A stretch of 64,000 bases of DNA from assembly GCF_000255115.2 (NCBI RefSeq), contig NC_018068.1, positions 3,381,977-3,445,976 of the forward strand. Direction: 5' to 3'. The notes below the pieces were generated by a model. It did no database searches. It worked only from the letters and a program-made list of their open reading frames with translations, and was not told where the DNA came from. Made by a program: the position numbers and the translations under genes. Shown one piece after another: positions 1 through 64,000 of the stretch (position 1 is its first letter; the number at the start of each line of letters is the position of its first letter). This DNA comes from Desulfosporosinus acidiphilus SJ4 (lineage in GTDB: Bacteria; Bacillota; Desulfitobacteriia; Desulfitobacteriales; Desulfitobacteriaceae).

Positions 1-1476
<1,476 letters not shown>

Positions 1477-1627
1477 AGTTATTCAACTTCTTCGTAAGAA
1501 GATGATTTCTTGCTCATGATTTCATGATTCTTTTGAAACTCTTGCGAGTTTCTCTCATTGGCTGTCCTTGTTGTTTAGTTTTCAAAGACCATCTTTTTAT
1601 CTTCCCGGCGTTTGCGCCAGGAATTTC

Positions 1628-1656
1628 ATCTTAACACTCTCTCTTTATTCTGTCAA
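1628..1656 (-). promoter_or_regulatory. rRNA operon promoter P2 (proximal)
   Basis: On the minus strand TTGACA (1651-1656) and TAAGAT (1628-1633) are separated by exactly 17 bp, about 150 bp upstream of the 16S 5' end. The transcribed leader between promoter and 16S contains a GAAAACTAAAC-type stretch (around 1575-1590), common before Firmicute 16S genes and possibly part of the antitermination or processing region. Confidence 0.8.
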
Positions 1657-1730
1657 TCACTTTTTTAAACTAGATTATTTAAGCAACAGGTTTTGAGAGA
1701 ATTAAAAGCGCTGTTCTTGAGCGCTTAGTT

Positions 1731-1759
1731 ATAGTACCACTTTCAGCTTTCCCTGTCAA
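1731..1759 (-). promoter_or_regulatory. rRNA operon promoter P1 (distal)
   Basis: This is a second minus-strand sigma-A promoter. TTGACA (1754-1759) is followed after 17 bp by TACTAT (1731-1736). It lies about 100 bp upstream of P2, giving the tandem arrangement usual for Firmicute rRNA operons. Confidence 0.8.
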
Positions 1760-1791
1760 CACTTTTTATTCTGTTAATTTTTACCTAATCG

Positions 1792-2649
1792 TTATTCCTC
1801 TTGCCAGCTGCCAATATACTCAGTATTTTGGGGTACTATAACATCCTGTTGCGGAGTTATTACCCATTTCCCGATAATGCCCTGCTCTTGTGCAGTCAAT
1901 TCAAAATGTGCCATCGCAATTCCCATATCTACTCTTTGAAGATCATAGGCTAGGAATTTTGCATATCCAGGCGTATGTTGAAGATAGAAGTGATACTCAT
2001 TCTGATTTTTGATGATTCTCCAAGGTTGTTTATTAGACGCGGAAGGCGCCAAGCGCACCATTTCCAGGGGGACTCTGTAGCTTCCCGCCTCTTCACTGGT
2101 TAAAAGCTTCTGAAAGTCATTCTGAAAAAAGAGTTCACCCCACACCTTTCTTCTATTGGAGCCGGCTGAAAATCTCATTGCAGATTCCAGCAACGTCTTA
2201 CGTCCACTTGGAAAACCAATCGGGGTTATGCAAGGCAGGATCTCATCTTCTTTTTGCCGAATCGCCTTAGCAAATTCACCTTTTTTAAAAGTCCCGCCTA
2301 ACCAGCATGTACCTAGCCCTAAAGAAGTTGCATAAAGAATTAAAGATTCAAATATATATCCAAAATCCTCTAAGTCTTTGTCTCTTTTTTTACCTACCGC
2401 TACACCATAAGACGTTGCTCCCCTGATAATGCCATAAGTCCCTAAACGAGCGTTTGTTCCTTTTAGAGCAGTGTCACTCTCAATAATTTCGAATCTCAAC
2501 TGACCGCCAAAAGGACCTTTGATTGAGTCAATAAACTCTTTAAGCTTCACTTTCATTTCAGGGGGCAAAGATATTGTATCATTATACGTCCGCACGGAAA
2601 TTCTCTTATTAATTGTTTCAACTACCGGAAATTTAATACGTTCTTCCAT
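1792..2649 (-). CDS. nitroreductase family protein (TM1586-like)
   Basis: This 285-residue protein looks like the double-length putative nitroreductases (TM1586-like), which hold two FMN-binding nitroreductase-type halves in one chain. Visible signs are the early I-x-KR-x-S-x-R-x-Y motif, the central ATSLGLGTCWLGG stretch, and the later RLAPSASNKQPWRI motif typical of FMN contact in nitroreductases. I chose the ATG at 2649, preceded by AAGGA at good spacing; a longer reading starts at 2688 without a clear ribosome binding site. Substrate is unknown; a flavin-dependent oxidoreductase role is inferred from family. It stands alone between the rRNA promoters and the amidohydrolase. Confidence 0.75.
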   Translation of the reverse strand: MEERIKFPVVETINKRISVRTYNDTISLPPEMKVKLKEFIDSIKGPFGGQLRFEIIESDTALKGTNARLGTYGIIRGATSYGVAVGKKRDKDLEDFGYIFESLILYATSLGLGTCWLGGTFKKGEFAKAIRQKEDEILPCITPIGFPSGRKTLLESAMRFSAGSNRRKVWGELFFQNDFQKLLTSEEAGSYRVPLEMVRLAPSASNKQPWRIIKNQNEYHFYLQHTPGYAKFLAYDLQRVDMGIAMAHFELTAQEQGIIGKWVITPQQDVIVPQNTEYIGSWQEE

Positions 2650-2796
2650 TTGCTTTCCTTGCCTCCAATTTTTAATATCGCCAAACATTTACTGAAGGAA
2701 TCGTCCTATACAAAAATTAATATTCCTAACCCGCTAAAATGAGGGTATATCTTTTGCAAAATTGATGACAACGAAGAAGGAAACGAAAGTTATAAC

Positions 2797-3984
2797 CTAA
2801 ATTCTATTTCGTTCTAGAGAAACGTTCCCTTTAGTAAGCTGCAGTAGATTCATAGGAGTTCCAATTTCTAATCTACCTAAATCTTTTTGCCTTACTATCC
2901 CAGCATTTTCTTGCGTAGCCATAGAATATACATCTAACTTTGGAATTCCGGCTTGAACCAGCCAATCCATTTCGTCAAACAAACTCTCACCATGGGGTAC
3001 GAGATAAGCTCCCGCGTCCGTCCCGACTCCGATCCGAACCTTCCTTTTATAAGCTTCATAAATCATGGTGAGCTGGGTTTCAAGAATACGCCTTAAAGTA
3101 TCAATCTCAAAACTTGAATAACGATCGGTTGGATATTTTAAAATATTGCCGATTGGAGCCACCGTCGGAATCCAGGCAATCCCGTATTCTTTCATCTGAT
3201 TCAAATGCTCGGCGGTCATGTAGTAACCATGTTCAATAGAATCTACACGAGCGGCGATGGCTGTTGAGATCCCATCTTCTCCGCTGGCATGAGCCATCAC
3301 AGAAATTCCCCTCTGGTGAGCAGTTTGCACAATCTCGCTTAATTCGGCAACTGTCCATTGAGTGGGACCAACAACCTTAAAGTTATCAAAACGTATCAAT
3401 CCGGAAACGATGACTTTAAGTTGATCGAGTCCTTGCCCATAAAAATCAATCAATTCCCTGTGCCAATCGGATATTCCTGCAAAGCCTCGTCCAAGAAAAC
3501 GGCCATACATACCCTTTCGATTGACTGCTTCACGAACGGAAATTACTCTTGGGCCAAGCCATGTACCCTCCCGAACGTTATTTCGCGCCAGCCAAGAGTA
3601 GCCGGGCAGATCTCCGCCATCTCTGATTGCAACAATGCCCAGCCTGAGATAGTTTTGCAGATAGACCTGAATATTCTTCTGAATCAGGCTAGGATTCTCC
3701 CAATTTTTTAGGCACTGGTAGAAATCCAAACTGTCTAAAGCTAAATGTACATGACAATCTATCCACCCAGGCTGTAAATAATAGGATTCCCAATGAAAAA
3801 GATCAAGATCTGGATTTTCTGTATTGCTTAAAGGCGTCAGACTGCTGAGCTGACTTGCCCTCCATTGAACGATGGTAGGCTGAGAGCTTAGACCATATTT
3901 AGGGCTCCAGTATCCTGCGATAATTGCCCTGCCTTCAAGGGGTATATCTAAGATTTCTTTTGCAGCACTGCATGAAATATTCAA
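2797..3984 (-). CDS. metal-dependent amidohydrolase
   Basis: The 395-residue protein has the ligand set of the amidohydrolase superfamily: the HVH motif in CHVHLALDS, a Lys in LKVIVSG that could be the carboxylated bridging residue, His in MAHASG, His in SIEHGY, and Asp in GTDAG. This predicts a binuclear-metal hydrolase of the imidazolonepropionase/prolidase-like branch; the substrate cannot be read from sequence. The N-terminal 65 residues form the usual beta-sandwich region. The start is TTG at 3984, with AAGGGTGAG about 8 bp upstream. It appears monocistronic, with about 385 bp to the efflux genes. Confidence 0.75.
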   Translation of the reverse strand: MNISCSAAKEILDIPLEGRAIIAGYWSPKYGLSSQPTIVQWRASQLSSLTPLSNTENPDLDLFHWESYYLQPGWIDCHVHLALDSLDFYQCLKNWENPSLIQKNIQVYLQNYLRLGIVAIRDGGDLPGYSWLARNNVREGTWLGPRVISVREAVNRKGMYGRFLGRGFAGISDWHRELIDFYGQGLDQLKVIVSGLIRFDNFKVVGPTQWTVAELSEIVQTAHQRGISVMAHASGEDGISTAIAARVDSIEHGYYMTAEHLNQMKEYGIAWIPTVAPIGNILKYPTDRYSSFEIDTLRRILETQLTMIYEAYKRKVRIGVGTDAGAYLVPHGESLFDEMDWLVQAGIPKLDVYSMATQENAGIVRQKDLGRLEIGTPMNLLQLTKGNVSLERNRI

Positions 3985-4207
3985 AAACTCACCCTTTCTG
4001 ACAAATTTAAAAGCTAAGTCTTCCAGGTATGGTAATAGGTTATATATCTATTCTACTATTACTGCGAATTACCTCTTAGCCGCAGGATATTAAAGGATTT
4101 AATGAAAAATCCCTCAGTGTAATTTCAATATCTCCTGAATACTCGCATATTCGCAGAAATTCATTTTTCTTGGAATTAAGTAATGATGTGAACTATCATG
4201 ATACAGG

Positions 4208-4258
4208 AACTCTTAGCTGGCGCTCACGCGAAGACACTGTCTTCGCACGTATTAGTTA
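4208..4258. repeat. dispersed palindromic repeat, copy 1
   Basis: This intergenic stretch shares its core AGACACTGTCTTCGCA and a following GTATTAG with a copy at 11572-11622, and a more diverged copy lies at 38865-38907. In this copy GCGAAGACA and TGTCTTCGC form a perfect 9-bp inverted repeat with a single central base (4228-4246). All three copies lie between genes. The rest of the 3985-4369 gap holds only the hairpin at 4307-4342. Confidence 0.6.
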
Positions 4259-4306
4259 GCCTTTCTTCTGCATATCCAAAGGTTATACTTTCTGATGATG
4301 GAACTT

Positions 4307-4342
4307 AAAGGAGCAATGGATCTGTCCCATTGCTCCCTTTTA
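4307..4342 (-). terminator. hairpin terminator downstream of the efflux genes
   Basis: GGAGCAATGG (4310-4319) pairs with CCATTGCTCC (4327-4336), leaving a 7-nt loop. It lies just past the stop of the MFS gene at 4370. The U-tract is better on the plus side (CTTTT) than on the minus side (TTTAAG), so it may act in both directions. Confidence 0.6.
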
Positions 4343-4369
4343 GACGACTATGAAGATCTCCCTTGTCAA

Positions 4370-6097
4370 TTACGAAACCGGATCAGACTTGGAAGTAATT
4401 ACTTTTCTGATAAAAAGAGCCGGAATTAAGCCAACAATTGCTAAGACTGTTGCTACAATAAATGAATCATTAATACCCTGAATGGTTGCTTGCTCAGACA
4501 CCAAAGCGTAGATTTCTTTCAGGCCAAGAACGCGTCCTGTTTGAGGTGAAAGACCCAAATGTTGAATAAAATTGTTAAGTTGGACAAGAATTGAAGGATT
4601 TAGGGATGTAATTGTACTTGAGTACGTTGCCAAATGGATCGTTGATCGGGTTGTCATAATCGTAACCAAAACCGCAGTGCCCAGGGAGCCTGAAACTTGA
4701 CGCATCGTATTAAACATCGCTGTACCATGACTATTTAAATGCCTAGGCAACTCATTGAGGCCCGCGGTCATGAGAGGCATCATGATTAAGGAAACTCCCA
4801 GTGAACGGATCGTATAAAGCAATAATATATTGCTATACATGGTGGCATCCGTGAGTTTGGTAAATTCCCAGGTTGCTACAGCCGTAATCATCAGGCCGAC
4901 AACTGCTAAGACCCTAAGACCTATCAGGTCAAATATTGCACCGGCGATTGGCCCCATAATTCCCATGAGCAAGGCTCCCGGCAATAGAAGAAATCCTGAC
5001 TGTAAAGGAGTGAAGCCCCGAATATTCTGTAAGTATATTGGCAGCAGCATCATTGCCGCATACATGACCGTCGTTACTACAGCATTAATAATGATGGTCA
5101 AGGAAAACGCCCGGTATTTATAAACTCTCAATTCTAACAGAGGGGTCTCAATTGTCAGTTCACGCCTTATGAAAAGCAAAATGGCAAAAATACCGATAGA
5201 TATAAAGGCAATCACTTCTGTACTACCCCATCCATTGTTTCCTGCTTCGCTGACCCCATAAAGTAAGCTTCCTAAACCGACAGTAGAAAACACAGCTCCC
5301 CAGACATCAAACTCCGGAAAGCTTAGTTTTAAGACGTCTTTCATCCAGATAGCGGCTAAAAACAAATCCAACGCACCAATGGGTACCAGGGCGGAAAAAA
5401 GGAGCCGCCAAGAATACGTTTGAACTACCCACCCTCCCAGAGTTGGACCAATGGCCGGAGCAAAAACCATGACGATTCCCATGGTTCCTAAAGCTTTGCC
5501 TCTTTGATGGGGTGGAAAAATTGTCAGAAAGACATTGGTTAATAAAGGCATCAGAATACCTGCACCAATTCCTTGTATAATTCTGCCAATCATAAAAACA
5601 GGAAATTTGGGAGCTAAGGCACAGATAAATGAACCTATCGTGAAACTGGTCATTGCTGCAAAGACCAGTTTTCGGCTTCCTACAGATTCCATAAGATAAG
5701 CCGTGATAGGAATCAGAACCCCATTAACTAGCATATAACCCGTTACGATCCATTGGATAGTACTCGCGGAAACATTAAAGTCTAACATCATATGGGGAAT
5801 TGCCACATTATCCAAAGTTTGATTAAGGATGGAAACAAAAGCTCCTAACATTAATACGGTAAGAATTTGGAGCGTATTAAAGGCTTCCATGCCGGTATCA
5901 TTGGCTGACCCGGCTGTTGCAGACGGCGACTTTCCATATAAAGGCTGTTCCGTTCCGGGAGCTATTGATAACGCCGGAGACAGATCATCATTTGTATGCT
6001 CTATTGTATGCTCCCTCTTCTTTCGCCAAAGCCCCATATTAATTAGAATTAACAGAAGGAATGCTAGTAGAAGGTAACCAGACGCTAGAAAAATCAT
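4370..6097 (-). CDS. MFS multidrug efflux transporter, DHA2 (EmrB/QacA) family
   Basis: This 575-residue polytopic membrane protein is an EmrB/QacA-type drug:H+ antiporter of the 14-TM DHA2 family. The conserved motifs LDNVAIPHM (motif D1-like, TM1), GRIIQGIGAG (motif B) and GPTLGGWVV (motif C) are present. It has an unusual extra N-terminus: one hydrophobic segment (residues about 3-22), a basic stop (WRKKRE) and a polar linker to about residue 72 before the first family TM. GGGAGG lies 8 bp upstream of the ATG. Its gene follows the HlyD/EmrA-like gene with a 13-bp gap, so both are probably one export pump. Substrate unknown. Confidence 0.88.
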   Translation of the reverse strand: MIFLASGYLLLAFLLLILINMGLWRKKREHTIEHTNDDLSPALSIAPGTEQPLYGKSPSATAGSANDTGMEAFNTLQILTVLMLGAFVSILNQTLDNVAIPHMMLDFNVSASTIQWIVTGYMLVNGVLIPITAYLMESVGSRKLVFAAMTSFTIGSFICALAPKFPVFMIGRIIQGIGAGILMPLLTNVFLTIFPPHQRGKALGTMGIVMVFAPAIGPTLGGWVVQTYSWRLLFSALVPIGALDLFLAAIWMKDVLKLSFPEFDVWGAVFSTVGLGSLLYGVSEAGNNGWGSTEVIAFISIGIFAILLFIRRELTIETPLLELRVYKYRAFSLTIIINAVVTTVMYAAMMLLPIYLQNIRGFTPLQSGFLLLPGALLMGIMGPIAGAIFDLIGLRVLAVVGLMITAVATWEFTKLTDATMYSNILLLYTIRSLGVSLIMMPLMTAGLNELPRHLNSHGTAMFNTMRQVSGSLGTAVLVTIMTTRSTIHLATYSSTITSLNPSILVQLNNFIQHLGLSPQTGRVLGLKEIYALVSEQATIQGINDSFIVATVLAIVGLIPALFIRKVITSKSDPVS

Positions 6098-6110
6098 AGC
6101 CTTTCCTCCC

Positions 6111-6785
6111 TTATCTAATATGTATTCGTGCTGTTACGCTCATACCCGGAGCCAGATTTAATCCCTTATACCCATCCAGCGTAATAACAACGGGAATCAC
6201 CTGTGTAACCTTTGTAAAATTGGCGGTAGTATTTTGCTGTGGAATAAGCGAAAATTGGGCGGCGGTAGTAAGACCAATTTGACTGACCTTCCCCGAAAGA
6301 GTGGTACCTGGATAGGCATCGACATATACGTCCACCGCCTGATTTTGTTGGATATTATTGATATTCGTTTCATTGATGTTAGCACTCACCCATAAATTAT
6401 CCATATCATAAGCGTACGCCAACGGTGTCCCTGCGGCTACAAAACTATTGGCTATTACGTTCTGCTGAACAAGGGTTCCATTGACCGGCATCGTGATATC
6501 TGTGATTCCGGAAGTTTGCGTCGCCCCGAGCATTTGCATACCTCCAAGGCGCTGCCCTGCATTAAACCGAGTATTTACTGCTCCGCTCCAATCAGCAATT
6601 TTGCCATTGCCTAGGGCACTGATTGTAATGAGTTGACCATCAATTCGTGCGTTATCCGTCGAGACGTAATAATAGGATTGATTGTAATAATAATAGACTG
6701 TAATTCCTCCGCCGATAATCAGCACCAAAACGAGAATATTAATTAAAATAATGCGGCTTGTATTTACTGCACGTCCGTTACTCAT
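6111..6785 (-). CDS. HlyD/EmrA-like membrane fusion (periplasmic adaptor) protein
   Basis: The 224-residue protein has one N-terminal membrane anchor (about residues 9-32) followed by an HlyD-type region. The opening STDNARIDG matches the lipoyl/beta-barrel entry of EmrA-type adaptors (usual form V-x-T-D-x-A-x-V/I-x-G), and PGMSVTARI near the end matches their C-terminal strand. The long coiled-coil hairpin of classical EmrA is nearly absent, making this a short adaptor. That fits a Gram-positive-type envelope with no outer-membrane channel to reach. I chose the ATG at 6785, with AGGAGG 8-9 bp upstream; a longer reading starts at 6836. It is first of a two-gene efflux operon. Confidence 0.8.
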   Translation of the reverse strand: MSNGRAVNTSRIILINILVLVLIIGGGITVYYYYNQSYYYVSTDNARIDGQLITISALGNGKIADWSGAVNTRFNAGQRLGGMQMLGATQTSGITDITMPVNGTLVQQNVIANSFVAAGTPLAYAYDMDNLWVSANINETNINNIQQNQAVDVYVDAYPGTTLSGKVSQIGLTTAAQFSLIPQQNTTANFTKVTQVIPVVITLDGYKGLNLAPGMSVTARIHIR

Positions 6786-7042
6786 TCTTTCAATCCTCCT
6801 GTACCCTTTTGTATTCCACAAGCATGATTTGACCAATTTATGAGGCCTTTGAGAAGTTTAGAAACTTGTTCCTTAAATCATTAAACAAAACTTCATTAGG
6901 CTAAACTGCAACTAATTTGCTCCATATTCTTATTTACTATGTCAGGAAAAATGAGGAAACAAATGGATTAGGAGAGTTGTATAGCAGTTCGTGAAAATTG
7001 GTAATCTAACGAAGGATGTTGTTACAAGGAGGAATACAAACA

Positions 7043-7582
7043 ATGAAAGTCTACATTGTTTATGACAGCGAAAGCGGACATACCGAAATGCTGGCTAAAG
7101 CTATTGCCGAGGGAGCAGAAAGTGTCAAAGATACTCAAATATACCTCAAACACATTTCCGAGAGCCAGCCCGATGAGCTTGCGGATATGGATGCAATCAT
7201 TTGGGGATGTCCCGGTCATTTTGGGACAATAAGTGCTAATTTAAAAACATCGATAGATAATCTTGGCAATCTCTGGGCGGAAGGGAAATTGATTAACAAA
7301 ATCGGAGCTGTTTTTTGTACATCCGCCACTGTTCACGGCGGAATCGAATCAACCCTTTTAAACCTTATTATCCCTATGCTCCATCAAGGTATGATTATCG
7401 TTGGGCTGCCAGGAAACATTCCGGCGAATGCTCTTTATGGATCATATTACGGCGTTGGGATCACATGTCCCGTTGAAATCAATCCCGACAGTCCTCCCAA
7501 TATGCCAACGGAATCGGATTTGGCGCTGGGAAAGGCACTTGGCCAACGTGTTGCTGAAACTGTTCAAAAATTTAAAGCTTGA
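7043..7582 (+). CDS. flavodoxin-like / WrbA-type flavoprotein
   Basis: The 179-residue protein begins with a flavodoxin phosphate-binding loop ([15 protein letters not shown]), close to the WrbA pattern. It also has the [15 protein letters not shown] and [13 protein letters not shown] regions that bind FMN in WrbA/NAD(P)H:quinone oxidoreductases. Predicted role: cytoplasmic FMN protein, possibly a quinone reductase. The start is the ATG at 7043, with AAGGAGG 9 bp upstream. It is divergent from the efflux operon, and a perfect inverted repeat AAGTTT-AG-AAACTT (6854-6867) sits in the shared upstream region; whether it is an operator is unknown. Confidence 0.8.
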
Positions 7583-7643
7583 TCATACTTTCAGCCCTAA
7601 AAGTCAATGGAATATAAACCAATGAAACAAGTGAAGGAGTGAG

Positions 7644-8045
7644 ATGAGAATGATTTCGTTTATTGTATTTGGGGTAATCGCCATAATTGCCATAACTCTT
7701 TTGCTAACCTTTAATATACGCGCATTTAGCCGGACAGAAACATTACAAGACCGTCATACTGAAGCAACAGCCGGGCAAGACAACTCCCAAGATGAAAAAG
7801 AGAAAACTTTGCTGGAAAATCAAAAAGAACTCATCTCAACGGATGAGCCTACAGCTACTGATATAGAATACGACCCTAAACCTAATCCTAAAAATATTCA
7901 CCTGGCACAGATGTCCGATCAGCAATATAGAAATACCTTACGTCAATACCTTGACGAAAAAAAAGAATCCCCTACCCCTTCTAGGAGGCACGGTGACGAA
8001 GACTATCGTTCCGCTTTACGCTCAATGCGTACTCCTAAGGGGTAG
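7644..8045 (+). CDS. small membrane-anchored protein of unknown function
   Basis: The 133-residue product has one N-terminal hydrophobic segment (residues 3-23) and then a highly polar, charged tail rich in Glu, Gln, Asp and Lys. I do not recognise the family. An ATG at 7650 (131 residues) is equally possible, since GAAGGAG lies 4 bp before the first and 10 bp before the second. It follows the flavodoxin-like gene by about 60 bp and converges on proA. The C-terminal region holds two similar blocks, DQQYRNTLRQ and DEDYRSALRS, perhaps a short repeat motif. Confidence 0.6.
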   Translation: MRMISFIVFGVIAIIAITLLLTFNIRAFSRTETLQDRHTEATAGQDNSQDEKEKTLLENQKELISTDEPTATDIEYDPKPNPKNIHLAQMSDQQYRNTLRQYLDEKKESPTPSRRHGDEDYRSALRSMRTPKG

Positions 8046-8061
8046 GGTTTTACCCTTAATT

Positions 8062-9312
8062 CTAGGTTACTATCTGTCCATCTCCGTAAACCATATACTT
8101 GATTGTTGTAAGTTCTTTGAGGCCCATGGGTCCGCGGGCATGCAGTTTTTGGGTACTGATCCCGATTTCTGCCCCAAAACCAAAACGTCCTCCGTCAGTA
8201 AAACGAGTTGATGCATTAACATAAGTGACAGCCGCATCCACCTCTTTTAAAAAACGTTGAGCTTTCGAGTAATTCTCGGTAATGATTGTTTCAGAATGCT
8301 TAGTACTGTAGCGATAAATATGGTCGAGCGCGGCATCTAAGTCTGATACAACCTTTACACTAAGAACAAGGTCTAAATGTTCTAAGACCCAATCGTCCTC
8401 TTCAGCAGGAAGGGCGTTGGGCAATATAGCACAGGTTCTTGGACATCCCTTCAGTGCCACATGGTGTTTCTTTAATTCTTCTTCCACTTTAGGCAAAAAA
8501 TCTTCAGCAATGGTTTCATCAACCAAAAGGGTCTCAAGGGCATTACATACACCGGGATTTTGCGTTTTGGCATTAATCACAATAGGAATCGCCTTCTCAT
8601 AATCCGCATCTCGGTCAACGAAAGCATGGCACATTCCGGTTCCGGTCTCTATAACGGGAACCGTTGCATATTGGACGACGGTTTGAATCAATCCTGCTCC
8701 ACCCCTGGGGATGATAACATCCACGAACTCATTCATCCGCATTAGCTGCTGAACCCATTCCCGATCAGTTTCGGTAATAAGTTGAATACAGCCTGCCGGT
8801 AACCCACTATCCTCGGCAGCCTTGGCAATGACCTTCGCTAAGGCTTTATTACTTTCTAAGGCCTCTGAACCACCTCTTAGAATTACCGAATTGCCGGACT
8901 TTAGACACAGGGCCGCTGCATCAACCGTTACATTCGGTCTTGCCTCATAGATCATAGCCACAACCCCTAAGGGAACTCGAGTCTGCAGAATCCGTAAACC
9001 ATTAGGCCTGGTCCAAACTTCGCCTTCTCCCACCGGATCTTTCAAATTGACAACTTCCCTCAAAGCACTGCTTATATTGGATATTCCTTGAGAAGTAAGT
9101 CTCAGACGATTAATGAGACTTTTTTTAATACCTTTGTCCTCAGCGGCTTGAACATCAATAGTGTTTGCTCGGAGAATTTCCTGTTCATTTTCCAGTAAGG
9201 CCTCAGCCATTGCCAGTAAAGCCTTATTTTTAGACTCTGTGCTTGCATAGGCCAACTGACGCGCTGCTTGTTTTGCTCGTTGCCCGATTTCCACAAGTTC
9301 CCGGCGAATCAT
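8062..9312 (-). CDS. proA: gamma-glutamyl phosphate reductase (glutamate-5-semialdehyde dehydrogenase)
   Basis: ProA (416 residues, normal family length) reduces gamma-glutamyl phosphate to glutamate-5-semialdehyde with NADPH, the second step of proline synthesis. Seen in the sequence: the catalytic Cys in the motif NPGVCNA, the PRGGAGLI region, and the substrate-binding FTDGGRFGFGAEIGIST region near the C-terminus. It is the last gene of proC-proB-proA, 135 bp after proB, under the upstream proline T-box. Confidence 0.96.
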   Translation of the reverse strand: MIRRELVEIGQRAKQAARQLAYASTESKNKALLAMAEALLENEQEILRANTIDVQAAEDKGIKKSLINRLRLTSQGISNISSALREVVNLKDPVGEGEVWTRPNGLRILQTRVPLGVVAMIYEARPNVTVDAAALCLKSGNSVILRGGSEALESNKALAKVIAKAAEDSGLPAGCIQLITETDREWVQQLMRMNEFVDVIIPRGGAGLIQTVVQYATVPVIETGTGMCHAFVDRDADYEKAIPIVINAKTQNPGVCNALETLLVDETIAEDFLPKVEEELKKHHVALKGCPRTCAILPNALPAEEDDWVLEHLDLVLSVKVVSDLDAALDHIYRYSTKHSETIITENYSKAQRFLKEVDAAVTYVNASTRFTDGGRFGFGAEIGISTQKLHARGPMGLKELTTIKYMVYGDGQIVT

Positions 9313-9447
9313 AATAATCCATCCCTCCCAAGTCTTTGCACAAAATGCGTGAAATCATGATATTCAAAAGAACCATAATCGTGTTATCAAACTTCCGGAC
9401 TAATTAGCTTACTCAATTGAGGTAACCTAACCCAATCTAAACTAAGT

Positions 9448-10581
9448 TTAACATTGCGATGATATATCGATCATCAACGTCATATTATCACGATGAACTA
9501 CTTCTTCCCCGAGAAAATCGGGGATTAGCCCTTGAATTTTTTCAGAGTGTAACCCTTTTACAAGCTCCACCTCTTCGCGGCTTAATTCCGCAACTCCCCT
9601 GGCAACCTCCTCCCCTTGAAGATTCATAATCCGAACAATTTCTTTTCGTTCCCAGGTTCCTTCGGTCCATTTAATTCCTTTAGCCAGCAAGCTTTTACCC
9701 TCTTCTACTAAGGCCTTTGCCGCACCTTCATCGATTTGAATGCTTCCCTCAGTGAGCCCAGCATAAGCTATCCAGCGTTTACGTCCTGCAAGACGATGCT
9801 TAACAGGCTGAAAATAAGTTCCTTTGGGGCCCCGGTTTTCGTTTAACCTCAACAATTCTCTGATTCGCTTGAAATTTAAAAGAAACATTCCTATGCCGAA
9901 ACGCGTAGCAATCTTAGCCGCTCTTAGTTTTGTCAGCATGCCTCCGGTTCCCAGGATACTCCCAGCTCCTCCGGCCATCATTTCTACCGCTGAAACATCA
10001 TCAACCTCTTCGATAAGTTGAGCCGAAGGATCCTTTTTAGGATTCGCAGTGTACAATCCATCGACATCAGTGAGAATAACTAATAAATCTGCATGCACAA
10101 GCCCGGCGACAAGAGCCGAAAGGCTGTCATTATCACCAAAGCAAAGTTCTTCAATTGCTACCGTATCATTTTCATTGATAATTGGGACTACCTGTAACCG
10201 CAAAAGTTTTTCTAAGGTATTTTGAGCATTATGATAGCGGGACGCTTCCGCCAGATCTATCCGCGATAATAGAACTTGTGCTCCAACTAACCCATGGCGT
10301 TCTAAGTTTTGAGCATACTTTTCGATCAGAACGCCTTGACCCACCGCCGCTACCGCTTGCTTGCCTGCCAAATCCCGGGGTCGTGTCTGCAGTTGCAATT
10401 GTCCCATTCCTGCCGCCACGGCTCCAGAAGTTACCAATACGCATTCTACTCCCGTTTGTCTTAAACCGGCAATCACCTCTGCGACTTCAGCAATGGCTTG
10501 ATCATCTAAACCTCCTTGAGGATGATTTAAACTGCTGCTTCCAATTTTCAAAACAAGTCGACGCGCCGAAAATTTGGTCAC
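9448..10581 (-). CDS. proB: glutamate 5-kinase
   Basis: ProB (377 residues) phosphorylates glutamate, the committed step of proline synthesis. The amino acid kinase domain shows LVLKIGSSSL at the N-terminus, INENDTVA and FGDNDSLSALVA, and the ILTDVDGLYT nucleotide site. The last 100 residues or so form a PUA domain, as in the full-length enzyme. The start is GTG (10579-10581), overlapping the proC stop by 4 bp (GTGA), so translation is probably coupled. Confidence 0.96.
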   Translation of the reverse strand: MTKFSARRLVLKIGSSSLNHPQGGLDDQAIAEVAEVIAGLRQTGVECVLVTSGAVAAGMGQLQLQTRPRDLAGKQAVAAVGQGVLIEKYAQNLERHGLVGAQVLLSRIDLAEASRYHNAQNTLEKLLRLQVVPIINENDTVAIEELCFGDNDSLSALVAGLVHADLLVILTDVDGLYTANPKKDPSAQLIEEVDDVSAVEMMAGGAGSILGTGGMLTKLRAAKIATRFGIGMFLLNFKRIRELLRLNENRGPKGTYFQPVKHRLAGRKRWIAYAGLTEGSIQIDEGAAKALVEEGKSLLAKGIKWTEGTWERKEIVRIMNLQGEEVARGVAELSREEVELVKGLHSEKIQGLIPDFLGEEVVHRDNMTLMIDISSQC

Positions 10582-11387
10582 TCCGAATACTCTCCTTCCA
10601 TTTCTTCTGAACGCTCAGCACAGGCTTTTGTGGCTTTCACCACGGTTTCAGCTAATTTCTCTTCCATAAAAATATTGATTGCCGCGTAGGTAGTACCATT
10701 GGGCGAAGTAACCTCCTTACGCAGTCTTCCCGGTGTCTTATCACTCTCCGCAATCATTTTTCCTGCTCCGATGGACGTTTCCAGTACCAGCATTTCCGCT
10801 TCTTTTTCACTTAGCCCCAACTGAACACCGGCCAGAATTAAACTCTCGATAAACAGATAAAAATACGCCGGCCCACTTCCGCTGATCGCAGTCAGAGCAT
10901 TCATTTTTTCCTCAGGGATCCACAATATTTTCCCTACGGCTGAAAAAATCTGTTCGCCGATCTCAGCCTGTTCTGAAGTTACATTTTCGCCCCGTACTAA
11001 TCCAGTCATAGAATGCAGTACGGTTGTCGATGTATTAGGCATTGCCCGGATAACAGCAGCTCCAGGCAAATAGCTGTTAAACAATTTCATAGGAACACCA
11101 GCCGCCACGCTGATAATTAGCTTATCCCCTAAATCATAATTACTAAGCTGTTTGATAACGTCCTTAACATTTTTAGGTTTTACCGCGATAATCAATACAC
11201 GAGAGTTATTGACAAGTTCCTCGAAGCTGGCGGCAAGGACATTATAGTTTGAGGCCAACTGCTGCAAACGTTCATTATTTGTATGGTTCGTCACCCGTAT
11301 TTGTATCGTTTTTTCTACTTTTGTCAAACCGCTAATCATGGCCTCGGCAATATTTCCTGCACCAATGAAACCAACACTTAGTTTCAA
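10578..11387 (-). CDS. proC: pyrroline-5-carboxylate reductase
   Basis: ProC (269 residues) makes proline from pyrroline-5-carboxylate with NAD(P)H. Visible features are the N-terminal Rossmann motif GFIGAGNIAEAMI, the VIRAMPNT motif, and the ALTAISGSGPAYFY helix that binds substrate. I place the start at TTG 11387 because an AAAGG stands a proper distance upstream; the in-frame GTG at 11396 has almost no spacing. It is the first gene of the pro operon, about 275 nt downstream of the T-box terminator. Confidence 0.95.
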   Translation of the reverse strand: MKLSVGFIGAGNIAEAMISGLTKVEKTIQIRVTNHTNNERLQQLASNYNVLAASFEELVNNSRVLIIAVKPKNVKDVIKQLSNYDLGDKLIISVAAGVPMKLFNSYLPGAAVIRAMPNTSTTVLHSMTGLVRGENVTSEQAEIGEQIFSAVGKILWIPEEKMNALTAISGSGPAYFYLFIESLILAGVQLGLSEKEAEMLVLETSIGAGKMIAESDKTPGRLRKEVTSPNGTTYAAINIFMEEKLAETVVKATKACAERSEEMEGEYSE

Positions 11388-11571
11388 ATTTAACACCCTT
11401 TCTCATTGTATAGTCGAACCAGTTCTGAGTTGCGGATATCCACCGGCGTTTTTTCGGACCTAAATCTCAGAGCCTATTGTAAAAACCTTAGCTAAAGATC
11501 TTCTTTATTCTGCCTCCGCCAAAGAGTTTTATTATCTCACTCTCAACCATAAACTCTCTCCAAAGGAGAAT

Positions 11572-11622
11572 AAAGAAAACTTGCTGGAGCTTGCACGCAG
11601 ACACTGTCTTCGCATGTATTAG
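11572..11622. repeat. dispersed palindromic repeat, copy 2
   Basis: This is the second copy of the intergenic element at 4208-4258. The two share AGACACTGTCTTCGCA and GTATTAG, differing by a single base between these blocks. The 5' flank AAAGAAAACTTG also recurs before copy 3 at 38865. The copy lies in the transcribed leader between the T-box terminator and proC. Confidence 0.6.
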
Positions 11623-11663
11623 CTCTTCTAGCAGTATTTAACGGAAGGTTACTTACTAAAAGT

Positions 11664-11707
11664 ATAAAAAAGACTTCTCCATCCTTATTAAGGACGAAAG
11701 AAGTCTT
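11664..11707 (-). terminator. T-box-controlled intrinsic terminator
   Basis: AGAAGTCT (11699-11706 read on the plus strand) pairs with AGACTTCT (11671-11678) around an inner TCCTTA/TAAGGA helix. It is followed on the minus strand by a run of U (11665-11671). Its 5' arm starts directly at the T-box sequence, so it competes with the antiterminator. Confidence 0.9.
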
Positions 11708-11923
11708 CCGCGGTACCACCTTTATTGCAATGCCGGCTCAATGTCACCAGAGTAAATCCAATAAACAACCATCTAACGGGGGAAACCGTCTGATTCATCA
11801 TCAGAGCCTCACGACTGGGTTTCTGACAACGCGGGCGGAAAAACTCTCAGCGTTTGTTTTTCTCTCTGAACTCCGGCGTCCATCATACTGGATCGTTCAT
11901 TGGCATTCTATACATATACAATT
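11664..11923 (-). promoter_or_regulatory. T-box leader, specifier CCC (proline), controlling proCBA
   Basis: The minus strand carries the T-box sequence GGTGGTACCGCGG (11708-11720) directly before the terminator. Stem I ends with GAAA-CCC-A followed by GTCGTGAG, which lines up with GAAA-GGC-A...UUGAG of the well-known glyQS T-box. The specifier is therefore CCC at 11817-11819, a proline codon. Uncharged tRNA-Pro should stabilise the antiterminator and allow read-through into the proline genes, matching the genes downstream. Confidence 0.93.
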
Positions 11924-11929
11924 AATTAT

Positions 11930-11958
11930 ACTCTAGCGCATGTACTTACTAATTTCAA
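11930..11958 (-). promoter_or_regulatory. probable promoter of the proCBA leader
   Basis: TTGAAA (11953-11958) and TAGAGT (11930-11935) are 17 bp apart on the minus strand. An overlapping TATAAT (11925-11930) is a second possible -10. Transcription would start just before stem I of the T-box. Confidence 0.5.
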
Positions 11959-11972
11959 GTCTGACATGTTAG

Positions 11973-12038
11973 GAAATTTCAGGAATCCCCATGATCCTCC
12001 AGGTAATTAGAGATTTCTAATCACGGATTCCTAATTTC
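11973..12038. other. nested inverted repeat between leuB and the pro promoter
   Basis: GAAATTTCAGGAATCC (11973-11988) pairs with GGATTCCTAATTTC (12025-12038) apart from a 2-nt bulge. Inside the loop, ATTAGAGATTTCTAAT (12006-12021) forms its own hairpin. It lies just downstream of leuB but has no U-run, so it could be a weak terminator or a binding site. Confidence 0.4.
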
Positions 12039-12066
12039 TCTGCTGGTCCTAATAGGGTCAGCTCAG

Positions 12067-13134
12067 TTATTTCTTGCCTAAAGCAGCGACAACTGCGTCC
12101 CCCATCTCCCGGGTTCCCAGTACTTTATCACCCGGTTTCGCAAGATCCGTTGTACGATAGCCCTGTTCCAATACGCTCTCCACAGCACGCTCGATCAGCT
12201 TTGCTTCATCTTCCAAATCAAAAGAATAACGCAGCATCAATGCCCCTGACAAAATGGTGGCTAAAGGATTAGCGATATTTTTACCCGCAATATCGGGAGC
12301 CGACCCATGAGCCGGTTCATAGAGACCTTTCTTCCCGTTTAAACTGGCTGAAGAAATCATGCCAATAGAGCCCATGAGCATTGAAGCTAAATCCGTCAGT
12401 ATATCTCCAAACATGTTTTCTGTCACAATGACATCGAATTGGGTCGGGTAACGGACAAGCTGCATAGCAGCATTATCTACGTACATATGAGTTAACTCAA
12501 CCTCAGGATACTTCTTGGCAACATCCAGGGTAATCTCACGCCAAAAACGCGAGGACTCCAAAACATTGGCTTTGTCCACTGAACAGAGCTTGCCGCAGCG
12601 TTGGCGAGCCATTTGGAAACCAAGATCAACAATCCTGCGAATTTCCTCATCTGAATAAATCAACGTGTCGTAGGCACTGGGGGGATTCGTTTTTCTTCCT
12701 TTTTCTCCGAAATACAGACCGCCCGTCAACTCGCGCAAGACCACCAGGTCAACATTTTTAACAACTTCGGGACGAAGAGTCGACGCTTCGACTAACATAG
12801 GCAGCATTTTGACCGGCCGGATATTAGCAAAGAGACTCAGAGCCTTGCGGATAGCGAGCAGGCCCCCCAACTCAGGGCGCTGCTGGGCAGGGAGGGTATC
12901 CCACTTCGGTCCGCCCACCGATCCCAGAAGAACCGCATCAGCTGCAAGGGCTGCTTCAAGGGTATCATCCGGAAGAGCTTTGCCTGCTTCATCAATGGCT
13001 GCTCCGCCTATTAAGTAATTCTCAAACTCCAACTTTAAAGAGCTGTCTTTTAAGACAGCCTTTAACACCTTAATTGCTTCCGGCGTAATTTCCTGACCGA
13101 TACCATCTCCCGGAAGAACGACAACATTAGGCAT
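12067..13134 (-). CDS. leuB: 3-isopropylmalate dehydrogenase
   Basis: LeuB (355 residues) oxidatively decarboxylates 3-isopropylmalate in leucine synthesis. Seen: the N-terminal [12 protein letters not shown], the [10 protein letters not shown] substrate loop, [13 protein letters not shown], and the [16 protein letters not shown]-binding loop. I chose the ATG at 13134, preceded by GGGAGGG; it overlaps the leuD stop by 8 bp, and the longer reading from 13155 is less likely. It is the last gene of the ilv-leu operon. Confidence 0.96.
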
Positions 13135-13615
13135 TCTCTTCCCTCCCTCGGACATAAGGAATTAGCCCGCCTGCACGAATCAATTCCTGCATAAACGGAG
13201 GAAAGGGCCGGGCCTGAAACTCTGATCCTGTGGTTTTGTTAATAATCTTACCCGTGGTTAAATCAACGTCCAAATCATCACCCTGAGAAATTCCTGCCAC
13301 TGCCTCGGGGCATTCTAAGATCGGCAAGCCAATATTAAGAGAATTTCGATAGAAAATCCTGGCGAAGGATTCAGCAATAACTACTTTAATACCGCAAGCT
13401 TTAATAGCAATAGGGGCGTGCTCCCGGGAAGAACCGCAGCCGAAATTTTTTCCGCCGACCATGATATCTCCAGAGCTGACTTCCTCAGCAAACTTGGTTC
13501 CTGCATCTTCCATACAATGTACGGCAAGATGTTCCGGAGTAGACTGATTTAAATAGCGGGCCGGAATAATGACATCCGTATCAATGTCATGTCCAAACTT
13601 CCATGCTTTTCCCAT
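13127..13615 (-). CDS. leuD: 3-isopropylmalate dehydratase small subunit
   Basis: LeuD (162 residues) is the swivelling domain subunit of isopropylmalate isomerase and works with LeuC. It has the short archaeal/clostridial-type form. [13 protein letters not shown] near the N-terminus and [13 protein letters not shown] carry the family signature. Its ATG is one base past the leuC stop, with AGGAGG upstream. Confidence 0.95.
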
Positions 13616-13616
13616 C

Positions 13617-14882
13617 TTAAGATACCTCCTCTGGATGGGCTATTTGTCCTTTAATGGCAGATGCAGCAGCTACCGCCGGATTAGCCAAGTAAACTTCGCT
13701 TTCGACATGACCCATGCGTCCTACAAAATTTCGATTGGTGGTGGAAATTGCCCGTTCGCCTTTGGCTAGAATACCCATATGACCGCCTAAGCATGGGCCG
13801 CAGGTCGGCGTACTCACCGCTGCGCCGGCCTCAATCAAAGTATCAATAATGCCTTCTTTCATGGCATCGCGATAAATGGTTTGCGTTCCCGGGAAAATCA
13901 AAAGACGGATCTCAGGATGAACTTTTTTGCCTCTCAGGATATCTGCCGCCAGCCGCAGATCTTCCAGCCTGCCGTTGGTGCAGGAACCGATCACAACCTG
14001 ATCTACTTTTATCCCGCTCGCTTCTTGAACGGATTTAGTATTTTCCGGAAGGTGGGGAAAAGCTACTTGCAAAGGAATATCTGCAACGTTAATATCTTGA
14101 ATCTCAACATAGTTAGCATCTTTATCACTGTAATAAGAAGTATAGGAATGTTTGGCTCGTCCTTCCAAATAAGCAAAGGTCTTTTCATCAGGGGCAATAA
14201 TGCCGTTTTTAGCCCCAGCTTCAATAGCCATGTTACACATTGTAAAACGATTGTCCATGGACAGAGCCGAAATTCCCTCTCCGGCAAATTCCATCGCTCG
14301 GTAGCGGGCACCGTCTACACCAATTTTGCCAATGAGATAAAGAATAAGATCTTTTCCGCCCACATACTTCTGGAAATTAGTTCCGTGAAAGACAAATTTC
14401 ATGGATTCAGGCACCCGAAACCAAGCTTCACCGGTAGCTAAACCTGCGGCACAGTCCGTGCTGCCTACACCGGTGGCAAAAGCTCCCACAGCGCCATAGG
14501 TACAGGTATGAGAATCAGCACCGATAATAAGATCTCCGGGTAAAGTGAGTCCTTGTTCGGGAAGCAGGCAATGCTCTATCCCCATTTTCCCCACTTCAAA
14601 ATAGTGTTCTATCTCTTGACTGCGAGCGAAATCCCGCATGACCTTACATTGTTCTGCCGAAGAAATATCTTTATTCGGAGCGAAATGATCCGGAACAAGA
14701 GCCACTTTATGAGAATCAAAAACTTTGTCGGTGCCAAACTTAGCGAACTCCCGGATCGCTACCGGTCCTGTGACATCATTAGCCAAGACAAGGTCCAACT
14801 TGGCAGTAATCAGTTGCCCGGGCACCACCTCATCTAATCCGGCATGTTTTGCAAGAATCTTCTCAGTTATGGTCATGGACAT
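13617..14882 (-). CDS. leuC: 3-isopropylmalate dehydratase large subunit
   Basis: LeuC (421 residues) is the aconitase-type [4Fe-4S] subunit converting 2- to 3-isopropylmalate. It is the shorter HacA-like class. Cluster Cys residues are visible in GSCTNGR and [11 protein letters not shown], and the substrate region [21 protein letters not shown] is intact. The start MSM has AGGGAG upstream (ATG at 14882 or 14876). About 120 bp separate it from ilvC, where many relatives have leuA; no leuA remnant is visible. Confidence 0.95.
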
Positions 14883-15003
14883 AGCTCTTACTCCCTCCTT
14901 TATAATTGCCTTTTATTTATAAAACGTACCGAATGACTCCTTCAGCTTGAGCCGAACATTGAGGCTTCGCTGACGATAACCTGAACTAGCATCAAATCGA
15001 ACT

Positions 15004-16002
15004 TTATTCGTGTTTTTTCAGCCAGCTCATCATCCCGCGCAATTCTTCTCCAACTTTTTCAATAAGATGATTTTCTTCACGGCGAGCCATAGCATTAAAG
15101 GCCGGACGGTTGGCTTGGTTTTCCAATAACCAGTTTTTAGCGAAGGTTCCGTTTTGAATTTCCGTCAATACCTGCTTCATTTCCTTGCGGGTCTCATCAT
15201 TGACAATCCGCTTCCCTACAGTCATATCTCCGTATTGAGCAGTATCCGACACCGAATAACGCATCCAGCTTAAGCCGCCTTCATACATTAAGTCTACGAT
15301 CAGCTTGAGCTCATGTAAGCATTCAAAGTAAGCAATTTCCGGCTGATATCCGGCTTCCACCAAGGTTTCAAACCCGGCTTTAACGAGTTCCGAAGTCCCT
15401 CCGCAAAGAACAGCTTGTTCTCCGAATAAATCTGTTTCGGTTTCTTCACCAAAGGTGGTTTCTAATACCCCGGCTTTCGTGGAGCCAATTCCTTTCGCAT
15501 AAGCTAAGGCCAATTCTTTGGCTTTGCCGGTAGCATTTTGGTGAACAGCAATCAAAGATGGTACTCCAGCGCCTTCAGTGTAGGTTCTGCGGACCAGATG
15601 CCCCGGACTTTTTGGTGCAACCATGAAAACGTCGACATCACTGGGAGGAACAATTTGGCCAAAGTGAATATTAAAGCCATGGGAAAAAACAAGCGCTTTG
15701 CCGGAGGTTAAATGTTGCTTGATTTCATTTTCATAGACTTTACTTTGCGTTTCATCAGGAAGAAGGATTTGAATAATATCAGCACGAGCGGCTGCCTCAG
15801 AAACGGTCATAACTTCAAAACCTGCGTCCTCAGCCCGTTTCCAGCGAGCGCTGCCGGGACGAAGTCCGATTAATACTTTAAGTCCGGAATCTTTAAGATT
15901 TTGAGCTTGAGCATGTCCTTGACTGCCATAACCCATAACCGCAATAACTTTTCCTTTGAGTAATTCCAGATTTGCGTCAACTTCGTAATACATTTTTGCC
16001 AT
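15004..16002 (-). CDS. ilvC: ketol-acid reductoisomerase (class I)
   Basis: IlvC (332 residues) carries out the isomerisation and NADPH-dependent reduction of acetolactate or acetohydroxybutyrate. The Rossmann motif [13 protein letters not shown] is followed by the beta2-alphaB loop [12 protein letters not shown], whose Arg/Ser residues suggest NADPH preference. Metal-binding [12 protein letters not shown] and the C-terminal Glu-rich knotted domain are present. Length is that of the short class I form. GAGAGGAAG precedes the ATG. Confidence 0.97.
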
Positions 16003-16071
16003 AAGAAATCTTCCTCTCTAATTCTAAACTATTATAATAAAATAAGCAGTAAGCTGTATCTATTATACACC

Positions 16072-16551
16072 TCAAGCTTCGGATCTCATAATCGCAATTT
16101 TTCCTGTGCGAACTAATTCTAATAATCCATAGGGACGAATGGTATGGACGAAGGCATCGATTTTGTCAATGTCTCCGGTCAATTCCACAGTGATATTGCT
16201 TCTTCCCATGTCAACAACCCGCCCCCGGAAAACATCCACCGTTTGAAAAATTTCTGAGCGAGTTTCTGAGTTAATCGGAATCCTAACCAAAGCCAGTTCG
16301 CGATCCACAACGCTCATTTCCGTCAAATCCACAACGGTATGAACAACCACGAGTTTACTCAGCTGATTTCTTACTTGTTCAATGACTTGATCGTCACCTG
16401 CCACGACAATGGTCATCCGCGATACTTCCGGGTCCTCAGTCTGGCAAACTGTCAGGCTCTCAATGTTGTAGGCCCTGCGGGCAAAAAGCCCTGCGACTTT
16501 AATCAGAACACCCGGGTGATTTTCTACAAGAACTGCAAGTGTATGCAACAT
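16072..16551 (-). CDS. ilvN: acetolactate synthase small (regulatory) subunit
   Basis: IlvN/IlvH (159 residues) is the regulatory partner of IlvB. The N-terminal ACT domain (residues about 1-75) has the typical HTLAVLVENHPGVLIKVAGLFARRAYNI start, whose NHPGVL turn binds valine in homologues; the C-terminal ACT-like domain follows. It starts 4 bp after the ilvB stop. Confidence 0.96.
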   Translation of the reverse strand: MLHTLAVLVENHPGVLIKVAGLFARRAYNIESLTVCQTEDPEVSRMTIVVAGDDQVIEQVRNQLSKLVVVHTVVDLTEMSVVDRELALVRIPINSETRSEIFQTVDVFRGRVVDMGRSNITVELTGDIDKIDAFVHTIRPYGLLELVRTGKIAIMRSEA

Positions 16552-16555
16552 ACGA

Positions 16556-18244
16556 TTACCTCACAATCATTTCAGTGATAGCCTTTCCGGGAGGAACGAA
16601 GGGTAAAACATTTTCTTCAGGAGAAATTTTGAAGTCCAGTAAAATCGGACCGGAATAATTAACGGCCTCCTCGATAGCACTGCGTACTTGATCCACAGAA
16701 TTTACATGGATTCCGCGAATCCCATAAGCCTCGGCGACCTTCACAAAATCCGGATTCCCTTCCAGCTGAATTTGGTTATACCGACCGTCATAAAACATTT
16801 TCTGCATTTGACGGACCATTCCCAGAACACCGTTATTGAGTAAGATAATTTTAACTGGCAGTTTGTTTTGAGCAATAGTCCCCAGTTCTTGGATGGACAT
16901 TTGCAGTGAACCATCTCCCGTTACAAGAAATACCTTTTCATGGGGACGAGCAAACTGGGCTCCGACAGAAGCGGGAAGTCCGTATCCCATAACTCCCAGG
17001 CCACAGCTTGTGGCATAATTGCGCATCTGCTCGATAGGATAAAACTGAGCGACCCACATTTGATGTTGTCCGACATCCGTAGCAATAACAGCTTCACTGC
17101 CGGCCAATTCTCCCAGGGTTTTTATGATTAACTGTGGTGTAAGACCGTTTAGATCACAGCTTAAAGGATGATCGTTCTGCCAGCTGCGAATTTGTCCCCA
17201 CCATTCGTCAATTCCAGGAAGAGAATTTTCCGGCAGAACCTCCAGTAATTTTTCAATAATTTTGCGGGCATCTCCTACTATTCGTAGGTGGGTTTTAACG
17301 ACTTTACTGATTTCCACCGGGTCAATGTCGATATGAATAACTTTCGCCTTGGTTGCAAAGCGATGTCCTAAGCCGCTAGTTACCCGATCATCGAAGCGAA
17401 CTCCAACAGCGATAAGCAAATCACAATCATCCACTGTATAGTTGGCTGTTACTGTACCATGCATACCAACCATACCCAAAAGATTAGGATGACTGTAAGG
17501 CAGACTTCCAATCCCCATTAACGTCGTGACAACGGGCAAATTTACCTTTTCGGCCAATTGACGGAGAACGCCTTCGGCATTTGCCGTCACAACTCCCCCG
17601 CCAGCATAGATGACGGGCTTTTTAGACTCCGAGAGCGCTTGGACAACTTCTTCGACATTACTGTTGTTACCCCTGCCAAAGATTTTATAGCCCTTAAGCT
17701 TCATATCATTGGGGAAAGGTTCAACATTTTCCTCGGCTAAAACATCCTTCGGCAGATCAATGAGAACAGGGCCCGGTCGCCCGGTGCGGGCAAGATAAAA
17801 GGCCTCTTTAACAATCCGGGGAAGTTCGCGGGGATCCTTAACCAAATAGGAATGCTTTGTTATCGGCATGGTAATTCCGATAATATCTACCTCCTGAAAG
17901 GAGTCCGAACCAAGGGAACTCGTAGGCACCTGCCCCGTTAAAACTACAAGAGGTATCGAATCTGAAAAAGCATTAGTAATGCCAGTGACCAAATTTGTAG
18001 CGCCTGGGCCTGACGTCGCAAGACAAACGCCTACTTTGCCGCTCACTCTTGCATATCCGTCAGCGGCAAATACAACCCCCTGCTCATGGCGCCCTAATAT
18101 ATGGCGTATCGGACTATCCAGCATTGCGTCATATAAAGGAAGTAATACCCCGCCAGGATAGCCAAAAATGATTTCCACGCCTTCCTCTTGCAAGGCCTTT
18201 AGTAAAATTTCTGCTCCACTTAATCCCTTCTTTTCTTCGTTCAT
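16556..18244 (-). CDS. ilvB: acetolactate synthase large (catalytic) subunit
   Basis: IlvB (562 residues) is the ThDP/FAD enzyme that makes acetolactate from two pyruvates, the first common step to valine, leucine and isoleucine. The catalytic Glu is in GRHEQGVVFAADGYAR, and the C-terminal ThDP motif runs from GDGSLQMS to the NNGVLGMVRQ segment. The order from N- to C-terminus is PYR, FAD-binding and PP domain. It lies between ilvE and ilvN in one operon. Confidence 0.97.
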   Translation of the reverse strand: MNEEKKGLSGAEILLKALQEEGVEIIFGYPGGVLLPLYDAMLDSPIRHILGRHEQGVVFAADGYARVSGKVGVCLATSGPGATNLVTGITNAFSDSIPLVVLTGQVPTSSLGSDSFQEVDIIGITMPITKHSYLVKDPRELPRIVKEAFYLARTGRPGPVLIDLPKDVLAEENVEPFPNDMKLKGYKIFGRGNNSNVEEVVQALSESKKPVIYAGGGVVTANAEGVLRQLAEKVNLPVVTTLMGIGSLPYSHPNLLGMVGMHGTVTANYTVDDCDLLIAVGVRFDDRVTSGLGHRFATKAKVIHIDIDPVEISKVVKTHLRIVGDARKIIEKLLEVLPENSLPGIDEWWGQIRSWQNDHPLSCDLNGLTPQLIIKTLGELAGSEAVIATDVGQHQMWVAQFYPIEQMRNYATSCGLGVMGYGLPASVGAQFARPHEKVFLVTGDGSLQMSIQELGTIAQNKLPVKIILLNNGVLGMVRQMQKMFYDGRYNQIQLEGNPDFVKVAEAYGIRGIHVNSVDQVRSAIEEAVNYSGPILLDFKISPEENVLPFVPPGKAITEMIVR

Positions 18245-18264
18245 AGACCTTTTCCCCCCTAAAA

Positions 18265-19164
18265 TTATCTGGCAGTGGCACTTCGAACTTCATAAATTTC
18301 AGGACCGTTCACAAGGGTTAATGCTCTAAAAGCGGCAAGAAGTTTTTTAAAGACTTCGCCGGGAAGCCCATCATCGATATCTCGTCCATCCACATTAACC
18401 ACAGGGATTAGTTCGGCGGCCGTGCCCGTTAAGAAACATTCACTGGCTGTATAGAGATCATGACGTGTAAATAATTCTTCGGCCGTTTTAATTCCCAATT
18501 CACGTGCGAGATCCAGAACAGAGTTCCTGGTTATGCCTTCCAAAACCCCGACAGATAAAGGAGGAGTCATCAGTACTCCGTTGCGAACAATAAATATATT
18601 GTCAGAAGTTCCTTCGGCAACGTAACCATCTTGAGTCAACATGATTGCTTCGACGACTCCTGCCTGATTTGCTTCGATTTTGGCAAGAATATTATTCAAA
18701 TAGTTGAGGGATTTAATTCTGGGATTTAAAGAATCAGGATTATTTCTGCGAGTGGCAGCGGTTTTTACTTCTAAACCTTTTTCATACATCAACGATTCAA
18801 AAATTTTTATTTGATCTGCTACGCAGTAGATAGCTGCCTGAGGACATTTGTTAGGATCAAGTCCCAGATCTCCTTTGCCCCGGGATACAACTAAACGGAT
18901 ATAGGCATCTTTTAAGCCGTTTCTGCGCAAGGTTTCCAAAACGATCTCCTGCATTTGTTCCTTAGATATCCCGATGGATAAATGAATCGATTTAGCAGAT
19001 TCATAGAGACGTTTTAAATGTTCCGCTAATTTAAAAACTCGGCCATGATAAGCGCGAATTCCTTCGAAAATACCATCCCCATATAAAAAACCATGGTCAA
19101 AAACTGATACCTTCGCTTCTTCCTCAGCAACGAAAGCCCCATTACAGTATATAACAAGTCCCAT
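18265..19164 (-). CDS. ilvE: branched-chain amino acid aminotransferase
   Basis: IlvE (299 residues) is a class IV (D-amino acid aminotransferase fold) PLP enzyme for the last step of valine, leucine and isoleucine synthesis. The PLP Lys is in RIKSLNYLNN; the cofactor motif EGTSDNIF and the N-terminal GDGIFEGIRAY are the family signatures. It is the first gene of ilvE-ilvBNC-leuCDB and follows the leader riboswitch. I think branched-chain activity is likely from context, but D-amino acid aminotransferases share these motifs. Confidence 0.9.
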   Translation of the reverse strand: MGLVIYCNGAFVAEEEAKVSVFDHGFLYGDGIFEGIRAYHGRVFKLAEHLKRLYESAKSIHLSIGISKEQMQEIVLETLRRNGLKDAYIRLVVSRGKGDLGLDPNKCPQAAIYCVADQIKIFESLMYEKGLEVKTAATRRNNPDSLNPRIKSLNYLNNILAKIEANQAGVVEAIMLTQDGYVAEGTSDNIFIVRNGVLMTPPLSVGVLEGITRNSVLDLARELGIKTAEELFTRHDLYTASECFLTGTAAELIPVVNVDGRDIDDGLPGEVFKKLLAAFRALTLVNGPEIYEVRSATAR

Positions 19165-19210
19165 TCGATTAACCCCTTTCCATTAATATTCCCAATATAA
19201 TTCAGACAAT

Positions 19211-19260
19211 TAAAAACCCAAGCCCAGTCCCTAGCAACGTGGAACTTTCCGCTTGGGTTT
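19211..19260 (-). terminator. riboswitch-linked terminator before ilvE
   Basis: On the minus strand AAACCCAAGC (19251-19260) pairs with GCTTGGGTTT and the U-run (19212-19223). The 5' arm is also the 3' end of the ykkC-class aptamer, so ligand binding should prevent the terminator from forming. Confidence 0.85.
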
Positions 19261-19342
19261 TTTCTACCCACGGTGTAAATCCGTAATTGGATCCTGTATC
19301 GCTTGGACCAGACAGGTTACCCCCGGAACCCTAGATACACTT
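19247..19342 (-). promoter_or_regulatory. ykkC-class riboswitch, probably ppGpp-sensing (subtype 2a)
   Basis: The leader holds the conserved ykkC elements in order: CTAGGGTTCCG, then CTGGTCCAAGCGA with a helix closing on ACAGG, ACACCGTGGG, and AAAAAACCCAAGCGG. The ykkC superfamily contains guanidine-I, ppGpp and PRPP receptors. The genes controlled here are for branched-chain amino acids, which is the classical context of the ppGpp subtype; the subtype is inferred from context. Ligand binding would turn the operon on, in line with the stringent response. Confidence 0.82.
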
Positions 19343-19384
19343 CCTCTTCTGTTATAAGACATTAATATTGCTAACGTTGTGTAT

Positions 19385-19413
19385 ATGATACAGAATACAT
19401 TCCTCAGTGTCAA
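19385..19413 (-). promoter_or_regulatory. ilv-leu operon promoter
   Basis: TTGACA (19408-19413) and TATCAT (19385-19390) are separated by 17 bp on the minus strand, starting a leader of about 210 nt that contains the riboswitch and its terminator. Confidence 0.8.
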
Positions 19414-19452
19414 CCCTTTTTCCCTGAAATTCATAATTAGTTCCCGTATCCC

Positions 19453-19482
19453 TTGTCAAAACTTAAGATAAAGCGGTATAAT
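19453..19482 (+). promoter_or_regulatory. hom-thrB promoter
   Basis: TTGTCA (19453-19458) and TATAAT (19477-19482) are 18 bp apart, about 45 bp upstream of hom. It is divergent from the ilv promoter. Confidence 0.75.
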
Positions 19483-19529
19483 GTCCACTATGGCAATACA
19501 TTTGTTTTTATTGAGAGGAGCTGCCAAAA

Positions 19530-20825
19530 ATGCCCATAAACATTGGAATGTTAGGTCTTGGAACAGTTGGTAGTGGCGTAGTCAACATCTTGCAGCAAAA
19601 TGCCGAAGATATACAAACACGGACTCAAAGTGAAATTCACATAAAAAAGATTCTTGTTCGCAACCCCAGCCTACCCCGAGAAGTTCAGGGGGATTTTCAG
19701 CTCACTGACCATGTTGAAGATATTCTCCAGGATCCGGAAATCGATATTGTCGTTGAAGTGATGGGAGGAATCGAACCCGCCCGTTCTTATATATTAGAAG
19801 CGTTACGCCAAGGAAAACACGTAGTCACGGCTAATAAGGATTTATTAGCTCTCCATGGGCAGGAACTCCTTGAAACTGCCAGTGCGTCAGGCAAAGACCT
19901 CTATTTTGAAGCCAGTGTTGCCGGTGGTATTCCGATTATAGCCGCCCTTAAACATGCTCTCGCCGCCAACAGGATCTTAGCCCTGATGGGAATCATTAAC
20001 GGAACAACCAATTATATTTTGTCCGCTATGGCAGAACAAGGCCGCGATTATTTTGAAGTTCTGGCTGAGGCCCAAAGTTTAGGTTATGCCGAATCCAATC
20101 CTTCTGCGGATGTTGATGGTTTAGATGCTGCCCGTAAATTGTCCATCCTTGCCTCCATTGCCTTTAATTCACGCGTTACTCTTAAAGACGTTTTTGTCGA
20201 AGGAATTTCCAAAATTACCCGAGAAGATTTAGCCTATGCCGCGGAGCTAGGCTGTACCATAAAACTTCTGGCCATTGCTAAACATCAACCGGAGGGAATT
20301 GAAGTACGAGTTCATCCGGCAATCTTGCCCATGAACCATCCCTTAGCATCCGTAAACGGCGTCTTTAACGCCATTTATGTCGTCGGCGACGCAGTAGGAG
20401 AAACCATGTTCTATGGCCGCGGAGCAGGATCTTTGCCCACAGGCAGCGCTGTAGTATCAGACATCATTCGAGTTATTCGCACCATTCAGTCCGGCTCCAC
20501 ATCGATGATTAACTGCACTTGTTATCGCGATCTCGGAATTAAGGCTGCCTCTGAATTCTTCACTGCCTTTTATATCCGTCTTCTCGTTAAAGACGAGCCG
20601 CGGGTCCTTGCCACCTTAGCGCTGCTCTTTGCCGAAGCAAATATCAGTTTTGCTTCCATCATTCAAAAACCACGCGGAGAGCAGCAAGCCGAAATCGTCT
20701 TGGTAACGCACCCCTGTCGCGAAGGCGCACTGCAAAAAGCTCTTGACTCAATCCGAGCCTACAATAAAGTTCTGATGATTCACAATGTCATTCGCTTTGA
20801 AAAAGGGGAGGATATGAACTCATGA
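19530..20825 (+). CDS. hom: homoserine dehydrogenase
   Basis: Hom (431 residues) reduces aspartate semialdehyde to homoserine for threonine and methionine. The NAD(P) motif is GLGTVGSGVV at residues 9-18, the conserved VTANKDLLA follows, and the catalytic domain contains YFEASVAGGIPII and GIINGTTNYI. A C-terminal ACT domain (about residues 350-427) suggests allosteric control. AGAGGAG precedes the ATG. It overlaps thrB by 4 bp (ATGA). Confidence 0.96.
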   Translation: MPINIGMLGLGTVGSGVVNILQQNAEDIQTRTQSEIHIKKILVRNPSLPREVQGDFQLTDHVEDILQDPEIDIVVEVMGGIEPARSYILEALRQGKHVVTANKDLLALHGQELLETASASGKDLYFEASVAGGIPIIAALKHALAANRILALMGIINGTTNYILSAMAEQGRDYFEVLAEAQSLGYAESNPSADVDGLDAARKLSILASIAFNSRVTLKDVFVEGISKITREDLAYAAELGCTIKLLAIAKHQPEGIEVRVHPAILPMNHPLASVNGVFNAIYVVGDAVGETMFYGRGAGSLPTGSAVVSDIIRVIRTIQSGSTSMINCTCYRDLGIKAASEFFTAFYIRLLVKDEPRVLATLALLFAEANISFASIIQKPRGEQQAEIVLVTHPCREGALQKALDSIRAYNKVLMIHNVIRFEKGEDMNS

Positions 20826-21718
20826 TTGTAAAAATTCCTGCAACCTCCGCTAACCTAGGACCAGGTTTTGACTGTCTCGGGCTGGCCCTTCAACTGTACA
20901 ACTCCATTACCATTGAAACTGACCGTCCTTTTCGAATTTCTTTGACCGGGACTTATAATGAAGGTATTGCCACCGACGAGACCAATTTAGTATGGAGAAC
21001 CATGCGCCATCTCTGGGAGAGCATTAATTATCCAATTCCCACCGTTGCCCTGACCCTGGAAAATAACATTCCCCCGGCTCGTGGTCTGGGAAGCAGTTCT
21101 GCCGCTATCGTCGGCGGTCTAGCGGCTGCCAACGTAATAGCCGGTACACCTCTGTCAAAATTAGAGTTACTGCAAATAGCCAATACCCTCGAGGGACACC
21201 CCGATAACGTCACCCCGGCTCTCTACGGCGGAATCACGTTAGCGGTCTCTACAGAAAACGGCATTCTGCCAAGAGTACTGGGCCAGGGAACAAACCTCAA
21301 GGCAGTTGTCCTGATCCCTAATCTGCGTTTAAAAACAGAAAAGGCCCGGAGCATTTTGCCCCCCAACGTTTCGCGTCAAGATGCCGTATTCAATATCTCC
21401 CACGCAGGACTTTTAATTGATGCCTTTATTCGTGAAAATTATCCCCTCTTAAAAGAAGCCATGCGCGACATGCTTCATCAAAACCAGCGTTCTGTTCTCA
21501 TTCCGGGAATGTTTGAAACGCTCAAAGCTGCAGAACAAGCTGGGGCATACGGAACCGCCCTAAGTGGTTCCGGCCCAACCTTAATCGCCTTAGTTCCGGA
21601 AATTTCAAAGGATGACGTTCGTCAGAAAATGCTGTCAACTATAGGCCAATTTGGAGTAGAGGCTCAAGCTCTTACACTCGACATGGATCACGAGGGAGTA
21701 ATTTTTTCAGAAAAGTAA
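20822..21718 (+). CDS. thrB: homoserine kinase
   Basis: ThrB (298 residues) is a GHMP kinase that phosphorylates homoserine. The ATP loop PPARGLGSSSAAIVGG is intact, the N-terminal PATSANLGPGFDCLGLAL signature is present, and the GTALSGSGPTLIAL motif lies near the end. It is translationally coupled to hom. Threonine synthase (thrC), a frequent neighbour, is not in the window. Confidence 0.96.
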   Translation: MIVKIPATSANLGPGFDCLGLALQLYNSITIETDRPFRISLTGTYNEGIATDETNLVWRTMRHLWESINYPIPTVALTLENNIPPARGLGSSSAAIVGGLAAANVIAGTPLSKLELLQIANTLEGHPDNVTPALYGGITLAVSTENGILPRVLGQGTNLKAVVLIPNLRLKTEKARSILPPNVSRQDAVFNISHAGLLIDAFIRENYPLLKEAMRDMLHQNQRSVLIPGMFETLKAAEQAGAYGTALSGSGPTLIALVPEISKDDVRQKMLSTIGQFGVEAQALTLDMDHEGVIFSEK

Positions 21719-21727
21719 ACTTGTTCA

Positions 21728-21831
21728 GCTTAGGCTGAGCATTATGGCTAGAGTGGAGAGAGACGTCCCCCACCTAAGCAAAGTTCTGGACCCGGGGCTG
21801 TTGCAAGACAATCCAGGTCCCTTTATTTTTG
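21728..21831 (+). other. structured sequence after thrB, possible terminator or RNA
   Basis: GCTTAGG (21728-21734) and CCTAAGC (21773-21779) enclose a GTGG/CCAC helix. After that GGACC and GGTCC flank an inner loop, followed by CTTTATTTTT. The second part may be the hom-thrB terminator; the first resembles no RNA family I know. Confidence 0.4.
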
Positions 21832-21924
21832 CAAGGAGAACGCCTTACTTCTCACAATCCTCTTTGACTTTTCGACTTAATAAGCAAAAAACTGTCTCTC
21901 ATAGGGTCCATTTTTCAATTAAGA

Positions 21925-22818
21925 TCATACCCCTTGGCCAGCTTTTAGACTATCCAGATATTTAACCGCCTGTAGAGCTGCAGTACCTCCTTCTCCAGCT
22001 GCCTTAATTAGTTGATAGGGTTGCCCGGTACAATCTCCGGCTGCAAATAAACCGGGCAAACTAGTCTCCAATTTGTGATTAACTTTTACAGCACCCTCTT
22101 CCATTTCCAGACCGGAAATCAACTGCTCGGCGGGAAGGTTATCTCGGATAATGAAGACTCCATCGACGTTTAATTGCTCCTCCCCAAGATCAAGCTGCTC
22201 CACCTTTTGTTTCCCTAGTATTTTTTTCACTTTACCTTTTTTGATTTCAACTCTGGAATCCAGTCGCGTAAGTTCGGTATAATATGGAACATAATAGACT
22301 TTAGAGCAGATGCCGGCCATAAAATTAGCCTCATCTTCGCCTTCTTGATTATAGGAAATAATCGCAGCGATCTTGTCTTTATAGAGCGGGCCATCACAGG
22401 TGGCACAATAGCCAACCCCCATCCCCAGCAATTCAGCCTCTCCTGGGAATAATTTGCTTGCTGACACACCCGTTGCCAAAATAAGAGCATCCGCTTCCAG
22501 GGATCTCTCCTTGCCCATAACGGTAAAGGGAGGCCCCGGATAGATATTCGTAACTTTAAAAGGAACAATGGCTATGTCTTTCTCCTTCAGATGATTTAAA
22601 AATCGCTGTCTCAATTCCTCGCCACTAATTTCGGGGAAACCAAGCCAATTATCGATCTGAGGTGCTTTGGCGAGCTTGGGGCTGCAGAATTCTGAACCTA
22701 ATAAGATAAAATCCCTTTTCCTAATTTTGGAATTCAGGGCTGCAGCCATCCCTGCAGGTCCGCAGCCAATAATAACAAGCTCATAATGATCTTTGATATT
22801 GGAAAGATCCTCAGACAC
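21925..22818 (-). CDS. thioredoxin-reductase-like flavoprotein lacking the NADPH motif
   Basis: The 297-residue protein has the FAD motif IIGCGPAGMAAAL (residues 16-28), the redox pair CATC at 138-141 and the C-terminal FAD motif GLFAAGDCTG, in the order of bacterial thioredoxin reductase. Where normal enzymes carry the second Rossmann motif (GGGDSAxEEA), this one has AAIISYNQEGEDEANFM with no GxGxxA/S. The HRR-type NADP-phosphate motif is also missing. This is the pattern of pyridine-nucleotide-independent relatives such as the ferredoxin-dependent flavin thioredoxin reductases of clostridia. The electron donor is therefore probably not NADPH. It stands alone. Confidence 0.8.
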   Translation of the reverse strand: MSEDLSNIKDHYELVIIGCGPAGMAAALNSKIRKRDFILLGSEFCSPKLAKAPQIDNWLGFPEISGEELRQRFLNHLKEKDIAIVPFKVTNIYPGPPFTVMGKERSLEADALILATGVSASKLFPGEAELLGMGVGYCATCDGPLYKDKIAAIISYNQEGEDEANFMAGICSKVYYVPYYTELTRLDSRVEIKKGKVKKILGKQKVEQLDLGEEQLNVDGVFIIRDNLPAEQLISGLEMEEGAVKVNHKLETSLPGLFAAGDCTGQPYQLIKAAGEGGTAALQAVKYLDSLKAGQGV

Positions 22819-23082
22819 GTTATGTACACCTCCTGGATTATTCTCTGTAGTTTTTCTTCATAGCGAAAGTGTTCCCCAAAATTCAATAAAAAAATAGCAA
22901 CAATGTTTTTGATTTTCCCAACTTGCTAAGAACAGATTAAGTTTTGCTAAATCTCATCAGGGAATATTAGGCAATTCGGGGAGTATTAATAAATTTGCTG
23001 ACAATACAATAATGGTACCCATTAAAGTAAACAAGATAAGGTAGTAACAAGGAACATTACTTCTTTGACAAGGCGGAGATTT

Positions 23083-24690
23083 ATGAACTTTGATCTTTTA
23101 ATAAAAAATGGCTGGATCATCGATGGTACCGGAATATCTGGGTACTTCGGCGATTTGGCCGTACGTCAAGGTAAAATCCTAGAAATCAGTACCAAACTTG
23201 AATATCCCGCCGCGAGAGTCATTGATGCATCCGGGCTGATAGTCAGCCCGGGGTTTATTGATCCCCATGTCCATGGCGAACTCGCAGTTTTGACAAGCGG
23301 TAACTTTAAAGATTTTTTACGTCAAGGAGTGACCACCACTGTCAATGGTAACTGTGGGCATTCTATAACCCCTTATAGCTCATATAATATCCTCGATTAT
23401 ATGGCGAGAACCGGATTGATTTCGTCCAAGGAAAAAATGCGGCTCGGAACCTTAAATCCCCCCTGGGGAGATTTTTCCGGCTATATCAATATTGTTAAAA
23501 CCAGAGGTCATAACATCAATATGGGATTTCTCTTAGGACATGGTTGTTTACGCTGGAGTATCATGGGGACTAAGACTGGTATACCGAATTTTTCCGAGGA
23601 GAAGGAGCTCGTCCGCTTAATTGAAGAAGGTATGGAACAAGGGGCTTTAGGACTATCCACCGGTTTAGCCTATACACCCGGACGCTTTGCAGGTACCGAT
23701 GAACTCATTAAGCTGTCCGCCATCATCCGTAACTATGACGGGATCTATACAACCCATCTAAGAACCTATCTCGGGCTTCTCGCTGCCGTTAAAGAGGCCA
23801 TCAGAATAGGTGAAAGTTCAGGAACCAGGGTACAAATCTCCCATCTATCGCCAACTTGCCCGGATGCTTTTGCCGAGATCTTGGCGGCAAGGAATCGAGG
23901 CCTGGAAATCGGAGTTGATACAATTCCTAAAAGCAGCGGTCACTTTAAGAGATGGGAGAGGTTTCTGCAATTTCTCCTCTCTGGTTCAGCGCTGAGCCAA
24001 TCACCGGAGGCTAACGTTTCTTCGCTGGGGAGCCGGAACTTTGAAATCACAAAAGCATTGCTCAGAAAAATTCGCTTTAAGGATCAATTGATGGTTTATC
24101 ATACCCTTGATCCTCAGATGGAAAATCGGACTCTCAAAGATATCTCCGAGGAAAGAGGAGTGACCGTCGATGAGCTCCTCTTTCAGCTCTTAAAAGAAAA
24201 CACCCCCAACCTGACCTTCTGTCAAGGAGGAGTTAACCGTTGGGATTTTCCCGGAATCCCCTATCCTGATGATATTGCTCATAACCCCTTAGTCATGGTG
24301 GGCTCGGACCGGATCTTCGGCGATTGGCAGGATCCTTTTGACTGGTATGAATTGTTCAGAAAAGGGGCCTTTCCCATTTATTTTGACTTATGTAAGAACA
24401 AAGGTGTTACTATAGAAGAAATTATTCGCAGAGTAACTTCTCTTCCTGCCCGGCAATTTCGCTTACATGGGCGGGGAATTTTGGCTCGGGGAAATGCTGC
24501 CGACATTACAATCTTTGATCCGAAAAATTTCACCTATCCCTCTAACACTGAAATTGATGTCCTTAATCCGTTGACCATGGCCAGCGGGGTACATTTTACT
24601 ATAGTTAATGGCAAAGTAGCTTTAGATCATGGGATCGTTCAGGCAATCAATGCCGGTCAAGTTTTATTGAGAAACGGTGAGATATTATAA
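23083..24690 (+). CDS. N-acyl-D-amino-acid deacylase (D-aminoacylase) family hydrolase
   Basis: The 535-residue protein belongs to the D-aminoacylase branch of the amidohydrolase superfamily, which removes acyl groups from N-acyl-D-amino acids. The metal motif is HVHGE, and the bridging ligand is the Cys of NGNCGHS, as in D-aminoacylases (in place of a carboxylated Lys). His residues lie in THLRTYLG and ISHLSPT, and the catalytic Asp in VMVGSDR. The start is the ATG at 23083, close to a GGCGGAG; a TTG at 23065 is also in frame. True substrate is unverified; dihydroorotase-like or dipeptidase-type relatives are alternatives. Confidence 0.8.
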   Translation: MNFDLLIKNGWIIDGTGISGYFGDLAVRQGKILEISTKLEYPAARVIDASGLIVSPGFIDPHVHGELAVLTSGNFKDFLRQGVTTTVNGNCGHSITPYSSYNILDYMARTGLISSKEKMRLGTLNPPWGDFSGYINIVKTRGHNINMGFLLGHGCLRWSIMGTKTGIPNFSEEKELVRLIEEGMEQGALGLSTGLAYTPGRFAGTDELIKLSAIIRNYDGIYTTHLRTYLGLLAAVKEAIRIGESSGTRVQISHLSPTCPDAFAEILAARNRGLEIGVDTIPKSSGHFKRWERFLQFLLSGSALSQSPEANVSSLGSRNFEITKALLRKIRFKDQLMVYHTLDPQMENRTLKDISEERGVTVDELLFQLLKENTPNLTFCQGGVNRWDFPGIPYPDDIAHNPLVMVGSDRIFGDWQDPFDWYELFRKGAFPIYFDLCKNKGVTIEEIIRRVTSLPARQFRLHGRGILARGNAADITIFDPKNFTYPSNTEIDVLNPLTMASGVHFTIVNGKVALDHGIVQAINAGQVLLRNGEIL

Positions 24691-24985
24691 CTAAATATCT
24701 TGTAAATACCCCTACGGTCTGATAACAAAGAACATTAAAGCTTTTTGCACCTATCCATCCCGCCTCACCCCCTTTCCGGAGGTTTGGCCGCCCACCCTAC
24801 GCCTATTTCATTGTACTTGTGCTTATTATTCAATATTTGTATAATTTCTTATTAAACAAAAAACATTTAAATATTGTCGAATGATCAATTTAGCATTTTC
24901 TATAGCGAATTTCCGAAGTTTGTCGGTAAAAAAGCTCCCGAAAGGCTTTAGTTATTTCAACTAACGGTTGTGAAAGAGCTTAAAA

Positions 24986-25041
24986 AATAAGAAAGAAGAT
25001 TATTTACTTTAAGAGACAGGTAAATAATCTTCTTTCTTATT
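24986..25041 (-). terminator. long perfect hairpin downstream of the DUF302 gene
   Basis: A perfect 22-bp stem (24986-25007 with 25020-25041) closes on a 12-nt loop. On the minus strand it is followed by a run of U (about 24981-24987), so it can terminate the operon ending at 25120. The stem is unusually long for a terminator. The rest of 24691-25119 shows no gene. Confidence 0.75.
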
Positions 25042-25119
25042 CAATGATTTAAACTTATCCATTCATTCTGTCTCTAAAGTTACACTCCATAATTCCAGCC
25101 GAGATGACTCATCTATAGT

Positions 25120-25506
25120 CTAGATCGCTTCATCTAAGGCTTTCTTTATCACTTCTTCCACCTGTTCGGCAATACTCAATAGTTTTTCTTCTTTCAACAT
25201 ACCAATCAAAGAGGTCGGGCGAAGCATCCCCATATAAACACTGTTTTCCTTTTCGTAGACAACGACTTTGCAGGGCAAAAAGTAGCCAACTTCAACCTGA
25301 ATTTCCAGTACTTCTTTTGCTTGTTTAGGATTGCAGACCTCCAAAACCTTAAAATGCCCTTGAAAATCTAACCCTTTTTCTGCTAACTTGTCTTTAAAGT
25401 CAAGCTCCCATAAAACGCCAAAACTATTGTTGCTTAATGTTTTCTTTAAGTCCTCCACTGCTGTCATAAAAGGTTTATCGGTCTTAACTTCATACTTTAA
25501 ATCCAT
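25120..25506 (-). CDS. DUF302 domain protein
   Basis: The 128-residue cytoplasmic protein matches the DUF302 pattern: a central F-x-V-L-E-V-C-N-P segment with Cys at about residue 58, then VGYFLPCKVVVYE and a C-terminal helix. Function is unknown in the family. It is last of a four-gene operon with a zinc-ribbon protein, a ferredoxin and a small coiled-coil protein, behind a CsoR/CstR-type operator. DUF302 genes often sit in sulfur- or metal-stress clusters, which fits here. GAGGG precedes the ATG. Confidence 0.8.
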   Translation of the reverse strand: MDLKYEVKTDKPFMTAVEDLKKTLSNNSFGVLWELDFKDKLAEKGLDFQGHFKVLEVCNPKQAKEVLEIQVEVGYFLPCKVVVYEKENSVYMGMLRPTSLIGMLKEEKLLSIAEQVEEVIKKALDEAI

Positions 25507-25579
25507 GACTTTTCCCTCGCTTTATCTTAATTAATTCAATTTCCCTGACTACGGACAATAGATTCTTCTAAACAACTTC

Positions 25580-25786
25580 CTATGACTTTAGTATACCCAA
25601 TAAACGGTCTCTTTCTTCTTCTAAATCTTCTCGTTCTGCCACCATTCGCGGCTGCACAGAGTGAAAAGGCCAACGAGCTTTAAGATCAGCCAACTTTTTC
25701 TCAACGTCCTGAAGTTGCAGCAATATTTCCTGTTGATCTAATAGCGTTTCCTTTTCTTGTTCTTGTCCCTTATCCTCCATTGGCAT
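25580..25786 (-). CDS. small coiled-coil protein of unknown function
   Basis: The 68-residue product is almost entirely helical and charged, with heptad-like runs (LLDQQEILLQLQDVEKKLADLK and a second block of Glu/Arg repeats), so a short coiled coil is likely. It overlaps the ferredoxin gene by 17 bp, which supports real translation in the operon. It has a layout like the 71-residue protein at 36900, though they are not obviously the same family. Start at 25786 or the next ATG at 25780. Confidence 0.6.
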   Translation of the reverse strand: MPMEDKGQEQEKETLLDQQEILLQLQDVEKKLADLKARWPFHSVQPRMVAEREDLEEERDRLLGILKS

Positions 25787-25973
25787 TCATCTCACCGGCC
25801 TCCACAAAGGTAATCGCGCCATGCATACAAGCTTCCATGCAGGCTTCACATTCCACACATTTCTTAGGATCTACCACTGCCAAATGTGACAGCATGGCAA
25901 TAGCCTGTTCGGGACAGGTATTAACACAGCGTTTGCACCCCCGGCAAAGTTTTTCCAAGATAAACGCTGACAT
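25770..25973 (-). CDS. 2x[4Fe-4S] ferredoxin
   Basis: A 67-residue bacterial ferredoxin with two complete cluster motifs: CRGCKRCVNTCP near residue 10 and CVECEACMEAC near residue 38. It transfers electrons at low potential in the cytoplasm. AAGGAGG lies 9 bp before the ATG. It sits between the FmdB-like zinc ribbon gene and the coiled-coil gene in a CsoR/CstR-type regulated operon. Confidence 0.9.
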   Translation of the reverse strand: MSAFILEKLCRGCKRCVNTCPEQAIAMLSHLAVVDPKKCVECEACMEACMHGAITFVEAGEMNANGG

Positions 25974-26036
25974 TCCATTTCTCCTCCTTATTCCTGCGGC
26001 ATTAAAGGAACACCCGGTTCCTCATTAGCAGCCTGC

Positions 26037-26240
26037 TCAGCCAAAGCGCTGGGGACCTGAGTTTGAGCCTACGGAAGCCCCCCCGCCCGAACTCTTCCCC
26101 AGAACATTGACCGTAGTAAACCGCTGTTTAATTTGGTCACTTCCGCATACCGGACATACTTGATGGTCTTTTTGGCTTATGCTGCAAAAGACAGAAAACT
26201 TATGATTACATGACTGGCAAATTAAATCATAACTTGGCAT
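26037..26240 (-). CDS. FmdB-family zinc ribbon protein
   Basis: The 67-residue protein starts PSYDLICQSC and continues with CPVCGS, the CxxC-x(n)-CxxC zinc ribbon of FmdB-type putative regulators. A flexible Gly/Ser-rich tail (SSGGGASVGSNSG) follows, as in the family. I chose the ATG at 26240, with AGGAGG 9 bp upstream; the TTG at 26249 is in frame. It is the first gene of the operon. Confidence 0.85.
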   Translation of the reverse strand: MPSYDLICQSCNHKFSVFCSISQKDHQVCPVCGSDQIKQRFTTVNVLGKSSGGGASVGSNSGPQRFG

Positions 26241-26423
26241 TGTCTTCAATCCTCCTAATGAACTTTACTTCATAACTACTGCTTTACACGGCTCAAAGCC
26301 TGATATTCAGAATTCAGATCCTGATTCCTAGCTCTTTGCTCCTTTTGTACGTTAAGCACACTTGATATTTGAAGATGAGTCCGTCTTGAACTAAGTGAAG
26401 CAGCAATTTTAACTTTACCCCAT

Positions 26424-26440
26424 ATACCCCGTAAGGGTAT
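26424..26440 (-). promoter_or_regulatory. probable CsoR/CstR-type operator
   Basis: ATACCCC-GTAA-GGGTAT is an inverted repeat of the type bound by CsoR/CstR-family repressors. It lies about 5-20 bp downstream of the predicted transcription start of the FmdB-ferredoxin-DUF302 operon, which is a normal place for repression. A CstR-like gene is at 41199-41498. Confidence 0.6.
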
Positions 26441-26451
26441 TTTGTAATTCC

Positions 26452-26480
26452 AATATATTCGCATATTCCTGTTTTGTCAA
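26452..26480 (-). promoter_or_regulatory. promoter of the FmdB-ferredoxin-DUF302 operon
   Basis: TTGACA (26475-26480) and TATATT (26452-26457) are separated by 17 bp on the minus strand, about 210 bp before the first gene. The operator follows directly downstream. The rest of 26241-26659 has no gene I can support. Confidence 0.8.
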
Positions 26481-26659
26481 CCCATTGGAACTACTTTCTT
26501 TAATTCCCATTTCCTTAACATTTGCTTAAATTATCTGCCTGGGAAAAGCCGCCTGCAAGAAGAAACACCCAAGAGTTGCAAGATAACTAAAATTTGAGCA
26601 ATATAAATCAAAAAAAGTCTTCTAATTGGTACTATACTATCATCTAGGAGGAGCCGCCA

Positions 26660-27550
26660 ATGAACTATTCTCAAAGTATTCAAGACACCATCGCTTACAT
26701 TGAACAACACCTCTGCGAGAGGCTCTCATTGGATGAGATTGTAAAAGTATCCGGATTTTCAAAATATCACTTTGTTCGCATTTTTAAGCGCGAGACCGGA
26801 TTGGGGTTAAAGGAGCATATTCAAAGCCGTCGGTTAACTTTAGCGGCGAAACTTCTTCTGTCATCGAAGTTTAGTATTATGGATATTGCTCTCTATTGCC
26901 GTTTTGAATCTCAAGAGGCCTTTACAAGAGCATTTAAGAAGGTATACGCGCTTCCTCCCGGAAAATATCGCCGTGTCATAAACCACTTAGTAACTATAAA
27001 CGAGGTGAACGATATGAAAAATAATCAGCAAATTCCCGGATGGATCATAACAGGAACCGCTCCAGGGAAATTTGAAGCTGCATTTGACCAAGAAGTGTTT
27101 TTTAAGGGAACAAAATCGGTGCTTTTGAAAAGCACCAGTACAGAACTGGAGACAGGCGACTACTATGCGGTAATGCAGCAGTTCAAAGCCAAAAACTATA
27201 TTGGAAAAAGAGTGCGTTTATCAGGGTTTTTAAAAGCAAGAGGTGTGACTGGCTGGGGTGGACTCTGGATGAGGATTGACAGCATAACCGCAAATGTGAT
27301 CAAAATTGATAATATGCAAAACCGCCCTATAACGGGCGATTCGGACTGGAACCATTATTCGGTGGTGCTTGATGTGCCGGAAAACAGCGCAATTATCAAT
27401 ATCGGTATGCTGCTCAGCGGCACGGGGGAATTATGGATGGATAACGTTTCCTTTGACATCGTTGACAAAAATGTTCCGGCTACGGATGTCGATCTCAGCA
27501 GTGAATTGCCAGAAAAGCCTGTGAACCTTTCCTTTGAGGAGAACAGGTAA
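26660..27550 (+). CDS. AraC-family regulator with C-terminal beta-rich domain
   Basis: The 296-residue protein has an AraC/XylS double helix-turn-helix at the N-terminus (residues about 8-105), with LSLDEIVKVSGFSKYHFVRIFK as the first helix pair and the conserved FESQEAFTRAFKKVYALPPGKYR as the second. The remaining 170 residues, from NQQIPGWIITG on, look like a beta-sandwich of the galactose/carbohydrate-binding type (FEAAFDQEV...GKRVRLSGFLK...LWMDNVSFDI). This order, DNA-binding first and sensor last, is the reverse of classical AraC. The target and ligand are unknown. GGAGGAG precedes the ATG. Confidence 0.8.
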   Translation: MNYSQSIQDTIAYIEQHLCERLSLDEIVKVSGFSKYHFVRIFKRETGLGLKEHIQSRRLTLAAKLLLSSKFSIMDIALYCRFESQEAFTRAFKKVYALPPGKYRRVINHLVTINEVNDMKNNQQIPGWIITGTAPGKFEAAFDQEVFFKGTKSVLLKSTSTELETGDYYAVMQQFKAKNYIGKRVRLSGFLKARGVTGWGGLWMRIDSITANVIKIDNMQNRPITGDSDWNHYSVVLDVPENSAIINIGMLLSGTGELWMDNVSFDIVDKNVPATDVDLSSELPEKPVNLSFEENR

Positions 27551-27620
27551 AAAGATTCCGAAGAACAATGCAAGAATTTGTGGCGGTTGGACTGTGTTAC
27601 TGCCATTATTTTAAATCAAA

Positions 27621-27684
27621 TATAAAAATAAAACACAGAGGTTATGGATAATAAATAGAATTCATAACCTCTGTGTTTATTATA
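27621..27684. terminator. bidirectional terminator
   Basis: A perfect 16-bp stem (27631-27646 with 27663-27678) with A/T tracts on both sides separates the AraC gene from the convergent cytochrome gene. The minus-strand side has the better U-run. Confidence 0.8.
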
Positions 27685-27704
27685 AGCTTAGACAAACGAT
27701 CACC

Positions 27705-29204
27705 TCAGGGATGTGAGGCGCTCCGATCATGACATTTGTGACAAGAATCAGCTCCTTGCTCCAAAAGGGATTGCTTGCAATTGCTTCCATAAACTAATGG
27801 AATAGAAAAGGTTTTGCCCGTCACACGACTGGTCTGGACCCAACTATTTCCCTCATGGCGGATAAAGGGCAGCTCCTCCCCTTTTCCTGTAACAAGAATC
27901 TCATCTCCAAGTTTCAGAGCAGGAAATTTAGGATTGGTTAGTTGCTCTTCAAAGGCTAAGTCCTTAGGATCTACAATCTTCTTAGTCTTAGGGAGAGTTT
28001 CTTTTGTACCATGACAGTCTTGGCATTGAAGGTGAACAGCCTCATATTGTGAGGTGTGAAGTAGGTTGTCTCCCATGACGTCCTGCCTTGTATGACAATC
28101 AATACAATCCAGGCTGACTTCACATTGAGCGAAAATTTCACCGGGCAAATAGTAATCTTTGACCCTATCCAGATAATTTGTATCTCCGGATTTCCAGTCA
28201 CTAATGACTTTAGTCATATCCGAACGAAACGCAAAACTCATTTTGAGCGGGTCATGATTTCCTTGATTATGGCACTGATTACACTGGGTATAAGGAATTT
28301 GGGTTGTCAGGCTGTGGGTCATCCCCCAGCCGAGATCAGCGGATCTCATAGTCGTATCTGTCCCGATATAAGTATGCATAGGGTTCGTTAAAACATGACA
28401 TACCTCGCAACCCTTCGCCGTGATCTTGTTCTCTGTTTGAGATTTAGCTCCGGTTTGGCTGCCCTGGGGAGAAAGATTATTGGACGTTGGAAAAACGGGG
28501 ATTTCCCCTCCGTTTTGATGACATTGATTGAGACAGTTCTGCTGAAACGCTTTCTGATTAGGCTGTCCCTGCAGAGGATTGGGATAAAGGGCTGCTGTCT
28601 GCCCCTTGACAAGCCCTGGCACCTCATTCGTTTTATCAAATCCGAACATCCTGCGTACAACACTGAGCTCGCCAGCCTTCGTGGACATAATCGACGTTTT
28701 CACGAGATCGACTTCATTTTTCGCCGCTTCCTGATTACCTGAGTGACAAGCCATCCCGTTCTCAGCCGTTCCTCCGCAGCTTAAAGAAGCTGTGTTCAAG
28801 GAGCCCGGATGCCCCCCTCCATACATTTGATCATGAGCGGTCCCTTTATCCAGAGAGAGAGGATTTCCGCCATGGCAAGCGACACAGCCAAACGTATTGC
28901 TGGGATGGGAGCTGGAAATCTCCTCTATACCGATATGACAGGTTTTACAGCGCTCAACCTTCCCATTAGGAAGAACCAGGTCAATGATTTCAGGTTTCTG
29001 ATTCTGAAAACTCTTGATTTCTTGCTTCAGTTGAGTTCTCTTCGCCTCATCTTTAGTCGAATTTAATTGTGCATGCAATGTTGCTGCCTGTTCTTTAAAA
29101 TACTCCCGTTGATATTGTGCCCAATCTGGAGTTCTGCCTTGAATAAGGAGAATTAAAACGACAAGACCCACGAAAAGGCTTACTAAGATCAGAGCTTTTT
29201 TCAT
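27705..29204 (-). CDS. membrane-anchored multiheme cytochrome c
   Basis: The 499-residue protein has one N-terminal membrane anchor (residues about 3-22) and is otherwise periplasmic. Seven canonical CXXCH sites are at residues 86, 107, 266, 308, 367, 394 and 488. Two Cys...CH arrangements with unusual spacing, CX9CH at 143-154 and CX3CH at 224-229, may be further heme sites. The start is the ATG at 29204, overlapping the preceding stop by 4 bp. It is the last gene of the ten-gene redox operon and is the likely electron acceptor of the Rieske/cytochrome b complex. Confidence 0.88.
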   Translation of the reverse strand: MKKALILVSLFVGLVVLILLIQGRTPDWAQYQREYFKEQAATLHAQLNSTKDEAKRTQLKQEIKSFQNQKPEIIDLVLPNGKVERCKTCHIGIEEISSSHPSNTFGCVACHGGNPLSLDKGTAHDQMYGGGHPGSLNTASLSCGGTAENGMACHSGNQEAAKNEVDLVKTSIMSTKAGELSVVRRMFGFDKTNEVPGLVKGQTAALYPNPLQGQPNQKAFQQNCLNQCHQNGGEIPVFPTSNNLSPQGSQTGAKSQTENKITAKGCEVCHVLTNPMHTYIGTDTTMRSADLGWGMTHSLTTQIPYTQCNQCHNQGNHDPLKMSFAFRSDMTKVISDWKSGDTNYLDRVKDYYLPGEIFAQCEVSLDCIDCHTRQDVMGDNLLHTSQYEAVHLQCQDCHGTKETLPKTKKIVDPKDLAFEEQLTNPKFPALKLGDEILVTGKGEELPFIRHEGNSWVQTSRVTGKTFSIPLVYGSNCKQSLLEQGADSCHKCHDRSASHP

Positions 29205-29572
29205 AAATGTGTCCACCACAATTCTTTCACCATAAACCAAAACAGAAGGATCAGGACCGAGCTAAAAAGAACGCTGAAAATCCCCCTTCCCCATTTGTCT
29301 CCCCAATAATGGGCAGCCCAGGGCACCCCCGCCACTCCAAAAATGATTAGGGCGGGAACTGCTAAAGCTCCCAACCAAGGCGGGAGATATAAGAGCAACA
29401 CCTGGAAAGGACCAAAAATCCAGGGTGCGGTGGCATGAGAAACTGCCGGAGCTAAATTACTCGTCCCCACTTTCGGCGAGATTATAAAGGCCAACAAAGT
29501 ACAGAGGATCAGAAAAATCAGTGCAGCAATTCCTTCGCTTTCTTTAAGATCATTAAGGGGTGAACGAGCCAT
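29201..29572 (-). CDS. cytochrome b6f subunit IV-like membrane protein
   Basis: The 123-residue protein has about three transmembrane segments (residues 14-32, 45-75 and 95-115) with LYLPPWLGAL near the second. It lies directly after cytochrome b6, as petD does in split cytochrome b complexes. Subunit-IV identity is inferred from position, size and topology; similarity is weak by eye. I chose the ATG at 29572 with AAGGAG 5 bp upstream; the 160-residue reading from 29683 has no such signal and runs into the cytochrome b6 gene. Confidence 0.65.
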   Translation of the reverse strand: MARSPLNDLKESEGIAALIFLILCTLLAFIISPKVGTSNLAPAVSHATAPWIFGPFQVLLLYLPPWLGALAVPALIIFGVAGVPWAAHYWGDKWGRGIFSVLFSSVLILLFWFMVKELWWTHL

Positions 29573-29585
29573 GGTATCTCCTTCC

Positions 29586-30311
29586 TTAGAGAGGACGTAC
29601 TCCGCCGTCACGGCGAATCCGCCAAAAGTGATAGAGCTGCAGCCACAACGCCGCGAAAGGCAAGGCCACACAGTGCCAAACATAGACGACCAAGGTGCTG
29701 CCGCTCAAAGCGGTTGGTTCCCCTAAGGCAATATGCGCCAGTGCTGTTCCCAAAACCGGAATTTGCTTAAGGATATTGGCTGCAACCGTTGCCGCGGCAC
29801 CGCTTTCTTGAGAACCAATGAGCAGATAACCTGTAAAATCCAAAACCAAAACAAGTACCAGCAGTCCAACACCGACGAGCCAATTGAGCTGCTTTGGAGG
29901 CTTGTAAGAATGAGTCCATACCACCCTCACCATATGTAAATTAACGGTAACGACCATAAGTTGAGCTGACCAGTAATGCAAGTTTCTGATGATACCCCCG
30001 TAAGGAATTACTGACCCCAGGGTAAGAACGCTGCTGTAACCAGTACTTTCACCCGGTTGATAATGAAACATTAAAAGGAGTCCCGTAACCCCCAGCATTA
30101 GGAATGCCAGAAATGACAGGCCCCCGAGGCAGAAGGTGTAGAAAACAGAAAGTGCACGTTCTGGAATAGATCGTGGTCTGAGGTGATCGACAAAGCTGTG
30201 TCTGGAATTCCGAGCCGACCCCTCAGGTGCCGGTTGTTTTTGTTTCAGATCATGGTCAGACGTCTGGACTGGCTTCTGGACCATAGTTTGTGTTGCACTT
30301 AATTCCCTCAT
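29586..30311 (-). CDS. cytochrome b6 (N-terminal cytochrome b) subunit
   Basis: The 241-residue protein has four transmembrane helices. The heme-ligand pairs are His residues in NLHYWSAQ...NLHMVRV (14 apart) and VWHC...LYHFWRIRRDGG. The second pair has 14 residues between its His, as in cytochrome b6 rather than mitochondrial cytochrome b. It oxidises quinol together with the Rieske protein. The start ATG overlaps the Rieske stop by 4 bp. An unusual 45-residue polar N-terminus precedes the first helix. Confidence 0.92.
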   Translation of the reverse strand: MRELSATQTMVQKPVQTSDHDLKQKQPAPEGSARNSRHSFVDHLRPRSIPERALSVFYTFCLGGLSFLAFLMLGVTGLLLMFHYQPGESTGYSSVLTLGSVIPYGGIIRNLHYWSAQLMVVTVNLHMVRVVWTHSYKPPKQLNWLVGVGLLVLVLVLDFTGYLLIGSQESGAAATVAANILKQIPVLGTALAHIALGEPTALSGSTLVVYVWHCVALPFAALWLQLYHFWRIRRDGGVRPL

Positions 30312-30760
30312 AGCCGTACTTCCAATCCCACGTGTTTCTCCGTATTAATGATCAAAGAACCATCCGCCTTCCGATCCACGGCTACCCTTGGCAAGGCCTT
30401 AGGGGCAGGCCCGGCTATGGGCCTGCCCTCTATATCGTAAATGCTGCCATGGCATGGGCACAACCATTCTTTTTTATCCGCATGATAAGTCACTTCACAG
30501 CCGAGATGAGTACAAGTTGCTACCAATGCAGTAATGCCCTGATCATCCTTCTTCACCCAAACCCGTGAATTCGGAACATGCTGCCAGTCTGTTTTTTCCT
30601 TAAGGCTCTTGTCATAAGACACTAAGGGCGAGCGCGGCTGGTCTTCGTTGCTTGTCAGATAGTCAAGAAGTGGTTTGACGCTCAGAGCACCTACCGCAAC
30701 CATTCCGGCCCAAGCAAACCGCAATACTGTCCGTCTTGTGCATTCTATTGGCCCAGTCAT
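30308..30760 (-). CDS. Rieske [2Fe-2S] protein
   Basis: The 150-residue protein carries the Rieske cluster motifs CTHLGC and CPCHGS with the usual spacing. The N-terminus TRRTVLRFAWAGMVAVGAL is a Tat-type signal anchor, so the domain lies outside the membrane. It transfers electrons from quinol to the cytochrome c. It sits between the NrfD-type subunit (39-bp gap) and cytochrome b6. Confidence 0.95.
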   Translation of the reverse strand: MTGPIECTRRTVLRFAWAGMVAVGALSVKPLLDYLTSNEDQPRSPLVSYDKSLKEKTDWQHVPNSRVWVKKDDQGITALVATCTHLGCEVTYHADKKEWLCPCHGSIYDIEGRPIAGPAPKALPRVAVDRKADGSLIINTEKHVGLEVRL

Positions 30761-30799
30761 CCTTTTTCAGCCCCTTCTTCCCACGATCTCCAAGTCGTC

Positions 30800-31696
30800 T
30801 TAAAACCAACGGCTCCATTGCCCGGCATAAGTGATGATATAGCGGACAAAGAACCCCCCAAAGAGTACTAGAAAACTGCTGCCGATAGTTACTGGCAGGG
30901 TCCAACGGACCGGGATTTTCTCTTTCAACTCCAGGTATTCCAGTGAAAAAGGGATCACCAATCCAAGGCCAATGATCAAAATCCAAAAAATCAGAGCAAA
31001 TTCACCGTAAATCATAGTTCCATAAGCCTCCGCAACGCTTATAGAACCTAGTCTTCCCATAACAATCATTGCTAATAGTATAAAGCATTCTAAAACAATG
31101 AGTAAAGCGTCCACTTTCGTCAATAGATGCAATTCATGATACTTTGCCCGCTGCCAGGGTGTTACTGATGAGATAAATATTACGGCGGCCACCCCAGTCG
31201 ACAACGCTGATACTAAAAAAAGCACCGGCAGCAAGGGCGCTCCCCACAAAGGGCGCGCGGCAGCATTGAGAAGGAGACCGGTATAAGATGCCACGCCTAT
31301 TGACAAAAAAGGGATTACCTTAGCCAACCGTTTTTTCCATTGTTCCAATGATTTAGTATCCTCAACCATTTGAAACTTTTGAGGAAGCCAAAGATAAAGA
31401 TAAACAACGCTGAGCAGGGTGAACAAAAGAATCGCCCAACTCCCATACGACATAGGGGAACGAACCTGTAAGGTCATAAATAAACGATAGAAGTTAAAAG
31501 GGCTTCCTAAGTCCAGCAGAAGTACTGCTAAACCTAAAGAAATTGGAAAGGGCGAGATGAATGCCCCCCAGCGCCCAACCCTCTCAAAATCTTTACCACC
31601 AAAGAGCAAGGCCAGGTTCGAGGTAATCATAGCTCCGGCACTTACGCCAGCAGTAAAAAGGTAAATGACAATTAATAAGCCCCAAGTTATTTCCAC
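30800..31696 (-). CDS. NrfD/PsrC-type membrane subunit
   Basis: The 298-residue integral membrane protein has about eight transmembrane helices and follows the PsrC/NrfD pattern (ITWGLLIVIYLFTAGVSAGA start). Such subunits bind quinol or quinone and exchange electrons with a four-cluster ferredoxin subunit. I chose the GTG at 31696, with AAGGAGG 8 bp upstream; the TTG at 31702 is too close to it. It forms a three-subunit molybdoenzyme with the two genes upstream. Confidence 0.88.
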   Translation of the reverse strand: MEITWGLLIVIYLFTAGVSAGAMITSNLALLFGGKDFERVGRWGAFISPFPISLGLAVLLLDLGSPFNFYRLFMTLQVRSPMSYGSWAILLFTLLSVVYLYLWLPQKFQMVEDTKSLEQWKKRLAKVIPFLSIGVASYTGLLLNAAARPLWGAPLLPVLFLVSALSTGVAAVIFISSVTPWQRAKYHELHLLTKVDALLIVLECFILLAMIVMGRLGSISVAEAYGTMIYGEFALIFWILIIGLGLVIPFSLEYLELKEKIPVRWTLPVTIGSSFLVLFGGFFVRYIITYAGQWSRWF

Positions 31697-31716
31697 GTGC
31701 AAACCCTCCTTACCAC

Positions 31717-32292
31717 CTATTTGCCCTCCGGTATTTCCGGGACGACGTCATCAATGTAATAAATATTGGGGCCTGTTCCCACATACTTCAAAAGCTGACG
31801 GGCAGGATATTTGGCAATTAATTTGGCTACGACACTGTCCGGGTCATTGAGATCACCGGCTTGCCGTGATTTTCCAAGACAAGTCTGAACACAGGCAGGC
31901 TTTAAGCCTTCTTCCAAACGCTGCAGACAAAAGGTGCATTTATCCGCTTTACCTGTCTCCGGATTGGCAAAACGAGCATCATAAGGGCAAGCAGTAAGAC
32001 AATATTTGCAGCCGATACATTTACTGTTTTCAACAATGACAATACCATCGGAACGTTTTTGAGATGCTCCGGTAGGACATACCGAAACGCAAGGAGGGTT
32101 GTCACAATGCATACAATTTCCCGGTTGAAAAACTTCTGTAATCTTTGGGAACTTACCCTGAACACCACTGCTTTTGACCCAATTGCGCGTTTTACCAATG
32201 GGCACGTCATTTTCGGCGCGGCATGCGACCATACAGGCATCACAGTCGATACAGCGCGAAGTGATAATGACAAATCCCATGCGAACTGTCAT
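31717..32292 (-). CDS. four-[4Fe-4S] electron-transfer subunit (PsrB/DmsB-type)
   Basis: The 191-residue protein has the four-cluster ferredoxin pattern of DmsB/PsrB subunits: CIDCDACMVAC, CMHCDNPPCVSVCP, CIGCKYCLTACP and CTFC...CVQTC. It carries electrons between the NrfD-type subunit and the catalytic molybdopterin subunit. GGAGG precedes the ATG and the gap to the catalytic gene is 11 bp. Confidence 0.93.
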   Translation of the reverse strand: MTVRMGFVIITSRCIDCDACMVACRAENDVPIGKTRNWVKSSGVQGKFPKITEVFQPGNCMHCDNPPCVSVCPTGASQKRSDGIVIVENSKCIGCKYCLTACPYDARFANPETGKADKCTFCLQRLEEGLKPACVQTCLGKSRQAGDLNDPDSVVAKLIAKYPARQLLKYVGTGPNIYYIDDVVPEIPEGK

Positions 32293-32303
32293 AGTTTTCC
32301 CTC

Positions 32304-34520
32304 CTACGCCTTACTTACGGTTACAAACGTCTCACTCAAAGCCGAACCTCCCGAGAGTGGATCCGTAACGGTCTTGTGGAGTGCTGAATCGCTTGCTCCA
32401 AGTTTATAGGCTGATCTAAGTCCTTTGCTGACATGCCCAAATCCTCCGACCATGAAAATGCAGTCCGGCCGGATTCCTTCGGTAACCTGGGCCTTAATTG
32501 TCACTTTTCCTACATCGCTTTCCAGGACAACATCATCATCCGTCTTGATTCCCAGGCGGGCAGCTACTGACGTATGCAGCCAAGCCCGGTTTTCCGGAAA
32601 AACTTCCAATAACCAGCGGTTATTTTGAGTAAACATCTGGGTATGCTGAGCTGTTTTTCCCGTCAGGAGGTAATAACGGCCTTCGGGAGGACGAGGCGGC
32701 TCATCCCAAGTGGGCACGGCCTTTTTGCCCATTTGGGCCATAATACTCGATGCTAATTCAATTTTGCCGCTGCTGGTTTGAAATTCGAAGTCTTTAGAAT
32801 GGTCTTCGTGAAAATTTGGGATAGCATAATGCCCGGCCCTTTCTAATTCATCTAAGGTGATTGGGAAGGGTTTAAGCTGTTTAGCCAAAAGATCCCGTTC
32901 ATCCTTATAAGGGAGAAAATCACCAAGGCCTAATTTCTCAGCTAGTTCTTTGTAAATCATCAAGCTGCTTTTTGTATCATATAAAGGGTCAATCACCGGC
33001 TGTCTGATAAAGATTTTATTGCCAATAGGGATTAAACCGTCATAGCGTTCCAGATAACTTGATTCAGGTAGAATAACATCAGCATAATAGGCAGTATCGC
33101 TTGCTTGAATGTCAATAACAGCGACAAAATCCAACTTCATAAAGGCATTGATGGTTTTCTGCCGTTCCGGTATCGAAAGAATGGGATTCTGCCGAGAAAT
33201 CAACCACCCTTTAGCCTCATAAGGTTTACCAGACAAGATATTATCCCGCATGGTTTGAATTACACCATAAGATAAAGGAACTAAGGGATACTGCCAGGGT
33301 ACCCCGTCAAGTCGTATTCCCTGGGCCTGGGGAAAGGGGGGATGAGACAAAACCCCAAGCTTTGCCGTATTGATTTCCTGATCAGGAATTAGTCCTCCTG
33401 GCTGGGCCCAATTGCCGATCAGGGCATTCAGTACGGCAATGGCCCGCTCCGTTTGAAAGGAATTCTTAAAATTCGATGTCCGCCAGTTAGGATGGGCAAT
33501 AGCAGCAGGAGCAGCCGCAGCAAACTCCCGGGCAATCCTTTCTATGGTTGCCGCAGGAATCTCACACTTTTGCTCCGCCCATTCCGGCGTATACTCTTTG
33601 ACCTCTTGGACCAAATCATCAAAGCCTTGAGTATAAGTTTTTACAAAGTCTGCCTTGTACAGTTTTTCTTTAATAATGACATGAAGTATTGCTAAAAAGA
33701 AAGCGGAATCTGTTCCGGGCCGTATTGGCAGCCATTCTGCAGCTTTAGACGCTGTTTTGCTGAAACGCGGATCAAGAACCACAACCTTTGTTCCCCTGGC
33801 AATCATTTCGATCATTTCTTGGGTTTCATTGTTGGAAATTCCCTCCGCCAGATTTCTTCCCATAAATATCATATACTTGCAGTGTTTATAATCCGTACCC
33901 GGCTGAGGAACACCGTAAGTATATAAAAAGCCGGTGGTCATAGCATTGAAGCATAAACTTCTCTGGGTGCCATAGTTAGGGGAACCAAATGCCTTCAGTA
34001 AAATCTCAAAAAAGGGCTGGGACAGATTGTCTGTGGAGTTGAACATCATTGCTTTAGCGCCATACTTATCTTTGATTTTTTTCATCTGATCTGCCGTATA
34101 AGTTAAGGCTTCATCCCAGGAAGCTCTGCGCCATAATCCGCTTCCACGTGCTCCCGCCCGAATAAGAGGAAATTTGATGCGGTCAGGGCTGTATAACGTT
34201 TCAATTCCTGCATTTCCCCGCGGGCAAAGTTTGCCCATATTATTAGGATGATCCGGATTTCCTTCTAACTTTTTTACAGTACCGTTTTCGACCTTGGCAA
34301 TGACTCCGCAGCGCCAGACACATTGCTCACAAATCGTTGTGACCTTCCGGGACTCAGTACTCTTGGCCGCTGCCTTTGACGCCGAATGGTCCACAGCCAA
34401 CATATTATCCGGCGTTAAGAGCCCCAAGCCCGCCGATGCACCCAACGCAGCACCGGCAGCAGCGCCTTTAATAAATTGCCGGCGGCTGAACAATTGGTCC
34501 CAAGTATAGACTTTGGACAT
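32304..34520 (-). CDS. Tat-exported molybdopterin oxidoreductase, PsrA/PhsA-like
   Basis: The 738-residue protein is the catalytic subunit of a DMSO-reductase-family enzyme. A Tat signal SRRQFIKG begins at residue 12. The [4Fe-4S] site is C64, C67, C71 and C99 (followed by PRG). The likely Mo/W ligand is C190 in RSLCFNAMTTG, as in polysulfide and thiosulfate reductases. The C-terminal molydopterin dinucleotide-binding domain is present. Polysulfide, thiosulfate or tetrathionate are the natural candidates; direction of catalysis cannot be read. The start ATG at 34520 has AAAGGAGG upstream; an ATG at 34541 is less supported. Confidence 0.9.
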   Translation of the reverse strand: MSKVYTWDQLFSRRQFIKGAAAGAALGASAGLGLLTPDNMLAVDHSASKAAAKSTESRKVTTICEQCVWRCGVIAKVENGTVKKLEGNPDHPNNMGKLCPRGNAGIETLYSPDRIKFPLIRAGARGSGLWRRASWDEALTYTADQMKKIKDKYGAKAMMFNSTDNLSQPFFEILLKAFGSPNYGTQRSLCFNAMTTGFLYTYGVPQPGTDYKHCKYMIFMGRNLAEGISNNETQEMIEMIARGTKVVVLDPRFSKTASKAAEWLPIRPGTDSAFFLAILHVIIKEKLYKADFVKTYTQGFDDLVQEVKEYTPEWAEQKCEIPAATIERIAREFAAAAPAAIAHPNWRTSNFKNSFQTERAIAVLNALIGNWAQPGGLIPDQEINTAKLGVLSHPPFPQAQGIRLDGVPWQYPLVPLSYGVIQTMRDNILSGKPYEAKGWLISRQNPILSIPERQKTINAFMKLDFVAVIDIQASDTAYYADVILPESSYLERYDGLIPIGNKIFIRQPVIDPLYDTKSSLMIYKELAEKLGLGDFLPYKDERDLLAKQLKPFPITLDELERAGHYAIPNFHEDHSKDFEFQTSSGKIELASSIMAQMGKKAVPTWDEPPRPPEGRYYLLTGKTAQHTQMFTQNNRWLLEVFPENRAWLHTSVAARLGIKTDDDVVLESDVGKVTIKAQVTEGIRPDCIFMVGGFGHVSKGLRSAYKLGASDSALHKTVTDPLSGGSALSETFVTVSKA

Positions 34521-34555
34521 AGTCAGACCTCCTTTCCACATTAACAGAACAACGT

Positions 34556-35146
34556 TTAGTTTATATTCAGAGTCTTAACTGGTTTTACAGAGTCATCAGC
34601 AGGGGTACCTTTTGAGTTTTCAGCGACTTTGGAGCCCACATAAAATACAATCGTACAGAGAACGAAGAGGGAGATAAACAGCCAATGGTTCACATGAAGA
34701 AGTTCCTCAAGGGATTGCTGTCCATAGACACCAATGGTGGAAATTTTTAAGAAGATGGACTGGTAAGTGGCACCAAAGAGAACTCCACCGACCAAAAAAC
34801 CTAAAACCCCCGGAATTAAATAGTCCAAATTTCCTTGACCACAACCTGTGATCAGCGTACCTGGTCATGTTCCGGCTAAAGCCATACCAACTCCGAACAG
34901 AAGCCCGCCCAGAAGATTGCCGACAATATAGGTGGAGGACATTTGATCTAATTGAATAAAGCCCAGATCCTTCAAGGCATATAGACCCACAAGTCCCACT
35001 GAAATCCCCGTCATCATAAATTTCATGATGGTGTTATCTTTAAAACGAAATTGGTTAACAATTCGATGATAATGACCTAGGCCGGCCTTTTGCAGCGCAA
35101 AGGCGAAGAAAAAACCAATCGCTAAAGGAATAATATAGGTGGTCAT
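34556..35146 (-). CDS. YeeE/YedE-family transporter half with in-frame UGA, probable selenoprotein
   Basis: One continuous frame of 196 residues is interrupted only by a TGA (34865-34867) at residue 94. Downstream codons PGTLITGCGQGN and another 90 residues of YeeE/YedE sequence follow in the same frame. Family members have Cys in the AGxCPGT motif, here AGT-U-PGT. Directly after the UGA (34836-34854) an 8-bp hairpin with loop GGU starts 18 nt downstream, fitting the bacterial SECIS rule. I read it as selenocysteine. Known members import thiosulfate or are linked to selenium traffic. The start ATG at 35146 has GGGAGG upstream. Its stop lies 35 bp before the molybdoenzyme gene. Confidence 0.85.
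34836..34854 (-). promoter_or_regulatory. candidate SECIS hairpin for selenocysteine insertion
   Basis: On the minus strand UGAUCACA pairs with UGUGGUCA over 8 bp (one U-G wobble) around a 3-nt loop GGU. The loop starts 18 nt after the UGA at 34865-34867, inside the 16-37 nt window known for bacterial SECIS elements, and begins with the conserved G. It also lies in the coding sequence, as bacterial SECIS do. Confidence 0.75.
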
Positions 35147-35147
35147 T

Positions 35148-35678
35148 TTAATAGTCCCTCCCATATAAAAGTTTAGTGGTAATAATTCCAGACACAAATA
35201 AACCAACGATAAATAATAAGCCTGCCGGTGAAAGCTGCATTGTCCCTGATATAGCTAAACCGCTGGTGCATCCGCCTGCGATACCTGCCGAGTATTCAAT
35301 GATGATGCCCCCAATAAAAATCAGTATCCATCGTTTTAACTTGCTGGGCCCAAAGTTCTGCGTCCATAACTGATCTGGCATCAAGCGCAATTTGAAATCC
35401 CGTGACCATAGGCTTGAGGCAAGAGCGCCAAGGATCATGCCAATAAAGAGGATTATTTGAAAACTCACGACAGGGGGCATTTGAAATTTAAAATACATAG
35501 AGTTGGCTAAGTTAAAATGGAAGGTTTTAAGCAGAATGCTGTCAATACTTTCTAGGCCACCGGAGGAACCAATAGTCTTGTCAACTAAAACATAGGAAGC
35601 GATGGCCGTCAATCCTAAAAGAAATCCTGCTGCCCATGGAGACCATGTTTTCTCTTTCATTTTTTCATTAAAAGACAT
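35148..35678 (-). CDS. YeeE/YedE-family transporter half (N-terminal half)
   Basis: The 176-residue membrane protein has about four or five transmembrane helices and the YeeE/YedE motif SAGIAGGCTSGLAISG with Cys at residue 137. It ends one base before the second half-gene begins, so the pair should together form the complete transporter with one Cys and one Sec at the pore. I chose the ATG at 35678 because the GGGGG upstream has good spacing; the ATG at 35684 overlaps the previous stop (ATGA) and is also possible. Confidence 0.85.
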   Translation of the reverse strand: MSFNEKMKEKTWSPWAAGFLLGLTAIASYVLVDKTIGSSGGLESIDSILLKTFHFNLANSMYFKFQMPPVVSFQIILFIGMILGALASSLWSRDFKLRLMPDQLWTQNFGPSKLKRWILIFIGGIIIEYSAGIAGGCTSGLAISGTMQLSPAGLLFIVGLFVSGIITTKLLYGRDY

Positions 35679-35680
35679 GA

Positions 35681-36568
35681 TCATCTTCCCCCTTTCTCTT
35701 TCTCCTGCTCGACTCTGGAAATTAAAAGTTTTAGATCGTTTTCATCCATGGTTTGGAGTTTAACCAGAACAGTCTCCGGCAATTGAGTCAATAGATGCAA
35801 GGTTTGCCGTCCCTGATGACCTTCGAGGATCGACTTAAGAATTAGAATTGTCTCCATATCTCCCTCTAATAACTGAGTGAACACTTCTTGAACTTCCGGC
35901 GGGAGAGAATTAAAAGGGACATTCTTCTGCTTTCCTTTAATATAGGCCCAAGGCCAGAGGCCTTTTTTCCATTTCCAAAGCAAGATTGCCAAGACAAAAA
36001 GAGCCAACACATCGGCTAAAATAATAGCCCAAGCAAGCAAGGATAACCTGCCGTTTTGGTTAAAGTCAAGAACATCAAAATTCGGATTGGCACTGGGTGG
36101 AACTTGAGCAGCCGCCGGAGAAGGAGTGACCGATCCGTTGTCTGTCGAGGTTGTTGTTCCTGATGCTGAGGGACTTGCCGCAGAACTTTTTCCTGATGGA
36201 GTTGCAGTACCTCCGTACTTTGCAGCTCGTGCCGCAGCATCCGTAGGATGACAAGAAATACAAGTTTGATCTGGCTGAGTTACGGGGTTTGCAATCATCC
36301 CCGCATGCGCTTTTGTTTTATCGGTTTCCGTAGCTACCCCTAAGTGACAAGCTTGACAGAAATCCCCAAAGGAATGTTGGCTATGCCAGTCTCCCTTTTT
36401 GGAAACGGGATCTGCGCCTTGAACTTCGTGACAGGTTTTACAAGAAGACGTTGAGGCTCCACAGGCTGCCTGGACATCTTGGGGAGTCGACAATCCCAAA
36501 GCCCCTAAGGAAGCAATTCCGACAATACCAAAGATTACGGCAATAAATAGCTTTTTTATTCCTTTCAC
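35681..36568 (-). CDS. membrane-anchored triheme cytochrome c
   Basis: The 295-residue protein has a signal peptide (residues about 5-35), three CXXCH sites at residues 43, 71 and 103, a low-complexity Ser/Thr/Pro/Ala linker (about 118-165), one transmembrane helix (about 178-200) and a 95-residue cytoplasmic tail. The heme part is outside the cell. It is first in the operon and overlaps the next gene. I do not recognise the tail, which looks helical and charged. Confidence 0.85.
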   Translation of the reverse strand: MKGIKKLFIAVIFGIVGIASLGALGLSTPQDVQAACGASTSSCKTCHEVQGADPVSKKGDWHSQHSFGDFCQACHLGVATETDKTKAHAGMIANPVTQPDQTCISCHPTDAAARAAKYGGTATPSGKSSAASPSASGTTTSTDNGSVTPSPAAAQVPPSANPNFDVLDFNQNGRLSLLAWAIILADVLALFVLAILLWKWKKGLWPWAYIKGKQKNVPFNSLPPEVQEVFTQLLEGDMETILILKSILEGHQGRQTLHLLTQLPETVLVKLQTMDENDLKLLISRVEQEKEKGGR

Positions 36569-36767
36569 GTTTACTCCTCACCTCATTTCAAATTAATGCG
36601 TTGTTGTTTTTAAGTTCTTCGTCTTTATCACCCCCAACCATATAAGGCTTTCATCCATTAAGTAATTTCTTAAAACATACGATTGAAATAAATAATAATT
36701 AATTTTAGGAAAATTCTAGATATTGGAACTCATTTATGCTAATATATTCACAAATCCCCTTTGTCCT

Positions 36768-36787
36768 ACCCCCCGGGGGAGGGGGGT
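36768..36787. promoter_or_regulatory. G/C-tract inverted repeat between divergent genes
   Basis: ACCCCCC (36768-36774) and GGGGGGT (36781-36787) are perfect 7-bp arms around a GGGGGA spacer, in otherwise A/T-rich DNA about 200 bp upstream of the redox operon. The G-tract arms resemble sites of the CsoR/RcnR repressor superfamily. No promoter is obvious. The rest of 36569-36899 holds no gene. Confidence 0.4.
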
Positions 36788-36899
36788 CCGCGGCTAGCTA
36801 TAGAATACAATGAAATCATCTTCAGGTCAATATCGAAAAAACAATAACCCTGTGTCGATTTTTATTCCATAAGCATTGAGGAGGAGGAAGATAGTCATA

Positions 36900-37115
36900 A
36901 TGGAGGATTTAAAATCATTAAAACGCGAGGTTTTAATTCAACGTCTGAAAACTTTAACTGAGGAACTTGAAGAACTGGAAGAAGAAAGAAGCTTTGTTTT
37001 AAAACAGACCGGACTTCATCTTCCCGGGCATACCGTCAAAAAATACGAAACAGAATTATCGGCACTTAACAAATCCATTGCAAAACTTCAAGAGGAAATA
37101 GCTCGAAGACCTTAA
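36900..37115 (+). CDS. small coiled-coil protein of unknown function
   Basis: The 71-residue product consists of two predicted helices, the first with a very Glu-rich stretch (LTEELEELEEERSFVLK), separated by GLHLPGH. I know no family for it. A GAGGAGGAGG lies upstream of the ATG at 36900; a TTG at 36876 is in frame. It runs divergent from the sulfur/bc operon across the G/C-tract palindrome. Confidence 0.55.
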   Translation: MEDLKSLKREVLIQRLKTLTEELEELEEERSFVLKQTGLHLPGHTVKKYETELSALNKSIAKLQEEIARRP

Positions 37116-37127
37116 GCCAATCCACAC

Positions 37128-37262
37128 TGCAGGAGTCTGCTTATTCAGCAGCTGTGCGGCGATAAGCTCGTCTGCTTATCCGCTGAAGACAGCTCCCGCG
37201 CAAGCAATGAGCGAGCCTCGGACTGCTAAGTGAAAGCAGAACGAAGTGCCATGGGACTCTGA
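37128..37262 (+). other. structured intergenic sequence of unknown function
   Basis: AGCTGT (about 37153) and ACAGCT (about 37188) close a long imperfect hairpin with GATAAGC/GCTTATC at its tip. It is enclosed by GAGTC (about 37135) and GACTC (about 37256), and other G/C-rich helices are possible in between. No reading frame is convincing. It could be a small RNA or a decayed repeat. Confidence 0.4.
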
Positions 37263-37265
37263 TAG

Positions 37266-37290
37266 AATAAAAAAGCGTGCAGAAGCACGC
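37266..37290 (-). terminator. terminator of the MerR-type gene
   Basis: GCGTGC (37275-37280) pairs with GCACGC (37285-37290), followed on the minus strand by a U-run (37266-37274). It lies about 80 bp after the stop at 37370. Confidence 0.85.
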
Positions 37291-37369
37291 GAAAGATCAC
37301 TATCCGTATATTATTCTTTCTGTAGATATTGATTTCCAAGTCATCAATACTCATTTTTAGTACCAATTG

Positions 37370-37819
37370 TTACTGTCCGAGGGGTGTCCCATCCTTGCAT
37401 TCCTGCCCTTCCCTACAAGTTTTCAAGAGAGCGCAAGAATTACACATTTCCGCTTTGTCACTTGCAACGAGACAATATGTATTTTTTATTTTCCAACATG
37501 CTTTTGCTTCATTGACAGGTACAGGACTGTTCTGATAAGCCCCGCCTTTACAATTGCGATTGTACCAACAAGAATACATCGAAATCAAGTGTTTGGCTCC
37601 TGCAATATTTAACCCCTTTTGATCTAATAAAAACTTAATAAATTGAAGCCGCTTAATGTCATTATTTGAATACCTGCGTTGCTTACCTTTTCTTTCGGGG
37701 TGTATGAGGTTATTTTTTTCCCAAACTCTTAGAGTCTCCGGATGTTCATCAATTAACTCCGCAACCGTGCCAATCGTATACAATCCTTGATCCTCATCAA
37801 GCATTTCTGTCACTTCCAA
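37370..37819 (-). CDS. MerR-family regulator with cysteine-rich C-terminus
   Basis: The 149-residue protein has an N-terminal MerR-type helix-turn-helix (YTIGTVAELIDEHPETLRVWEKNNLI, residues about 14-39, followed by RRYSNNDIKRL). The C-terminal half holds eight Cys: 84, 90, 108, 116, 126, 129, 135 and 141. Such a cluster can bind an iron-sulfur cluster or metal. It is not the usual SoxR (CXXCXXXXXC) pattern. Starting at M6 is also possible. It follows the NifU-like gene by 24 bp and may form a unit with it. Confidence 0.8.
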   Translation of the reverse strand: MEVTEMLDEDQGLYTIGTVAELIDEHPETLRVWEKNNLIHPERKGKQRRYSNNDIKRLQFIKFLLDQKGLNIAGAKHLISMYSCWYNRNCKGGAYQNSPVPVNEAKACWKIKNTYCLVASDKAEMCNSCALLKTCREGQECKDGTPLGQ

Positions 37820-37843
37820 ATATCATTAAGACCCTACACGGTC

Positions 37844-38245
37844 TTAGCTATCGAGATTTTCAAACTGGATATGATATATGCCTCGCCTCAGAAGATAATT
37901 CTGTATGGTTTTGCGCAGAGTGCCTAAAGCAAGATCTATTCCAGGATGATCTGCTTCAACCGACCACTCCAAGGCGTCCTTGACATCTTGTTTAGTTATT
38001 TTTAAAGCTTCCGCCAAATGTTTGCCTTTGGCTAAAATAGTAGTCATACTGCAACATGCTATCGTCTCGTTATCCCCGCTTACCCAAAAGCTAATGCTTT
38101 TAATAATCCCAAATTCCACTTTAATTTCAATTGTACAATTAGCCCCGCTTTGTGGATCTTCCACAGTTCCTTCGCCATCGGAATTCTGCATCTTACCTTG
38201 ATTCATAGGATTTGTAATAAGTTCCAAGAACTTTTGCGAATACAT
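37844..38245 (-). CDS. NifU/IscU-like iron-sulfur scaffold protein
   Basis: The 133-residue protein resembles the N-terminal scaffold domain of NifU/IscU: a beta-strand with Cys (GANCTIEI), then GDNETIACCSMTTILAKG with a Cys pair, and a helical C-terminus. The third IscU Cys near the end is not visible, so an atypical variant is likely. I chose the ATG at 38245 because GGTGGTG stands 6-8 bp upstream; the first ATG is at 38263. The neighbouring MerR-type protein has many Cys. Confidence 0.7.
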   Translation of the reverse strand: MYSQKFLELITNPMNQGKMQNSDGEGTVEDPQSGANCTIEIKVEFGIIKSISFWVSGDNETIACCSMTTILAKGKHLAEALKITKQDVKDALEWSVEADHPGIDLALGTLRKTIQNYLLRRGIYHIQFENLDS

Positions 38246-38379
38246 CGTTTCACCACCACTCATAAATATTAAATCACATTATATTTTATTATTTAATTTA
38301 TTTCAATAATTTTATTGATATTCTGGGCATACTAGTTTATTATTCTCATCAAAGAAACTTATAAAGAAGAGTGCTTGAA

Positions 38380-38850
38380 ATGATTGAGTTAATGATACCT
38401 GGTAAAGGAGCAATAACCCTAAGCGTATTGGTTTTAGACTTTAATGGAACATTAGCGTTAGACGGCAGATTGTTGGAATCCGTCAAGGAGGACCTTAAAC
38501 GTTTGTCTCTTTTTATGGACATTCACGTTCTCACCTCAGATACTTTTGGGTCGGTGGAACGCCAGTGCCAAGAACTGCCTGTTAAAGTGAAGGTTCTGGG
38601 TAGCCTGGATCATACTCAAGAGAAAGGGGACTATATCTTAACCTTTAACCCAGATCGCGTCGTTGCGGTTGGAAACGGTTCTAATGATAAGATAATGCTT
38701 GAAAAAGCAGGTTTAGGGATTGGTGTGATTGGATTTGAAGGAGCTTTTACGTCAACGTTATTATCTTCCGACATTATCGTCAACGATATTAAAGATGCTT
38801 TTGGTTTGCTCTTAGAACCTCAGCGACTTAAAGCAACTCTCAGACGTTGA
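38380..38850 (+). CDS. HAD-like hydrolase, soluble P-type-ATPase-like domain
   Basis: The 156-residue protein starts with the HAD motif I, DFNGTL (nucleophile Asp), has VLTSD as motif II, and GNGSNDKIMLEKA as motif IV. This resembles the phosphorylation domain of P-type ATPases in a soluble form. Substrate unknown. The start is the ATG at 38380; a GTG at 38371 is in frame. It is divergent from the NifU-like gene and convergent with the Mrp gene. Confidence 0.75.
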   Translation: MIELMIPGKGAITLSVLVLDFNGTLALDGRLLESVKEDLKRLSLFMDIHVLTSDTFGSVERQCQELPVKVKVLGSLDHTQEKGDYILTFNPDRVVAVGNGSNDKIMLEKAGLGIGVIGFEGAFTSTLLSSDIIVNDIKDAFGLLLEPQRLKATLRR

Positions 38851-38864
38851 TTTTCTTGGCTAAT

Positions 38865-38907
38865 TAAAGAAAACTTGGCGGGCAACCTAAGACACTGTCA
38901 TCGTGTG
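38865..38907. repeat. dispersed palindromic repeat, copy 3 (diverged)
   Basis: The stretch AAAGAAAACTTG followed by AGACACTGTCATCG aligns with the copies at 4208 and 11572 but has changes in the second arm, so the palindrome is weaker. It lies between a HAD gene and a terminator. Confidence 0.45.
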
Positions 38908-38949
38908 AAAAGACCAAGAGCTTGCTCAGTGCAAACCTTGGTCTTTTTA
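38908..38949. terminator. bidirectional terminator between convergent genes
   Basis: AAAAGACCAAG and CTTGGTCTTTTT form an 11-bp stem with a loop of about 18 nt, flanked by A and T runs on both sides, serving the HAD gene and the Mrp gene. Confidence 0.75.
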
Positions 38950-38957
38950 GATTTTAA

Positions 38958-39812
38958 TTAGGCTAACTTTTCGCCGCTATTTTTTTGTATTTCTTGGGCT
39001 AAACGTTTTGCTATTTCATCAAAGATCGGAGATTTGTAATCTTCTATCTTACCGGCATCTGCCAATTCAGTCAAGGTTGGATCAAGCGGGAGTTCTCCCA
39101 AAAATGGAATGGATGTGCGTTCTGCTTCATCTTTTCCTTGGGGTTTTCCAAACACCTCCATTCGATGATTGCAGTCAGTACATTGAATATAAGCCATGTT
39201 TTCAATTAAACCATAAATCGGAGGCTTATAATTGCGAACCATTTTTATGGCTTTACGAACAACCATGTTGGCCAATGATTGGGGACTTGTTACCATAACA
39301 ACGCCATCAATGGGGAATGATTGGAAGACCGTAATGGGAACATCACCGGTACCCGGAGGCATATCAATTAAGAGATAATCAAGATCTCCCCAAACAACTT
39401 CTGTATAAAACTGATTGACAATTTGGGTGATTAGGGGTCCTCTCAAAATTACAGGGTCATCTTCCGTTTCAATCATAAGATTCAAAGACATAACTTTTAT
39501 CCCGTCACGGCTCTGGGGGGCAAGAATTCCGGTCTTACTGACCCCCGCTTTACCTGTAACCCCAAACATTCTGGGGACACTTGGTCCTGTAATATCAGCG
39601 TCTAAAATTCCCACTTTAAATCCTTGACGCATTAAACTTACAGCTATCATACTCGTAACGGAGGATTTACCAACGCCTCCCTTACCACTCATGACAGCAA
39701 TAATTTTATCGATGTGACTGGCTTTTTGAGCCTCCGTTAATTTTGGCTGACTGGAACAACTATCTGTCGTACAGGTTCCTGCTGCTGAACAGCTATTACA
39801 CGCTTCGCTCAC
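38958..39812 (-). CDS. Mrp/NBP35-family P-loop ATPase
   Basis: The 284-residue protein is an ApbC/Mrp-type iron-sulfur carrier ATPase. The deviant Walker A is SGKGGVGKSS, the Walker B LLIDMPPGTGD. The N-terminus has a Cys-rich leader (CNSCSAAGTCTTDSC) and a CxxC pair occurs near the C-terminus (CTDC). It probably moves Fe-S clusters onto apoproteins. The start is GTG at 39812 with GGGAGG upstream. It is clustered with the NifX-like and DUF134 genes. Confidence 0.92.
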   Translation of the reverse strand: MSEACNSCSAAGTCTTDSCSSQPKLTEAQKASHIDKIIAVMSGKGGVGKSSVTSMIAVSLMRQGFKVGILDADITGPSVPRMFGVTGKAGVSKTGILAPQSRDGIKVMSLNLMIETEDDPVILRGPLITQIVNQFYTEVVWGDLDYLLIDMPPGTGDVPITVFQSFPIDGVVMVTSPQSLANMVVRKAIKMVRNYKPPIYGLIENMAYIQCTDCNHRMEVFGKPQGKDEAERTSIPFLGELPLDPTLTELADAGKIEDYKSPIFDEIAKRLAQEIQKNSGEKLA

Positions 39813-39929
39813 GGTAATGCCTCCCTTTCCTATCGTAAATTACCTTTAAAAAGGTAATAAATCCAAATTCATCTTACTCCCCGGATTCAAGCTTTGTCAA
39901 GTTTGTCCAATATTGGCAACGTTCCAGTC

Positions 39930-40316
39930 TTAATGGCAGGAATGGCCGTGATCATGACCGTGGTCATGCCCGTGATCATGCTGACACACGGATCCGGTGC
40001 TTACGACTTTGCCCTCTGCATAGGCTTGGGCGACATCAGCAACTCTTCCTGAAGCCCCGGAAACTACTTGTAATCCTACGGCGTTAAGACCATTAATCAT
40101 TCCCCCGCCGATTCCGCCACAAACGAGTACTTCCACTCCTTTATTCTTAAACATGTTGGCAAGCCCTTCATGTTGATGTTGAAGACCCACTGTGCTGAGT
40201 ACTTCTACCAAACGAGCTGTCTGTCCCTCAATTTCAAACACGGTAAACGCGGCTGCCCGTCCAAAGTGGGCATCTAAAACCTCACCATTTGTTGGAATTG
40301 CTATCTTTTTGGCCAT
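39930..40316 (-). CDS. NifX/NafY-like dinitrogenase cofactor-type protein with His-rich tail
   Basis: The 128-residue protein matches the dinitrogenase iron-molybdenum cofactor biosynthesis fold (IAIPTNGEVLDAHFGRAAAFTVFEI start, VLVCGGIGGGMINGL in the middle). The tail CQHDHGHDHGHDHGHSCH is a strong metal-binding sequence. Such proteins near Mrp ATPases are associated with Fe-S or metal delivery in anaerobes. AAGGAGGG precedes the ATG. It is 31 bp after the DUF134 gene, so co-transcription is likely. Confidence 0.85.
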   Translation of the reverse strand: MAKKIAIPTNGEVLDAHFGRAAAFTVFEIEGQTARLVEVLSTVGLQHQHEGLANMFKNKGVEVLVCGGIGGGMINGLNAVGLQVVSGASGRVADVAQAYAEGKVVSTGSVCQHDHGHDHGHDHGHSCH

Positions 40317-40346
40317 TGAATAAACCCTCCTTATAAATATTTTCTT

Positions 40347-40832
40347 TTAAGTGCTTTCTTTACGACAGTCGCTCCGGCCTTCCTTCAACAAATGACTGTC
40401 ACATGGACGGTTAACTCCTTTGTCTAAGCGCATTTTCTTCATGTCGCCACATTTTGGGCAGACCAGTTCGTAGCCATGTTTTCCACCGGCAGAACACGGT
40501 TTCTCCTCCCAAACATGATGACAATTAAGGCACTCAAAGACCCTATTTTTTACTGTGTAATTACCTCCTTGAATAATAATAGGTCTGCCTTCCAGTAAGG
40601 CAGTGGCAATTTTCACCCTAGCTGCACCAAGAATTCGTTGAAACGTAGCCCTGGAAACTCCCATAGATGCTGCACATTCACCTTGATCTAGACCCAACTT
40701 GTCTTTGAGACGAACGGCTTCAAGTTCCTCAAGCTGGATTAATACTTCCGGCCAACGTGAATATCCCTGAGGTATGAACGTTTGACAGACTATCGTTTCA
40801 TCAATTCGGCCGCAACAACGCCGTCTTGACAT
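40347..40832 (-). CDS. DUF134-family DNA-binding protein
   Basis: The 161-residue protein has the DUF134 N-terminus (RRRCCGRI), the ELEAVRLKDKLGLDQGECAASMGVSRATFQRIL sigma-like helix-turn-helix, and C-terminal CLNC and CPKCG zinc-ribbon-like pairs. It probably regulates the following NifX-like and Mrp genes. I chose the ATG at 40832, with AAAGGAG 7 bp upstream. Confidence 0.85.
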   Translation of the reverse strand: MSRRRCCGRIDETIVCQTFIPQGYSRWPEVLIQLEELEAVRLKDKLGLDQGECAASMGVSRATFQRILGAARVKIATALLEGRPIIIQGGNYTVKNRVFECLNCHHVWEEKPCSAGGKHGYELVCPKCGDMKKMRLDKGVNRPCDSHLLKEGRSDCRKEST

Positions 40833-41129
40833 TGTATCAGCTCCTTTTGGGCATATGCTCAATTACAGTATAGCCATAATTCTTCGAATAATCAAGTATT
40901 AGACTTTTTACTCCCAGGAAAACCTCTGCTATTTGCGCCGGCAGCAAGGAGTAAAATTTATTTACAAACGTCATATCCCCAGTTGAGCCCCCTTCTATAA
41001 GTGAGGGTTACACCTCCGATTCAATCAACCTTCCAATCCCATAGGCCTTTGGAAAAGCCACCCCGAGACTGCGGACCGTAAGGAGTTGCTCCAATAGGGA
41101 CCACTTGTTTCTTCGTAACCCATTAGGAT
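40833..41129. other. intergenic gap without a supported gene
   Basis: Between the DUF134 gene and the CsoR-type gene there is no convincing gene. On the minus strand a stretch at about 41000-41125 is richer in G/C than its surroundings and could encode a 30-40 residue peptide in two frames, neither with a ribosome binding site. It may be an RNA element or a decayed gene. Confidence 0.4.
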
Positions 41130-41170
41130 ATTAAAAAACTACCAGAAGAAAAGTGCTTCTGGTAGTTTAA
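41130..41170 (-). terminator. terminator of the CsoR/CstR-type gene
   Basis: AACTACCAGAAG (41137-41148) pairs over 12 bp with CTTCTGGTAGTT (41155-41166), then a U-run follows on the minus strand. Confidence 0.85.
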
Positions 41171-41198
41171 TTTTTATATTGCTATAAACAGCCGTAAT

Positions 41199-41498
41199 TT
41201 ACTGATTTAGTTTCATCAACGTTTCGATGGCCTTGCTGAGAACATCTTGCCGGTTTTCTCCTTTATCCAGAGCATCGACCAGGCAGGAATTGGCATAATG
41301 CTGAGCAACAATTACCGAGACTTTCTGAACCGCCGAACGGATAGCAACGAGCTGCAATAGTATATCCTCACAGGGTTTTTCTTCTTCAATCATCCGTTCA
41401 ACCCCTGAAATATGCCCTCGCACCGTTTTGAGTCTCGTTAGAATCTTTTGGGTATCCGTTGGGTCGATTTCTTTCACGTTCGTTTTTCCCCATTTCAT
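41199..41498 (-). CDS. CsoR-family repressor, CstR (persulfide)-like
   Basis: The 99-residue all-helical protein matches the CsoR/RcnR family (LKTVRGHISGVERMIEEEKPCEDILLQLVAIRSAVQKV). In copper-sensing CsoR the ligands are Cys, His and Cys, with the His four residues before the second Cys. Here C43 and C72 are 29 apart as required, but the position four before C72 is Tyr 68, so copper binding is unlikely. A Cys pair without the His is the pattern of CstR, which senses persulfides. This fits the sulfur genes in the window. The candidate operator is at 26424. Confidence 0.8.
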   Translation of the reverse strand: MKWGKTNVKEIDPTDTQKILTRLKTVRGHISGVERMIEEEKPCEDILLQLVAIRSAVQKVSVIVAQHYANSCLVDALDKGENRQDVLSKAIETLMKLNQ

Positions 41499-41525
41499 TC
41501 ATCAAGTCCCTTAGAGGGCAGAAAA

Positions 41526-42104
41526 TTATGTACGGTAAAGTTTAATATATTTTTGATAACTTTTCAAGACTCGCCCCACATAATCCCTTGTTTCTGTGAA
41601 GGGTATATCCTCCTGCCGGACATTATTAGGATTGATCTGCCCTGATTTAATCCATTCTTGAACATGCCCTCTCCCGCCGTTATAGGCAGCAATCACTAAA
41701 ATAAGATTGTTCGAAAAAACCTTTTCCAAACTGCCTAAATACCAGGTTCCAAATTGAATATTGGTTTCCGGGTTGATGAGATCTTCATTAGAATAACTCT
41801 TATCCCCTAAACTTTCAGCAATTGCCTGTGCCGTGCTGGGCATAAGCTGCATTAAGCCTACAGCCCCTTTATGAGATTGAGATTGAGGGAAAAATTTACT
41901 CTCTTCCCGAATAATCGCCACGACAAGCAAAGGATCTACACCGTATTGGGCCGCATATTTTTCCACAATTTTTTGGTGTGGATAGGGATAGATGATTTTT
42001 TCAAATGTAGGAATATTTAGCAGAACAAAGCCTATAAGGATTACGACTATTAAAACCAGAAGAAGCTTTTTGCTTGTTCCAATTGTTTTCTTCTTTTTAA
42101 GCAT
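41526..42104 (-). CDS. lytic transglycosylase, SLT domain
   Basis: The 192-residue protein has an N-terminal membrane anchor (residues about 12-32) and an SLT/Slt70-type lysozyme-like domain with the catalytic Glu in REESKF and the conserved GAVGLMQLMPSTA and AAYNGG motifs. It cleaves peptidoglycan outside the cell membrane. It is followed by the CsoR-type gene and preceded by coaE, all on the minus strand. Confidence 0.92.
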   Translation of the reverse strand: MLKKKKTIGTSKKLLLVLIVVILIGFVLLNIPTFEKIIYPYPHQKIVEKYAAQYGVDPLLVVAIIREESKFFPQSQSHKGAVGLMQLMPSTAQAIAESLGDKSYSNEDLINPETNIQFGTWYLGSLEKVFSNNLILVIAAYNGGRGHVQEWIKSGQINPNNVRQEDIPFTETRDYVGRVLKSYQKYIKLYRT

Positions 42105-42158
42105 CGCATCTCCTCATCTCAATTAGGACTGTTACATGAAATATATCATAGTTTTCTC

Positions 42159-42758
42159 TCAAATATGCTTTTTAAAATCGTTCCAAGCTGCTATAAGCTG
42201 CTCAATGGTTTCCTGAATACTCCCAGAATTATCAATGACTGTATCGGCCCGCTGACATTTTTCATCCAGTGAACCTTGCGCTGCAATTCGTGCTTCGGCT
42301 TCGTGTATTCCTAAGTTATCTCGCTTAAGTACACGTTGCAACTGTATATCCCTCGGTACCCAAACAACCCAAACTTTATCAACATGCTGTTCAAATCCCG
42401 TTTCAAAAAGCAAAGGTACATCCCAAACACAAACCTTCTCACCGGAATTTTCCAGCACTTCTCGTTCACGATTCATATGGTCAAGCACCCGGGGATGGAC
42501 AAGCCCCTCAAGGCTTTTGCGGGCTGCAGCATCTGCAAAAACCAACTTCCCCAGTTTGCCGCGCAGAATTTCTCCCGTTTCCCCTGCGATGTCTGAGCCG
42601 AAGGTCATAATTAACCTGGAAATCAGGTCAGAATCCGACTGTAACAAACGGTGAACTGCTTTATCCGCATCGATTACAGGAATTCCCTGATTTTTAAACC
42701 ACTGAGATACCGTAGACTTTCCGCTGCCAATACCACCGGTCAGGCCGATTGTTAACAA
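42159..42758 (-). CDS. coaE: dephospho-CoA kinase
   Basis: CoaE (199 residues) adds the last phosphate to CoA. P-loop GLTGGIGSGKST, the VIDADKAVH segment and VWDVPLLFETG are clear. I placed the start at TTG 42758 because GAGGTG has correct spacing and the resulting MLTIGLTGG is the usual CoaE N-terminus; a GTG at 42767 is an alternative. It lies right after ytaF. Confidence 0.95.
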   Translation of the reverse strand: MLTIGLTGGIGSGKSTVSQWFKNQGIPVIDADKAVHRLLQSDSDLISRLIMTFGSDIAGETGEILRGKLGKLVFADAAARKSLEGLVHPRVLDHMNREREVLENSGEKVCVWDVPLLFETGFEQHVDKVWVVWVPRDIQLQRVLKRDNLGIHEAEARIAAQGSLDEKCQRADTVIDNSGSIQETIEQLIAAWNDFKKHI

Positions 42759-42768
42759 AAAGCTCACC

Positions 42769-43428
42769 TCAAATCAATTTACCCAACCCCACAAGAATTA
42801 AAACAGTACCCGGTAAAAATTCTGCTTTGTTGATCCAATTTTCGGGAACTTTACCGGCCATTTGCTGACCTAAGCATAACATCATAATCTGGGTCAGAGC
42901 CACTAATCCAATGACAGAAGCAGTCATTCCTGCCATGGCAGCCCCTATTCCGCTGGCAAAAGCATCCATAGCCAGGGCACTTCCCAACAATAAGCTTTCT
43001 CTAGGACTAATCCCGCCTGAGCCGTCAACATCTGCGATTTGCGGTGTTTTTAGAACTTGAATTACAAAGCCAAGAAACTCCAATTGAAAACGAAACTCCG
43101 GTTCCAGGACAGGCTTTTCCTGGATTACAGCTAGCGCGGGGACTGCTTCAGGTAATGATTCATGATTTCGGTTAATGATTGCTCTGGTTAACTGAAATAC
43201 CCCTAAGACTAATAATATCACGGCTCCCAATAACCTTGCAGGAAAAAACGTAAGCCAGAGCTTAACCAAGCTCCCAAATAACATAGAAATGCCCATGGCA
43301 AAAACAGTACACATGGCGATGACCATTAAAGAACCTAACGGTATACGGATACGGCGCAGTCCGTATGCCAAACCAACACCAAAGCCATCCAGGCTTAAAG
43401 CCACGGCCATAAGTAATGCGACTCCCAT
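42769..43428 (-). CDS. ytaF: sporulation membrane protein YtaF-like
   Basis: The 219-residue membrane protein has about six helices in two repeats with the MntP-like motifs ALSLDGFGVG and ALAMDAFASG. YtaF is a sporulation-associated member of this family and is commonly next to coaE. A polar insert of about 60 residues joins the halves. The ATG at 43428 has GGAGG upstream; a 234-residue form from 43473 has no such signal. Confidence 0.85.
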   Translation of the reverse strand: MGVALLMAVALSLDGFGVGLAYGLRRIRIPLGSLMVIAMCTVFAMGISMLFGSLVKLWLTFFPARLLGAVILLVLGVFQLTRAIINRNHESLPEAVPALAVIQEKPVLEPEFRFQLEFLGFVIQVLKTPQIADVDGSGGISPRESLLLGSALAMDAFASGIGAAMAGMTASVIGLVALTQIMMLCLGQQMAGKVPENWINKAEFLPGTVLILVGLGKLI

Positions 43429-43491
43429 ATATGTATCCCTCCACCTTGCGACTTCAGGATAATATATGGGCAAAGGAGTTAATTGGTGAAA

Positions 43492-45333
43492 TCAATCATT
43501 CGCCGCAATCCATTCCTCCAAAACACTGTCACGGCGTTTTTTTACTTTCTCATACTCCTCATGCAGATTCATGGCTAATTCATAATTAGTGCCTGCTGAT
43601 GACAGTTCGCTTTCTAATCTCTCCAGGGTTTGTTCCAATTCCTCAATTTCCTTTTCTAATTGCTTGAGCCGCTTTTTCTCCCGAGCTAAACTGCGGGTCT
43701 CTTGTTGCTCCTGATAACCGGACTTGGCATTTTTCTCGATCGGGGCCAGGGCAGATTCTTCTTGTTGCTTTGCCTCTCGATAGTATGTGTAGTCCCCCTC
43801 AAAAATTGTCAGACCTTGAGGAGTTAATTCTGCTATTTTTTGAACAACTTTATCTAAGAAGTAACGGTCATGGGAGACAACAAGGACGGTTCCGTCATAA
43901 TCCTGCAGGGCCTCTTCCAAGACTCCGCGAGTTTCAATATCCAGATGATTCGTAGGTTCGTCCAACAATAACAAATTTCCTTGTTCCAGGAATAATTTAC
44001 ATAAAGCCAAGCGGCTTTTTTCTCCGCCGCTGAGTACACTGACAAGCTTAAAAACATCATCCTGCCGAAAGCCATACCTCGCCAAAAGGCTTCTGATTTC
44101 CGGATCTTTAAAATCGGAAACTGCACGTATCTCATCCATAACAGTCCCTGAATTCCCCAGATTCTCGTGTTCCTGGGAATAATAGGCAACCTTAACGTTG
44201 GCTCCTAAATGTATTGTTCCCTGATAAGGAATTTGGCGGAGGATTCCTTTCAAAAGTGAAGTTTTTCCTACCCCGTTTTTACCCAGCAAAGCGACACGGT
44301 CCCCGCGCCGCAGATCCAACTGAGTATCCTGAAACAAAGTACGCTGCCCAAAAGTAATGGCAAAGTCTTTCAGGAGCAGAACCCGGTCACCGCTGCGCAC
44401 TGCAGTTCCTAGAGAAATTGAAAGTTTATGATCAGAACGGGCAACTTGAATAGGCTTTAACTTATTCAGTTGACTTTCCCGTCCCCGGGCCTGCTTGGAA
44501 TTAACGCCTGCTTTATTTCTGCGCACATATTCTTCTAGTTTAGCAATTTTTTTCTCCAACCGTTCTGCTTCTCGGCTTACCGTTTTGTTTTCTAAAGCAC
44601 GCTGAAGCTCGAACTCGGAGTAATTGCCAGGGTAACTTTTTAGTTCTCCATTTTCCAGACAAAACACTTTGGACACTGTACGATCTAAAAAATATCGATC
44701 GTGAGAAACGATAAGAAGGGCTCCCGGATAGTCTCGCAAGTACCCTTCTAACCACTCCAATGCCGCAACATCCAGATGATTCGTCGGTTCATCCAGAATC
44801 AAGAGCTCCGGTGAACGCAGCAAGAGCTTACACAAGGCTAATCTCGTTTTCTGGCCTCCGCTCAAGGTCTGAACGAGGGTATTAGCCTCCCCCTCAAGAC
44901 CAAGCCCGGCCAAAATCTTGCGAATTAAAGCTTCCAGGGCATATCCGCCTTGACGTTCAAAGCGTTCTGTCAAGGCTGCGTACTGCTCCATGATTTTCTC
45001 ATGAGACGTATAGGCCATTTTCTTTTCTATTTCTCGAAGCTGATTCTGTATTTCCAGCAAATCAGCCCTTTCTTGAAGCATGCATTGAAATACTGTCCCT
45101 TCGTCTTCAATAATAGGAGTCTGAGGAAGATAACCGCAGGAACCAAGAATCTGCACCTTGCCGCTTTCCAAGCGAACCTCCCCTAGACACGCTCGGATTA
45201 AGGTGGTTTTTCCGGCGCCATTGGGGCCTACCAGAGCAGCTTTTTCTCCATTTTCCAAGGCAAAACTCACTTGTCTGAACAATGGATCTCCAGAAATATC
45301 TACGCCGCAATCACGGCAAAACAAAACACTCAT
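43492..45333 (-). CDS. ABC-F family ATPase
   Basis: The 613-residue soluble protein has two ATPase domains: Walker A GPNGAGKTTL (residue about 36) and GKNGVGKTSLL, signatures LSGGQKTRLAL and LSGGEKSRLAL, and Walker B LLILDEPTNHLD and LLLLDEPTNHLD. A charged linker (about 240-290) joins them and a C-terminal coiled coil (about 540-605, Glu/Lys-rich) resembles Uup/YfmR-type proteins. ABC-F proteins act at the ribosome; none of the residues tells which subclass or whether resistance is conferred. Confidence 0.93.
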   Translation of the reverse strand: MSVLFCRDCGVDISGDPLFRQVSFALENGEKAALVGPNGAGKTTLIRACLGEVRLESGKVQILGSCGYLPQTPIIEDEGTVFQCMLQERADLLEIQNQLREIEKKMAYTSHEKIMEQYAALTERFERQGGYALEALIRKILAGLGLEGEANTLVQTLSGGQKTRLALCKLLLRSPELLILDEPTNHLDVAALEWLEGYLRDYPGALLIVSHDRYFLDRTVSKVFCLENGELKSYPGNYSEFELQRALENKTVSREAERLEKKIAKLEEYVRRNKAGVNSKQARGRESQLNKLKPIQVARSDHKLSISLGTAVRSGDRVLLLKDFAITFGQRTLFQDTQLDLRRGDRVALLGKNGVGKTSLLKGILRQIPYQGTIHLGANVKVAYYSQEHENLGNSGTVMDEIRAVSDFKDPEIRSLLARYGFRQDDVFKLVSVLSGGEKSRLALCKLFLEQGNLLLLDEPTNHLDIETRGVLEEALQDYDGTVLVVSHDRYFLDKVVQKIAELTPQGLTIFEGDYTYYREAKQQEESALAPIEKNAKSGYQEQQETRSLAREKKRLKQLEKEIEELEQTLERLESELSSAGTNYELAMNLHEEYEKVKKRRDSVLEEWIAAND

Positions 45334-45350
45334 TTCTCAAAACGGCCCCT

Positions 45351-45896
45351 TTATCCCTGTAGCCTTAATTGATTCAAAGGTTGGTAAATTCTCTTTCCTT
45401 GAAGGACTACGCTTTCAAAAAGAGTTACCTCATTAACCGTAAATTCACCTAAATTCTTGGTCTTTAGGCTTGATAAGTCGATGTCATTAAAATTTGGCCG
45501 AGAAGCTATGGTAATATGCGGCTTAAATTTTCTATCTTCCAAACGCAAACCTTTTTGGGCGAGCAGAGCATGCAGCTCATCCCTTAGCCGGAAGAGTTCC
45601 GGCAGGTTTCCGCCCACTGCGGTCCAGAAAGTGTGCGGCCGCTTATATGAAGGGAAAACTCCCAGTCCGCCAATCTCTAATCTAAAAGCCTGACTATGCT
45701 GAGCAGCTATAGACATCCTATCGGTAATGTCCGGTATTACAATGGCGTCAAGTTCCCCTAAGAATTCCAGCGTTATATGGAAGTTATCCTTGGATTTCCA
45801 AGAGCCGTTGATTCCCAGCCTTTTAAGTTCTGATTGAAAGGTAAGGAGGGAATGTTTAAGAATATCCGGTATATCGATACCAATAAATAATCTCAT
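45351..45896 (-). CDS. thpR: RNA 2',3'-cyclic phosphodiesterase
   Basis: ThpR (LigT, 181 residues) belongs to the 2H phosphoesterases. The two HxTx motifs are HITLEFLG (residue about 42) and HITIASR (residue about 127). The N-terminus FIGIDIPD is typical. The second ATG (45896) has the better spacing to AGGAG. It lies just upstream of the ABC-F gene. Confidence 0.93.
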   Translation of the reverse strand: MRLFIGIDIPDILKHSLLTFQSELKRLGINGSWKSKDNFHITLEFLGELDAIVIPDITDRMSIAAQHSQAFRLEIGGLGVFPSYKRPHTFWTAVGGNLPELFRLRDELHALLAQKGLRLEDRKFKPHITIASRPNFNDIDLSSLKTKNLGEFTVNEVTLFESVVLQGKRIYQPLNQLRLQG

Positions 45897-45917
45897 CATT
45901 GTTCTCCTAAATTTGGG

Positions 45918-46478
45918 TTATCCTTCTTCTAGTTCGCTGGAACTGGCAACCTCGCGTTCACTGAGAGCGAAAGCCTCGAGATTCGGTAAATCCTCAAGGG
46001 AGCTCAAACCAAAATGCAAGAGGAAGTGTTCCGTTGTTCCATAAAGTATAGGACGCCCAGGACCTTCTTTACGCCCAACATCTTTTACCAGGCCTTTCTC
46101 AACTAACGTCATCAAGGCTCGATCAGACTGAACGCCTCTTATAAAATCAACTTCTCCGCGAGTCACCGGCTGCTTATAGGCAATAATGGAGAGGACTTCC
46201 AAGGCCGCATTGGAAAGGGTCTGAGCCGGCTGTTTATATAAAATTTCTATATAACGTGCCACTTCCGGTTTCGTTGCTAATTTAAATCCCCCGTTGAGTT
46301 CTAAGAGCATTAGACCGCAGGCCTCGGAGGAATATCGACGGCGAAGTTCATCTAAGAGTTCTGAAATCTTTGCTGAATCCAACTCGAGGATCTCCTCAAG
46401 CAAATCGAGAGTCAAAGGATTCTTGGCAACAAATAACAGCGCTTCTAAAGCAGCCATTTCCGGTTCCCTAAACAGCAT
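45918..46478 (-). CDS. scpB: segregation and condensation protein B
   Basis: ScpB (186 residues) is a winged-helix partner of ScpA and SMC in chromosome condensation. The ALEALLFVAKNPL start and LEVLSIIAYKQPVTRGEVDFIRGV are the family markers. GAGGAG precedes the ATG. It is downstream of scpA by 5 bp. Confidence 0.95.
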   Translation of the reverse strand: MLFREPEMAALEALLFVAKNPLTLDLLEEILELDSAKISELLDELRRRYSSEACGLMLLELNGGFKLATKPEVARYIEILYKQPAQTLSNAALEVLSIIAYKQPVTRGEVDFIRGVQSDRALMTLVEKGLVKDVGRKEGPGRPILYGTTEHFLLHFGLSSLEDLPNLEAFALSEREVASSSELEEG

Positions 46479-46483
46479 TTTAT

Positions 46484-47260
46484 CTACTCCTCTTCAATGA
46501 ATTCCCAAGCCTTTTCCGTCGGGAACAGCATAATATCACTGAGCACTGCGGATTGTTCTGCACGAACTTTGCCCGCTTTCAACAGTTCCAAGAGCGCAAG
46601 AAAAGAAACGACAACTTCCATGCGCGATCTAATTCGCAATAAATGGGTAAAGCGCATTCCCTTAGGGTGAAGAAGTACTCGCCGCATCACATCTGCAAGC
46701 ATAACCCCAATAGCAATTTCATCCGGCTCAACTTCCCGAATTTCTTCGCCTTTTTCAGCTCGCTCAATAACCTTACAGAAGGCCTGCCAGAGATCCTCAA
46801 AGGAAATTCCCTTAAGGGGATCCTCCGGCTGGACGCCGACTAATAGTTCCTCAACATCAATTTCCCGATTAAAAGAACGCCCAGAAGCAACTTCGATTTT
46901 TTCTAACATCTGAGCCGCCTGTTTGTAAGTTCTATAAGCCACCAGTCGTTCGGCTAGTTCTTGGCGCAGGTCTTCTTCTTCAGCCTGATTTTGTCCACTC
47001 TTGGCAGGTTTCGGCAACAGTTCCCTTGATTTCATAAAGAGCAGCTGAGCTGCCAGAACAAGGAACTCAGTTGTCACTTCCATATCTAAAGACTCCATTT
47101 GGCGAACCGCTTCTACAAACTGATCGGCGATCCGGGCAATGGGTATATCATAGATATCTACTTTTTCTTGTTGAATTAAGGTTAAAAGTAAATCTAAAGG
47201 ACCATGATATGCAGGCAATTCTATCTGAGGACTATTCGGATTGTTATTTCCGCTTTCCAT
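46484..47260 (-). CDS. scpA: segregation and condensation protein A
   Basis: ScpA (258 residues) is the kleisin that bridges the SMC heads. The N-terminus YHGPLDLLLTLIQQEKVDIYDIPIARI is the standard signature, with MEVTTEFLVLAAQLLFMKSRELLP next. Its ATG is directly after the trpS stop. It sits in trpS-scpA-scpB. Confidence 0.95.
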   Translation of the reverse strand: MESGNNNPNSPQIELPAYHGPLDLLLTLIQQEKVDIYDIPIARIADQFVEAVRQMESLDMEVTTEFLVLAAQLLFMKSRELLPKPAKSGQNQAEEEDLRQELAERLVAYRTYKQAAQMLEKIEVASGRSFNREIDVEELLVGVQPEDPLKGISFEDLWQAFCKVIERAEKGEEIREVEPDEIAIGVMLADVMRRVLLHPKGMRFTHLLRIRSRMEVVVSFLALLELLKAGKVRAEQSAVLSDIMLFPTEKAWEFIEEE

Positions 47261-48235
47261 TTAGAGCCCCATAGCACTTCGAACTTCTTTCATCGTGACC
47301 GAGGCCGCTTCGTGAGCACGCAGTGCTCCTTCTTTCAAGACATTATCCACACGTCCCGGTTCCTCCCAATAAGCGCGGCGTTCCCTAAAAGGACTTAATA
47401 GTTTCTCTAAGTTCTCGGCCAAGAGTCGTTTGCAAGCGACACAGCCAATTTTTCCCGCCCGGCAATTTTCTTCCAAATCCGCCGCTTCCGATGTATATAT
47501 CTGATGAAACTTATCCACAACACATACCTCCGGATGACCGGGGTCATCTTTACGGAGACGTGCCGGGTCTGTCACCATTTGTTGAACCCGCGTTTTAATC
47601 TCCTCAGGAGATGCTGTGAGAGAAATAGCATTATGATAACTTTTACTCATCTTTCGGCCATCAACACCCGGCAAAAGGGGAATTTTGCCCACAAGAGCTT
47701 TGGGTTCCGGGAAGACCGGGCCATAAAGATGATTAAAACGCCGGGCGACTTCCCGGCAAAGCTCAACATGAGGAAGTTGATCTTCGCCAACCGGCACAGT
47801 GTCTGCTTTGTAGACCAAGATATCGGCAGACATTAACATGGGGTATCCTAAAAAACCATAGGTACCCAAATCTTTTCCTTGGAGGCTTAATTGTTGGATT
47901 TGGTCCTTGTAGGTAGGAACACGTTCCAGCCAGGATAAGGGCGTAAACATGGATAAGAGCAGATGAAGTTCGGCATGTTCTTTTACCTCAGATTGGAGAA
48001 ATACAGCACTTTTTTCAGGATCAATACCCACGCTCAGCCAATCAAGAGCGATTTCGCGGCGCAGGCGGGGGAAGTCCAATTTGTCTTCATACCCTGAGGT
48101 TAGAGCATGCAGATCAACCACCGAAAAATAACAGTTATAGTCATCTTGCAAAGAGACCCAGTTTTGGATAACACTGAGGTGTCCAATATGCAACGCCCCT
48201 GTCGGACGCATCCCGCTAAAAATAGTACCTTTCAT
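47261..48235 (-). CDS. trpS: tryptophanyl-tRNA synthetase
   Basis: TrpS (324 residues) charges tRNA-Trp. Class I signatures: GALHIGHL (HIGH) and GRKMSKSYHNAI (KMSKS). The start has AAAGGAG. No T-box is visible in the 43 bp before it, so it seems to be transcribed with the M50 protease gene or its own leader. Confidence 0.96.
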   Translation of the reverse strand: MKGTIFSGMRPTGALHIGHLSVIQNWVSLQDDYNCYFSVVDLHALTSGYEDKLDFPRLRREIALDWLSVGIDPEKSAVFLQSEVKEHAELHLLLSMFTPLSWLERVPTYKDQIQQLSLQGKDLGTYGFLGYPMLMSADILVYKADTVPVGEDQLPHVELCREVARRFNHLYGPVFPEPKALVGKIPLLPGVDGRKMSKSYHNAISLTASPEEIKTRVQQMVTDPARLRKDDPGHPEVCVVDKFHQIYTSEAADLEENCRAGKIGCVACKRLLAENLEKLLSPFRERRAYWEEPGRVDNVLKEGALRAHEAASVTMKEVRSAMGL

Positions 48236-48278
48236 TCAATACACTCCTTTTATTAATCTCTTCAAAAGGACTTAATCG

Positions 48279-48953
48279 TTAAATCAACCATAAATGACCC
48301 AAAAAAGGGGTTAAGATCAAGGAAATAATCGTCTGGTAAACGGAAGCAATTCCATTCATAGCCGGGTATAAGACAACATTCAGAATATCTGTAAATAAAA
48401 GTATTACCAAGATAATCATGCCGTATTGTTCAAGCAAATAGAGATAGCGGGCAAACCGTTCCGGCAAAATCCCTGCAAGAATTGAAAAACCATCCAGAGG
48501 AGGGATAGGCAGGAGATTAAAAATGCCTAAGCCTAAATTCATAAAGACGATGGAAGAGAACACTCTTTCAATGACAGAACTCCAATCTGTGCCATGAAGC
48601 CAATGCATGCTGATATACCAAGCGAACAAGGCCAAAAAGGCGACGAGCAAATTAGAAATTGGTCCCGCTAATGCCACCAGCATTCTTCCCCGCTGTTTAT
48701 TGCCTTTAAAATAGCGGGGATTGATCATTACAGGCTTTGCCCAGCCAAATTGATATAAAAGGGCCATTAACGTTCCAAAAACATCAAGATGCGCCAAGGG
48801 ATTCATGGTTAAGCGTCCCTGACTCCCAGGCGTCGGATCCCCGAGTCTGTCGGCTACCCAAGCATGAGCATACTCATGAAAGGCAAACCCGATCAATAAG
48901 GCCGGTACATTGGCGATAATGGTTGCTGGATCAAACCCGAACAAAGAATTCAA
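48279..48953 (-). CDS. site-2 protease family (M50) membrane metalloprotease
   Basis: The 224-residue protein has about six transmembrane helices. The zinc motif HEYAH is at residue about 28 and the third ligand motif is PPLDGFSIL. It is of the short S2P/rhomboid-like subclass without a PDZ domain. The start is TTG 48953 with AGGAGGAGG upstream; the reading from 48983 would run through that ribosome binding site. Confidence 0.85.
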   Translation of the reverse strand: MNSLFGFDPATIIANVPALLIGFAFHEYAHAWVADRLGDPTPGSQGRLTMNPLAHLDVFGTLMALLYQFGWAKPVMINPRYFKGNKQRGRMLVALAGPISNLLVAFLALFAWYISMHWLHGTDWSSVIERVFSSIVFMNLGLGIFNLLPIPPLDGFSILAGILPERFARYLYLLEQYGMIILVILLFTDILNVVLYPAMNGIASVYQTIISLILTPFLGHLWLI

Positions 48954-48957
48954 AAAA

Positions 48958-51516
48958 TTACCTCCTCCTGCACATGGACTCAATCAACTGTTGAGCGACT
49001 TCTCGTTCTTCTTCCGTTGAATGAATTTTGCCTTCGAGCCAGGCCCTGCGCACCTGCTCTAATATTTCTCCGATTATCGGGCCTTCCTTAACCCCCATCT
49101 GCAAGAGTTTCTTCCCATCAAGGGTCATACGAATTCTCTTTTCAGATTCCAGACAGTCCATGATCCGTGGCCGGAAATGCTCATCCTGCGCTAAAACTGC
49201 AATAACCCCTTGGGGAGCTTTGCTAATTAATTGGTCAAGTTCGCTGATTGATTGCGTTTTCGGCAAAACTGCCCGTAAATGAAGAAAAATCTGAGTTTCG
49301 TCGCGTAACGTCTTGTTCAAGCTTAAACGGCCGCATAGTTTTTCTATATCTTCTGAGTTTATTCTCGATATACAGCTTAACCATCGCTGGTCTAAAGGCC
49401 AGCCAACACTTTCCTGAACATCATCCTCGCTGAAGTTCCAACTATAATCTTCCCCAAACCACCCTTGAAACAAACCACTTCTTATCAGGGTTTGGCCCAT
49501 TGAGATATAGTTGTCCTCCTGAAAGATTACAAACAGTTCTTCCGTAAACCGTTCGACACTAAGCTTCAAGAGAACTCCCGTCTCAATAGCCGTAAATAAT
49601 GCTTCCAGAGTTTCTTTGGCTAGTTTAAAGTTATAGCGCCGGGCAAAACGAACGGCTCGCAGCATTCTGGTAGGATCCTCAATAAAGCTTAAATTGTGTA
49701 AAAAACGAATTTTACCTTGCTGCAAGTCCCGCTTGCCGCCATAGTAATCGACAAGTTCTCCGAAATGTTCTGAATTCAAGCAGATTGCCATAGAGTTAAT
49801 CGTAAAGTCACGCCGGAACAAATCATCTCGCAAGCAGGATTCTTCCACTTGAGGAAGAGCACCGGGAAAAGAATAATATTCTACTCGTGTACTTGCTACA
49901 TCCAGATGACTCCCGTTAGGAAAAGAAATATGAGCTGTACCAAACTTCACGTGCTGAGTCAGCTTTCCTTCCGGCAAACGTTTCATTAAGGCTTGAGCAA
50001 ATTGTCCGCCGTTGCCTTCAACGACAAAATCCAAATCTTGAGTAGGAAATGATAAGAGTAAATCCCGGACAAACCCTCCGACTAAATAAACTGAACATTC
50101 TTCCTCTTGTGCAGTGTCCCGCACAGCTTCCAGGATTCCCTGTTCTTCAGAGGGCAATCCTCCGATTAGCTCTAAAATATCCTGACGCATGGCAATACTG
50201 CGTTCTCGAACCAGTTGGGTTTCGAAAGGAACTGCCCCCCCATGGACTATACGTAAAACATCTGATCTGGAAACAATACCTACTAAATCACCATCTTCCA
50301 CCACGGGAAGCCGCCCTATGTCGTTCTGTACCATGACCCTCTGAACTTCATCTAAAGTTGCATCTGAGTCCACAGTGACAACATTTCGCGTCATAAAGCC
50401 TTTAACAGGCGCATGTTGAAGTCCATGCCTCACTGCCTTCTCTACATCTCGGCGTGAGATGATTCCCACTAACGTTTTATCCTCGGTTACCGGAACCCCG
50501 GTATGTCCATAACGCAAAAGAATTTTTTCAACATCACCTAAACGAGTCTCCGGGGAAACTGTTTTAACCGGATAACTCATCATATCTCGTACTAAGTGAG
50601 GGCGAGTGGCCCTGCTTTTTATGGCAAAACGCAATTTCTTTAATATTGCCTCAAGCTCTGCATCTTTAATAGTAGCCGAAGCAGCTCTCTCATGTCCCGC
50701 GCCTCCAAATACCTCTACCAAGCGATTAACCGCCAGCCCTCTTCCCCTGGAACGGCCAACAATATACACTCTCTGATCCATTTTAACCAACAAAAACCAA
50801 GTGTCGGCGCCTTCAAGTTCCCCTACACGATGAGCCAATAAGGCAAGTCCTCCAACATATTCCTCGGTTTCTGCATAAGCAAGATAAACGGGTACCCCCT
50901 CAAAAAATTCTGTTTGCCCATGATCAAGCAATTGCTGCAAGAGCTCTTTTTGTTCCTCTGTAAGAGGTTTCCGTAAATATTCAGCGATGACACTTAAATT
51001 TGCGCCTTGTTCGAGCAAATAAGCTACGGCACGAACATCGCGTACAGTCGTACTGTCAAATAAGAGACTCCCTGTATCATCATAAATCCCAATGGCAATT
51101 AATGTTGCTTCAAAACTGCTTAAGGGCATCCCAAACCCTGCCAGCTTTTCCACCAGCAGTGTAGCGCAGGATCCAACATGATCAATAAACATTCCTGGTT
51201 TTAAGGGACCGCTGTACGGATGATGATCATAGATTTCCACTTCTATACCCGGAGTTTGAGTGATCTTCTCAGCGAGCATTCCGGCCCTCTTTAATTCATG
51301 AGTATCAACCAGGATGACCTTAGAAACGTCGTTTATATCAACCTCTTGTGCTTTAGAAAACCTCAGTTGATCTTTCGATAACGCTAAAAAGTCCTGAACA
51401 TAAACGTTTGGCTTCCCGTCAAGAACCAAAACACTGTTCGGATAGAGCTTTTGAGCAGCTACCATTGATGCTAAAGCATCAAAATCGATTTGGCGATGAG
51501 CCAAAATGATATCCAT
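48958..51516 (-). CDS. DHH-CBS-tRNA nucleotidyltransferase fusion (A-adding type)
   Basis: The 852-residue protein joins three parts: a DHH/DHHA1 phosphoesterase (HRQIDFDALAS at the start, VDTHELKRAG, YDHHPYSGP, ending with the GAGHERAASA nucleotide site, residues 1-300), two CBS domains (about 312-425, DMMSYPVKTV and FMTRNVVTVD), and a poly(A) polymerase/tRNA nucleotidyltransferase (about 450-840, LVGGFVRDLLL and the DLDFVVEG catalytic pair). In such organisms the related enzyme can add A to tRNA 3' ends. The DHH part suggests an exonuclease or cyclic-nucleotide activity. Confidence 0.9.
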   Translation of the reverse strand: MDIILAHRQIDFDALASMVAAQKLYPNSVLVLDGKPNVYVQDFLALSKDQLRFSKAQEVDINDVSKVILVDTHELKRAGMLAEKITQTPGIEVEIYDHHPYSGPLKPGMFIDHVGSCATLLVEKLAGFGMPLSSFEATLIAIGIYDDTGSLLFDSTTVRDVRAVAYLLEQGANLSVIAEYLRKPLTEEQKELLQQLLDHGQTEFFEGVPVYLAYAETEEYVGGLALLAHRVGELEGADTWFLLVKMDQRVYIVGRSRGRGLAVNRLVEVFGGAGHERAASATIKDAELEAILKKLRFAIKSRATRPHLVRDMMSYPVKTVSPETRLGDVEKILLRYGHTGVPVTEDKTLVGIISRRDVEKAVRHGLQHAPVKGFMTRNVVTVDSDATLDEVQRVMVQNDIGRLPVVEDGDLVGIVSRSDVLRIVHGGAVPFETQLVRERSIAMRQDILELIGGLPSEEQGILEAVRDTAQEEECSVYLVGGFVRDLLLSFPTQDLDFVVEGNGGQFAQALMKRLPEGKLTQHVKFGTAHISFPNGSHLDVASTRVEYYSFPGALPQVEESCLRDDLFRRDFTINSMAICLNSEHFGELVDYYGGKRDLQQGKIRFLHNLSFIEDPTRMLRAVRFARRYNFKLAKETLEALFTAIETGVLLKLSVERFTEELFVIFQEDNYISMGQTLIRSGLFQGWFGEDYSWNFSEDDVQESVGWPLDQRWLSCISRINSEDIEKLCGRLSLNKTLRDETQIFLHLRAVLPKTQSISELDQLISKAPQGVIAVLAQDEHFRPRIMDCLESEKRIRMTLDGKKLLQMGVKEGPIIGEILEQVRRAWLEGKIHSTEEEREVAQQLIESMCRRR

Positions 51517-51644
51517 ATCGACACCCTAAATTCTTTATTTTTACGTATTATTCCTAAATTATATCATCTCTGGACCTAGAACAGCAACTTGTTGCTTAGT
51601 TGATCAAGATAAGGACAACCGAAAGTTATACATTCAGATGGTAT

Positions 51645-51679
51645 GGAAAAACTCCGCAGACCAAAAGGGTGCGGAGTTA
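51645..51679 (-). terminator. terminator of the 113-residue gene
   Basis: AACTCCGCA (51650-51658) pairs with TGCGGAGTT (51670-51678); the minus strand then reads GTTTTT. Confidence 0.85.
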
Positions 51680-51712
51680 TGATTGTTAGATTATAGCCCG
51701 GAATGATTCTGT

Positions 51713-52054
51713 TTAAATACCGCTGTTGATATCTTCCGTAGCTTTTTCAATTTCCTCAGGAGACATACCGTCTTTACCTAGGTGGAATTTTATGGCATCA
51801 ACCCAAAAAGCACATTTTGCACTTACTTTTTTATAGGCCTTAGCGTTAGATTTATTGGTTTTAGCCCGAGCATCGGCATTAGACTGAACGATCGAACAAA
51901 TATAAAGGGCTTTAATGCGACTATCCTTATCAAGATCACTAAAAGTTTGGTTAAGTTCAGTAATCAAATTGCGATAGTACTCTGAAAACTCTTCAAAGGA
52001 GATTTCTGTATCCATGTGTAAGTATTCTTTCAACTTATCAAATAGCTTTTCCAA
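51713..52054 (-). CDS. hypothetical helical protein
   Basis: The 113-residue product is predicted mostly helical, with a charged N-terminus and two Cys. I know no family. It lies alone with its own terminator. The sequence YRNLITELNQTFSDLDKDSRIKALYICSIVQSNADARAK is not a known motif. AGGGTG stands before the ATG at short distance. Confidence 0.55.
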   Translation of the reverse strand: MEKLFDKLKEYLHMDTEISFEEFSEYYRNLITELNQTFSDLDKDSRIKALYICSIVQSNADARAKTNKSNAKAYKKVSAKCAFWVDAIKFHLGKDGMSPEEIEKATEDINSGI

Positions 52055-52212
52055 TGTTCACCCTCCAAATAATTGCCTTTTTATAACTTAAATAGTATAT
52101 ATCTATTTCATAAAAATCACAAGATTTTCTAGCATGAAGGGAAGTGGTCACAAAAAAGATAAGCCAGTGATTGAATGAATGACGCTGCAGTTTTGCAAAA
52201 CCGATATGGTAC

Positions 52213-52250
52213 AAAAAATTGACTTCTGCCAAACATGTGAAGGCAGAAGC
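52213..52250 (-). terminator. terminator downstream of the LCP-family gene
   Basis: CTTCTGCC (52223-52230) pairs with GGCAGAAG (52242-52249); on the minus strand a six-U run follows. It is about 95 bp past the stop at 52345. Confidence 0.75.
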
Positions 52251-52344
52251 CGTTAGTTTACTTATGCTTGCGAAATATCATTACCCCCAAAAGTGTATCC
52301 GGAAAACTATTAAACAAAACTTTAAAACTAAAGAACATTACTTC

Positions 52345-53418
52345 TTATTTAAAAAAAACAGACGAAGTCTTCCCCTCTTCAAATAAACGTCTAACAACTG
52401 CTCGGGTCCTCTGCGGTTCAATTTTCCAATAACTAATACCGTTTTCCGTCAGAAAATCACCCGGCAGCGTTTGCGATGCAACTTCGGGAGTCCCAATACG
52501 GAATAAGACATTAGCCAAGGACCATATTTGGCTTAAGGAGAGATTCGTCTCTACGGATTTCATAAACTGAGGAATTAACCTTGGCAGCTTTGGAATCGTT
52601 TGTACTTGCAGGAATTCCTTCTCCATCGCCTTTAAAACGGCTTGCTGACGTGCGGTCCTTGAAATATCGGCTAAGGCATCTTGTCGGTACCTGGCATATT
52701 GCAAAGCCTGTGATCCGTTTAAGTGCTGAGTTCCTTTTTTTAAATTAATGAGTCCATCTGTTTTATCCCCGGTAACGTAATACATATTTTTTTCAACGTT
52801 GATGGTTACTCCTCCCAAAGTATCAATAATTTCCTTAAACCCATTAAAGTTCGTGAGTACATACCCTTCAATTCGCTGTCCTATGAGCCCTTCAATAATT
52901 TCAGAAGTTGTCTTAAGTCCATGGCCCAGTCGAGCGGCAGCGTTAATTTTACTCATACCATAACCGGGAATCGTTATTTGAGTATCACGTGGTACTGAAA
53001 TTAGGGCAACTTTCCCATTTTGAATATCAACACTGGCAACAATAAGAGTATCCGTATTGCTTATGGATTTTTCATTAGGTCTCCGATCCACCCCCACTAG
53101 AAGAATTGTCATTCGGTTATCTTTAAGGGGAGAAGATGATATTGAGGAATCCATTTGAGGTACCGTTTGTTTTACTTCAGGTTTAGTGGACAAATCCGCT
53201 TGGTCACGATTATCCTCAATATCAGTGCCTTGACTTTCTTCCCCTTGAGATACCACATTTTCTTTGGATTCAGCTGCTCGCAAAGATCCAGGTTCCTTTG
53301 CTTGACCGAAAATTACCGGACCTAAAGCAAAGCCGGCTCCGAGAACTATACCAAACAGGAAAAGCAGGAAATACACTTTGCAGACCCGGACTAATAATCC
53401 GAATTTTCCTTTCTGCAC
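52345..53418 (-). CDS. LytR-CpsA-Psr (LCP) family protein
   Basis: The 357-residue protein has one N-terminal membrane anchor (residues about 10-32), a Ser/Gln/Glu-rich linker and an LCP domain (from about 100) with conserved SNTDTLIVASVD, SVPRDTQI, KINAAARLG and LQYARYRQDALADISRTARQQ. LCP enzymes attach teichoic-acid-type polymers to peptidoglycan. The start is set to GTG 53418, which has AGGTGG at the right distance; GTG 53433 is possible. Confidence 0.9.
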   Translation of the reverse strand: MQKGKFGLLVRVCKVYFLLFLFGIVLGAGFALGPVIFGQAKEPGSLRAAESKENVVSQGEESQGTDIEDNRDQADLSTKPEVKQTVPQMDSSISSSPLKDNRMTILLVGVDRRPNEKSISNTDTLIVASVDIQNGKVALISVPRDTQITIPGYGMSKINAAARLGHGLKTTSEIIEGLIGQRIEGYVLTNFNGFKEIIDTLGGVTINVEKNMYYVTGDKTDGLINLKKGTQHLNGSQALQYARYRQDALADISRTARQQAVLKAMEKEFLQVQTIPKLPRLIPQFMKSVETNLSLSQIWSLANVLFRIGTPEVASQTLPGDFLTENGISYWKIEPQRTRAVVRRLFEEGKTSSVFFK

Positions 53419-53601
53419 CCGAGTCCACCTCACAATAGGATTTATTGAATTTGGTTTAAGCTACTTTTTAGGATCAAACAAACTCATTGGAAATATTCCC
53501 GAATCAAGATGTAATATTTAGCATTTTTTTAATATTAATCCATTCCTGGTTGGCACGCAGGAAATCAAAATACATATAATGCCATTGAGAGGTGTATTGC
53601 T

Positions 53602-53901
53602 ATGGTAATTCTCAAACGATTATTTTTTAAACCCCTTTCGGTCAATTCTTCTGACTTGGACAATACTATGTCCCAAGAAACATCAGACACCATCACAATG
53701 GATGAAAACCTAGAAGCCAAGGATCATGCTCTAAAAGCTCCCGGTACTCTTATGAGCAAATTATTACGATCACAGGCAGAGCCGGAGTTCCTTTATGAAA
53801 ATGAGGCTTGGTCCCCAGAACGCGAACCTGTGAGACTTTTTCACAAAGGAACCCATTATCCTGAAGGTCAGAATCTCGACTCTTCCAATCCCCAGGAATA
53901 A
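53602..53901 (+). CDS. hypothetical protein
   Basis: The 99-residue product is hydrophilic without membrane segments or clear motifs. GAGAGGTG precedes the ATG, so it is probably translated. It lies between the LCP gene and another small plus-strand gene. A perfect hairpin (53937-53963) follows it, with its U-tract on the other strand. Confidence 0.5.
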   Translation: MVILKRLFFKPLSVNSSDLDNTMSQETSDTITMDENLEAKDHALKAPGTLMSKLLRSQAEPEFLYENEAWSPEREPVRLFHKGTHYPEGQNLDSSNPQE

Positions 53902-54018
53902 AGAAACACCTTCTACCCTCTAATGCTAAAAAAGGGGTGTGACGATATATGTCACACCCCAGCATAACCTGTTTAAAATTTTATATCGGGTGAATTTGTA
54001 GGAAAAGGGGGAACTGAA

Positions 54019-54405
54019 TTGAATCCTGGCAACACCCGTATGTATGGACCCGTAATGAGAGCTCCCTTACTCTTTCATCAAAACAATGCTGTTCTAAATT
54101 CTAATTACTATCCAATACAACAGAGTTTTCCGTCTTATTATCCAGACTCTTCTGCTCAAAATTTCTTTCCCTTAGAACAATTCTCTTTCCCCCCGACCAC
54201 ATCTTCACCTTCTTACTATCAATCTTATCCCGCGCCTGCGTTCGGAAGCATGCCTCTTCTACCTTTGGGCTATGCCCCAGTTATTGTCCCGGATAATGGC
54301 CGCGCAAGACCGGTTTCCGCTAATGGTCTGACCTTGATTTTAATTGCTATTCTCATTTTAGTCGCTCTTGATTTAACATTAGTTCGACCACAAAAAGGGT
54401 ATTAA
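54019..54405 (+). CDS. hypothetical Pro/Tyr/Ser-rich tail-anchored protein
   Basis: The 128-residue product is rich in Pro, Tyr, Ser and Asn over the first 95 residues (for example QSYPAPAFGSMPLLPLGY) and ends with one hydrophobic helix (about 103-121), so it would be anchored at the C-terminus. Such composition is seen in spore coat or envelope proteins, but I cannot assign it. The start is TTG 54019, with GGGGG 7 bp upstream. A terminator follows. Confidence 0.5.
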   Translation: MNPGNTRMYGPVMRAPLLFHQNNAVLNSNYYPIQQSFPSYYPDSSAQNFFPLEQFSFPPTTSSPSYYQSYPAPAFGSMPLLPLGYAPVIVPDNGRARPVSANGLTLILIAILILVALDLTLVRPQKGY

Positions 54406-54412
54406 AGTAAAA

Positions 54413-54453
54413 GAATCCGATACGAACTCAATGCGTATACGGATCCTTTTTTG
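54413..54453 (+). terminator. terminator of the 128-residue gene
   Basis: ATCCG-ATACG and CGTAT-(A)-CGGAT pair with one bulge, followed by a six-T run on the plus strand. It also separates this gene from convergent lysA. Confidence 0.8.
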
Positions 54454-54459
54454 TTTCTC

Positions 54460-55794
54460 TTAACGGCTTGCCATGGGCAAGTGAGCTAAGCGCTCAGGGA
54501 GAACGTCATTTCTCAATAAATCTGAATAATTTTCCCGTTTAACGATCACATCAGCCTTGCCGCCTTCTGCAAAGATTGCGGCAGGCCGAGGAAGACGATT
54601 ATAATTGGAAGACATAGAATAGTTATAAGCTCCTGTGCAAGATACAGCCAGCAAGTCACCTGATTGGACTTTCGGCAAATTAATATCCCAAATCAACATA
54701 TCCCCGGATTCACAACACTTTCCTGTGATGGAAACTTCTTCAGCGTTTTCTTCAGCGGCACGATTTGCCAAAACTGCTTCATAACGAGCTTGGTATAAGG
54801 CTGGGCGCGGATTATCCGCCATACCGCCGTCAACGGCTATATATTTTCGTATCCCAGGAATCTCTTTAATGGATCCAATGGTATAAAGGGTTGTTCCTGC
54901 TGTTCCCACAATGGAGCGTCCAGGTTCAATAATAATTTTAGGAATCGGGAATTTATGCTTTTCACAGGCATCCTCAAGAGCATTTCGAACGATTTTGGCA
55001 TAATCCTCAATTTGGGCAGGTTCATCGCCTGAGGCATAGTAAATTCCAAATCCTCCGCCTAAGTTCAATTCTTCCAAAAGAGAACCTGTACGTTCATATA
55101 TATCTGCCATGTACTGAATCATAACCCGGACCTCGTGACTGAAGGACTCTAACTCAAAGATTTGCGATCCAATATGAGCATGTACCCCTTTGACCACAAG
55201 GTTTGCAGAGGATAAAGCTAAGTCTAAAGCTCGGTCAGCGGTTCCATTAGAAAGTGTAAAGCCAAATTTTGAGTCAATTTGCCCTGTCTGAATGTACTCA
55301 TGAGTGTGAGCTTCAATGCCCGGAGTTACCCGAAGAAGAATATTGGCCTTTTGATTCATTCCTTGAGCCAAATCGTTAAGAAGACTCATTTCATAAAAAT
55401 TATCAACGACGATACGCCCAACACCTGCTTTTAAAGCCATAGCCAATTCTTCCGCCGATTTGTTGTTGCCATGAAAATAAATACGTTCAGCGGGAAAGTC
55501 CGCCTGCAGAGCCGTATACAGTTCCCCGCCGGAAACCACATCCAAACCTAATCCTTCTTGGTTAATGATGCGGCACATAGCCATGGTGGAAAAAGCTTTG
55601 GAAGCATAGATTACTTCTGCATTTTTCAAACCTTGAGTAAACGATTGATAATATCGCCTGCATATTTCGCGAATATGGGCCTCGTCCATAATATAAAGCG
55701 GTGTGCCAAATTCTTGAGCTAAATTTACCGTGTCACACCCACCAATCTCTAAATGTCCTTGTTCATTAATTCTCTGAGTACCGTGCAGCCTCAT
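54460..55794 (-). CDS. lysA: diaminopimelate decarboxylase
   Basis: LysA (444 residues) removes CO2 from meso-diaminopimelate to give lysine. The PLP Lys is in VIYASKAFS, and the His, GGG (LNLGGGFGIYY) and EPGRSIV elements of the alanine racemase-like fold, plus CCESGDML with the partner-subunit Cys, are present. It is preceded by a lysine riboswitch and terminator. Confidence 0.96.
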   Translation of the reverse strand: MRLHGTQRINEQGHLEIGGCDTVNLAQEFGTPLYIMDEAHIREICRRYYQSFTQGLKNAEVIYASKAFSTMAMCRIINQEGLGLDVVSGGELYTALQADFPAERIYFHGNNKSAEELAMALKAGVGRIVVDNFYEMSLLNDLAQGMNQKANILLRVTPGIEAHTHEYIQTGQIDSKFGFTLSNGTADRALDLALSSANLVVKGVHAHIGSQIFELESFSHEVRVMIQYMADIYERTGSLLEELNLGGGFGIYYASGDEPAQIEDYAKIVRNALEDACEKHKFPIPKIIIEPGRSIVGTAGTTLYTIGSIKEIPGIRKYIAVDGGMADNPRPALYQARYEAVLANRAAEENAEEVSITGKCCESGDMLIWDINLPKVQSGDLLAVSCTGAYNYSMSSNYNRLPRPAAIFAEGGKADVIVKRENYSDLLRNDVLPERLAHLPMASR

Positions 55795-55835
55795 GGTTCT
55801 CTTCCTCCCTCATTACTCTAACGTTCTCTATCCGA

Positions 55836-55875
55836 CAAAAAAACAAACGACAACAGAAGGAGGTCCTCTGTTGCC
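55836..55875 (-). terminator. riboswitch-controlled terminator before lysA
   Basis: CAACAGA and TCTGTTG (55851-55873) form a stem; on the minus strand TCGTTTG and a seven-U run follow. It lies between the lysine aptamer and lysA, so lysine would switch lysA off. Confidence 0.85.
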
Positions 55876-55907
55876 GTACTACTGCACGTTAACATTGACC
55901 CTCTTCT

Positions 55908-56112
55908 CCTGTTGGGAGTAGTTCTCCACACGATGGATTTCATCGAAATCATCGTGTGACAGTCCTACAGCTATTAACCATAGGCCCAGCACCAAAATTC
56001 ACGCTGCATTTTGGGCTTCGGCGAAATCCCCTTTTCTATGGGCTCATCGGCTGTCGCAGCCTTCTCCACAGTACTATTGTCATTCGCGCCTCTACCACAC
56101 CTCCAAAGAGAT
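55908..56112 (-). promoter_or_regulatory. lysine riboswitch (L box)
   Basis: The minus strand has GGTAGAGGCGCGA, CAATAGTA, AAGGGGA, CGCCGAAG, and TGCTGGGCC in the order of the L-box, with a helix CACACGATG/CATCGTGTG near the end as P5. The neighbouring gene lysA agrees. The boundaries are estimated. Confidence 0.92.
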
Positions 56113-56133
56113 GAGGTACATTAAATTTTTCTT

Positions 56134-56162
56134 AGTATATCAGACTTCTAAGGGAAGGTCAA
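56134..56162 (-). promoter_or_regulatory. lysA promoter
   Basis: TTGACC (56157-56162) and TATACT (56134-56139) are separated by 17 bp, just upstream of the lysine riboswitch. Confidence 0.8.
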
Positions 56163-56197
56163 AATATTTTTCTGGAAAACGGCCTTAAATTTAGCAA

Positions 56198-57229
56198 TTA
56201 TGCACCTTGCTGTTCCTCCGGAGGTTTTGCCCTATAAATACCCTTACCAAGAGCATTAGCCCATTTTCCGCATCGATCCCCCCAGCGGGCCAAAGCTAAG
56301 CCTTCTTGCTGAATCTCCACAACTTCACAACGATTGGCGCAACCTGTACATTCAAAGCTTTTAGCTTTGAACTGGGTTTCGGCCAAGTGTAACCCCCGAA
56401 ACCTTGTCTCTGTTTCTGAGTTCATCTTCAGCTTTTCTTGAGCTAGATATGCCGCTCCCAGAGCGCCCATGACCCCAAAATGTTCCGGGACTATAACAGA
56501 CAGCCCAAGCTCTCTTTCAAAGGCTTTACAGATTCCTGGATTCGCCGCAACACCCCCTTGAAAAAAAACAGGTCCCTTTATGTCCTTGTTCTTACCTACA
56601 TTATTTAAGTAATTACGGACCATCGCCTGGCAAAGGCCTGCTAAGATATCCGGCAAGGCATGCCCCAACTGTTGTTTATGGATCATGTCGGACTCTGCAA
56701 AGACTGAACACCGCCCGGCAATCTTGACCGGATTTTTAGCTTCCAGGGCTAGTTTGCCAAACTCCTCAATGGGTATGCCAAGCCGGGCGGCTTGTTGATC
56801 AAGGAACGAGCCTGTTCCTGCAGCACAAACCGTATTCATAGCAAAATCAGAAACAACCCCATCGCGAAGAATAATGATCTTTGAATCCTGACCACCAATT
56901 TCAAGAATGGTTTGAACTGAAGGATCTACTCTCGAAGCAGCAACTGCGTGAGCAGTAATTTCATTCTTGATGACATCGGCACCAAGCAGCGTTGCTGCCA
57001 GCTGACGGGCACTTCCAGTGGTTCCTACACCTATAATTTTTGTTGATTTTCCAATCTTTGATCTTAAGATTTTAATCCCTTCTTGAATGGTCTGCATTGG
57101 CCTTCCTTGAGTTCTCAGATAAAGAGTTAAATCCACTTCATTATTTTGATTTAACAAAACCAAATTTGTGCTAACCGATCCAACGTCAGCCCCTAAATAA
57201 TAGTTATCGTTCCCCAACAACAGACACAC
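56198..57229 (-). CDS. 2-hydroxyacyl-CoA dehydratase activase-like ATPase
   Basis: The 343-residue protein is a BadF/HgdC-type ATPase of the acetate-kinase fold. GADVGSVSTNLVL is the first phosphate loop, IGGQDSK the second. Cys 135 (CAAGTGSFLDQ) and Cys 174 (GRCSVFAESD) are the pair that holds the bridging [4Fe-4S] cluster in dimers. Extra Cys at the end (CTGCANRC and RCGKW) may bind another. It overlaps the upstream gene by about 26 bp. The start is uncertain (GTG 57229, or TTG at 57220 with better spacing to GAGAGG). Confidence 0.85.
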   Translation of the reverse strand: MCLLLGNDNYYLGADVGSVSTNLVLLNQNNEVDLTLYLRTQGRPMQTIQEGIKILRSKIGKSTKIIGVGTTGSARQLAATLLGADVIKNEITAHAVAASRVDPSVQTILEIGGQDSKIIILRDGVVSDFAMNTVCAAGTGSFLDQQAARLGIPIEEFGKLALEAKNPVKIAGRCSVFAESDMIHKQQLGHALPDILAGLCQAMVRNYLNNVGKNKDIKGPVFFQGGVAANPGICKAFERELGLSVIVPEHFGVMGALGAAYLAQEKLKMNSETETRFRGLHLAETQFKAKSFECTGCANRCEVVEIQQEGLALARWGDRCGKWANALGKGIYRAKPPEEQQGA

Positions 57230-58355
57230 CCTCTCCGGTAGTTTCTGAAAGGTATTTATTATTCGGCCGTTCTAATAAATCGACGAACGCCTCCAAACGT
57301 GTTTGTATTCCAGCATGCCCTGTATGTTCATCAACAATGAGCGTCATTATAGGGATATTATAGGCATCCTGGACTCTAGGCAAGACGCTGGCTGCCACTA
57401 TCTCCGGCATACAAGAAAGCGGGAAAAGCTGAATTATCCCGTCAAAACCTTCCTTGGCAAATTTAACTGCAGCCCCCACCGTTTCCTGACCATGTCCTCC
57501 CACGAAGTGGGGCAGAAAAGGTTTAGCATGATTAGGGTAAGAACGGATTGAACGATAACCGGAAGCAAGCCCTTGAAAGATATGATTACCCACCCAGCCT
57601 GAAAGATAAATTGAACGATCCACTTCAACCCCTTGACGGCCCAGTTCTTCTTCAATCCCCACGGAGGTATAGGGATCCAAGATGGTGTAAATTTCTCCGA
57701 TAATCCCAACACGCAAAGGCTTGTGAGATTTCTCTTGAGGACTATTTCTGTCCGATTGACGTTCTCTGATGCATTGGTGCATCCAACGCACTGAATCCTG
57801 TATCCCTTGCACAGTCATCGCCTGGGCCAAACGCCTCTTGCCCTCCTCATAAAGCCTTTCCGTATTATGAGGATCAGACAGACGGGGTCTGGCGGCATGG
57901 ATCAAATCTTCTACCTGATCCAGGGCAACACATTTAAGGTAAGCAAAACGCAGCGCCTTGAGAATTGAGGCCCATGAATTTTTTGTTCCAGCTAAATAGC
58001 GAATACGTTGAGCCAAACCTCTTAAACTTCCGTCAGGGGGTTCCAAGGTCACTACATCAAAATCATACCCAGCTTCTCTGAGAATTTGCCGTTCAATCTC
58101 CCCATAATAGCCAAAACGGCAAGGACCTATCCCCCCGGTGATAACAACCGTATCCGCCCCATCCCGAGCTGCTTCAAGGTAATTTCCCAGATTCAATTTA
58201 AGTGGAAGACATGCCGATTCAGGTGCTAATTTCGCACCTAATGTTAACGTTTGTTTACTATTCGGGGGAGGTACAACAACTTCGACATTGAGAGATTCAA
58301 AGAGTGTTTGAATGGCTATCCAAGCATTTCCCATATGCGGAAACGTAACCTTCAC
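57204..58355 (-). CDS. activase-associated protein, DUF2229-like family (second)
   Basis: The 383-residue protein is related to the C-terminal parts of large acyl-CoA dehydratase activases. It has Cys in ESACLPLKLNL and GIGPCRFGYYG, later SCMPEIVA, and the EHTGHAGIQTRLEAF signature near the C-terminus. I chose GTG 58355, with AAGGAGG 7 bp upstream; it overlaps the previous gene by 59 bp. It acts with the ATPase at 56198 on an unknown dehydratase/reductase partner. Confidence 0.8.
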   Translation of the reverse strand: MKVTFPHMGNAWIAIQTLFESLNVEVVVPPPNSKQTLTLGAKLAPESACLPLKLNLGNYLEAARDGADTVVITGGIGPCRFGYYGEIERQILREAGYDFDVVTLEPPDGSLRGLAQRIRYLAGTKNSWASILKALRFAYLKCVALDQVEDLIHAARPRLSDPHNTERLYEEGKRRLAQAMTVQGIQDSVRWMHQCIRERQSDRNSPQEKSHKPLRVGIIGEIYTILDPYTSVGIEEELGRQGVEVDRSIYLSGWVGNHIFQGLASGYRSIRSYPNHAKPFLPHFVGGHGQETVGAAVKFAKEGFDGIIQLFPLSCMPEIVAASVLPRVQDAYNIPIMTLIVDEHTGHAGIQTRLEAFVDLLERPNNKYLSETTGEGVSVVGER

Positions 58356-59358
58356 GAGCTTTCCTCCTTTCAACCATATCCAGAAAGGCCTCTAAGCGAG
58401 TCACCAACCCTGCTTCGCCGGTATGTTCGTCGAGGGTTATTACCATATACGGTTTATGATGCTTCCGAACTTTTTGAGCCAATAATTCTTGCACCATGGA
58501 ATCCGTGCCGCAGCCGAAACAAGTTAAGTATATAATCCCATCAATCGTTGGATCTTCGACAAACTTGTTCCCTGCTCCATAAATTTGTTTAGCATGACTC
58601 CAGAAAAGTTTCTTGCGTAATCCTGAGAGATGAGCTTCGGCTTCTTTAGGTTCAACATGCTGAATCAAACTTACTTCTGCTTTCTCACGAAGACGCTGCA
58701 GAAGATTCAGGTTGGCATAAGATTCTTGCACAAGATAAGAATGGCCAATTAAAGTAATTCTCAAGGGCTTTGAGGGCGTCTGGGGTACGTTTGCGGCGAT
58801 AACCATACAATTGCCGTTCGATTTTTTTAACGTTCCTCCCCCAGCAGATTCCAGTTCCTTAATTTTCTCCTCAAAATTCCATCCTGCCCCCCGCGATTCC
58901 TGATACTGTTGCTGACACTCATGTCCCCTTAAAAAAGCCTTATGAATTTCGGCCCGGCTCTTGCCCAGCTTAACACCCAAAATCTGAAGATCTTTGAGAA
59001 CCTGGCGTTGTCCTTTCCGCCAATTGATCACTGCGCTGAGCACGGGCATACCCGGAGGAACTGCAGCCAGAAGGGTTTCCGGAATGCCAAGAAACTTTGG
59101 ACAATTGTAGGCATTTTCCTCCCCGCTGACCATTCGGGGCAGAAAAATCGCGTCAACATCCTTTAAGGCCTGAATATGACCGGCTAGAAGTTTAAGCGGC
59201 AGGCACGTTTCATCGTTGGCTCTTTTTAGGCCGTCTTCCATAATCTGCCGATGTGTCGAAGGGGATATTTTCAGCTCGATGTCGAGATGATTAAAAAAGC
59301 CGGACCAAAAAGGGAAATAGTCATAATAAAAAAGAGCACGCGGAAACCCTATTTTCAC
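58297..59358 (-). CDS. activase-associated protein, DUF2229-like family (first)
   Basis: The 353-residue protein begins GFPRALFYYDYFPFW, has Cys in DETCLPLKLLAGH and NCPKFLG, and near the end CFGCGTDSM and DEHTGEAGLVTRLEAF. The same EHTGxAGxxTRLEAF signature occurs in the next gene, so the two are distant paralogues. In other bacteria these domains occur in one long activase-fused chain, here split over three genes. Confidence 0.8.
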   Translation of the reverse strand: MKIGFPRALFYYDYFPFWSGFFNHLDIELKISPSTHRQIMEDGLKRANDETCLPLKLLAGHIQALKDVDAIFLPRMVSGEENAYNCPKFLGIPETLLAAVPPGMPVLSAVINWRKGQRQVLKDLQILGVKLGKSRAEIHKAFLRGHECQQQYQESRGAGWNFEEKIKELESAGGGTLKKSNGNCMVIAANVPQTPSKPLRITLIGHSYLVQESYANLNLLQRLREKAEVSLIQHVEPKEAEAHLSGLRKKLFWSHAKQIYGAGNKFVEDPTIDGIIYLTCFGCGTDSMVQELLAQKVRKHHKPYMVITLDEHTGEAGLVTRLEAFLDMVERRKAREGYVSAYGKCLDSHSNTL

Positions 59359-59380
59359 TCTACGGCATCCTTTCCATAAT

Positions 59381-60874
59381 CTATTTATTTCTACCTTCCG
59401 GTTGTCTGATCGGATCCTGAGGTTTTAAAATACTTGGGCGTGTATTCTTAATGGGAACCGGCGACCGAACCAAAACTGTCCCCATCGCTTTAAGATTAAA
59501 GGGCAGCAGAGGCCAAAGGTAGGGAACCCCGAAAGATCTGGTTCTCCAGAGAAGAAAGAGGACAAGGACCATTCCAACCAAAAATCCCCAAAAATTAAAG
59601 AGTCCTGTCAATACAATAATAAATAAACGTGCCAACCGATTGGCCAAACCCAGCTCGAAACTCGGAGTGGCAAAGGTAGCAACGGTCGCTACAGCGACAT
59701 AAAGAATTACTTCCGGCGAAAACATCCCCACTTTAACAGCAATGTCCCCCAGCATAAAAGCGGCAATTAAACCTAAAGCCGTTGCAAGGGGAGCCGGAGT
59801 ATGGACAGCAGCCATCCGCAAAAGATCTACTCCAAATTCTGCGAGGACAACTTGAGGAAATAGACCAATTTTTGCCGGCTTAGAAACTCCGATAAATCGA
59901 AGCCCTTCAGGCAGCAGCTGAGGATTGAGAGCAGCACCCAGCCAAAGCGGAAGAAGAAACAAAGCAGCAAAGATACCTGCAAAACGTATCCAGCGCAGAT
60001 AGGCACCGACAATAGGCTCCTGCCGGTATTCTTCCGCATGCTGCAGGTGACTCCAGAAAGTGGCCGGCGCCATAATGACAGATGGTGATGTATCGACAAT
60101 AATAATTACGTGCCCTTCCAATAAATGAATGGCGGCCACATCCGGACGTTCTGTATACCTTACCCGGGGGTAGGGATTCCAGAATTTGCTGCCAAGGATA
60201 AATTCTTCGACGCTCTTTTCCGCCATAGGAATCCCATCAATTTTAATCGCCTGGAGATCTTCTTGGATTTTCTTAACCATCTCCGGATTGGTAATATCCT
60301 CAATATAGGAAATACACACATCGGTTTTAGACCTGCCCCCGACTTGAACTAATTTCATGCGCAGTTTGGGATCACGCAAACGCCTGCGAATTAGGGCAGT
60401 ATTCATGACTAGGGTTTCAACAAATCCATCACGAGATCCCCGGGTAACACGTTCAATATCAGGTTCCTGGGGTTGGCGGGAGGGATAAGTCCGCAGATCT
60501 ACTATAATTGCCTTTTCTTGCCCCTCTACAAAAATTGCCATAGGGCCGGATAAAACAAAATAGAACACCTTGTCCATGGTCTCAACTTCTGTAACCTGTA
60601 GATTGACAATGCGTCCTTTAACTAATTTGTCCAAGGCATTGACAATGAGGTCGGAGCGTTCCAAGTCAATCAAGGCATCTAGGATATAACTGGCTACATG
60701 GGTATCCACCATTCCGTTAATCGAATAGATGGCAACCTTTTTGCCGCCAATAGACATCTCCCGGAGAATGGCATCAAAACAGTCCGGAATTCCTAATTCC
60801 TTATTTATGTAATCCACATTCTCCTGATAATTTTTACTGATGGGTGTGTTTTTTTCACTTGAGTTGTTATCCAT
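59381..60874 (-). CDS. spoVAF: stage V sporulation protein AF (GerA-family)
   Basis: The 497-residue membrane protein is homologous to GerA-type germinant receptor A subunits. It has a long N-terminal soluble domain (about 1-300), then about five hydrophobic segments and a C-terminal tail. The conserved GRSKTDVCISYIEDITNPEMV and EGHVIIIVDTSPSVIMAP are visible. In spores SpoVAF is encoded in the spoVA operon, as here, following spoVAE. Confidence 0.92.
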   Translation of the reverse strand: MDNNSSEKNTPISKNYQENVDYINKELGIPDCFDAILREMSIGGKKVAIYSINGMVDTHVASYILDALIDLERSDLIVNALDKLVKGRIVNLQVTEVETMDKVFYFVLSGPMAIFVEGQEKAIIVDLRTYPSRQPQEPDIERVTRGSRDGFVETLVMNTALIRRRLRDPKLRMKLVQVGGRSKTDVCISYIEDITNPEMVKKIQEDLQAIKIDGIPMAEKSVEEFILGSKFWNPYPRVRYTERPDVAAIHLLEGHVIIIVDTSPSVIMAPATFWSHLQHAEEYRQEPIVGAYLRWIRFAGIFAALFLLPLWLGAALNPQLLPEGLRFIGVSKPAKIGLFPQVVLAEFGVDLLRMAAVHTPAPLATALGLIAAFMLGDIAVKVGMFSPEVILYVAVATVATFATPSFELGLANRLARLFIIVLTGLFNFWGFLVGMVLVLFLLWRTRSFGVPYLWPLLPFNLKAMGTVLVRSPVPIKNTRPSILKPQDPIRQPEGRNK

Positions 60875-60920
60875 ACCTTACCTCCCTTAATCACGGTATT
60901 TTCATTCGCCTAGAGACAAC

Positions 60921-61283
60921 TTACCCTTTAGGGTTAAAGGTTATTGACATTAAATAGCCAAAAAACACTGCGGCCGCAATACCAACTGCCGTAGCCTCAA
61001 CCCCGCCTGACAAAGCTCCTAATATCCCCCTTTTACCTACAGCCTCGATGGCGCCTTTAGCCAAACTGTACCCAAAGCCAGATAATGGAATTGTTGCGCC
61101 GGCTCCTGCAAACTTAACAAGAGGCTCATATATCCCCAAGGCTCCCAGGATGGCACCTCCAGTTACAAACGTAACTAATACATGGGCTGGGGTAAAAGAG
61201 GGTTTCGTCAAGTCCATCAATAATTGGCCAATAACACAGATCAAGCCGCCGACAAAAAAGGCAGGTAAAATCATATTAAACAT
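60921..61283 (-). CDS. spoVAE: stage V sporulation protein AE
   Basis: The 120-residue membrane protein has about four hydrophobic segments and the start ILPAFFVGGLICVIGQLLMD shared with SpoVAC. SpoVA proteins form the dipicolinic acid channel of the spore inner membrane. The ATG at 61283 is chosen over the TTG one codon before; AAAGGAG precedes it. Confidence 0.92.
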   Translation of the reverse strand: MFNMILPAFFVGGLICVIGQLLMDLTKPSFTPAHVLVTFVTGGAILGALGIYEPLVKFAGAGATIPLSGFGYSLAKGAIEAVGKRGILGALSGGVEATAVGIAAAVFFGYLMSITFNPKG

Positions 61284-61296
61284 CAAGGGACTCCTT

Positions 61297-62313
61297 TCAG
61301 GCTTCTATAACAACTGCATGTCCGATACCAGGAATAGATTCTCCTTGCAAGGCAGATGTTGGACTATGTAAAGCACCGCTTCCTACCAGCATAACTCGTT
61401 TCAGCTCTCCGGCTTTCAGCCTCTGCATCAAGTCCCCAGCAAAAACGACAGAAGAACAAGCACACCCACTGCCTCCTGCATGAACATCCTGAGTTGAATC
61501 AAATATTCTTATACCGCAATCCGTAAATACAGTTCCCATGTCCGAACCGCTTTGTTTAAGAACTTCAGCGGCTAGGGCTATGCCGACGGTTCCCAAATCC
61601 CCGGAAGCTATGTGATCATAATCTTGAGCCGTGCGCTTCAAATCTTGGAAATGATTAAGAATAGTATCTGCCACCGCCGGTGCCATGGCTGAACCCATAT
61701 TATTGGCATCCGTCTCTCCATAATCAATAACCCTGCCTATGGTTGCTGCAGTAACCCTTGGTCCGACTCCCTGTTTACCGAGGAGAACACTGCCGGCTCC
61801 GGTGACTGTCCATTGAGCACTCATCGCTCTTTGGTTTCCCTGTTCGGTGGGGGCACGAAATTGTCTCTCAGCTGTATCATGGTGACTGGAAACTCCAATA
61901 AGCACATATTCGGCAAACCCGCCGTCAATCAGCATACTGCCCAAGGCTATGCTTAAAGCCATGGTGGAACATGCTCCATAGACCCCAATAAAAGGCAACG
62001 CAATCTGACGTGCAGCAAAATTCGAAGAAACAATTTGATTCAGCAAGTCACCGGCTAACATAAAATCAATCCGATCTTTGGTAATACCCGCTTCATCAAT
62101 ACTTCCCTGCAAAGCTTCTTGGAGCATTTTGCTCTCCGCTAATTCCCAAGATTTTTCACCATTCAATTGATCTTTCCAAATCTTATTAAAGGTCTTGCCA
62201 AGAGGACCTTGACCTTCTTTCGGGCCAACGACCGAATAAGACGCTAGAATAACCGGAGGGCTGCCAAACACCACGGTTTGGTTCCCCGCTCTTTTGGAAT
62301 CCATATCACGCAT
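61297..62313 (-). CDS. spoVAD: stage V sporulation protein AD
   Basis: The 338-residue protein is the soluble thiolase-fold SpoVAD that binds dipicolinic acid. GVYGACSTMALSI holds the remnant catalytic Cys position and the C-terminal region HAGGSGCACSSVVFAGDL is typical. It lies between spoVAC and spoVAE. M4 is a possible start. Confidence 0.94.
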   Translation of the reverse strand: MRDMDSKRAGNQTVVFGSPPVILASYSVVGPKEGQGPLGKTFNKIWKDQLNGEKSWELAESKMLQEALQGSIDEAGITKDRIDFMLAGDLLNQIVSSNFAARQIALPFIGVYGACSTMALSIALGSMLIDGGFAEYVLIGVSSHHDTAERQFRAPTEQGNQRAMSAQWTVTGAGSVLLGKQGVGPRVTAATIGRVIDYGETDANNMGSAMAPAVADTILNHFQDLKRTAQDYDHIASGDLGTVGIALAAEVLKQSGSDMGTVFTDCGIRIFDSTQDVHAGGSGCACSSVVFAGDLMQRLKAGELKRVMLVGSGALHSPTSALQGESIPGIGHAVVIEA

Positions 62314-62359
62314 TCATCTCTATTCATGATCAAATTTGGAACAAATTCCCGGGTCACTA

Positions 62360-62827
62360 TCAATGAATAAAATAAGCAATAACTCCGATAATGATAGAGG
62401 CTGCAATACCATAGACGAGAACGGGACCGGCAACTGTAAACAGTTTCGCTCCAACTCCCTGGACATATCCTTCGCGTTTGAATTCCATAGCCGGTGAAAC
62501 AATAGAATTAGCAAAACCAGTCACCGGAACAATCGAGCCGGCTCCCCCAAATTTACCAATCTCATCATAAACCCCCAAACCGGTCAACAGAGCCCCGAAA
62601 AAAATCATAGTGGCAGTAGATGCATTGGAAGCCTCTGCACGGGTTAAGCCAATAAGGGAAAAGAAATTAATAATGACTTGTCCTATAGCACAAATTACTC
62701 CGCCAACAAAGAATGCCCGCAAGATATTCTTAACAATAGTTGGCTTGGGAGTATAGCTTTTCGCTAGAGTTTTATAGTCTTCCGGTGAAATCGAAAGCGT
62801 AGGTTCGCGGAGAGATTGATTCGTCAC
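62360..62827 (-). CDS. spoVAC: stage V sporulation protein AC
   Basis: The 155-residue membrane protein has a short polar N-terminus and about four hydrophobic segments. AFFVGGVICAIGQVIINF corresponds to the same segment in SpoVAE. SpoVAC is mechanosensitive in spores. The start is GTG (62827) with GGGAGG upstream. It is the first gene of spoVAC-D-E-F; no spoVAA or spoVAB precedes it. Confidence 0.94.
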   Translation of the reverse strand: MTNQSLREPTLSISPEDYKTLAKSYTPKPTIVKNILRAFFVGGVICAIGQVIINFFSLIGLTRAEASNASTATMIFFGALLTGLGVYDEIGKFGGAGSIVPVTGFANSIVSPAMEFKREGYVQGVGAKLFTVAGPVLVYGIAASIIIGVIAYFIH

Positions 62828-62959
62828 TCAGGCTTCCTCCCTTTTATAGACTAATTTGTATTATTAATGAAAACGGTATAAATTATACTTTATACTTAAA
62901 AATTCATATTGAACGCGACCATTCGACAGAGCTTGCCAAGAATTCTATAAAAAGCACGC

Positions 62960-62985
62960 AGGAAAATTATGGTTATTAGCCGAAA
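62960..62985 (+). promoter_or_regulatory. probable sigma-H promoter of spoIIAA-spoIIAB-sigF
   Basis: AGGAAAA, 12 bp, GCCGAAA(T) matches the sigma-H consensus RnAGGAwWW-N11/12-RnnGAAT except for the last base. It stands about 110 bp before spoIIAA, which is sigma-H dependent in related spore formers. Confidence 0.6.
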
Positions 62986-63097
62986 TCATAGTTTAAATAT
63001 GAGAGAATGAGTTTCTCTAAAATAAGTTTCAGCTTACTTTGTAAACAAAAATCAATACAGATTTTCTTAACAAACAGACAATTTAGGGGGGATGGTC

Positions 63098-63442
63098 TTG
63101 AACCTTGAGAAAAAGATAGAGCGCCTTACCCTGTTCTTACGCTTAGACGGAGAACTGGACATGCACACTTCAGATCTTGTAAGACAAGCTATCGACAAGG
63201 AAATTGAGAAAAGAGGCATTCGCACCGTAATTCTCAATCTCCAAAACGTTCAATTTATTGATAGTTCCGGATTAGGGGTTATTTTGGGGAGATATAAGAA
63301 ATTACTCTCCTTAGGAGGAAAACTTAAAATCAGTAATGTTCAGCCCCATGTTTATAAAATTATGGAGTTGTCAGGATTACCCAAAATAATTAATTTTTAC
63401 GAGGATGAAACTCATGCCTATGAGGAAGGAAGGAGAGCATAA
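63098..63442 (+). CDS. spoIIAA: anti-sigma F factor antagonist
   Basis: SpoIIAA (114 residues) is a STAS-domain protein. The phosphorylated Ser is in FIDSSGLGVILGRYKK. It frees sigma F by binding SpoIIAB when unphosphorylated. I place the start at TTG 63098 because GGGGGG has proper distance; ATG 63092 touches it. The stop overlaps the spoIIAB start by one base. Confidence 0.95.
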   Translation: MNLEKKIERLTLFLRLDGELDMHTSDLVRQAIDKEIEKRGIRTVILNLQNVQFIDSSGLGVILGRYKKLLSLGGKLKISNVQPHVYKIMELSGLPKIINFYEDETHAYEEGRRA

Positions 63443-63879
63443 TGAAATCAAATCAATTAGCCCTCACATTTTCAAGTATCGCCGAAAATGTTGGAATTGC
63501 GCGGTTGCTCATAGCTTCTGTCGGAGCCCAATTAGATCTGCCTCTTAATGATATCGAAGAACTTAAAGTCGCAGTTTCTGAGGCAGTTTCCAACGCCATC
63601 ATCCACGGTTACCATAACCGCTCTAATCATATTGTTTATCTCGAGTTAGAAGTGACTGACAGTACCCTCAAAATTGTTGTAAAAGATGAAGGATGTGGTA
63701 TTCCCAATGTTGAACAGGCTATGCAGCCCGCTTTTAGTACAGATCCGGAACGGATGGGTCTAGGCTTCGTCTTCATGCAATCGTTTATGGATGACCTTCA
63801 AGTCGACTCAACGGTTGACATTGGAACAACTGTAACCATGAAGAAGCAACTTAAACAAACGTCCAATGCTTCCCATTAG
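63442..63879 (+). CDS. spoIIAB: anti-sigma F factor / serine kinase
   Basis: SpoIIAB (145 residues) is a GHKL-type ATPase. ELKVAVSEAVSNAIIHGY (N box), VKDEGCGIPN (G1) and RMGLGFVFMQSFMD (G2) are in order. It binds sigma F and phosphorylates SpoIIAA. It lies between spoIIAA and sigF. Confidence 0.95.
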   Translation: MKSNQLALTFSSIAENVGIARLLIASVGAQLDLPLNDIEELKVAVSEAVSNAIIHGYHNRSNHIVYLELEVTDSTLKIVVKDEGCGIPNVEQAMQPAFSTDPERMGLGFVFMQSFMDDLQVDSTVDIGTTVTMKKQLKQTSNASH

Positions 63880-63890
63880 GAGGGCCGGAC

Positions 63891-64000
63891 ATGATTCAAC
63901 GACTAACGGATATGAATCTTCCTCACTTTCCGCTTCTCTCTGATGAAGAGATGATGGAAAATCTTCATGCTGCCAAGGAAGGAGACATAGAAGCCCGAGA
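63891..64000 (+). CDS. sigF: RNA polymerase sigma-F factor, partial
   Basis: The ATG at 63891 with AGGAGG upstream opens a frame that reaches the window edge (36 residues seen). LLSDEEMMENLHAAKEGDIEAR corresponds to the N-terminal region 2 start of sigma-70 family sporulation factors. The position after spoIIAB supports SigF. The rest is outside the window. Confidence 0.85.
   Translation, partial: MIQRLTDMNLPHFPLLSDEEMMENLHAAKEGDIEAR

Follow-up and report, generated by a model that had tools for sequence, protein, structure and literature searches.

The window, i.e., the whole 64,000-nucleotide stretch of the Desulfosporosinus acidiphilus SJ4 genome that was analysed (contig NC_018068.1), contained an operon of ten genes on the minus strand in the following order: cytochrome c, partner half, selenocysteine (Sec) half, molybdoenzyme, 4Fe-4S protein, NrfD, Rieske protein, cytochrome b, small protein and multihaem cytochrome. 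The genes and the features within the putative Sec gene are given below.

35681–36568, minus strand: CxxCH-containing protein, regarded as a c-type cytochrome (its Pfam cytochrome matches stay below the cut-off); overlaps the start of the partner gene
35148–35684, minus strand: partner half, PmpA-like (C-terminal part of PF04143), with a Cys in AGGCTSG
34556–35146, minus strand: putative Sec-containing transporter half, PmpB-like (N-terminal part of PF04143), 196 aa with the UGA read
34865–34867, minus strand: in-frame UGA, codon 94, opposite Cys91 of YeeE/TsuA
34836–34854, minus strand: candidate bacterial SECIS with an 8-bp stem and loop GGU at 34846–34844, the loop from 18 nt after the UGA
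34841–34843, minus strand: TGT codon of Cys102 (+8 from Sec), within the 3' arm of the hairpin
32304–34541, minus strand: molybdoenzyme, nearest to NCBIfam PhsA (620.4 bits, cut-off 694)
31717–32292, minus strand: PsrB/TtrB-like 4Fe-4S protein
30800–31702, minus strand: NrfD/PsrC-like membrane subunit
30308–30760, minus strand: Rieske protein
29586–30311, minus strand: cytochrome b, near ExtP (268.3 bits, cut-off 290)
29201–29683, minus strand: small protein without family match, start uncertain; recurs in L044, L057, L058 and L060
27705–29240, minus strand: multihaem cytochrome, distant ExtM match (130.7 bits, cut-off 800)

A nearby cluster at 38958–40862 of the window, also on the minus strand, consisted of a NUBPL-type P-loop NTPase, a FeMo-co-type protein and a DUF134 protein.

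The reading frame of the putative Sec half opened with ATG at 35146, carried UGA at 34867–34865 and closed with TAA at 34558–34556. The earlier note had described a single in-frame UGA at codon 94, with family sequence running on to a true stop, and both points were confirmed on the minus strand: PF04143 matched residues 29–181 without a break over the UGA (profile 10–160, 86.5 bits, cut-off 27), and the TAA lay beyond. The codon was located mid-protein in the string AGTUPGTLITGCGQGN, the motif being AGTUPGT. In the whole 4.99 Mb, three-contig genome, PF04143 had only two matches, the Sec half and the partner half. As a check on chance, 33 TGA-ended frames of at least 90 codons were collected from the window, two of which stayed open for at least 102 codons beyond the TGA. 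The first start-type codons in frame past the UGA were TTG at 107 and 118, followed by GTG at 152 and 170. For 18 Sec orthologues (153 pairs), the median dN/dS was 0.037 for the part ahead of the UGA (78 usable pairs) and 0.046 for that past the hairpin (67 usable pairs), and the ratio was only rough because the dS medians of 1.6 and 1.5 were near saturation. Judged by these codon comparisons, the stretch after the UGA was plainly constrained as protein by purifying selection.

The conservation of the UGA was evaluated in a relatives set of 60 genomes, 24 of which had a match to the protein. UGA stood at the codon in 18 of them and Cys in three nearer homologues (L035, L038 and L039), and the other three matches were distant. 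The nearest named relatives belonged to Desulfosporosinus, the closest being D. acididurans M1 (93% identity). A scan of named genomes returned 45 loci, from which 17 were dropped as overlapping the set of 60; two Desulfosporosinus-type loci with UGA (L048 and L058) were added, as well as three remoter UGA forms, L063 and L064 from Chloroflexi MAGs and L065 from an unplaced Hainich bacterium. Within the organism's own phylum, 29 of 398 genomes had a match at E ≤ 1e-15, with TGA in nine of the 29; five of these nine (L096–L099 and L101) were new and came from four other families. At the level of the class, only three genomes were searched around G096 and another three around G170. The residue-by-residue total was 28 non-redundant UGA forms and 47 Cys forms (CPGT/CPST), leaving out the distant L040–L042 and L088 (43 residues only). 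The motif of the UGA forms was TUPGT, FUPGT or YUPGT, i.e., [TFY]UPGT. The Cys that had been expected opposite U94 in YeeE/YedE homologues was found in the alignment, and it was the sole alternative to Sec at this site among the matches read. A sense codon on resequencing had been named as a possible outcome; the same UGA recurred in other assemblies and lineages, indicating that it was neither a sequencing error nor a private nonsense mutation.

In a quick tree, all 28 UGA forms were placed in one 34-row set (branch support 100) together with six Cys forms. The Sec/Cys label needed at least four changes, two of which were forced by the starred branches. The Cys form L035/L059 (Desulfosporosinus UBA5188) was nested in the Sec group, with UGA changed to TGC and Cys102 to Ile. 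The top two stem pairs of its hairpin were broken and the lower six kept, the neighbour genes were kept, and the genome still had selA. On these sequences, L035/L059 is read as a natural Sec-to-Cys exchange.

The Sec machinery, which was to be sought as selA, selB, selD and selC, was found in the same genome. A tRNA-Sec with anticodon tca scored 64.9 bits, SelB 345.6 bits (cut-off 242.25), SelA 566 bits and SelD 399.8 bits; selD adjoined selA and had one TGA within its own frame. Among UGA-bearing genomes, selA was sought in the 18 of the relatives set and was above the cut-off in all of them (17 of 17 besides that of the window). It was also above the cut-off in 43 of 59 genomes of that set; hence, the presence of selA was permissive for Sec and not discriminating. 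Among the genomes of the three nearer Cys forms, G022 and G054 had selA, and G051 had no selA match.

The usual distance from UGA to loop in bacterial SECIS elements served as the yardstick for placing the hairpin. Nucleotides 11–18 after the UGA were paired with nucleotides 22–29, and the loop GGU occupied nucleotides 19–21. The 8-bp hairpin with loop GGU claimed in the earlier note was therefore present, but its start 18 nt after the UGA was not, since the loop begins there and the stem at nucleotide 11. The candidate SECIS was a hairpin just after the UGA with a G in its small apical loop, as bacterial selenoproteins require; the loop-G rule is given in the accessible text of PMC1088965. 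Dinucleotide-shuffled versions folded equally well in 7 of 200 cases, and synonymous recoding gave a stem of such length in 9.9% of 20,000 draws (not significant). The hairpin of the window, taken singly, was thus weak evidence, and a comparative test was used instead. In the fixed register, at least seven of the eight pairs were formed in 25 of 28 UGA forms versus 1 of 47 Cys forms. All eight pairs were formed in 20 UGA forms, seven in five and five in three (L063, L064 and L097); L063 and L064 had an alternative 6-bp stem with loop GGUC, shifted one base further on. Only L039 reached seven or more among the 47 Cys forms, and two others reached six. A free scan (any stem, loop 16–24 nt past the codon) reached 8 bp in 20 of 22 UGA forms versus 2 of 25 Cys forms, the latter being L039 (9 bp, loop GGC) and L061 (8 bp, 7-nt loop). 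L039/L066, from a Gracilibacteraceae MAG, was a Cys form with this 9-bp GGC-loop hairpin at the SECIS place in a genome without a selA match; the hairpin may be either a relic of lost Sec or a GC-rich coincidence.

Covariation was examined in 14 distinct UGA sequences. Both sides had changed in five of the eight stem pairs, and 90.2% of the cells paired. The covariation score of 0.522 was reached in 0 of 500 shuffles (shuffled mean 0.231), and slid registers gave at most 0.185, although the relatedness of the sequences inflates scores of this type. Two other measures did not favour the structure: doubly changed pairs were matched in 107 of 500 shuffles, and pair types in 491 of 500. At codons +4 to +9, the mean number of synonymous codons was 1.67, lower than the 3.11 ahead of this stretch and the 2.94 beyond it (p = 0.0014). 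An Rfam search of 27000–39000 in the window found no family. According to the comparison across genomes, in which the UGA was kept in 18 of 24 and pairing followed the register, the case for the UGA and hairpin was strong.

The position of the UGA was then considered against the YeeE structures. In a phmmer alignment with the YeeE chains, residue 94 stood opposite Cys91 and Gly24 opposite Cys22 (6leo; counted on the printed alignment), and homologues had Cys exactly at the site of residue 94, in agreement with the claim that the UGA replaces the conserved Cys of AGxCPGT. The title of PDB entry 6lep reads 'inactive mutant - C91A'. In the accessible text of PMC11582611, C91 and C293 of YeeE are termed indispensable, all three Cys-to-Ser changes in SoxT1B abolished thiosulfate oxidation, and the Cys of PmpB corresponds to C91 and that of PmpA to C293. 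The substrate of YeeE has been proposed, in the part of the literature seen, to pass three cysteines in turn, C293, C91 and C22. The three relay cysteines of YeeE/TsuA were not found in the Sec half, which had Gly24 at the C22 position and Sec at that of C91. The partner gene lay just upstream and ended one base short of the ATG of the Sec gene. Its product matched PF04143 at profile 167–309 (73.7 bits), and its Cys would be of the Cys293 type, judging from the alignment of the partner to the C-terminal half. The AGGCTSG motif was present in 35 of 37 loci scanned and in 26 of 27 UGA loci; L033 was cut before the motif and L073 had none. BLAST detected no significant similarity between the two halves (E 0.26). 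Under the scheme of PMC11582611, as far as its accessible text goes, the Sec gene would be the PmpB-like half and the upstream gene the PmpA-like half with its Cys. The pair was of the PmpAB split type, with two adjacent short genes that covered both halves and contained the Cys91- and Cys293-type positions.

The predicted structure of the Sec protein had a mediocre pLDDT of 69.3, with a short helix at 95–102 directly after U94. Foldseek with this pLDDT 69.3 model returned four matches, all YeeE (E 0.1–0.63, probability 0.91–0.99). YeeE/TsuA of Spirochaeta thermophila (6leo, 6lep, 8j4c and 8k1r) provided the only PDB matches by sequence and by fold, with PF04143 in common and Sec94 at the Cys91 position of the relay. 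The Sec system differs from it in being split into two genes, with Sec for Cys91, Gly24 at the C22 position and an extra Cys102. The PmpA/PmpB pair, likened here through its published description, likewise consists of two short genes; the differences are the Sec in the PmpB-like half, lengths of 196 and 178 aa versus about 130 aa there, and the redox operon (PMC11582611, accessible text). No NCBIfam model reached its cut-off for the Sec half: the TsuA models gave 47.8 bits (cut-off 400) and 39.4 bits (cut-off 645), and the YedE selenium transporter models (TIGR04112 and NF033796) 23.8 bits (cut-off 200) and 27.9 bits (cut-off 350). A YeeD/TusA gene was not found among the ten operon genes scanned.

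A further Cys accompanied the Sec. It was located at +8 in 20 of 20 Desulfosporosinus-type forms and at +4 (UPGTC) in the eight other UGA forms, so that a Cys at +4 or +8 occurred in 28 of 28 UGA forms versus 1 of 47 Cys forms. The sole Cys form with such a companion was L113 (G436), at +4 (CPGTC). In an ideal helix, +4 and +8 lie roughly on one face (40 and 80 degrees). The codon of Cys102 is within the stem, and Cys102 may hence be there for the RNA; the +4-type codon is at nucleotides 10–12, at the base of the stem or beyond it, which favours a protein-level reason. On the starred branches of the quick tree, the companion Cys moved with Sec in both independent pairs, and one of the two did so in 2 of 200 pairings. 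Over all branches, there were four such pairs, too few for significance. The companion Cys is likely to be the partner of Sec, as its distribution among the sequences suggests.

The operon was largely preserved around the UGA forms. L044, L058 and L060 had all ten genes in the same order, and L057 had all but the last, at a sequence edge. The Chloroflexi (L063 and L064) and Hainich (L065) loci had eight of the ten genes each. In the five loci L096–L099 and L101, covered by short sequences, cytochrome c and both halves were followed by the molybdoenzyme (four loci) or by Rieske protein and cytochrome b (L096). The molybdoenzyme orthologue (E ≤ 1e-200, best 18 candidates per genome) was present, among the matches listed, in 19 of the 60 relatives, namely the 18 UGA genomes and G022 (Cys form). 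Its twin-arginine signal match was weak (20.5 bits, cut-off 22.7). The likeness to PhsA and the twin-arginine match support a reaction with a sulfur oxyanion or polysulfide, probably outside the cytoplasm, with which the operon would act; substrate and direction are proposed from gene content. Moreover, the likeness to ExtP and ExtM leaves room for a selenium role. In the accessible text of PMC5877670, the Geobacter ext cluster (extHIJKLMNOPQS) is linked to selenite/tellurite reduction. It has a Rieske protein, an ExtP-like cytochrome b, an ExtM-like multihaem cytochrome and a selenoprotein in common with the present operon, whereas its selenoprotein is a cytochrome (ExtKL), its gene list there includes no YeeE-type half, and the ExtP and ExtM scores of the Desulfosporosinus operon (27705–30760, minus strand) were below the curated cut-offs.

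The locus most probably encodes a genuine selenoprotein, the Sec form of a PmpB-like half-transporter. From sequence comparisons, we infer that Sec is inserted, that the two halves pair up and act in transport, what their substrate is, and that Sec and Cys form a relay. UGA codon 94 would be read as Sec, directed by the hairpin just downstream. The product would be one half, of the N-terminal type, of a YeeE/PmpAB transporter split in two, and it would pair with the product of the gene directly upstream. In the putative relay, the first Cys would come from the partner and the second position would be Sec94; the third (C22) is missing, and its place may be taken by the Cys one or two helix turns past Sec (residue 98 or 102) in every Sec form. 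Together, the two halves would carry reduced sulfur (thiosulfate, sulfite or sulfane sulfur) through the membrane, next to a PhsA/PsrA-like molybdoenzyme that is probably exported and a chain of Rieske protein, cytochrome b and cytochrome c. As the earlier note proposed, Sec in place of the pore Cys might make the transporter more reactive.

The earlier note had judged Sec likely over a nonsense mutation, a judgement strengthened by the conserved UGA, the Cys homologues, the Sec machinery, the hairpin and the selection after the UGA. Under the standard code, the frame does stop at the UGA and a TTG-started frame comes next, as would suit a nonsense mutation or the end of the first of two separate genes. 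However, the UGA was present in 28 forms with frame and protein kept beyond it (dN/dS 0.046), conserved residues came right after it, and TTG 107 and 118 were the earliest later starts, which leaves this reading scarcely credible. The open frame, the one point in its favour, would also fit a UGA read as another amino acid by suppression or reassignment; this reading deserves almost no weight, given that TGA ended four of the nine other operon genes, the homologues without UGA had Cys and not Trp, and the Sec machinery and a SECIS-like hairpin were present. Nonsense mutation, split genes and general reassignment of UGA were rejected on the conservation of the UGA, the selection after it and the use of TGA as stop.

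Two other explanations keep the Sec and change its meaning. The transporter may handle selenium or tellurium species, or export excess selenide, rather than sulfur compounds; cytochrome b and the multihaem cytochrome match ExtP and ExtM of the selenite/tellurite-linked Geobacter cluster (PMC5877670), and YedE relatives have been proposed as selenium transporters (PMC5322559), both as described in the accessible texts. This role is considered unlikely, since ExtP and ExtM stayed under their cut-offs, the YedE selenium models far under theirs, the molybdoenzyme was nearest to PhsA, a thiosulfate reductase model, though below its cut-off, and Sec in a protein does not imply a selenium substrate. 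Alternatively, a selenium-dependent switch and not pore chemistry may have been selected, whereby sufficient selenium would allow the full protein, and low selenium would yield a 93-residue fragment by termination at the UGA and perhaps polar loss downstream. The genes for the molybdoenzyme and electron transfer do follow the Sec gene on the same strand. Nevertheless, the site is the Cys91 position with only Cys as alternative among the matches read, which points to chemistry rather than a switch, and the genome has no second copy with Cys, its two PF04143 matches being the two halves; a switch is thus very improbable. The preferred reading remains a Sec form of the PmpB-like half that acts on sulfur.

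A second candidate Sec site was observed in the superfamily. The best PF04143 matches were listed for the 398 phylum genomes, and 16 of the rows with TGA were examined. Among the matches listed, nine of these 16 (L125–L130, with L125 at 1–741, and L132–L134) had the TGA at YGUNIG in a C-terminal-type half, and the other seven had it near an end of the match. L122–L124 and L131 had GCNIG at the matching place. After the TGA of YGUNIG, 39–40 similar residues preceded the stop. A strict hairpin scan at the YGUNIG loci gave stems of 3–4 bp only and no SECIS. Two GUNIG proteins were tested with C for U on the selenium YedE/FdhT model (cut-off 350) and scored 100.9 and 94.7. On sequence grounds, GUNIG is a candidate second Sec site at a Cys293-type position. 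One superfamily may carry Sec at either of its two essential pore sites, at Cys91 here and at the Cys293-type GUNIG elsewhere in the phylum; tentatively, the Sec-specific companion Cys would then permit a transient covalent Se–S hand-over of sulfur, coupled to the outside molybdoenzyme.

A YeeE/YedE selenoprotein (WP_012471001.1) is listed in two reviews (PMC9312934 and PMC13188914), and Sec in the superfamily was therefore already known from their accessible parts. It is a PF04143 selenoprotein, as here. The 2026 review (PMC13188914) gives its motif as GUxSG and treats different Sec motifs as separate subfamilies in the text seen, and [TFY]UPGT is set apart from it by this published motif only. 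'YeeE' and 'YedE' were absent from the main texts of Peng 2016 (PMC5029168) and Zhang 2008 (PMC2398784), which are cited for the listed selenoprotein. Four features, namely the [TFY]UPGT motif, its position at the Cys91 site in the PmpB-like half of a split pair, the Cys that accompanies the Sec and the operon setting, were not found in the literature searched (full-text search, the 2026 review and deep-Sep, in the parts accessible, with most subscription papers outside); within this scope, all four appear to be new.

If true, the gene annotation tends to cut the protein at 93 residues. Most known selenoproteins have redox functions. A conserved Sec in a membrane transporter pore, at a position essential in a solved relative, would offer a direct handle on pore-cysteine chemistry, i.e., on whether these cysteines in YeeE-type transporters only form hydrogen bonds with the substrate or carry sulfur covalently. 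Furthermore, in sulfate reducers such as Desulfosporosinus, an operon for sulfur respiration would be linked to the supply of selenium.
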